Source of the DNA: a virus
IMG/VR virus record: IMGVR_UViG_3300047678_000188
Coordinates: 1-23,194 of that record
Length of the DNA: 23,194 nucleotides
Strand: one strand, 5' to 3'
Shown: piece by piece, positions 1-23,194 of the stretch
Numbering within the stretch: position 1 is the stretch's first letter
How the letters are laid out: each line of letters starts with the position of its first letter
Notes under the pieces: model-generated
What the model was told of the DNA's origin: nothing
Seen by the model: the letters and a program-made list of their open reading frames with translations, nothing else
Database searches by the model: none
Position numbers and translations under genes: made by a program

Positions 1-73
1 CGGCGGCCGCCGCGCCCGTCGCCGCCGCGCCGCCGCCGGTCATCGCTGCGAAAACCGTCCCGACCATTTCCAT
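1..73 (-). CDS. 5' end of a further virion gene (partial)
   Basis: Only the first 24 codons are in the window; the gene runs off the left edge. The start codon overlaps the stop of the nozzle-like gene as ATGA, the junction style used throughout this operon. The visible N-terminus begins MEMVGTVFAAM and turns into an Ala/Gly-rich stretch. In podoviruses the gene after the nozzle protein is often an internal virion or ejection protein, and a small-residue N-terminus fits that, but this is inference from position. A GAAAACCGT string inside it resembles the intergenic element described elsewhere but is coding here. Confidence 0.6.
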   Translation of the reverse strand, partial: MEMVGTVFAAMTGGGAAATGAAAA

Positions 74-2541
74 CAGACCACCACGCTCTTGGTTACGGAC
101 CGGACCGTCAGGTGCCCGGGGTGCAGTTGCGTTACGGTCAGCTTGCCGTGATCGGTGAAGCCGTGCATCCCGTCCGCTTCCACCTTGCCGCTCACCGGCT
201 GCGCCAGCGGGCCGGCATCGGTCAGGAAGTCGCGGTTCGGGTGCAGCGAAACCTCGATCGCCTGGCCGCCGTTGACGGCGATCGCCAGGCTGGTCGTGCC
301 GAGCACCGACAGTTCGGCGCGGTGCACGCGCTTCAGGCGCGGCATGCGCGCGCGCGTCTCTTCCGTCAGCGACACTTCCGGGTCGGTCGCGAAGGGCGCC
401 ATCCATGTTCCGACACGCGCCGCCGGCGCTGCGTCGGGCAGCGTGATCTGGCCGCCCGAAACGGTGTACGGCCCGTAGGCGCTGTCGTTGGCGATGGCAT
501 AGACCTGGCGGCCGTTGAACCGCTCCAGACCGGCAAACGTCGCGGTCGGCGCCACCGGCGAGATCTCGATCGCCTCGTCCAGCAGCTTGCCGGGGTCGTC
601 GCGCTCGAGGCGGAGATCCGTCGAGCCCGGATGCCGGGCCAGCATCCACGTCTGGTTGGCGTGGTCGACGGCCAGCGACACGACCTGGCCGTCATAGCGC
701 CATGGCGCGAAGCCGCTCACCTCCTGCGACTTCATGATCGTCAGCGCCGTGATCGAACCGTCGGCGTTGACGGTGAGGATCAGGTCCGTGTCGACCGCCC
801 CGACGGCGCGGCGGCGGTCCATGTCGACCGGGGAGACGATCAGATGCGCCGACAGCACCGACGCATTGTCCCCCATATAGGTCTCGTCGACGGCCGAATA
901 GGTCAGCTGCCGCAGCGACGTGCCGTTCGCCTGGATGTAGTAGATCGTGTTGTCGGCGGTCACCGGCGCCACCGCCTGGCGCACGCCGGGCGCATCGGTC
1001 AGGCCGAAGCGCGGCACGGCCTCGGCCGAAAGCGTCTGGTCCTTCAGGTAGGCGATCTGGCGGTCGCCGAGGAACAGCAGCGTGCGCGACACGACCAGGT
1101 CGTAGATCCCGGTGTTCTCCGAATTGTCGATCTCGTAGGAGAACGCCCCGGTCGCGATGTCGAGCTCGGTGTTGAGGTCGAAGGGCGAGCCGGTCATCGA
1201 CGCCAGCATGGTGTTCGGGCTCGATTTCAGGCCGGCCATGATCAGGCGCTGCTGGGCAAAGCGGCCGACAGCCGGCCAGCCGCGCGCATCGGAGATGATC
1301 GGCTCGCCGGCGGCGCGCCCGTTCTGGATGACGCGCACCCGCGCATAGCCGTCGGTGTCGAGCGCCGTGGCGGTCAGCGTCGGCCAGTCGCGATTGGCGT
1401 TGCCGTCGCCGGTGAAGGTGATGCGGTAGGTTTCGGCCGAGGGGTTCGGTGCGATGACGGTCAGGCCGGGGCCGACATTGGGCAGCGCCTCCAGGGCGGA
1501 CTTGATGGCGGCCGCTGTATCGGCCTGGGCGGCCGCGCGCGCGATCGCCGCCGTCGCCAGCCCCTCCAGCGTCAGGTCGAAGGCCTCGCCCACGGCGATG
1601 TCGTAGAGCGAGACCTCCTGCACCTCGTCGAGGCCGTTGCCATAGATGCCGCCATAGTCGACGATCGGGATATTGTCGAAGTCGAGATAGTCGCCGCTCC
1701 ATTCCCGCGACGAAGACAGCCGCCGGATGATCATCGGGTGCATGTCGGCGTGGAAAGCCAGGATGGTGTCGTAGCGCGGCTCCAGCTTCACGGCCCGCAA
1801 CAGTCCCTCCGTGATCGTGGTCGGGATGGCGCAGCGCCAGGCGCCGCCCTCGTAGACGTCGATGTTGCCGTCGGTGATGACCAACTGGTGCGGGTTGCCG
1901 CCCTCGGCCGCCCATCGCCGTACGATCCCGTCGCCGGCTTCGCCCTCGATCTGCATGCGCATGGCCGACAGGAAGACCGCGCCGGAAGCGCCGGTCGTGG
2001 CGTCGATCGACACGCGGAACCGGTGCGCGAAATGTCCGGCGTGGCCGGGCGGGCCGCTGGCGATCCGGCGTTTCAGATGCGTCCGCGAGATCTGCCGGCG
2101 GGCGCCGAAGATCTGCCAGGCCGCGCCGTCCCACCATTCCGCGACGAGCGCCTGGTCGTTGCCCGTCCCTTCGATCGATAGGCCGAGGAGGTCGATGGCC
2201 TGCACCCGTGCGGCGGCGGGGAAGGAGACATGGAACAGCACATGGCGGCTTCCGGCCACGGCGGATGTGGTGATGCCGGTGCCCGCCACCAGCTCGTCCG
2301 GGGTGCCGCCGTTCGGCGTCAGCACCATCTCGCCCGAAACCTCGTAGGCGATGAGCCGGCGCCGGGCGCGGCCGTAGTCGGTGGTCGAGCCGCGCAGCGT
2401 GTAGCCGCCGGCGGGCAGCAGCACGATATTGCGCGCGTCGGACAGGCTGGCGCCGACGAACTTCGTGTCGCGGCGCTCGACGACGTGCGGGTCGAGGACG
2501 CCGTAGCTGTGCGAAGCCTGGACGGTGGTGAGGCGCGCCAT
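73..2541 (-). CDS. tail nozzle-like protein (T7 gp12 / tubular protein B type)
   Basis: Encodes 822 aa. The frame stays open upstream, but the start at MARLTTVQ lies 2 nt after the stop of the adaptor gene and fits the family. Residues 8-52 follow the pattern of podoviral nozzle proteins: a short 'G.L.P...R.D' segment, then 'L.D.RN....P.GG...R.G' (here L33-SDARN and LPAGGYTLRGS). The size matches T7 gp12 (about 790 aa). The family forms the hexameric tube that closes the short tail and opens for DNA ejection. The upstream gp11-like gene supports the call. No strong Shine-Dalgarno is seen, so translation is probably coupled. The assignment rests on N-terminal pattern, length and gene order; the exact family is not verified. 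Confidence 0.72.
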   Translation of the reverse strand: MARLTTVQASHSYGVLDPHVVERRDTKFVGASLSDARNIVLLPAGGYTLRGSTTDYGRARRRLIAYEVSGEMVLTPNGGTPDELVAGTGITTSAVAGSRHVLFHVSFPAAARVQAIDLLGLSIEGTGNDQALVAEWWDGAAWQIFGARRQISRTHLKRRIASGPPGHAGHFAHRFRVSIDATTGASGAVFLSAMRMQIEGEAGDGIVRRWAAEGGNPHQLVITDGNIDVYEGGAWRCAIPTTITEGLLRAVKLEPRYDTILAFHADMHPMIIRRLSSSREWSGDYLDFDNIPIVDYGGIYGNGLDEVQEVSLYDIAVGEAFDLTLEGLATAAIARAAAQADTAAAIKSALEALPNVGPGLTVIAPNPSAETYRITFTGDGNANRDWPTLTATALDTDGYARVRVIQNGRAAGEPIISDARGWPAVGRFAQQRLIMAGLKSSPNTMLASMTGSPFDLNTELDIATGAFSYEIDNSENTGIYDLVVSRTLLFLGDRQIAYLKDQTLSAEAVPRFGLTDAPGVRQAVAPVTADNTIYYIQANGTSLRQLTYSAVDETYMGDNASVLSAHLIVSPVDMDRRRAVGAVDTDLILTVNADGSITALTIMKSQEVSGFAPWRYDGQVVSLAVDHANQTWMLARHPGSTDLRLERDDPGKLLDEAIEISPVAPTATFAGLERFNGRQVYAIANDSAYGPYTVSGGQITLPDAAPAARVGTWMAPFATDPEVSLTEETRARMPRLKRVHRAELSVLGTTSLAIAVNGGQAIEVSLHPNRDFLTDAGPLAQPVSGKVEADGMHGFTDHGKLTVTQLHPGHLTVRSVTKSVVV

Positions 2542-2543
2542 CG

Positions 2544-3185
2544 CTACCAGCCATACCGGGCGTCGGTGGATGACCAGCCATTGTCGTGCGCGTCGGTCAG
2601 CGGGTTGCGGCCACCGGCCGGCGTCGGCGATGTCTGCGCCTGCGCGTCCAGGTCGGCCGAAACCTTGAACTGGCCGCCTTCGCCCTGCATTTCCGGCACG
2701 CCATAGGCGTCGCGGCGCAGCGCGTTGCGAAGCTGCGGGTCCTCGCGGACCTCGAGCGCGTATTCTGCCGACAGCGCCAACACCACGAGCTCGCGGAAAT
2801 GGCCCGGCCAGTCGATGACGGGCGGCTTCACCTGGTACTCGGCGAACAGGGTCCACGCGTCGGCAAGGACGCGGTCGCCGGCCAGCTGCAGGCGCTGCAC
2901 GGGGCGGTCGCTGCTGGCGCTGTCGAAATAGGCGCGGGGAAGCGCAAGGCGGTCGGGGGGCAGCATGAAGGCCGACCGCCATCCGAGCGTCTGTTCCACG
3001 TCGAGCCGCGACAGGCCGGCGAAGCGGCGGGTGAAGTGCCACGGATATTTCGAGAGAAGATCCTCGAGCACGCTGTCCAGCGTCGCCACGACCTCGATGC
3101 CGGCCGGGCCGGGCTCCAGTTCCGACTGGATCGCCCTGCAGCCGATGCGCGCCAGCGCGCGGTTGATGATGGTGACGCGGTCCAT
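2544..3185 (-). CDS. head-to-tail adaptor protein (T7 gp11 / tubular protein A type)
   Basis: Encodes 213 aa, close to T7 gp11 (196 aa). The N-terminus starts MDRVTIINRALARIGCRAIQS, then has SKYPWHFTRRFAGLSRL. The 'aL..iG...i.S' and 'pW.f..R...L' segments are typical of gp11-like adaptors, which sit under the portal as a ring and receive the nozzle. The C-terminal third is hydrophilic and ends in Gly/Ser/Asp-rich sequence. The start is set by a GGAG about 8 nt upstream. It lies between a small structural gene and the nozzle gene, the expected order. Confidence is good for the class, moderate for exact family. Confidence 0.78.
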   Translation of the reverse strand: MDRVTIINRALARIGCRAIQSELEPGPAGIEVVATLDSVLEDLLSKYPWHFTRRFAGLSRLDVEQTLGWRSAFMLPPDRLALPRAYFDSASSDRPVQRLQLAGDRVLADAWTLFAEYQVKPPVIDWPGHFRELVVLALSAEYALEVREDPQLRNALRRDAYGVPEMQGEGGQFKVSADLDAQAQTSPTPAGGRNPLTDAHDNGWSSTDARYGW

Positions 3186-3235
3186 GGGTGCTCCAGGAGG
3201 GCCGGGACGGCTGGACGCCGCCCCGGTCTTGCGGC

Positions 3236-3526
3236 TTAGGTGTAGTCGGCCTCGGCGACGGTGACGGCCGTGCCGGTGTTGGCCGTGACGATGTAGTCCT
3301 TGGCCTTCGGCGTGCCGCCCATGACGAGGGTGCAGAAGATCCGCTCGCCCACCTTCATGATGCCGGCCAGGCTGTCGAAATAGCCGGCCGTCTCCACGGC
3401 CGCCTCGTCTTCCGACGTGATCAACCGCCAGTCCTGCAGCTGCACGACGGTCGCGCCGCTGCCGTAGCTCGTGCCGGCGCCGAAGCGGCGGATGGTGCCG
3501 ACATTGCCGGTCCCGATCTTTCTCAT
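3236..3526 (-). CDS. small virion-associated protein, possible capsid decoration
   Basis: Encodes 96 aa beginning MRKIGTGNVGTIRRFG. No recognised catalytic motif. The sequence is rich in small residues and beta-strand-like stretches (YIVTANTGTAVTVAEADYT at the C-terminus) with a 'VGERIFCTLVMGGTPKAKDY' segment, the look of a small beta-rich decoration or head-completion protein. It follows the major capsid gene by 38 bp, where decoration proteins are common. A GGAG lies about 12 nt before the ATG. The structural role is inferred from position and composition only. Confidence 0.6.
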   Translation of the reverse strand: MRKIGTGNVGTIRRFGAGTSYGSGATVVQLQDWRLITSEDEAAVETAGYFDSLAGIMKVGERIFCTLVMGGTPKAKDYIVTANTGTAVTVAEADYT

Positions 3527-3564
3527 GGTCTTTCGTGCTCCAGTTGAGGGGAACCGCCGGCGCC

Positions 3565-4431
3565 TTACGGCGTCGGCAGCGAGATGTCGGCGGCGACGTA
3601 CTTGGCGCGGACGGGGACGCAGCCGGCGGGGAGGATGAGCTTGGAGCCGATGCGCATGCGCATGTTGTGCGTCCAGCAGTCCTTCCGGTTGTCCCAATCC
3701 ACGTTGCCGGTGAGCTCGCGGACATAGCCGAAGCCGATCGACGACCGGTGCCACATCAGGCACGTCGCCTGCGTGTCGCTGTCGCCGACACGGATCGTGC
3801 CGTCCGAGAGGTGGAAGATGTGGATGCCGTGCACGGTCTTGGCGAGCGCGCCCGTCTTCATCGGCAGGTCCGGCCCCTGGTAGTCGGCATTGGCGATGCG
3901 CTTGTCGCCGATGAGCTGCGACCAGGACACGCTGTCGACGGCGAAGAACAGGTCGCCGTCCGCGACCGGCACTTCCGCCGCCATCAGGGACTGCTTCGCC
4001 TTGATCATCGTGTCGAAGCTCATCAGCGTGGCGTAGGCGCCGACGGCCGTGGTGGTGGTGGCCTTCAGCGCGCGCACGATCGTCTTGTCGTGGACGCGGC
4101 CGAGTGCCATCGCCGAGCGCTTCGCGACCGCCTGCTGGCGGTTCACCGTCATCTGGTCGAGGTCGTCCTCGTAGACCTCCTCGAAGGCGCGGCTCTTCTT
4201 CGTGTCGATCGCGACCGTGGTGTCGTTGGCGTTGATCGGCTTCGCTTCGTCGCCGCGCTGGACGTCCTCTTCCGCGTCGCCGACGCCGAAGATCGGGAAC
4301 CACATCTTCTCGCCGGTGATCTTCTCCGGCGGCGTGGTCGTGTTGCGCAGCGCGAAGCCGGCGCTCTGGTACTGGTGGAGCGCGTCGGATTTCCACTGCT
4401 GCACGTAATGATTGGGTGCTGTCTGCGACAT
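3565..4431 (-). CDS. major capsid protein
   Basis: Encodes 288 aa. The N-terminus begins MSQTAPNHYVQQWKSDALHQ; then come KMWFPIFGVGDAEE, a GDEAKP segment, and EDDLDQMTVNRQQAVAKRSAMALGRVHDKTIV, a long helix resembling the spine helix region of HK97-fold capsids. The C-terminal half has WHRSSIGFGYVREL and the end KYVAADISLPTP. This arrangement is familiar from capsids of alphaproteobacterial podoviruses. It lies downstream of the portal and scaffold-like genes and upstream of the adaptor, as expected. A GGGGAC sits before the ATG. A 151-bp gap upstream carries a copy of the repeated element and may hold its own promoter. Confidence 0.85.
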   Translation of the reverse strand: MSQTAPNHYVQQWKSDALHQYQSAGFALRNTTTPPEKITGEKMWFPIFGVGDAEEDVQRGDEAKPINANDTTVAIDTKKSRAFEEVYEDDLDQMTVNRQQAVAKRSAMALGRVHDKTIVRALKATTTTAVGAYATLMSFDTMIKAKQSLMAAEVPVADGDLFFAVDSVSWSQLIGDKRIANADYQGPDLPMKTGALAKTVHGIHIFHLSDGTIRVGDSDTQATCLMWHRSSIGFGYVRELTGNVDWDNRKDCWTHNMRMRIGSKLILPAGCVPVRAKYVAADISLPTP

Positions 4432-4566
4432 CTCTGTCCCCGTTGTTGCGATGGTCGAGTTCGCGGGGGTCGAGTGCCGGGAAGGGTTGCGGGCTTAGCC
4501 GTGAGGCCAGGTGCCGCGCCTTGCCGGGTCCATCCACCGGATGGCCGGCAAAGCTAAGGGCGGTTT

Positions 4567-4584
4567 CAACCTGTTACGGTTTTC
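4567..4584 (-). promoter_or_regulatory. repeated intergenic element, copy A
   Basis: On the minus strand this reads GAAAACCGTAACAGGTTG. The same 18 bases occur at 7686-7703, and 16 of 18 match at 10871-10888, all on the minus strand and all in gaps. This copy overlaps the TGA of the scaffold-like gene and lies 135 bp upstream of the capsid ATG. It could be a promoter for a phage-modified polymerase, an activator site or an RNA element. The rest of the gap 4432-4582 shows no gene. Confidence 0.45.
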
Positions 4585-5415
4585 AGGTCGAAGGATAGAG
4601 CTGCCGGAACATCCGGCGCGTCTCCTCGGCGAAGGCCGGGTCGTACTTGTCATGCCGGGTGCTGTCGTTGCGCGGATCGGCCGTACGAGCGTCCAGCATC
4701 TCCTTTGTCACGCCTCCGGGCGTCGCTGCGCCGCCGCCGGCGCTCACGCTCTGCACCATGCCGGATCGCATGAGCTGTTCGACCACGCGCACGCCGGGCG
4801 CCGACATGGTCAGCAGCCGCAGCTCCTGCTTCATCTGGTCATCGAAGCCCCTGCCGCCGTCCAGCTGCTTGATCCACGTCTCGGCCAGCGCCAGGCGCTC
4901 GCCGCCCTTCGCCTGCTTCTCGGCCGGCGATCCCTTGTAGCCGGTCGGCGCCAGCTCCTCGAGCAGGCCTGCGCTGTCGAACGGCTTCTCGATGATGCCC
5001 TTCTCGATCAGATGGTCGAAGAACTTCGGGATCGCATCGATCTGCTGCTGCGTATAGCCGTGCTCGTGGGCGATCGTGGCGAAGGCCTTGACCGCCTGGT
5101 CGTCGCTGGCGATCCCGCCCTTGCCCTTCACCGCGTCCGACCAGTTGAAGGTGCGGGAATGGCAGGCTTGCCCTTGGCGATCTCGCTGCGGGCGCCCGTG
5201 TAAGCGGTGAACAGCTTGTCGATCGTCTCCTGGTCGCTGCCGCCGGCCAGATGCTCGGCGAGGCCCTGCGGGCGATACGGTCCGCCTGGCGCCGCCGGCG
5301 CGGCTGGCAATGCCGGCTGCTGGGTGGGCGGCGGGGAAGCGAAGGCTCCCGTCCCGTCCTTGGCGGTGATTTCCGGCGTGGGTTCCACGCCGTGGCTCTT
5401 TTGTTCCGTCGTCAT
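4583..5415 (-). pseudogene. scaffolding-like protein gene, broken by a -1 frameshift
   Basis: Two frames together make one plausible 277-aa protein. The first runs from ATG 5415 (MTTEQKSHGVEPTPE) for 95 codons to a TGA at 5130-5128. It contains a Pro/Ala-rich linker and 'YTGARSEIAKGKPAIP'. The second, shifted by -1, continues at about 5150 with 'TFNWSDAVKGKGG' and runs to 4583, with helical segments, 'GYTQQQIDAIPKFFDHLIEKGII', and a charged C-terminus ending LYPST. The total of 833 nt is one base short of an intact frame. Position between portal and capsid is that of a scaffold or assembly protein. I see no slippery heptamer at the switch. The downstream half could restart at a GTG overlapping the TGA (GTGA, 5131-5128), giving 182 aa. 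So it may be a pseudogene, a split gene or a sequencing error. Confidence 0.65.
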
Positions 5416-5810
5416 GCCTCGTCTCCGGTGTCGTTGTCCGCCTGGGCGATCGCCGCCTCGATCGACCGCACGAAGCGGCATTGCGCGTCATGCGCGATCA
5501 CCAGGGGCGTGATCGCGTCCAGCGACAGCATCGCCTCGGCGGGGTAGGGCGCTGTGTCGATCGTCATCTCGCGCATGATCGCCAGGCACTTTCGCCCGGC
5601 GTCCGTCGCGAATGTGTCGCGGAAGATGTTGGCCTCGCGCTTCATCCGGCGCGTGCTCTCGGCGCGCTGTTTCTGCAGCGCCTGCGGCGAGGTGTCGTCC
5701 AGGCCGAACAGGCCGGCGAGCTGGTCGATGACGCCGCCGGCCGTATCGTGGCCGTCGATGCGCTTCAGCTCTTCGTCGGGATCGATCCCGTGCGGGTCTC
5801 TCTTGGTCAT
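5412..5810 (-). CDS. phage protein, Bbp19-like
   Basis: Encodes 132 aa, hydrophilic. A central segment 'FRDTFATDAGRKCLAIM' resembles the 'F...F.T..G..VL..L' signature of the Bbp19-like family, named from Bordetella phage BPP-1, whose genes lie next to portal and capsid genes in short-tailed phages. The N-terminus begins MTKRDPHGIDPDEELKRI. The stop overlaps the start of the scaffold-like gene (ATGA), and a TGAGG lies just before its own ATG. Virion assembly is the likely context, but the biochemical role is unknown. The family call is from a short pattern and is moderate. Confidence 0.6.
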   Translation of the reverse strand: MTKRDPHGIDPDEELKRIDGHDTAGGVIDQLAGLFGLDDTSPQALQKQRAESTRRMKREANIFRDTFATDAGRKCLAIMREMTIDTAPYPAEAMLSLDAITPLVIAHDAQCRFVRSIEAAIAQADNDTGDEA

Positions 5811-5829
5811 GGCCTCATGTCCGGTTGGT

Positions 5830-7440
5830 CTAGGGTGCGGTGAGTGCTCCGGGCGGGGGCGCGGCGGGCTGGGAAGGGGCGGGGGCCTGCTGCTGCGCCG
5901 ACGCGATCATCGCGGCGACGGCCTGCTGGATCTGCTTTTTGTCGGCGTCGGAACGGATGTAGCGCTCGGTCACGCCGAGCTTTCGGCCGATGTCGCCGAA
6001 GATGTCCTCGATCCGGCTCGTCATCATCATCAGCTCCGGCCCGCCGAGCGAAAGCTGGATCTGCAGCCACTCGACGATCGACGACACGTCCTGCGCCTGC
6101 TGCAGCTTGGCGATCGGCGACACGACCTCCACGCGCAGCAACAGCTGGTCGATCTTCAGCCGCGTCTTGATCAGGCCGCGCCGGTACAGCACGTCGATTA
6201 CGCGCTGCACCAGCGGCCGCACGATCTCGAGCACCAGGCGGGCATAGGCGCCCGACAGGTCCGCCGACAGCCGTTTCATGCGCTCGACGATCTCGGTGGC
6301 CGAGCGCACGGCGCCACTGTCGGGCGGCAGCGTGTCGTCCAGCATGATCTGCTTCAGCGCCTCGCGCAGGTCCTGCAGGATGATGTTGGAGATGTCGAAC
6401 CGGCCGGGCACCTCCAGCCGCTGCACCGACGCGCCCATGTTGCCGCCCGTCGATCCGACAGCCCACATACGCCCCGGCGCCATGACGGCCGTCTTCGGGT
6501 TGAACACCCGGTCGTTCTTGTAGATCCACAGGCCGAGGATCGCGAAGGCTGCGGCCTTGATCGTCAGCTCGGTCACCTTGTTGAGCGTCTTGGCGGTCGG
6601 CAGGCCCATCAGGCCGGGGCCGCGCCCCATCGCCTCGCCGGGCACCTTGTAGAAGCGCGGCGTCAGCCACGGGCAGGTGTTCTCCTGGGCGCTGGCGATC
6701 GGCCCCTCGTCGCAATGGTCTGGCCGGAAGGCGACGAAGCTCCACTGGCCGGACGCCTCGTCGTACTCGCTCGCCTGCAGGATGCGGACCTCAGTGTCCG
6801 GCTCCTTGTCGATGATCTTCTGCAGCTTGGGCGAGATCGTCGCGCCTCGCCACAGCGCCGGGATGTTCTCGGCCCGGTAGGCCTTGTCCCAGTAGATGCC
6901 GTTGACGCGGCCGAACCCGTCCTCCCGCAAGGCCAGCTCGTAGATCGGCACGGAAACGAAGCGCATGATGTCGCGCTCGCTTTCCGGCATCAGCATCGCG
7001 CCGGTGCCGCCGAACAGGTCGAGATACATCTCGCCGGCGGCGACCGCGAACTCGGCGCCCTCCAGCACCGACTGCACCTGCTTGGTGATCTCGGCCAGGT
7101 CCTCCTCGGTCGCCTTCTTCGCGTCTCCCTTCAGGTCGAGATACGGACCGATCTTCAGCTCGAAGAAGCTCTGGAACGCCGGGGTGACGTCTTGGCTCAT
7201 CCGGCCGGCAAAGCGGAACGCCGCCTTCGGCGCGGTGCCGTCATAGATCCGCTCGTTGCGACCCGTGGTCGAGGCCGCGCGCGTGGCCGACGTCGCCCGG
7301 TAGGGCAGGACGTATTCGTACAGCTCGTCTAGCAGCTGCTTGTGCGAGCGGCTGGCCTCGTAAGCCGAAGCGCTGGCCTTGGCCGTGCGCTTCAGCTCGG
7401 CCGTCCTGGCCTTCTGCTCGTCGGTCCCCTTGCCGGCCAT
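5830..7440 (-). CDS. portal (head-tail connector) protein
   Basis: Encodes 536 aa, the usual size of T7-type head-tail connectors. Recognisable parts are an N-terminal helical region with LLDELYEYVLPYRA, then 'RNERIYDGTAPKAAFRFAGRM', 'FGGTGAMLMPE', a central GRGPGLMGLPTAKTLNKV, and a C-terminal helical region rich in Gln ending in a Pro/Ala tail (APAPSQPAAPPPGA). These match the bacteriophage head-to-tail connector family. Twelve copies form the ring through which DNA enters and leaves the head, and the terminase docks on it. Its ATG overlaps the TGA of the 67-aa gene (ATGA). Start MAGKGTDEQ fits this overlap better than upstream in-frame codons. Confidence 0.88.
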   Translation of the reverse strand: MAGKGTDEQKARTAELKRTAKASASAYEASRSHKQLLDELYEYVLPYRATSATRAASTTGRNERIYDGTAPKAAFRFAGRMSQDVTPAFQSFFELKIGPYLDLKGDAKKATEEDLAEITKQVQSVLEGAEFAVAAGEMYLDLFGGTGAMLMPESERDIMRFVSVPIYELALREDGFGRVNGIYWDKAYRAENIPALWRGATISPKLQKIIDKEPDTEVRILQASEYDEASGQWSFVAFRPDHCDEGPIASAQENTCPWLTPRFYKVPGEAMGRGPGLMGLPTAKTLNKVTELTIKAAAFAILGLWIYKNDRVFNPKTAVMAPGRMWAVGSTGGNMGASVQRLEVPGRFDISNIILQDLREALKQIMLDDTLPPDSGAVRSATEIVERMKRLSADLSGAYARLVLEIVRPLVQRVIDVLYRRGLIKTRLKIDQLLLRVEVVSPIAKLQQAQDVSSIVEWLQIQLSLGGPELMMMTSRIEDIFGDIGRKLGVTERYIRSDADKKQIQQAVAAMIASAQQQAPAPSQPAAPPPGALTAP

Positions 7441-7643
7441 CAGCCGCCCAACGTCGGCTTGCGGGTATCGTCGCGGTAGGCCAGCGCCTTGCGCAGCGAG
7501 CCGGCGCGGGACGCCAGCGCGACCTTGCTCTCGGCCTCCGCGTCGGCACGGTTTGCTGCAACGTAGCGATCGCGCTGCATGGCCTTCTCGGCCTCGGTCG
7601 GGCCGGCCGGGGCGGATTTGCCGCCGCCGAAGAGTTTGTCCAT
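7440..7643 (-). CDS. small phage protein, 67 aa, unknown
   Basis: Encodes 67 aa starting MDKLFGGGKSAPAGPTEAEKAM, with no Cys and mostly charged helical sequence after a Gly-rich start. A GGGAGG sits about 7 nt before the ATG, so this is a well-supported start. It is the first gene after the gap holding copy B of the repeated element, and its stop overlaps the portal start. Similar short genes just upstream of portal genes are common in short-tailed phages. I do not recognise a function. Confidence 0.65.
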   Translation of the reverse strand: MDKLFGGGKSAPAGPTEAEKAMQRDRYVAANRADAEAESKVALASRAGSLRKALAYRDDTRKPTLGG

Positions 7644-7685
7644 GGAAGCCTCCCTGGATGGCGGGCGACACACTAGGCGCGCCGG

Positions 7686-7703
7686 CAACCTGTTACGGTT
7701 TTC
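7686..7703 (-). promoter_or_regulatory. repeated intergenic element, copy B
   Basis: Identical over 18 bases to the element at 4567-4584 (GAAAACCGTAACAGGTTG on the minus strand). It lies in the 65-bp gap between the GNAT-like gene and the 67-aa gene, 42 bp before the latter's ATG and just after the GNAT-like TGA. The position at the head of the portal gene set fits an internal promoter or other transcription signal. This is inferred from recurrence, orientation and position only. Confidence 0.45.
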
Positions 7704-7708
7704 GCCTC

Positions 7709-8110
7709 TCACGCCACCGGCAGCAGCGAGCGCCGCAACCAGGTGCGGATCGACGTGCCGGGCAGGTGTTCGTCGAGCGGATCGAAACCCGCCAGCAGCG
7801 CCAGGCGCCGGCCGGCCGTGTTGGTGTCGTCGATCCGCGCGATGATGATCTTCTCGGGATAGACGCCGAGCGTGCGTGTAAGCAGTTCCTTCAGCGCGGC
7901 CGCTGGCGGGCGGCGGGGCATCATCAGCCACGCCTCCAGCACCCCTGGCGCGAACGGCCAGAGGCCGCACAGCAGGACCGGCTCGTCGCCGCGCCACAAC
8001 GTCCAGCTCGGCCCGCCGAGTATCTGCACCGCAGCCCAGCGGAAACCCCTCTGGCCCCTGCCTGGGAACATCGCCGCATAGTCGGACAGCCGGGCAGGCC
8101 GGAACTCCAT
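7709..8110 (-). CDS. GNAT-fold acetyltransferase-like phage protein
   Basis: Encodes 133 aa. Residues 88-112 read 'IIIARIDDTNTAGRRLALLAGF', the usual end of a GNAT domain (strand, then N..A..L....GF). 'CGLWPFAPGVLEAWLMM' at about 48-64 fits the central sheet. The classic R/Q-x-x-G-x-G/A acetyl-CoA loop is not clear, so it may be non-catalytic. GNAT-like proteins occur in packaging or virion clusters of short-tailed phages. Here it starts on the terminase stop (ATGA) with a GGAG 8 nt upstream. Substrate is unknown; a virion or host-modifying role is possible. Confidence 0.65.
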   Translation of the reverse strand: MEFRPARLSDYAAMFPGRGQRGFRWAAVQILGGPSWTLWRGDEPVLLCGLWPFAPGVLEAWLMMPRRPPAAALKELLTRTLGVYPEKIIIARIDDTNTAGRRLALLAGFDPLDEHLPGTSIRTWLRRSLLPVA

Positions 8111-9684
8111 CACGTGCTCCAGACATTGAAGTCCGTCTTCATCTGCACGCTGCCCGGGCCGTCGTCGTCTTCGCCCCGGCCGGGTGCCTTGAACGCATCG
8201 CCCCGTCCGCCCATCAGTTCGCCGCGTTCCACGCCGGCCAGCCCGACCAGGTCGAGCACGACGTACTGGAGCGCATCGTGCGGATTGGAGAACTCGTTCT
8301 TCTCCGGCTTCGGCTCGGTGCCCGCGTCGGTGCCGCGCCGCTTCCGGTAGCGGTAGTGGCTGTTGAAGCCCTTGCGGATCATCTTGGCTTTGCGCGACAC
8401 TTTCAGCGCCGGCCGCCCGTCGGGCAGGCGATACCGCAGCAGCTGGCGCACGCCGTCCTGGCGCGGGTGCAGCTCGTTCGTCTCGGCGGGGAAGATCACG
8501 ATGTCCATGACGGCGCCGACCGTCTCGAACATCGACTGGTCGCCGAACTCCTCGTCGCTGCCGTCGAAGCCGCGCGGATCGCCAGTGGCGCGCGCCACGC
8601 GGTATCCGCGGTACTCGGTTTCCAGCAGCAGCCGGCATCCGCGACCGAAGCCGGTCGGCCCGATCCGGCCGGGGCAATACTCGTCCAGGATCAGCAACTG
8701 GCCGTCGGGCAGGAATTGCGTCACCACCATCGCCGGCCCGCGCACGCCCTGGTCGAAGCCGAGCCGCAAGGGCAGGCCGGGGATCGGCGCCAGGTCGCGA
8801 TCGTCGTCGCAATGCAGCGTGTCGTCATACTCGGTGTAGACCGGCTCGCCCTCGCGGCTGAACCCCTTCAGCCCGTCGACCATCCGCCGCACCCAATCCT
8901 TCCGGTGCGCGTTCTGCAGGGCCATCTTCTCGTATGTCTCGCGCGAGATCGCCTCGCGGTTCTCGCCGTGCGGTCCTCGGCCCGATGGCTGGCGGTAGAG
9001 CTTGTGTCCCTCCGGCCGCTTCTCCTCGAAGACGTCATAGATCCAGTTCTCCGGATCGGCCGGGTTAAGGTCGCCCGTCACGCCGGTGTAGTAGTTCGTC
9101 CCCGGCTCGAAGAACCGCTTCGGCGGGAAGCGCTGCTGCAGCGCGCGGCCGATCAAGTAGGGCAGGACATCCTGGCTCTGCTGGTCGGCCTCGCCCATGT
9201 TCGCCGTCGTGAACTCGATGCCGCGCAGCGCCGCGTCGACATCCTGGTCCTGGATCGCCTGGAACACGATCTCGAAGTGGATGAAGCTGCCGTCGGCCTG
9301 CTCGAAGGTCAGCTGGTGGGTCGCCTTGCGGTTCTCGCCGCCGGTCCAGTTCCCGACGTCCGGCCCGAACCAGCCCCACCAGCTCTTGATCGTAGTGCCC
9401 CACAGGTTCGCGTAGGTGTCGCGGACCTCGATATGGCGGTGCAGGCGATGGCCGGCATAGGGGCCGCGCGTGCATTTCGGCATCTCGGCGGCCAGTGTCA
9501 GCTTGTCGAAAAAGTTGAGGTTGGTCTTGCCCGACCCGATCGGACCGTGCAGGAAACGGACGCTGTTCGCGCGGTCGCGCATCATCATCGTCGCGACGGG
9601 ACCGGGCGGCGTGTATTCGCGGATGTCCATCTTGGAATGCGCGGCCTCGCGGTAGAGCCGCAGGACTTCGGTGTCCGCGCTCAT
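8110..9684 (-). CDS. terL: terminase large subunit
   Basis: Encodes 524 aa, normal for a large terminase. The N-terminal ATPase has a Walker A loop GPIGSGKT at residues 47-54 and an acidic segment 'ANMGEAD' at 161-167 that probably carries the catalytic Glu. The C-terminal RNase H-like nuclease shows three spaced Asp: D311 in GFDQG, D369 in TGDPRG, and D470 in NPHDALQY. The protein cuts concatemeric DNA and pumps it into the head through the portal. A GGGGAGGG about 12 nt upstream and an ATGA overlap with the preceding ORF fix the start. It is unusually well conserved in motifs, so the packaging motor looks intact. Confidence 0.92.
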   Translation of the reverse strand: MSADTEVLRLYREAAHSKMDIREYTPPGPVATMMMRDRANSVRFLHGPIGSGKTNLNFFDKLTLAAEMPKCTRGPYAGHRLHRHIEVRDTYANLWGTTIKSWWGWFGPDVGNWTGGENRKATHQLTFEQADGSFIHFEIVFQAIQDQDVDAALRGIEFTTANMGEADQQSQDVLPYLIGRALQQRFPPKRFFEPGTNYYTGVTGDLNPADPENWIYDVFEEKRPEGHKLYRQPSGRGPHGENREAISRETYEKMALQNAHRKDWVRRMVDGLKGFSREGEPVYTEYDDTLHCDDDRDLAPIPGLPLRLGFDQGVRGPAMVVTQFLPDGQLLILDEYCPGRIGPTGFGRGCRLLLETEYRGYRVARATGDPRGFDGSDEEFGDQSMFETVGAVMDIVIFPAETNELHPRQDGVRQLLRYRLPDGRPALKVSRKAKMIRKGFNSHYRYRKRRGTDAGTEPKPEKNEFSNPHDALQYVVLDLVGLAGVERGELMGGRGDAFKAPGRGEDDDGPGSVQMKTDFNVWST

Positions 9685-9908
9685 CGGGCGAAGCCCTCCC
9701 CCGACCCCGGAAGGCTGGAGCCAGGTTTCACCCGCACGCCGAATCCGGAAACCGTTTTGACGGCTGAAAACCGCACGGGCTTCAGGATGTGCTCCATGGC
9801 CGCGCGGTTTCGAGGATACCCCCCGGCCGGCCTGCTGGCTGCGAGGAGGGCACCCCTCCGGACGGATCGGCCTGCCCGGCCGGGCTGGACCTGCTGATTT
9901 CTAATCAT
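9681..9908 (-). CDS. small ORF before the terminase, 75 aa, uncertain
   Basis: Encodes 75 aa of basic, Gly/Arg/Val-rich sequence that I do not recognise. In favour: a GGAGGT Shine-Dalgarno (9922-9917) lies 8 nt before the ATG, and its stop overlaps the terminase start as ATGA, so it could couple translation into terL. Against: composition is close to random GC-rich sequence, and it overlays an inverted-repeat-like stretch around 9745-9775 (CCGGAAACCGTTTTGACGG). It could be a leader peptide for terL. If it is not a gene, 9685-9941 is a 257-bp gap. Confidence 0.35.
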   Translation of the reverse strand: MIRNQQVQPGRAGRSVRRGALLAASRPAGGYPRNRAAMEHILKPVRFSAVKTVSGFGVRVKPGSSLPGSGEGFAR

Positions 9909-9941
9909 CGGCTCTGACCTCCAATAGCGCTGTCAAAACAA

Positions 9942-10553
9942 TCACTTGGCATCGTCGTGAGGCGCGCTGTCGTGAGGCGCGCCATCGCCGTCGTTGATTT
10001 CATTGAGGTTTTCGGCGTCGATGATGCGTGTCGCCTCGGCCGCGTTGGCCGCCACTAGGCGCAGGTCGAGCCCGATCGTGCGGGCGTCGACCGGGCCGCC
10101 GGCGTTGATGACCAGCATGCCGGCATTGGCGCCCTGCACCTGGATCGCCGTAGGCAGCTTCTGCTCCAGGTACGGCGCCAGGTCGGACATCACCTTGCGA
10201 TGATACTCGGCCGCGTCGATCAGCTTGCACTGCAGCGTCCTGGCGATGACGTCGATGGGCGTCGCGACGATCTCGATCATGCGCAGCACCGGGTTGCCGC
10301 CCATCGCCGTCGCCCATTCGGCCAGGTCGCGGGTGCGGCGGTTGAGGCTTCCCCTCGGTCTCCCCGGCCCCGATCGGTGCAGTTCGCCCGCCGGCGTCAC
10401 GATCGTGCCGAAGACGCTGCGGTCGGCCGAGAACAGCGCCAGCTGCTCGTCCGCCGCCTTTTCCGCCGCCGCCGCACGCCCCTGGACAATGTCGTCCGCC
10501 GCCTTGTCGAGCTGCAGCGCGTCCTTCAACCCGCCATCAGGCTTGCCGGCCAT
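9942..10553 (-). CDS. terminase small subunit-like protein
   Basis: Encodes 203 aa. The segment 'GPGRPRGSLNRRTRDLAEWATAMGG' at about 77-101 is the 'GRP.GS.N.RT.dl' motif seen in many small terminase or terminase-associated DNA-binding proteins, followed by helices and 'LAPYLEQKLPTAIQV' at about 147-161. The C-terminus is acidic (GDGAPHDSAPHDDAK). In the family this protein recognises viral DNA and hands it to the large subunit. It is the first gene of the late operon, and the adjacent upstream region holds a cluster of repeats that could be its binding site. A GGGGG lies before the ATG. Confidence 0.65.
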   Translation of the reverse strand: MAGKPDGGLKDALQLDKAADDIVQGRAAAAEKAADEQLALFSADRSVFGTIVTPAGELHRSGPGRPRGSLNRRTRDLAEWATAMGGNPVLRMIEIVATPIDVIARTLQCKLIDAAEYHRKVMSDLAPYLEQKLPTAIQVQGANAGMLVINAGGPVDARTIGLDLRLVAANAAEATRIIDAENLNEINDGDGAPHDSAPHDDAK

Positions 10554-10573
10554 TTTCGCCCCCGTTGTTTATT

Positions 10574-10819
10574 CTGGAACCGTGGAACCGCGCTGGAACC
10601 GCGCGCCGAAGCGACTCAATCCATTGATATTCCTTATGGATATATCCCTCTGGAACCATGGAACCGTGGAACGAACATTCCCGCGTATGCGCGCGCGAGC
10701 ACACACATAGAGGCGATATCCGGTTCCACGGTTCCACGGTTTCACTTTTCGATTTCATCAACGATATCATCGGCTTATGCCATGTATCGTCTGGAACCGG
10801 TCCGGTTCCACGGTTCCAC
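10574..10819. repeat. iteron-like repeats: candidate phage origin or packaging site
   Basis: The 6-mer GGAACC (or its complement GGTTCC) recurs in four clusters. Forward copies are at 10576, 10584 and 10595, then at 10652, 10660 and 10668 (last with one mismatch). Reverse copies are at 10722, 10730 and 10738 (last with one mismatch), then at 10804 and 10812. Within clusters the period is mostly 8 bp, unit GGAACCGT. A perfect palindrome GGAACCGG-T-CCGGTTCC spans 10793-10809. Between clusters lie AT-rich stretches (10606-10650 and 10741-10790) unlike the rest of the window. Iterons plus AT-rich DNA next to a helicase gene fit a replication origin; adjacency to the small terminase gene fits a pac/cos site. 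Confidence 0.5.
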
Positions 10820-10870
10820 CCGCACCCGAAGGCCACGGAAAAACTTCTCTGGAGACTATGGGTCCGGGTG

Positions 10871-10888
10871 CAAGGTGTTACGGTTTTC
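10871..10888 (-). promoter_or_regulatory. repeated intergenic element, copy C
   Basis: On the minus strand it reads GAAAACCGTAACACCTTG, matching copies A and B at 16 of 18 bases. It is upstream of the iteron-like region and the small terminase gene (317 bp before its ATG), in the same orientation as the late operon. It is therefore a candidate start point for late transcription. A short open frame (RPKTVTP) can be read across it, but that frame looks non-coding. Confidence 0.4.
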
Positions 10889-11105
10889 GGGCGCCGGGTC
10901 GGGGTGCGGGTCTTCGCCGCCGGCGCGTGGGGCCAGGGGCAGGCGGCGCCGGCCTGCCGGCCGGCATGGTTTTCCCGGGCCTGACACCTGTCACACGCGC
11001 CGCCCGGCCGAGGCAGGCCTCGGACGGGCTCCATTGGTCCTGGTCGACGTCGCAGGCGGAGAATGGGCGGTGGCCCTCCATCGCGGCGTGTACACGGGCA
11101 GCGCC
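10889..11105. other. GC-rich gap without a convincing gene
   Basis: Between the helicase stop and copy C there is an open frame on the minus strand from ATG 11081 to 10878 (67 aa, MEGHRPFSACDVDQDQW...). It has no Shine-Dalgarno and a low-complexity Pro/Arg tail. In the neighbouring frame the same DNA reads 'ACDRCQARENHAG', so a single frameshift would give a Cys-rich, zinc-finger-like peptide. It may be a decayed small gene. Another frame opens at ATG 11109, overlapping the helicase TGA, but its product looks random. Short inverted repeats (GCCGGCC...GGCCGGC) are present near 10950-10970. Confidence 0.3.
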
Positions 11106-13058
11106 TCATGGCTGTGCATCCTCGTCGCTGGCGATGATGTCCTTCAGGGCGAAGGCGATGCCCTTCTTCTTCTCGGCGTTGATGCGGGCGCTGGCCTCGC
11201 GCCAGATCTCGGGCGGCGCCTGGCGAAGCGCGCCGGCCCATGTGCCGGCCGAAAGCTCGCCCTGCCATTTGCTGTCCTTGAACAGCTCGTGCAGCAGCGG
11301 GTGCTGGTTTGGCACCAGCAGCGAGAAATGCTCCTCGGCCGTGGTCGGCTTGGTGATCGTCAGCCCGGTCTGCTCGAGCAGCTTTCGCGCGGCCGTGTAG
11401 CCGAGCGCGTCGGGGTTCTTGAAGCCTTCCCAGAACTCGGCGATGACCTCGCCCACCGTGTGCCGCGTGCCGCCGCGCCAGGCCTCGATCCGCTTCGACA
11501 GCAGATGCGACAGGCATAGCCGCCAGTTCTCGGTCGCGTCCTCGTATTCCCACAGCGTCGAGGCCTCCAGCAGCGGCCGCCAGCGCTCGAAGTTCTCGGC
11601 ATTCGGCCCGATCTCCAGGCCGAGCGCTTCCGCGTCGTGGTCGATCACCAGGTCCGCCACGGCCATCAGCGTGCCGAACGTGTCCTGGCCGCGTCCGTCG
11701 TGCCCGCAGCCGGCCAGGAACTCGCGCCAGGCGGCAAACGTCGCCGGCCAGCGGTGCCAGTTGTCCATCAGCCTGCGCAGCATCTTGCGGCCCAGCTCCG
11801 CCAGCTCGTCGTCGGGGATCACCGGCTTGGCCTTGCCGGGCTGCAGTCGGGAAAGCCGGAGGATCGCCATGCGCGACAGGTCCTGCGGGTCCAGCGGCGG
11901 CGTGTTGATGGACGAGAACAGGAACGACGATCGCCCCTGGAACTCGGTGCCCTTGTGGTTGTCGCCGCCGCGCATCATCGGCGCGCCGCTGGCCGAAAGC
12001 CGCGCCAGCTCGATCACCGCCTTCTGCTTGCGCGTGTCGGCCTTGGCCTCGAACTCGTCGACCGCGACGGGCAGGCAATCGAACTGCAGGCGCTGCCAGA
12101 TGCCGGCGGCCGTGGTGTCGGCGCTCTGCACCAGCCACGCGCCCTGCAGCGCCTTCAGGTCGCGCTGCAGGCTGGATTTGCCGGTGGCCTTGTCGCCGAG
12201 GATGAAGCCGGCCGGCCGCCAGTCCAGGGCGCCGCCCAGCATGCCGACGCCGATCTGGCCGATCAGCAGCACGGGGTCGAGCTCCGGGCGCACCCATTGC
12301 CAGGTCTGGAAATGCGGGTGCAGCCGCAACGCCGGTCCCGGCTTCCCGGCCAGGCTCACGGGCCACGGCCGCGCGATCGGCGGCCGGGTCGGGTAGACGC
12401 TGCCCTCGAGCTCGCCGAGGCTTTCCTCGCCGGCGGCGGAAAACAGCCGGTCGCCGCAATGGATGATCAGGCGGCCGTCGCGGCCGCGCCAGGTGCCACG
12501 GCCGCGCACGCGGTCGGCGCTGTTCCACGGTCCCTTGCGCGCGCATGCGCCGGTCAGCGTCTCGCGCACCTTCTCCGGCCGCCAGCTGGTGACGTCGCCG
12601 TCCTTGTTCTTCTTCGGCCAGGCCCAGTAGAGATACAGGTGCCGGCCCATGAACAGCGCGTTGATGCCGGCCTGGCTCAACTCGCTGTCCTTCAGCGCGC
12701 GCATCTGGCCGATCGTGTCCAGGAAGAAGAACATGCCGTTGTCCGTGCCGAGCGGCAGCACCGGGCAGTCCGGTGGCAGGCCGTATTCGTCGGGCTTCCA
12801 TTCGCCAGGGCGCATGCCGTCGCGGTGGTGGCCGGGGGTCGGGTCGTCGAAGCCGAGCGACAGCCGGGCGTCGCCGCCCTCGGCCTCCTTGATCGCGGCG
12901 GCGACGTCGTCGAGCGTGCCTGCCGGCGAAACCGCTCTGGCATCGCTCGTGGACGACACGACGCGCAGGCCGGGCTTGCGCCCCGCCTGTTTCGCGGACG
13001 ATCTGGGCTGTCGCGGCGCATACGGGTCGTATGCGCCGTCGTCGTCGTCACCGGACAT
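11106..13058 (-). CDS. P-loop replication helicase (primase-helicase type ATPase)
   Basis: Encodes 650 aa. Residues 288-295 are a Walker A loop, GDKATGKS. A Walker B strand follows at 331-338 (VAVDEFEA, acidic pair 334-335). Then comes 'FLFSSIN' (about 379-385), whose Asn fits the sensor position of superfamily 3-like or AAA+ helicases. The N-terminal 280 residues include a low-complexity Asp/Arg start and a domain with 'GTDNGMFFFLDTIGQMRAL'. In phages such proteins unwind DNA at the origin. The primase gene lies two genes upstream and an iteron-like region directly downstream. There is no clear Shine-Dalgarno, and 15 bp separate it from the preceding gene. The exact helicase class is uncertain. 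Confidence 0.75.
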   Translation of the reverse strand: MSGDDDDGAYDPYAPRQPRSSAKQAGRKPGLRVVSSTSDARAVSPAGTLDDVAAAIKEAEGGDARLSLGFDDPTPGHHRDGMRPGEWKPDEYGLPPDCPVLPLGTDNGMFFFLDTIGQMRALKDSELSQAGINALFMGRHLYLYWAWPKKNKDGDVTSWRPEKVRETLTGACARKGPWNSADRVRGRGTWRGRDGRLIIHCGDRLFSAAGEESLGELEGSVYPTRPPIARPWPVSLAGKPGPALRLHPHFQTWQWVRPELDPVLLIGQIGVGMLGGALDWRPAGFILGDKATGKSSLQRDLKALQGAWLVQSADTTAAGIWQRLQFDCLPVAVDEFEAKADTRKQKAVIELARLSASGAPMMRGGDNHKGTEFQGRSSFLFSSINTPPLDPQDLSRMAILRLSRLQPGKAKPVIPDDELAELGRKMLRRLMDNWHRWPATFAAWREFLAGCGHDGRGQDTFGTLMAVADLVIDHDAEALGLEIGPNAENFERWRPLLEASTLWEYEDATENWRLCLSHLLSKRIEAWRGGTRHTVGEVIAEFWEGFKNPDALGYTAARKLLEQTGLTITKPTTAEEHFSLLVPNQHPLLHELFKDSKWQGELSAGTWAGALRQAPPEIWREASARINAEKKKGIAFALKDIIASDEDAQP

Positions 13059-13073
13059 GCTGACTGCTTCTGC

Positions 13074-13850
13074 TTACTTGGCCTTGCCGGCCTTCTTCTT
13101 CGGCTCGGCCGCTTCGGCCGTCGCATCCTCGGCCGGCTTCTCCTGGGCGGCTGGCTTGGGGGCGGAGAACGTGCCGCCGCTTTCGGCGATCGCCGCGTCC
13201 ATCGCCTCCTGGCCAGCCTTGGTGCGGCTGGCGACGTCGTCGGGTTGGCTGGTCATGGGCTCTCTCGCTCGTTCGCTGGGTTGGAAGGCCGCGCGCGGCA
13301 GAATGGCGGTGAACCATTCCTCGTCGACGTTCGATCGGTACTCGATCCTGGACTGTGCGGCCGTCTGCCGCTGCCCGTCGATCAACACTGCGGTGACGTG
13401 GGGTCCGTCGCCGGCCGTCGTGCAAATGGTGATCTCGACGAGTTCGCCGGCGCCGGCAGCTTCGGCGCCGGGCGGTGCAGAAACAGCGGTCCCTTGTGCG
13501 GCCGCACCTTCTCCAGCTGCATGCTGCGTCGCTTCCTGGCTTTCACGGGCGTTCTCCTGGTCGGGCTGGTGGAAGGGGTTCAGCGCTTCCGCCACGGCGC
13601 GGAAGGTCAGGTAGTAGGCTTGGATCTGCTCGGGGGCGTCGCGGAGGGAGGGCCACGGGAACCGTTTGCCGTCGAGGGCCGCATGATGGCGCGCCAGCGT
13701 CTCGGCCGGCGGAAACTGGTGCTGGCGCAGATAGTCGAGCAGCCTCGGCGCTCGTCTCGCCAAACTCTCAAAGTTTTCGGCGGACAAATCGCCGGCGATG
13801 CCGCCGCTGGCGCCCATATGCGCCGCGAACGCGATCTTGCTGTGCTGCAT
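13074..13850 (-). CDS. phage protein of unknown function, 258 aa
   Basis: Encodes 258 aa from the ATG at 13850, which follows a GGGAG at about 8 nt and lies 2 nt after the primase stop. The frame is open far upstream, but that part is antisense-like. The N-terminal 95 residues look folded (FESLARRAPRLLDYLRQHQFPP, then YYLTFRAVAEALNPF). A Gln/Ala/Glu-rich linker follows at about 97-130. Then comes a beta-rich part with 'VEITICTTAGDGPHVTAVLIDG', and a Lys/Ala/Glu tail ending EPKKKAGKAK. I do not recognise the family. Position between primase and helicase suggests a replication accessory role. An internal ATG at 13256 would give a 60-aa product from the tail. Confidence 0.6.
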   Translation of the reverse strand: MQHSKIAFAAHMGASGGIAGDLSAENFESLARRAPRLLDYLRQHQFPPAETLARHHAALDGKRFPWPSLRDAPEQIQAYYLTFRAVAEALNPFHQPDQENARESQEATQHAAGEGAAAQGTAVSAPPGAEAAGAGELVEITICTTAGDGPHVTAVLIDGQRQTAAQSRIEYRSNVDEEWFTAILPRAAFQPSERAREPMTSQPDDVASRTKAGQEAMDAAIAESGGTFSAPKPAAQEKPAEDATAEAAEPKKKAGKAK

Positions 13851-13852
13851 GG

Positions 13853-14983
13853 TCAGTCTCCCTTGATCAGGTCGTTGAAGTCCTTGCCGCGCGGGCTGCG
13901 CGCGACGCTCACGGTGCGGCCGCTGGCGCGCAATGCCGCCAGCGCCGCCTCGAGCTCTGCCATCGCCTGGGGCTTGCCCCAGTCGTTGTCGGCGGCCACG
14001 ATCACGCTGCCCACGCAGGGCAGGATCGGCACATGCCGCAGATTTCCCAGCGTCAGCGCCGCCCACACGCGGTAGTCGGGCAGCGCCAGCGACAGCGTCA
14101 GCGCGTCCTCGATCCCCTCGGCCAGGATCAGCGGGCCGGTGCGGCCCTGGCGGCCGGCCTCTTCCGGCGTCAGATTGCCGGCGCCCTTGGCGATGCGCAC
14201 CACGGCTCCCTGCCAGCCGGCCGGCCAGATCTTGCGCGGCTTGTTGTCCCCGGGCAGCGCGGCCTTGTCGCCGCCGTCCGGCCGCAACCAGGTGCGGTGC
14301 ACGGCGCGCGGCCTGGCGTCCGGCCCGGTCGCCAGCGCGATCATGCAGGGCAGGCCCTCGATCACCTCGCCGTCGCTGGTATGGTAGTCGTGGGTGGGTA
14401 GCAGGCGCACGGCGCCGGGCAGGTGGCGGCCCTTGTCCAGCCAGTCGCGCACCAGGTCGAGCCCGCGCGACCGCCAGTACCGGTCGACGATCGAGCCGGG
14501 AAACGTCGCCGGCGTCAGCTTCTCCGCCTTCAGCCACAGCGCAAAGGCGCCGCCGGCGTTCTTCTCGCGGCGGATCGCCTCGGCCTCGGCCTCGCGCGCC
14601 ATGCGCTCGGCGCGCGCCTGGCGCCGCTTCTCCAGCTCGGCCGCGCTCAACGGCTTGGCCTTGCCGCCCACCTCGGCCATGCCCAGCAGCTTCAGGCACT
14701 CGCGCCGCGTCTCGGCCATGTCGGGCAGGCGGCGGCAATACTGCACCAGGCGCACGATGTCGCCCTCGTCGACGCCCCGTATGCCGGCCTCGTCGCGCCA
14801 GGCGCCCCGCGCCGAGCCGGTCAGCAGCACCCAGAACGAGCCCGCATGCACGTCGTCGCGCGTCGGGTTGCGGCCGATCCAGTATTTGCCCTTGCGCCTG
14901 CCGTCGGGCACCAGCTGCGCGCACACGCCCTCGATGTCGTCCAGCAGCCGGTCACGGATCTCCTCGAAGCGCATCGCGGTCAT
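13853..14983 (-). CDS. DNA primase with TOPRIM domain
   Basis: Encodes 376 aa. The N-terminal domain (about 1-105) has 'GKYWIGRNPTRDDVHAGSFWVLL' and 'GDIVRLVQYC', as in phage and plasmid primases with a degenerate zinc-binding region. A charged coiled-coil-like stretch follows (115-142). The TOPRIM part begins at 'GPLILAEGIEDALTLSLAL' (E289 the conserved Glu) and continues to 'GSVIVAADND' (D332, D334). The C-terminus has 'GKDFNDLIKGD', typical of this class. TOPRIM primases make RNA primers for replication. The ATG overlaps the stop of the 59-aa gene (ATGA); a second ATG 9 nt further in is possible. Confidence 0.82.
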   Translation of the reverse strand: MTAMRFEEIRDRLLDDIEGVCAQLVPDGRRKGKYWIGRNPTRDDVHAGSFWVLLTGSARGAWRDEAGIRGVDEGDIVRLVQYCRRLPDMAETRRECLKLLGMAEVGGKAKPLSAAELEKRRQARAERMAREAEAEAIRREKNAGGAFALWLKAEKLTPATFPGSIVDRYWRSRGLDLVRDWLDKGRHLPGAVRLLPTHDYHTSDGEVIEGLPCMIALATGPDARPRAVHRTWLRPDGGDKAALPGDNKPRKIWPAGWQGAVVRIAKGAGNLTPEEAGRQGRTGPLILAEGIEDALTLSLALPDYRVWAALTLGNLRHVPILPCVGSVIVAADNDWGKPQAMAELEAALAALRASGRTVSVARSPRGKDFNDLIKGD

Positions 14984-15159
14984 GGCTTCGGCTCGCGCGG
15001 CTGGCGCCCGGCCGCCGTGTCGCGCGCATCGTGCAGCGTGCGGTAAACGGCGTCCTCGCGAACGGTGAGCAGGTCGGCGATCGCCTTGGTGTCGAAATAG
15101 CCGGATGCCCACAGCACGACGGCCGCCATCGCCTTGTCGCCGGTGAGGTAGCCGCTCAC
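14980..15159 (-). CDS. small helix-turn-helix protein, 59 aa
   Basis: Encodes 59 aa from a GTG start that overlaps the stop of the DnaA-like gene (GTGA) and follows a GGAGG at about 9 nt. The sequence MSGYLTGDKAMAAVVLWASG is followed by 'FDTKAIADLLTVREDAVYRTLHDAR', a clear helix-turn-helix of the kind used for DNA recognition. It probably acts as a small DNA-binding accessory or regulator with its overlapping neighbours, the DnaA IV-like protein and the primase. Partner and target are unknown. GTG starts at overlapping junctions recur at 15907 and 16457. Confidence 0.7.
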   Translation of the reverse strand: MSGYLTGDKAMAAVVLWASGYFDTKAIADLLTVREDAVYRTLHDARDTAAGRQPREPKP

Positions 15160-15509
15160 AGCATCGCCTCCAGCCGGGTCAGCAGGTCGTCGATCGCCGG
15201 CCGGTCGCGCGCGTCCTCGATCACGCGGCACGCGTCGGACACCGCCTTGCGCGGCCGCCCCAGCGTGCGCGCCAGCGCGCTGCGCCGCGCGTCCAGCGCC
15301 ACCACGGCCAGGTAGATCGTCACCAGCCGGGCAAAGCCGATCGGCGACGATCGCGGCCGCCTCGGCCGGCTTCCATGCTGGCGCCCGGTGATGTCGTCCT
15401 CGGCCAGGCCGGTTACCGACGCCACCACGGTCACCGCGCGCATGTACCGCGCCCGGGCGCGGGTCATGTCGCAGTTGCGTTCTCGTCGCGCGCGTCGGCT
15501 CCACATCAT
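15156..15509 (-). CDS. DnaA domain IV-like DNA-binding protein
   Basis: Encodes 117 aa. Residues 24-117 resemble the C-terminal DNA-binding domain of the replication initiator DnaA: 'VTVVASVTGLAEDDITG', an 'ARLVTIYLAVV' helix, then 'LARTLGRPRKAVSDACRVIEDARD'. The last aligns with the DnaA signature (iG.r.hsTV..A...i), though the His-Ser-Thr core is replaced by R-K-A. There is no ATPase domain. DnaA domain IV binds DnaA boxes, so this may mark the phage origin or alter host initiation. The ATG at 15509 is preferred for its AGGA at about 7 nt; a later ATG at 15467 lacks one. Two strong stem-loops precede it in the leader. Confidence 0.65.
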   Translation of the reverse strand: MMWSRRARRERNCDMTRARARYMRAVTVVASVTGLAEDDITGRQHGSRPRRPRSSPIGFARLVTIYLAVVALDARRSALARTLGRPRKAVSDACRVIEDARDRPAIDDLLTRLEAML

Positions 15510-15524
15510 GCAGTCCTGTTGGTC

Positions 15525-15592
15525 GGCCGCCCGGCCGGGAGGAGGAGGAGGCCGGGCGGCCTGGGACCGTGCCGGGGAGGAGGTCGGCACGG
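15525..15592 (-). ncRNA. tandem stem-loops with CCUCCUCCC loops (cuckoo/CcsR-like)
   Basis: In minus-strand RNA the first hairpin has arms CCGUGCCG and CGGCACGG (15592-15585 and 15574-15567) and loop ACCUCCUCCC. The second has 12-bp perfect arms GGCCGCCCGGCC and GGCCGGGCGGCC (15561-15550 and 15536-15525) and loop UCCUCCUCCUCCC. Both loops contain CCUCCUCCC, an anti-Shine-Dalgarno string. Paired hairpins with exactly this loop motif define the cuckoo/alpha-r14/CcsR small RNAs of alphaproteobacteria. The structure fills the only sizeable gap in the early gene train and ends 15 nt before the DnaA-like ATG. No T-tract follows, so it may be an mRNA leader or a processed RNA rather than a separate transcript. 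Confidence 0.6.
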
Positions 15593-15616
15593 GATCGCAA
15601 TGCAACACGCAACGAA

Positions 15617-15907
15617 CTAGGGGGTATGGCCGGCGGCCAGGCGGGACAGGTCGGCGCGACGCCATTCCAGCTCAGCCGCCAGGTCGCCGGGCAAAAACCC
15701 GTGAGCGTCCCGCACGCGGAGCAATGCCGCGATGCGACATTTGACGAAGCCGATGCCGCTCCACAGCTGATGGCGGATGAGCATGCCGATGATCTGTTGG
15801 TCGTACTCCAGCACGACGGCGTCGGGCACCTGCAGCAGCAGTCCGGCGCGCTCCCCGTTGGACGTGGCGTCGCGCAGCTGGTCGACGATCGGCGTCTCTG
15901 GGCTCAC
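15617..15907 (-). CDS. phage protein of unknown function, 96 aa
   Basis: Encodes 96 aa from a GTG, with GGGGAGG 6 nt upstream, one base after the stop of the preceding gene. The sequence starts MSPETPIVDQLRDATSNGERAG, then 'VVLEYDQQIIGMLIRHQLWSGIGFVKCRIAALLR', and ends with a charged helical part (LAAELEWRRADLSRLAAG). No domain is recognised. It is the last gene before the tandem stem-loops, so the hairpins could act in its 3' UTR. Confidence 0.6.
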   Translation of the reverse strand: MSPETPIVDQLRDATSNGERAGLLLQVPDAVVLEYDQQIIGMLIRHQLWSGIGFVKCRIAALLRVRDAHGFLPGDLAAELEWRRADLSRLAAGHTP

Positions 15908-15908
15908 G

Positions 15909-16457
15909 TCACGCCTCCCCGCGCTGGCGCCGCTTCGGACACACGTCGCGGTTCTTGGAAGCCCACACGCTCATCGCGCCTTCGGTCTTGCCGATCGCGC
16001 CGGCGATCTCCCTTACGCCCTTGCCCTCGGCCCAAAGCGTGCGGATCGTCTCGACCGGATAGCCGCCGCCCTGGGCGGGTGCAGCGGGCGGGGAAGCGGG
16101 CGAGGGGGGGGTAGACGGGGCTGGCGCGGCCGCCGGTCGCGTGCCGTCGGCGATCTCCCTGGCGACCGTGCGCCACCCGTCCAGGATCGTCTGCACCCGG
16201 GGCAGGGGCAGGCCGATCGCCTCGGCGATGAACTCCGGCTCGCAATCGGCCAACAGGAACACCTTGCGCACCTGCTCGTCCAGCTCGGCGTCCATCGCCG
16301 GCTCGCCGCGCTCCTGCAGCACGCGGGCATGGTAGGCGGCGTCGAACAGCCGCCGCGCATATTCGCTGGTGCGGATGTTCAGCGGCGCCGCCCGCTTCGC
16401 CAGGTTCGCCGCCACCAGCGGCGTCACCGAAAAGCTGATCGTCTGCATCTGGGTCAC
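15909..16457 (-). CDS. multi-module DNA-binding regulator with GcrA-like C-terminal HTH
   Basis: Encodes 182 aa. A GTG at 16457 overlaps the stop of the previous gene (GTGA) and follows a GGAGGAGG at about 9 nt. Residues 5-45 (TISFSVTPLVAANLAKRAAPLNIRTSEYARRL) look like a ribbon-helix-helix unit. Residues 71-97 (CEPEFIAEAIGLPLPRVQTIL) form a helix-turn-helix. A Pro/Ala linker spans 106-131. The C-terminal part (134-172) reads 'ETIRTLWAEGKGVREIAGAIGKTEGAM', very like the helix-turn-helix of GcrA, the alphaproteobacterial cell-cycle regulator ('LW.eG.s..qIA..lG.t..A'). GcrA works with sigma-70 at methylated sites; whether this copy does is unknown. Confidence 0.62.
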   Translation of the reverse strand: MTQMQTISFSVTPLVAANLAKRAAPLNIRTSEYARRLFDAAYHARVLQERGEPAMDAELDEQVRKVFLLADCEPEFIAEAIGLPLPRVQTILDGWRTVAREIADGTRPAAAPAPSTPPSPASPPAAPAQGGGYPVETIRTLWAEGKGVREIAGAIGKTEGAMSVWASKNRDVCPKRRQRGEA

Positions 16458-16714
16458 GTCGCTTGCCTCCTCCGGGCGGCGCGGCATGCGTCGCCGATGT
16501 CCTTCACGGTGATGTCGCCGTGGCCGGGGCCGACGCGCAGCGTCAGCCGGCGGCGGTCCAGGTTGTCGGGGTCGGCGGCATAGGCCGCCTCCACCAGGTG
16601 CAGCCCGGTCCAGCCGCGTTCGCGCGCCTGGATCTTCACGCGGCCGATCATCGACGCGACGAACGTCTTCTCGTCGCGATAGTCGGGCGTGAACGGCACC
16701 GAGATCTCGATCAT
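16454..16714 (-). CDS. small phage protein, 86 aa, unknown
   Basis: Encodes 86 aa, MIEISVPFTPDYRDEKTFVAS at the start, then 'AYAADPDNLDRRRLTLRVGPGHGDITVKDIGDACRAARRR'. It looks like a compact alpha/beta protein with a basic C-terminus. It overlaps its neighbours at both ends (ATGA upstream, GTGA downstream). I do not recognise the family. Its neighbours suggest an early or regulatory role. Confidence 0.6.
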   Translation of the reverse strand: MIEISVPFTPDYRDEKTFVASMIGRVKIQARERGWTGLHLVEAAYAADPDNLDRRRLTLRVGPGHGDITVKDIGDACRAARRRQAT

Positions 16715-16914
16715 GCGTGCCCCGCCGCCTGGAAACCGCCCTTGCCCTCGGCGCAGGCGATGTTGGCCTCGATGTCGGCCACCACCTCGCGCATCTTGGC
16801 GGGCGAGAACGACACGCGGGCGAGCTCGTTGCCCTTCCGGTCGATGATGATCAGGTGCACATGCGGGCAGCCGCAATGGCCGATGCTGATGCCGGTGTCA
16901 CGCGTTGCGGCCAT
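16711..16914 (-). CDS. small phage protein, 67 aa, with Cys/His cluster
   Basis: Encodes 67 aa. The N-terminal part 'SIGHCGCPHVHLIIIDRKGNELARVSFSPAKM' has a Cys-Gly-Cys-Pro-His-x-His cluster that could bind metal, followed by a beta hairpin and a helix (MREVVADIEANIACAEG). It begins inside the end of the preceding gene (17-nt overlap) and ends on the next start (ATGA). Function unknown. Confidence 0.58.
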   Translation of the reverse strand: MAATRDTGISIGHCGCPHVHLIIIDRKGNELARVSFSPAKMREVVADIEANIACAEGKGGFQAAGHA

Positions 16915-17047
16915 CTTGTCTCTCCTGTTTCGGGGGTTTGGGCTGCGGCTCCGGCCATCCGGCCGCCGCGTCGCGCTGCAGCGCCGCCACCAGCTCGGCC
17001 TGCATGCGCAGGATCGCCCTGGCGCTGGCGAAATCGATCGGCGTCAT
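16898..17047 (-). CDS. very small phage protein, 49 aa
   Basis: Encodes 49 aa: MTPIDFASARAILRMQAELV, more helix, then a Pro/Lys/Gln tail. The ATG overlaps the stop of the zinc-ribbon gene (ATGA), and the last 17 nt overlap the next gene. Too short to classify. Support comes from the tight tiling, not from similarity. Confidence 0.5.
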   Translation of the reverse strand: MTPIDFASARAILRMQAELVAALQRDAAAGWPEPQPKPPKQERQDGRNA

Positions 17048-17361
17048 GTCCCCACCTGCGGAAGGGTAGTGTTCAGCTGATAGCGGCTCACAAGGGATAT
17101 GCCGGCGTCGTCGTGCCGCGCTGCGATCGCCTCGCAACACGGGACGCAGACATAAAATGTCATCACTTTCTGGTCGTCCCGGCACACTTCGGTCTGCGCC
17201 CTCACGCGCTGGCCGGATGGAATGGTGTGCCGGCAGATGACGCAGTCATGCGCCTTACGGACCACGAGCATCTTGTTCGACAGGATGACGACACTGGCAT
17301 CGCGGTCACCATCGAACAGGCCGTAGGAGAGCACGTCGTCTTCCACACCTTTGAGCTTCAT
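17044..17361 (-). CDS. zinc-ribbon protein, 105 aa, paralogue of its neighbour
   Basis: Encodes 105 aa. Cys pairs C40/C43 (CVIC) and C72/C75 (CVPC, followed by C76) flank a beta-rich segment, a four-Cys zinc-ribbon arrangement. The frame around them, 'C..C..TI..G..VR...' and 'C..CCEAI', is shared with the preceding gene (17358-17612), so the two arose by duplication. The N-terminus adds 'VEDDVLSYGLFDGDRDASVVILSNKM', absent from the paralogue. Starts and stops overlap neighbours (ATGA both sides). Role unknown; nucleic acid or protein binding is possible. Confidence 0.65.
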   Translation of the reverse strand: MKLKGVEDDVLSYGLFDGDRDASVVILSNKMLVVRKAHDCVICRHTIPSGQRVRAQTEVCRDDQKVMTFYVCVPCCEAIAARHDDAGISLVSRYQLNTTLPQVGT

Positions 17362-17612
17362 GCGTGCCTCCAGGGCTGACCGCCGGCGCGGATCGCGGCG
17401 CAGCACGCCGCGCACAGGCGCCGCGTCGTTATGCGGTTGCCGTCCTGGGGGTCGCGCCGGCTCTCGTAGCGCACCGTCTCGCCGGGCTGGATCGTCCGCT
17501 CGCAGGTGAAGCACGGGCTTTCCTTGCGCGCCTTCACCAGCCGGTTGGTCAGCTGCACGCTGCCGTCGCAGGTCAGGCGATAGTCCAGGGCAGGGTCAGG
17601 AAGCAGGTCCAT
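17358..17612 (-). CDS. zinc-ribbon protein, 84 aa, paralogue of its neighbour
   Basis: Encodes 84 aa. It carries C34/C37 (CFTC) and C67/C70 (CAAC, then C71) with 'ERTIQPGETVRYESRRDPQDGNRITTRRL' between them. This matches the downstream gene at both Cys pairs, at the 'TI..G..VR' turn and at the 'CCxAI' end. The N-terminus, 'LDYRLTCDGSVQLTNRLVKARK', differs from the paralogue. Start is the first Met after a C-rich run; a GGGGG lies upstream on the coding strand. Confidence 0.65.
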   Translation of the reverse strand: MDLLPDPALDYRLTCDGSVQLTNRLVKARKESPCFTCERTIQPGETVRYESRRDPQDGNRITTRRLCAACCAAIRAGGQPWRHA

Positions 17613-17664
17613 CTGCCCCCCCCCTGAAGCGGCGGTTCGCCCGCATGGCGCCGGTCCAGCTCAT
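17596..17664 (-). CDS. possible 22-aa peptide between small genes
   Basis: Starts at an ATG overlapping the stop of the 59-aa gene (ATGA) and reads MSWTGAMRANRRFRGGADGPAS, overlapping the next gene start by 17 nt. It keeps the tiling unbroken, which is the only argument for it. There is no similarity evidence, so it may be chance. Confidence 0.2.
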   Translation of the reverse strand: MSWTGAMRANRRFRGGADGPAS

Positions 17665-17840
17665 GGGCTGTTCTCCGGCGCGTCGAGCGGCCAGCCGGTG
17701 TCCTCGGCTGGCGGTTGCTGCACCTTGGCGCGGAACGGAACGATTGTGCCGGCGGCGCCGAAGGCGACGAACTGGAAGCGGCCGCGCTCGAACAGCCACC
17801 ATCCATCCTCGCGCGGGCAGGGCATGACAGGGCGGATCAT
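17661..17840 (-). CDS. small phage protein, 59 aa, unknown
   Basis: Encodes 59 aa, MIRPVMPCPREDGWWLFERGRFQFVAFGAAGTIVPF at the start, then a Pro/Gln-rich end. The aromatic, beta-like first half suggests a compact domain such as an SH3-like barrel, but this is a guess. The ATG overlaps the stop of the upstream gene (ATGA). Confidence 0.5.
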   Translation of the reverse strand: MIRPVMPCPREDGWWLFERGRFQFVAFGAAGTIVPFRAKVQQPPAEDTGWPLDAPENSP

Positions 17841-18223
17841 GGCTTGGCCGCCTCGTCCGCGCGGTCCAGCCGCTCGATCTCGGCGATGATCAGCGCTGCC
17901 GCCTTCACCAGGTCGCGGCGCCGATCGGTCGGCTTCCACCAGTCGCGGTGCCACGGCCAGATGCCGGGCGGGGTCCGCAGCGCCGCGCTCTCGCGCGTTT
18001 CGTCCCAAAGGATCGCCGCGGCGACATAGCCCGCCGCCGCTTTGCCGAGCTCGAACTGGACGTAGCCGTCGTCGCGATCAGGGGTCCAGCCCTCGACGTC
18101 CTGCTGGCGCGCGCGCTCGTCGAGCACGTCGCGCGCGGCCTTGCAGCCGCATATGGCGTCGACGATAACGTCCACCGACATCTGCTGGAGAATGGTGAGC
18201 GTCCTTATGGGATCGTCGCTCAT
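17837..18223 (-). CDS. conserved phage protein, 128 aa (GWTPDRDD / WPW...WWKP type)
   Basis: Encodes 128 aa. It shows the set of motifs of a widespread phage family of unknown function: 'ERARQQDVEGWTPDRDD', then 'LGKAAAGYVAAAILWD', 'GIWPWHRDWWKP' and 'DLVKAAALIIAEIERLDR' at the C-terminus. The family often sits in early regions of temperate phages. It is the first gene of the minus-strand train after the embedded plus-strand gene. A GGGG lies before the ATG at 18223. Role unknown. Confidence 0.72.
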   Translation of the reverse strand: MSDDPIRTLTILQQMSVDVIVDAICGCKAARDVLDERARQQDVEGWTPDRDDGYVQFELGKAAAGYVAAAILWDETRESAALRTPPGIWPWHRDWWKPTDRRRDLVKAAALIIAEIERLDRADEAAKP

Positions 18224-18280
18224 GGCTTGCGCCCCTTGCCGGACTCACGGCACCGTCGGCGCTTTCGCAGGAGGCGAGCG

Positions 18281-18502
18281 ATGGAACCGAAGGACAGGCG
18301 GTTGAAGATCCTAGAGACGCTGATGAGCCAGTTGGTGGTCTTCACACTGGCCCAGCGGGCCATCCTGCTTGCCCAGCCGCCAGAGGACATGGCGGTTTCG
18401 GAGGCAATGGACGCCCTGCTCAAGGACGACCCGGACTTGTCGGGCGTCACGAGGGATGCGGTCGAGGAAGAGCTCTCCAAGCTGTTGCGGGCGCGGCAAT
18501 AG
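18281..18502 (+). CDS. small plus-strand protein, 73 aa, inside the minus-strand region
   Basis: Encodes 73 aa, MEPKDRRLKILETLMSQLVV then 'FTLAQRAILLAQPPEDMAVSEAMDALLKDDPD' and an acidic helical C-terminus. It is preceded by AGGAGG, 6 nt before the ATG, the best ribosome site nearby. The minus strand across it is open (18591 to 18220) but reads as Ser/Arg-rich antisense in most of its length, so the plus-strand gene is the better call. It has no recognised domain. It is oriented against its neighbours, so it may be a late-acquired cassette expressed with the repressor side of the switch. Confidence 0.6.
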   Translation: MEPKDRRLKILETLMSQLVVFTLAQRAILLAQPPEDMAVSEAMDALLKDDPDLSGVTRDAVEEELSKLLRARQ

Positions 18503-18587
18503 CGGTACAGATCGACCAGCAAGGCTCCATCGTCGGACCGCTGCCAGCGCTCGGCGATGCGAGCGAGCTCGTGCGTGTGGTCGCCTC

Positions 18588-18836
18588 TCATGCCGCGCTC
18601 CTGTCGGCGACCAGGTCAGGGTGAAGCTCCATCAGATCGATCAGGAGATCGCGCTCGCGTGTCTCCAGGGCGCGCTGCATGGCGATGAGGGTTCGTGTTT
18701 GCGCGCCGTTCGCCCACCTGTAGGGTGTCGACGGCGCGATGCCCGCCTCCGCCGCGAGGCGGCTTAGCGGCACGCCGATCTTTGCGGCGCGTTCAGAAAT
18801 CGCGGTGCCCGTGGGGACGGAATTGCGATTGTCCAT
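18588..18836 (-). CDS. Cro-like helix-turn-helix regulator
   Basis: Encodes 82 aa. Residues about 13-57 form a Cro/CI-type helix-turn-helix: 'ERAAKIGVPLSRLAAEAGIAPSTPYRWANG' with the turn at A32-G-I. The C-terminal part is 'RALETRERDLLIDLMELHPDLV'. It diverges from the repressor gene across 135 bp containing operator-like repeats. This is the typical position of cro, the antirepressor-side regulator of a temperate phage. A weak GAGA precedes the ATG. Confidence 0.72.
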   Translation of the reverse strand: MDNRNSVPTGTAISERAAKIGVPLSRLAAEAGIAPSTPYRWANGAQTRTLIAMQRALETRERDLLIDLMELHPDLVADRSAA

Positions 18837-18860
18837 TGCATCAAGTCTCGCGGTGTGTGC

Positions 18861-18900
18861 TTTAATGCAACTCCAATCTGATTTGCGTTCAGTGTGTCAA
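18861..18900 (-). promoter_or_regulatory. early minus-strand promoter with operator-like repeats
   Basis: Reading the minus strand, TTGACA (18900-18895) is a perfect -35 box. With a 17-nt spacer the -10 would be ATTGGA (18877-18872), a poor match. GCAAAT lies within the spacer (18887-18882), and TTGCATTAAA (18870-18861) lies between the -10 and the Cro-like start. Both strings recur at 19440-19459 on the other side of the repressor gene, so they are likely repressor binding sites. The rest of 18837-18971 shows no gene. Confidence 0.45.
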
Positions 18901-18971
18901 GAGTGTTCGTGCAAGTCGCTTCGGTTGTCCCCGCGCTGCATCCTCCGCCCTGCCCAGCAGGAGTTGGAAGG

Positions 18972-19409
18972 ATGTCCAAGACCTCAAGTGAGGCGTCCCG
19001 CCTTCTGATCGAAACGCACCGCCAGTGGGTTCTCGATATCGGGATGAAGCTCGGCCTAGAGCCGACGCAGATTGCAAAGCATGTCGGACTGGCGGCATCG
19101 ACACTGACCAGGCTGGTCAACAACAAAGACCATCCGCACGCGCTGACTTCGACGACCATAGACAAGATCGTCCGAAAACTTGGCGTTCCTCCGCCAATCT
19201 CTCCAGAGATGGCCGCGTTTCGAGCGGCAGTGCGGGATACTATTGCTGCGCTGCACCAGCAGGGCGTTCTGCAGCAGGGGACCCCCGACCAGGTGGCCGG
19301 TTCCGTCTTGGACACGGCCGACTGGCTGATGGAGAATGGAGAGGGTGACGATAGCCGTTTCAGCGTCGTCGTCTCCTTCGAAGCGGAGAGGCTGAAGCGG
19401 CGCCGATAG
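18972..19409 (+). CDS. phage repressor (CI-like, XRE helix-turn-helix)
   Basis: Encodes 145 aa from an ATG 10 nt after AGGAG; the frame is open a little further upstream, but that part is leader. Residues about 24-72 are an XRE helix-turn-helix: 'MKLGLEPTQIAKHVGLAASTLTRLVNN', followed by 'STTIDKIVRKLGV'. The C-terminal half (73-145) has 'EMAAFRAAVRDTIAAL' and 'VAGSVLDTADWLMENG' and carries no Ser-Lys autoprotease pair or S24 motif. So the lysogenic repressor probably is not cleaved by RecA; induction would use another route. It is divergent from the Cro-like gene. Confidence 0.75.
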   Translation: MSKTSSEASRLLIETHRQWVLDIGMKLGLEPTQIAKHVGLAASTLTRLVNNKDHPHALTSTTIDKIVRKLGVPPPISPEMAAFRAAVRDTIAALHQQGVLQQGTPDQVAGSVLDTADWLMENGEGDDSRFSVVVSFEAERLKRRR

Positions 19410-19428
19410 CGCGACTTGCATACGTCGA

Positions 19429-19467
19429 TTGCTTTTAAGCAAATTGCACTTGCATTAAAACAACTCC
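19429..19467 (+). promoter_or_regulatory. operator/promoter before the AlpA-like gene
   Basis: Contains the inverted repeat TTGCTT-TT-AAGCAA (19429-19442), then GCAAAT (19439-19444) and TTGCATTAAA (19450-19459), then CAACTCC. TTGCATTAAA and GCAAAT both recur, in the same relative orientation to transcription, in the Cro-side promoter. TTGCTT to CATTAA with an 18-nt spacer is a possible -35/-10 pair. It precedes the plus-strand operon. 19410-19507 shows no gene. Confidence 0.4.
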
Positions 19468-19507
19468 TCAAGGATGCTGCCCTCGCACACTGATTTGCGA
19501 GGTGATC

Positions 19508-19747
19508 ATGCAACCCGTCCTGAAAGCCGACGCCGTGGCGAGCCTGCTGGGCTATCGCTGCACCGCGTCGTTCCACAACAAGCGGGCCGCGCTGGAGGCC
19601 GCCGGCTTCCCGCGCAAGCTGCCCGGCATCAATGGCTGGTCCTCGGCCGCCATCCTGCGTTGGGTCGAGACCAGCGGCGAAGACAGCGGCCCGCCGGTGC
19701 CGCCGCCGCCCGCCGGCAATCCGCTCGAGGCGAGGTACGCGTCATGA
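19508..19747 (+). CDS. AlpA/Xis-like DNA-binding protein, candidate excisionase
   Basis: Encodes 79 aa. Residues 5-55 follow the winged-helix/AlpA layout: 'LKADAVASLLGYRCTASFHNKRAALEAAGFPRK' then 'GWSSAAILRWVE'. This resembles small excisionase and AlpA regulators, which bind att DNA or the integrase promoter. The C-terminus is Pro-rich. The ATG follows GAGGTG by 4 nt; a GTG two codons earlier is possible. It is the first gene of the plus-strand operon leading to the integrase. Excision function is inferred from fold and context. Confidence 0.65.
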   Translation: MQPVLKADAVASLLGYRCTASFHNKRAALEAAGFPRKLPGINGWSSAAILRWVETSGEDSGPPVPPPPAGNPLEARYAS

Positions 19748-20019
19748 CCGCGCCGCTGCAGCCCACCATGGATAGCCTGCTCTCCCTGTCGCGCGGCGAA
19801 CGCGAGCTGCTGGCGCTGCTGCTGCGCAGCCGCTGCTTCAAGGCGGCGCGCGGCGGCTATCGCTGCGCCGGCAAGCTCGTCACGCAGAAGGCCGCCGATC
19901 GGCTCGTCGCCGCCGGCGCCGCGCGCACGGCGGTCGGCCCGGCCGGCGCGATGGAGCTCGTGGCCACCGGCGCCGGCAAGGCCGTCCACGCCGTCCTGCA
20001 GGCGAGGAAGCAGAAATGA
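19744..20019 (+). CDS. small phage protein, 91 aa, possible winged helix
   Basis: Encodes 91 aa starting MTAPLQPTMDSLLSLSRGER, then 'LLALLLRSRCFKAARGGYRCAGKLVTQKAADRLVAAGAAR', which could be a helix-turn-helix with a wing, and an Ala/Gly-rich end. The ATG overlaps the previous stop (ATGA) and the end overlaps the next start. No family is recognised beyond this. Confidence 0.6.
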   Translation: MTAPLQPTMDSLLSLSRGERELLALLLRSRCFKAARGGYRCAGKLVTQKAADRLVAAGAARTAVGPAGAMELVATGAGKAVHAVLQARKQK

Positions 20020-20408
20020 GCGCCACTGCCCCGTCCGGTCCGGCCGTCCTGCCCTGCGCGCCGCGTGTGGCGGTGCGTGTACACGGGTGCAAGGAGTGCG
20101 GCGGCAAGGTCGCCGGCAAGGCCGAGTTCTGCTGCTCCGGCTGCCGTCACGCCTTCAACAATCGCCGGCGCCAGCGCGGCGCCGAGCTCTACGACCTCTA
20201 TATGGCGCACCGTTTCGAGCGCGATCTCGCCGGCGAGCTCGGCGTGTTCCAGGCCATCAACCGGCTGGCCTCGCAATTCCGCGAGGAGGACAAGGCGAAG
20301 AGGGAAGGGCGCAAGAGCTGGCGCAACCCGCGCGCCGTGCTCGAGGAGCGCCCCTACCTCAAGGCGATCGTGCGCCAGGAGCGTTTCGGCCGGGGGGCGT
20401 CGACATGA
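20016..20408 (+). CDS. zinc-finger phage protein, 130 aa
   Basis: Encodes 130 aa. C25-K-E-C28 and C39-C-S-G-C43 form a four-Cys zinc finger, followed by 'RHAFNNRRRQRGAELYDLYMAHRFERDLA'. The 'FC..CR..FNNRR..RGA.LYDL.MA.RF' run is a pattern seen in small alphaproteobacterial phage proteins. The rest is basic and helical (EEDKAKREGRKSWRNPRAVLEER). It is likely a nucleic-acid-binding protein. It overlaps the genes on both sides (ATGA). Confidence 0.65.
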   Translation: MSATAPSGPAVLPCAPRVAVRVHGCKECGGKVAGKAEFCCSGCRHAFNNRRRQRGAELYDLYMAHRFERDLAGELGVFQAINRLASQFREEDKAKREGRKSWRNPRAVLEERPYLKAIVRQERFGRGAST

Positions 20409-20530
20409 TCGCGATGCTGATGGCGATCGCCGCGCTGGTCGCGCTCGCCGCCGTCCTGGTGCTGGGCTGCATCGCCGGCCTGCGCGCGCCGCGCCGCCAC
20501 GGCTTCAGCGTCGACAGGAGCAAGCCATGA
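20405..20530 (+). CDS. small single-pass membrane protein, 41 aa
   Basis: Encodes 41 aa. Residues 1-26 are almost wholly hydrophobic (MIAMLMAIAALVALAAVLVLG), enough for one transmembrane segment, followed by a short basic tail (RAPRRHGFSVDRSKP), which by the positive-inside rule would face the cytoplasm. The ATG overlaps the previous stop and its stop overlaps the next ATG, so it is translated with its neighbours. Possible roles are membrane targeting or superinfection exclusion; none can be shown. Confidence 0.55.
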   Translation: MIAMLMAIAALVALAAVLVLGCIAGLRAPRRHGFSVDRSKP

Positions 20531-20793
20531 GCCGTCTGCCCCGCTGGTGGCTGTCGCTGATCCGTCTGCGCGGAACGGAAGCCGTCCAGGTCGTGCCGTC
20601 GCCGGCGCGTCCCGTCGTCTGGCCGGTCTACGAGTTCGCCGGCGTCAGCATCTGGCGCCAGGACGAGGAGCATGGCGAATGGCATGCGCTGGGTGAGACG
20701 GAAGCCAACGCGCTGCTCACCTGGTGCCAGGGCGTGCGCGCCCGGCGCGGCGCGTCCGAAACCGTCTTCACCTTCACGGCCGCTCGCCCCTGA
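20527..20793 (+). CDS. small phage protein, 88 aa, unknown
   Basis: Encodes 88 aa, MSRLPRWWLSLIRLRGTEAV then 'YEFAGVSIWRQDEEHGEWHALGETEANALLTWCQG' and a basic Thr/Ala end. The middle looks like a small alpha/beta domain. It is the last gene of the plus-strand operon and is followed by a strong inverted repeat and a terminator. Not recognised. Confidence 0.58.
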   Translation: MSRLPRWWLSLIRLRGTEAVQVVPSPARPVVWPVYEFAGVSIWRQDEEHGEWHALGETEANALLTWCQGVRARRGASETVFTFTAARP

Positions 20794-20804
20794 CGGCGGC
20801 GCCG

Positions 20805-20848
20805 AGCCCGGCGGGATGACACCCCTCCCGTCGCGTACCCGCCGGGCT
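20805..20848. repeat. 11-bp perfect inverted repeat after the plus-strand operon
   Basis: AGCCCGGCGGG (20805-20815) and CCCGCCGGGCT (20838-20848) are perfect complements around a 22-nt loop. There is no T-tract after it, so it is not a standard terminator, but it could protect the 3' end of the transcript or bind a protein. Confidence 0.5.
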
Positions 20849-20895
20849 GATCTTCACCCCTCCGCCGTCGAGTTTGGAAAGCGATGGCGGCACCT

Positions 20896-20923
20896 GGGCG
20901 GCGCGAATGCCGCCCTTCTTTTT
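20896..20923 (+). terminator. rho-independent terminator before the integrase gene
   Basis: GGGCGGC (20896-20902), loop GCGAAT, GCCGCCC (20909-20915), then TTCTTTTT. A 7-bp GC stem with a clear T-tract. It ends the plus-strand operon 26 bp before the integrase start, so the integrase needs its own promoter or read-through. Confidence 0.8.
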
Positions 20924-20949
20924 GACAAGCCATCGAAACGGAGGCCATC

Positions 20950-22395
20950 ATGATTTCTCTATCGGGCGAAGCCCGCAAGGCCGGCCGGCCGTCGCACCTG
21001 GCGGTGCGCCCCGCCGGAGCGCCTGCGGCGCGGGAGGCAAGACGAATGGGCCGCGTCGAGATCAACATTCCGCTCGTCACCTGGCGCGACGGCCGGCCGC
21101 GCTTCATCGCCTCGGCCGGCCATCGCGCGCTCGGCTTCCAGGGGCAGGATCTGCGCCACGGCCGCGACGGCCCGTGGTTCACGCTCGATGAGGCGATCGC
21201 CTGGTCGCGCGACAGGCGGGCGGAGATCGAGGCGCGGCGCCAGGCGCCGAAGGCGGCGAAGGCCGTCGCGCGCCGCAAGCGCACCGACGTTGTCACCGTC
21301 GCGACGGTCGTCGAGGCCTTCGTCGACAGCCCGCGCATGCGTGGCCTGCCGATCGTCGTCGGCAGGCGCCGGCGCGAGCCGCTGGCCGCCAACTCCATCC
21401 GCTCCTACAAGGGGTCGGCCAGGCTGCTCGAGCGCTTCGACGCCGGCGCGGTGTGGACGTCGCCGGCGGACGATCTCACCGGCGGGGCGCTCGGCGGCAT
21501 CCTGCGCCGCGTCGAGGAGCTGCACGGCCTGGCGCAGACGCGGGCGCTGCGCGCGCTGCTGTCGGCGGCATGGAACCAGGGCCGGATCGACGGCAAGGTG
21601 ACGCGCAATCCCGTCGCCGAGCTCGACGTGGTGCTGCCGGTGCTCGATCCCGATGTCCGCCCGGCGACCGTCGCCGAGGTCGAGGCGTTGACGATCGCCT
21701 TCGACGCGCTCGGCTATCCCGACGTCGCCGACGTGTTCCTGTTCGGCTGCTGGACAGGGCAGCGCCAGAACGATCGCCTGGATCTGCCGGCCGCCGCCGA
21801 GACGGCCGATGGCTTTCTTGTCCGGCCGTCGAAGAAGAAGAAGTCGCACGAACAGCTCCTGGTGCCGATCGCAGCCGTCCTGCGCGCCAGGCGCGCGGCC
21901 GCGTTGCAGCGCCGCAAGGAGTGGAAGGTGCAGCCGCTCAAAGGCGCCCGCTACCATCTGTGCGAGGCGACGCAGCGGCCGTGGAAGGCGGACTGGTACC
22001 GCAAGTGCTTCCGTGTCCTGAAGCACGCGCTGATGACCTTCGACCACGAGCGCGGCGCCGGCGGCCGCCTGACGCGCGAAGCGCAGATGCTGCTGGCGGG
22101 CGTCGACGTCGCCGGCGTCCTGTCCGCCGCCGGCCTGCACCCGATGCCGGCGCTCGCCGATCTCGGCGACAAGCACAGCCGCGACACATGCCTGACCTGG
22201 CTGTCGTCGGCCGAGGCGACGCGCCTGGAGAAGGCGGCCTTCTCCGGCCATGCCTTCGGCAAGGGCGAGGAGATCCTGAAGCACTACGTCGCGATCCCGC
22301 CGGAGCACGGCCGCAAGGGCCTGGCGAAGCTGGAGGCCTGGTACGCGGAGACACTGCGCGGAACTAGTCAGGCCAATGCCACAAGAGAAGGCTAG
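20950..22395 (+). CDS. int: tyrosine recombinase (phage integrase)
   Basis: Encodes 481 aa. An N-terminal arm-binding part and a core-binding domain (about 112-225) precede the catalytic domain. Catalytic residues visible: R272 (WTGQRQNDRL), a Lys cluster at 295-298 (beta2-beta3 hairpin, KKKKSHEQLLVPI), R411 in 'DKHSRDT', H434 in 'SGHAF', and nucleophile Y446 in 'ILKHYVAI'. The usual HxxR box reads K408-H-S-R411, with Lys in place of His. The ATG at 20950 has GGAGG 5 nt upstream; a second ATG at 21046 (MGRVEINIPL) also has GGGAGG, so two forms are possible. It sits next to attR and reads toward it, as expected for integration into tRNA-Lys. Confidence 0.88.
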   Translation: MISLSGEARKAGRPSHLAVRPAGAPAAREARRMGRVEINIPLVTWRDGRPRFIASAGHRALGFQGQDLRHGRDGPWFTLDEAIAWSRDRRAEIEARRQAPKAAKAVARRKRTDVVTVATVVEAFVDSPRMRGLPIVVGRRRREPLAANSIRSYKGSARLLERFDAGAVWTSPADDLTGGALGGILRRVEELHGLAQTRALRALLSAAWNQGRIDGKVTRNPVAELDVVLPVLDPDVRPATVAEVEALTIAFDALGYPDVADVFLFGCWTGQRQNDRLDLPAAAETADGFLVRPSKKKKSHEQLLVPIAAVLRARRAAALQRRKEWKVQPLKGARYHLCEATQRPWKADWYRKCFRVLKHALMTFDHERGAGGRLTREAQMLLAGVDVAGVLSAAGLHPMPALADLGDKHSRDTCLTWLSSAEATRLEKAAFSGHAFGKGEEILKHYVAIPPEHGRKGLAKLEAWYAETLRGTSQANATREG

Positions 22396-22405
22396 GAGGG
22401 CAATC

Positions 22406-22993
22406 TTGGAGCCGGTGTACAAAATTCCATTGAGTGACACTGATAGGGCGCTGCTGGGAACCCTATCGGCGACTTGGGGTCAGATGGATTACATGCTTCT
22501 TGTGGCAATAGCTTCGATGCTGAGGATAAGTCTTCGCGACAGCGAAACCATGATGGAAGGCGCTACCACTGGTCCTCGTATCGCGGTTTTCAAGAAGCTC
22601 TCGTCTACGCTAAAAAATGCCGAAAAGAGGAAGTCAGCGGCGAAGTTCTGTAGCAAATCGGATGAGATACTTGGCAAGCGAAATCACATAACTCATGGAA
22701 TATGGGGTCTCTTTTGGCAGCCTGGAGCAGGTGATGGTCAACCAGCTTGTTATCACTCCCGAAACAAGTCGGGGTTGATCTACGCGTCAGAGCTGCCGGC
22801 AATTATCGACAGTGCTGTCGAGATCACCAACCTTCTTATTCGCTTCAACTCAGTGGGCGAAGGAGATGAAATTCTGAAGATGACCAATCGGCCACTGGTC
22901 ATGGGTTACGGAAATCCGGAGGGGCGGTATCTTGGTAACCGAGGTGACGTTTTTCTGGATCTCGCGTCGCTCGGGCACTCACCTGAGAAGTGA
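22406..22993 (+). CDS. HEPN-like cargo protein next to attR
   Basis: Encodes 195 aa from TTG 22406, chosen because AGGAGGG (22394-22400) lies 5 nt upstream and overlaps the integrase stop; an ATG at 22376 would give 205 aa with a weak ribosome site. The region is clearly lower in GC than the phage genes, and codons such as ATA and TTA appear. A mostly helical N-terminal half ('LGTLSATWGQMDYMLLVAIASML') leads to 'EILGKRNHITHGIWGLFW'. The R-N-H-I-T-H string (R92, H97 from the TTG) fits the R-x4-6-H catalytic motif of HEPN ribonucleases. Such genes are frequent anti-phage or abortive-infection cargo. The HEPN call rests on this motif and helical context. Confidence 0.55.
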   Translation: MEPVYKIPLSDTDRALLGTLSATWGQMDYMLLVAIASMLRISLRDSETMMEGATTGPRIAVFKKLSSTLKNAEKRKSAAKFCSKSDEILGKRNHITHGIWGLFWQPGAGDGQPACYHSRNKSGLIYASELPAIIDSAVEITNLLIRFNSVGEGDEILKMTNRPLVMGYGNPEGRYLGNRGDVFLDLASLGHSPEK

Positions 22994-23013
22994 GGCAAAT
23001 CGCTAATTCTTAC

Positions 23014-23034
23014 CCCGTTCTCACGGGACCTTTT
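23014..23034 (+). terminator. weak terminator after the HEPN-like gene
   Basis: CCCGT (wait-free loop TTCTC region) pairs with ACGGG: arms at 23014-23018 region and 23023-23027, a 4-nt loop, then ACCTTTT. The stem is only 5 bp and the T-run four, so it is a modest rho-independent candidate 20 bp after the stop codon. Confidence 0.4.
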
Positions 23035-23057
23035 GCTAAGCATTTGAAATGCTTAGC
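23035..23057. repeat. 23-bp perfect dyad beside attR
   Basis: GCTAAGCATTT, a central G, then AAATGCTTAGC: 11-bp perfect arms. It lies 12 bp before the tRNA-derived core. There is no T-tract after it on the plus strand. Near-att position and perfect symmetry fit a binding site for integrase, excisionase or a host factor; a terminator or RNA hairpin is the alternative. Confidence 0.5.
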
Positions 23058-23068
23058 GTGCCCACTCA

Positions 23069-23113
23069 CTCTTAATCAGCGGGTCACAGGTTCGATCCCT
23101 GTCGCACCCACCA
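23069..23113 (+). other. attR: 3' half of tRNA-Lys(CTT)
   Basis: From the anticodon loop CTCTTAA (anticodon CTT) through the T arm (ACAGG-TTCGATC-CCTGT), the acceptor strand CGCACCC, discriminator A and encoded CCA (23111-23113), this is the 3' part of a tRNA-Lys gene. The 5' side of the anticodon stem just before it does not pair (ACTCA against TCAGC), and no D arm or 5' acceptor strand precedes it. So it is the duplicated fragment left by integration into a tRNA gene. The intact gene should lie beyond the left, structural end of the prophage. Confidence 0.82.
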
Positions 23114-23194
23114 AATAAATCAAACATCTCAGCGCTGAGTTCGCCCCGTTGGGGGCGAGAAGCCTGCTAACGCAGGTCTCGTGCATTGTGTGGG
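23114..23194. other. host flank with small hairpins
   Basis: Sequence after the tRNA CCA. It holds a 12-bp palindrome CTCAGCGCTGAG (23128-23139), a hairpin TCGCCCC-GTTG-GGGGCGA (23141-23158) and a hairpin CCTGC-TAAC-GCAGG (23163-23176). None has a T-tract. They may be the normal 3' processing or termination region of the tRNA-Lys transcript. No gene is visible. Confidence 0.4.

Follow-up and report, generated by a model that had tools for sequence, protein, structure and literature searches.

The window, i.e., the whole stretch of 23,194 bp that we analyzed, is an entire IMG/VR virus record, and it carries on its minus strand a gap of 107 nt (15616-15510) that lies between the stop codon of a 96-aa gene and the ATG (15509) of a gene whose protein, in a profile comparison with DnaA structures (E 2.1e-5), resembles the DNA-binding domain IV of DnaA. 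This gap is filled by two adjacent, perfect hairpins, which can be read directly from the minus strand. The first-pass annotation of this DNA had described two consecutive perfect stems of 8 and 12 bp at 15525-15592, placed between the 96-aa gene and the DnaA-like gene, and our analysis confirmed both the stems, read from the minus strand, and their location. The features of the locus are:

15617..15907, minus strand: 96-aa gene (phrog_16358), directly upstream of the gap, with a strong Shine-Dalgarno (SD) sequence, GGGGAGG
15610..15619, minus strand: 5′ arm of a predicted outer stem, UAGUUCGUUG, including the stop codon of the 96-aa gene
15592-15567, minus strand: hairpin 1, with a perfect 8-bp stem and a 10-nt loop, ACCUCCUCCC, at 15584-15575
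15561-15525, minus strand: hairpin 2, with a perfect 12-bp stem and a 13-nt loop, UCCUCCUCCUCCC, at 15549-15537
15511..15521, minus strand: 3′ arm of the predicted outer stem, including the AGGA ribosome-binding site of the DnaA-like gene
15156..15509, minus strand: gene for the DnaA domain-IV-like protein, directly downstream of the gap, with a weak SD
13853..14983, minus strand: primase gene (DUF7146 and Toprim_3; phrog_510), the next gene of the conserved block, with its ATG at 14983

The record also encodes CI-like and Cro-like regulators (the Cro-like label is based on translated sequence and position only, with no family match), a terminase, a head-tail connector, and capsid genes. A blastn search for the nearest annotated phage returned no match to this region of the window. 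We found no terminator near the gap, no consensus sigma-70 promoter near the gap in a scan that covered E. coli-type sites only, and no PF06568 match, i.e., no DUF1127 gene, anywhere in the record. A coding role for the hairpin region was considered and rejected: the DnaA-like frame is open across the region, but the relatives of this phage contain no such extension.

On the minus strand, the arms and loop of hairpin 1 read CCGTGCCG-ACCTCCTCCC-CGGCACGG, and those of hairpin 2 read GGCCGCCCGGCC-TCCTCCTCCTCCC-GGCCGGGCGGCC. The claim that both hairpins present the same loop string holds for CCUCCUCCC, a copy of the anti-SD sequence with which ribosomes recognize mRNAs, which is located within each of the two loops, but not for the whole loops, which are of 10 and 13 nt and are otherwise not identical; loop 2 takes the form of a short (TCC)n run. 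The motif CCTCCTCCC, searched on either strand, occurs twice in the 23,194-bp window, and both copies are the hairpin loops, whereas dinucleotide-shuffled windows (n = 20) contained a mean of 0.1 copies. None of these 20 shuffled windows contained the motif in the loop of a perfect stem of at least 8 bp, and none contained a side-by-side pair of stems of this size. Folding of the region against shuffles gave a z of -3.8 for 121 nt and of -4.9 for the exact 107-nt gap.

Comparison with Rfam identified two families of alphaproteobacterial regulatory RNA, with both models aligning across both hairpins on the correct strand and in the correct order:

15501..15602, minus strand: match to the Rfam ar14 model, 26.3 bits, sub-threshold
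15521-15601, minus strand: match to the CcsR1 model, 26.1 bits, sub-threshold

The ar14 match has an E of 0.0054 in a whole-library Rfam scan of 501 bp and of 6e-5 in a single-family search of the record, and the CcsR1 match has an E of 2.7e-4 in the whole-library scan of 501 bp. The CcsR1 match comes from this 501-bp scan only, since the hairpin site was not among the matches of a single-family CcsR1 search of the whole record. The proposed likeness to cuckoo, αr14 and CcsR RNAs, and the covariance-model scan suggested to check it, are therefore upheld as far as both matches are significant, but the scores are under half of the curated gathering scores (26.3 against 58.8 bits for ar14, and 26.1 against 65.3 bits for CcsR1), and the terminator and the DUF1127 gene are absent. 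As these scores are significant and yet far under the gathering scores, we class the element as having a cuckoo-like design, and not as a certified member of αr14 or CcsR.

Detailed comparison with each known system showed where the element in the window agrees and where it departs. Like αr14 (RF02344; NfeR1/Smr14 of Sinorhizobium meliloti), it has successive hairpins with CCUCCUCCC loops, variable stems, and a significant covariance match; αr14 contains three such hairpins and a 3′ terminator, whereas the element here contains two, with no terminator, inside an operon, and the 3′ part of the ar14 model aligns to UGUGG in the window and not to a U-run. The closest known layout, and the best analogue, is that of CcsR1-4 of Rhodobacter sphaeroides (RF02791), where two hairpins with CCUCCUCCC loops are likewise part of a longer transcript that lacks its own terminator; CcsR occurs with a DUF1127 gene (ccaF1) and in four units, in contrast to the single unit here, in a phage early operon that lacks DUF1127. 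In the loose sense, a cuckoo RNA is built of two to four hairpin modules that carry the loop motif on stems of any sequence, with SmelC201 containing two (PMC3927594), a description with which a second study agrees (PMC10746234). Judged against this published description, the element falls within the loose definition, which asks for two or more hairpins in a row with CCUCCUCCC in their loops and sets no constraint on the stems, and it differs from these cuckoo RNAs in being phage-encoded. The interpretation in the first-pass annotation is partly supported, and we describe the element as a divergent, operon-embedded, cuckoo-like RNA.

Relatives of this phage were found by searches with the primase and the 96-aa gene; the 96-aa gene identified no relative when used alone as a query and did so when used as an alignment. 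A prophage search of 397 genomes of the host order of a distant relative returned only distant primases, the best with 42% identity. Six relatives (L126/L249, L127/L251, L128, L129/L250, L147/L252 and L254) contain the 96-aa gene and, after it, a structured gap; the gene beyond this gap is DnaA-like and close to that of the window in L126, L127, L128 and L129, and is a small, more distant one in L147 and L254. One to three hairpins, mostly strong, are present in the gap in all seven phages with this gene order, with different loops, and the fold z of the gap is -1.0 to -3.9 in the relatives and -4.9 in the window. Only one relative, L128, has an anti-SD-like gap loop, UUCUCCUCCC, and it sits on a 10-bp stem of unrelated sequence; L126, L127, L129, L147 and L254 keep the gap and mostly strong hairpins, with other loops. 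The expectation that related phages would carry the same structure is therefore borne out for the gap hairpins, which are always present, and only in part, in L128, for the loop motif; the same loops with compensating stem changes did not occur at this locus in the relatives. A covariance model of our own from MAFFT alignment A1 was rejected, as the loops vary in length and the 3′ arms do not line up. Since hairpins are always present in the gap but their loops differ, what is conserved is a place for hairpins, and not an anti-SD RNA.

Conservation of the same loops across the wider set of primase relatives was rejected, as neither a hairpin scan of L005 and L126-L158 nor an ar14 search of 24 records from this set identified a second tandem pair; the single ar14 match, of 20.3 bits, lay far away from the primase locus. 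Distant rhizobial relatives contain one gap hairpin with a conserved loop around UGUCCGUUGU. This single hairpin lies upstream of the DnaA-like gene, on the plus strand, in L137:4591-4644, L139:5199-5252, L140:5090-5143, L141:5172-5225, L142:5166-5219, L154:6262-6315 and L156:6156-6209, and has a near-constant loop, AUYUGUCCGUUGU, on differing GC-rich stems. Rfam searches of the hairpin loci of L137, L140, L145, L154 and L156 gave no match. This hairpin is the same design idea, i.e., a constant loop on a free stem, with another loop. We also observed C-rich gap loops common to L251:2817-2844, L250:2856-2878 and L252:2940-2971 (GCGCCCCAAA, CGGCGCCCC and CGCCCCAA), which are possibly another loop code.

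The variation of the loops at this locus is the strongest argument for a role in cis, whereby the gap would act as a structured intercistronic leader that controls translation of the DnaA-like gene, with loop sequences being secondary. Because the loops differ among relatives we treat this as a serious rival, while considering it rather unlikely. The predicted outer stem (15619-15610 paired with 15521-15511) surrounds the two hairpins and sequesters the SD of the DnaA-like gene (mean unpaired probability 0.15), and since the AGGA site is paired in this stem with the region around the stop codon of the 96-aa gene, ribosomes finishing the upstream gene would open the stem, i.e., translation of the two genes would be coupled. 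The SD of L128 is similarly buried (0.20), gap hairpins with different loops are present in all seven phages (z -1.0 to -4.9), and at this position the more distant relatives carry a single hairpin, the loop of which is also conserved but different. However, SD burial is inconsistent, with unpaired probabilities of 0.42-0.53 in L126, L129, L147 and L254, and a leader acting in cis leaves the exact CCUCCUCCC in both loops unexplained.

The site of the outer stem 5′ arm (15610..15619) is the start of a CGTTGCGTGTTG string that is also present in relatives L126 and L147/L252. The combination CGTTGCGTGTTG...TTGCG was rejected as a conserved site, as its 85 matches are close to chance plus a few unrelated families, and it occurs in the gap only in two already known relatives. 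The TTGCG repeats at the start of the gap, and the DnaA domain-IV-like and primase genes downstream, are what would be expected if the gap were a DNA-level element, i.e., part of a replication origin with initiator binding sites and single-strand hairpins. We regard this as very improbable: there is no GC-skew turn at the gap, the TTGCG string is found outside this phage group in unrelated contexts, and an anti-SD match is not expected of DNA.

When IMG/VR was scanned for pairs of CCTCCTCCC copies separated by 30-60 nt, at least 120 stretches were identified. Among the 120 matches listed, 32 are strict cases, i.e., both copies are in the loops of tandem hairpins with stems of at least 6 pairs, and these represent 31 loci in 17 sequence groups by simple k-mer clustering (among the matches listed). 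As a control, a permuted motif of the same composition gave no tandem hairpin loops in 74 stretches. This control bears on the view that the gap contains ordinary intercistronic stabilizer or processing hairpins with no base-pairing function, their anti-SD likeness having arisen by chance or by (TCC)n slippage. In keeping with this view, hairpins are general in the gap with varied loops, and loop 2 is a run of triplets; the result of 0/74 argues against it, as does the presence of the same 9-mer in two independent loops and nowhere else in the window, and we consider it improbable.

In 38 of 41 records with candidate tandem hairpins, the ar14 model matched at E <= 0.001, and the curated ar14 cut-off was exceeded in 20 of these 41 records compared with 0 of 14 control genomes. 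The 20 include L089, where two αr14 copies (L089:757-1157, minus strand; 109 and 108 bits) adjoin a DUF1127 gene in a CIN1-like arrangement; because of this adjoining gene we put L089 aside as probably a host-type locus in a “viral” contig. The terminase family phrog_2 was uninformative, with matches in only 5 of 36 records. Neighboring genes were identified for some groups only. For example, the tandem hairpins neighbor a phage helicase and exonuclease in L013, L125 and L109, a helicase and Gp157 in L008, a helicase/methyltransferase in L014, and methyltransferases in L084 and L099. In L086 (1726-1803), they are located 12 nt after the end of a Mu-like major head gene, and in L106 (8200-8278) just before another major head/capsid gene, in both cases followed by a T-run. 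A CI-like repressor gene is present 165 nt upstream of the hairpins of L038, on the same strand, as if the hairpins lay in the 3′ UTR of this gene and were made during lysogeny. Tandem hairpins were also seen in L051 and L065, with those of L038 and L051 about 165 nt downstream of a 232-aa ORF. Some records contain a U-run after hairpin 2, and these look like free-standing RNAs; others, the element in the window among them, contain none.

Searches by blastn with the L008, L013, L038 and L106 regions gave no match to an annotated phage, and the L086 region matched Mu-like capsid genes only. In the open literature searched, with the original cuckoo paper (PMC4615179) lying outside that search, there was no mention of phage-borne cuckoo/αr14-type RNAs. 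The occurrence of cuckoo/αr14-type RNAs across many phage records has stronger support than the single case in the window, and in view of these records the description of such RNAs as usually chromosomal has to be revised. Similar hairpin pairs are present in many further phage records, and it is therefore probable that phages employ this host-type anti-SD RNA switch to control translation.

We therefore return to the window with the reading that we prefer, and to which we assign a probability of roughly 0.5: the gap encodes a phage version of the cuckoo design that would pair with GGAGG-type ribosome-binding sites. The anti-SD loops of NfeR1 silence mRNAs (PMC10746234), and the exact motif in both loops appears best explained by pairing with SD sequences, as for NfeR1 (PMC10746234). 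Two stable hairpins would each present the anti-SD sequence CCUCCUCCC, and the gap would be transcribed as part of the early operon. The loops may act within the mRNA, or after excision by host endonucleases, as with the CcsR RNAs of Rhodobacter, which RNase E cuts out of the ccaF1 mRNA (PMC10253847, PMC8625941). By pairing with GGAGG-type sites, they would cause the paired mRNAs, of phage or host, to be translated less or to decay. The purine-rich sites proposed as partners, GGAGGAGG before 16457 and GGGGAGG before 15907, are present, and duplex energies predict the strongest loop pairing at the 84-aa gene (start 17612), the 192-aa gene, the 96-aa gene and the terminase gene, with weak pairing at the primase and helicase starts. 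Two of these sites are:

16465..16473, minus strand: SD GGAGGAGG of the 192-aa gene (start 16457), predicted loop pairing -17.0 / -16.7 kcal/mol
9684..9705, minus strand: translation start of the terminase gene, with GGGGGAGGG, predicted loop pairing -16.6 / -20.5 kcal/mol

The candidate phage targets would be the terminase gene and the two genes with strong SDs that lie immediately upstream of the gap, with the weak-SD DnaA-like, primase and helicase genes spared; host mRNAs are equally possible targets. The term “sponge”, used in the first-pass annotation, is not the best word, since loops that imitate host anti-SD small RNAs would compete with them for the same mRNAs and would not soak them up. 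This distinguishes the element from AsxR and AgvB of EHEC prophages, which it resembles as a phage RNA with a putative effect on post-transcriptional control in host or phage, but which are sponges of host small RNAs, whereas the RNA in the window imitates an anti-SD small RNA.

Anti-SD hairpin RNAs have so far been studied as chromosomal regulators of stress and symbiosis, and many scattered cuckoo copies have been noted with mobile elements (PMC3927594). It is possible, at a little short of even odds, that phages of alphaproteobacteria commonly use cuckoo-type anti-SD RNAs as a tool, with independent phage lineages carrying them in replication, lysogeny, and head-gene modules and shifting translation away from strong-SD mRNAs; the window would then represent an operon-embedded version, either cut from the early mRNA or acting within it. 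If phages carry anti-SD RNAs routinely, phage traffic may explain part of the scattered copies, and these RNAs would provide phages with a general means of biasing translation initiation.
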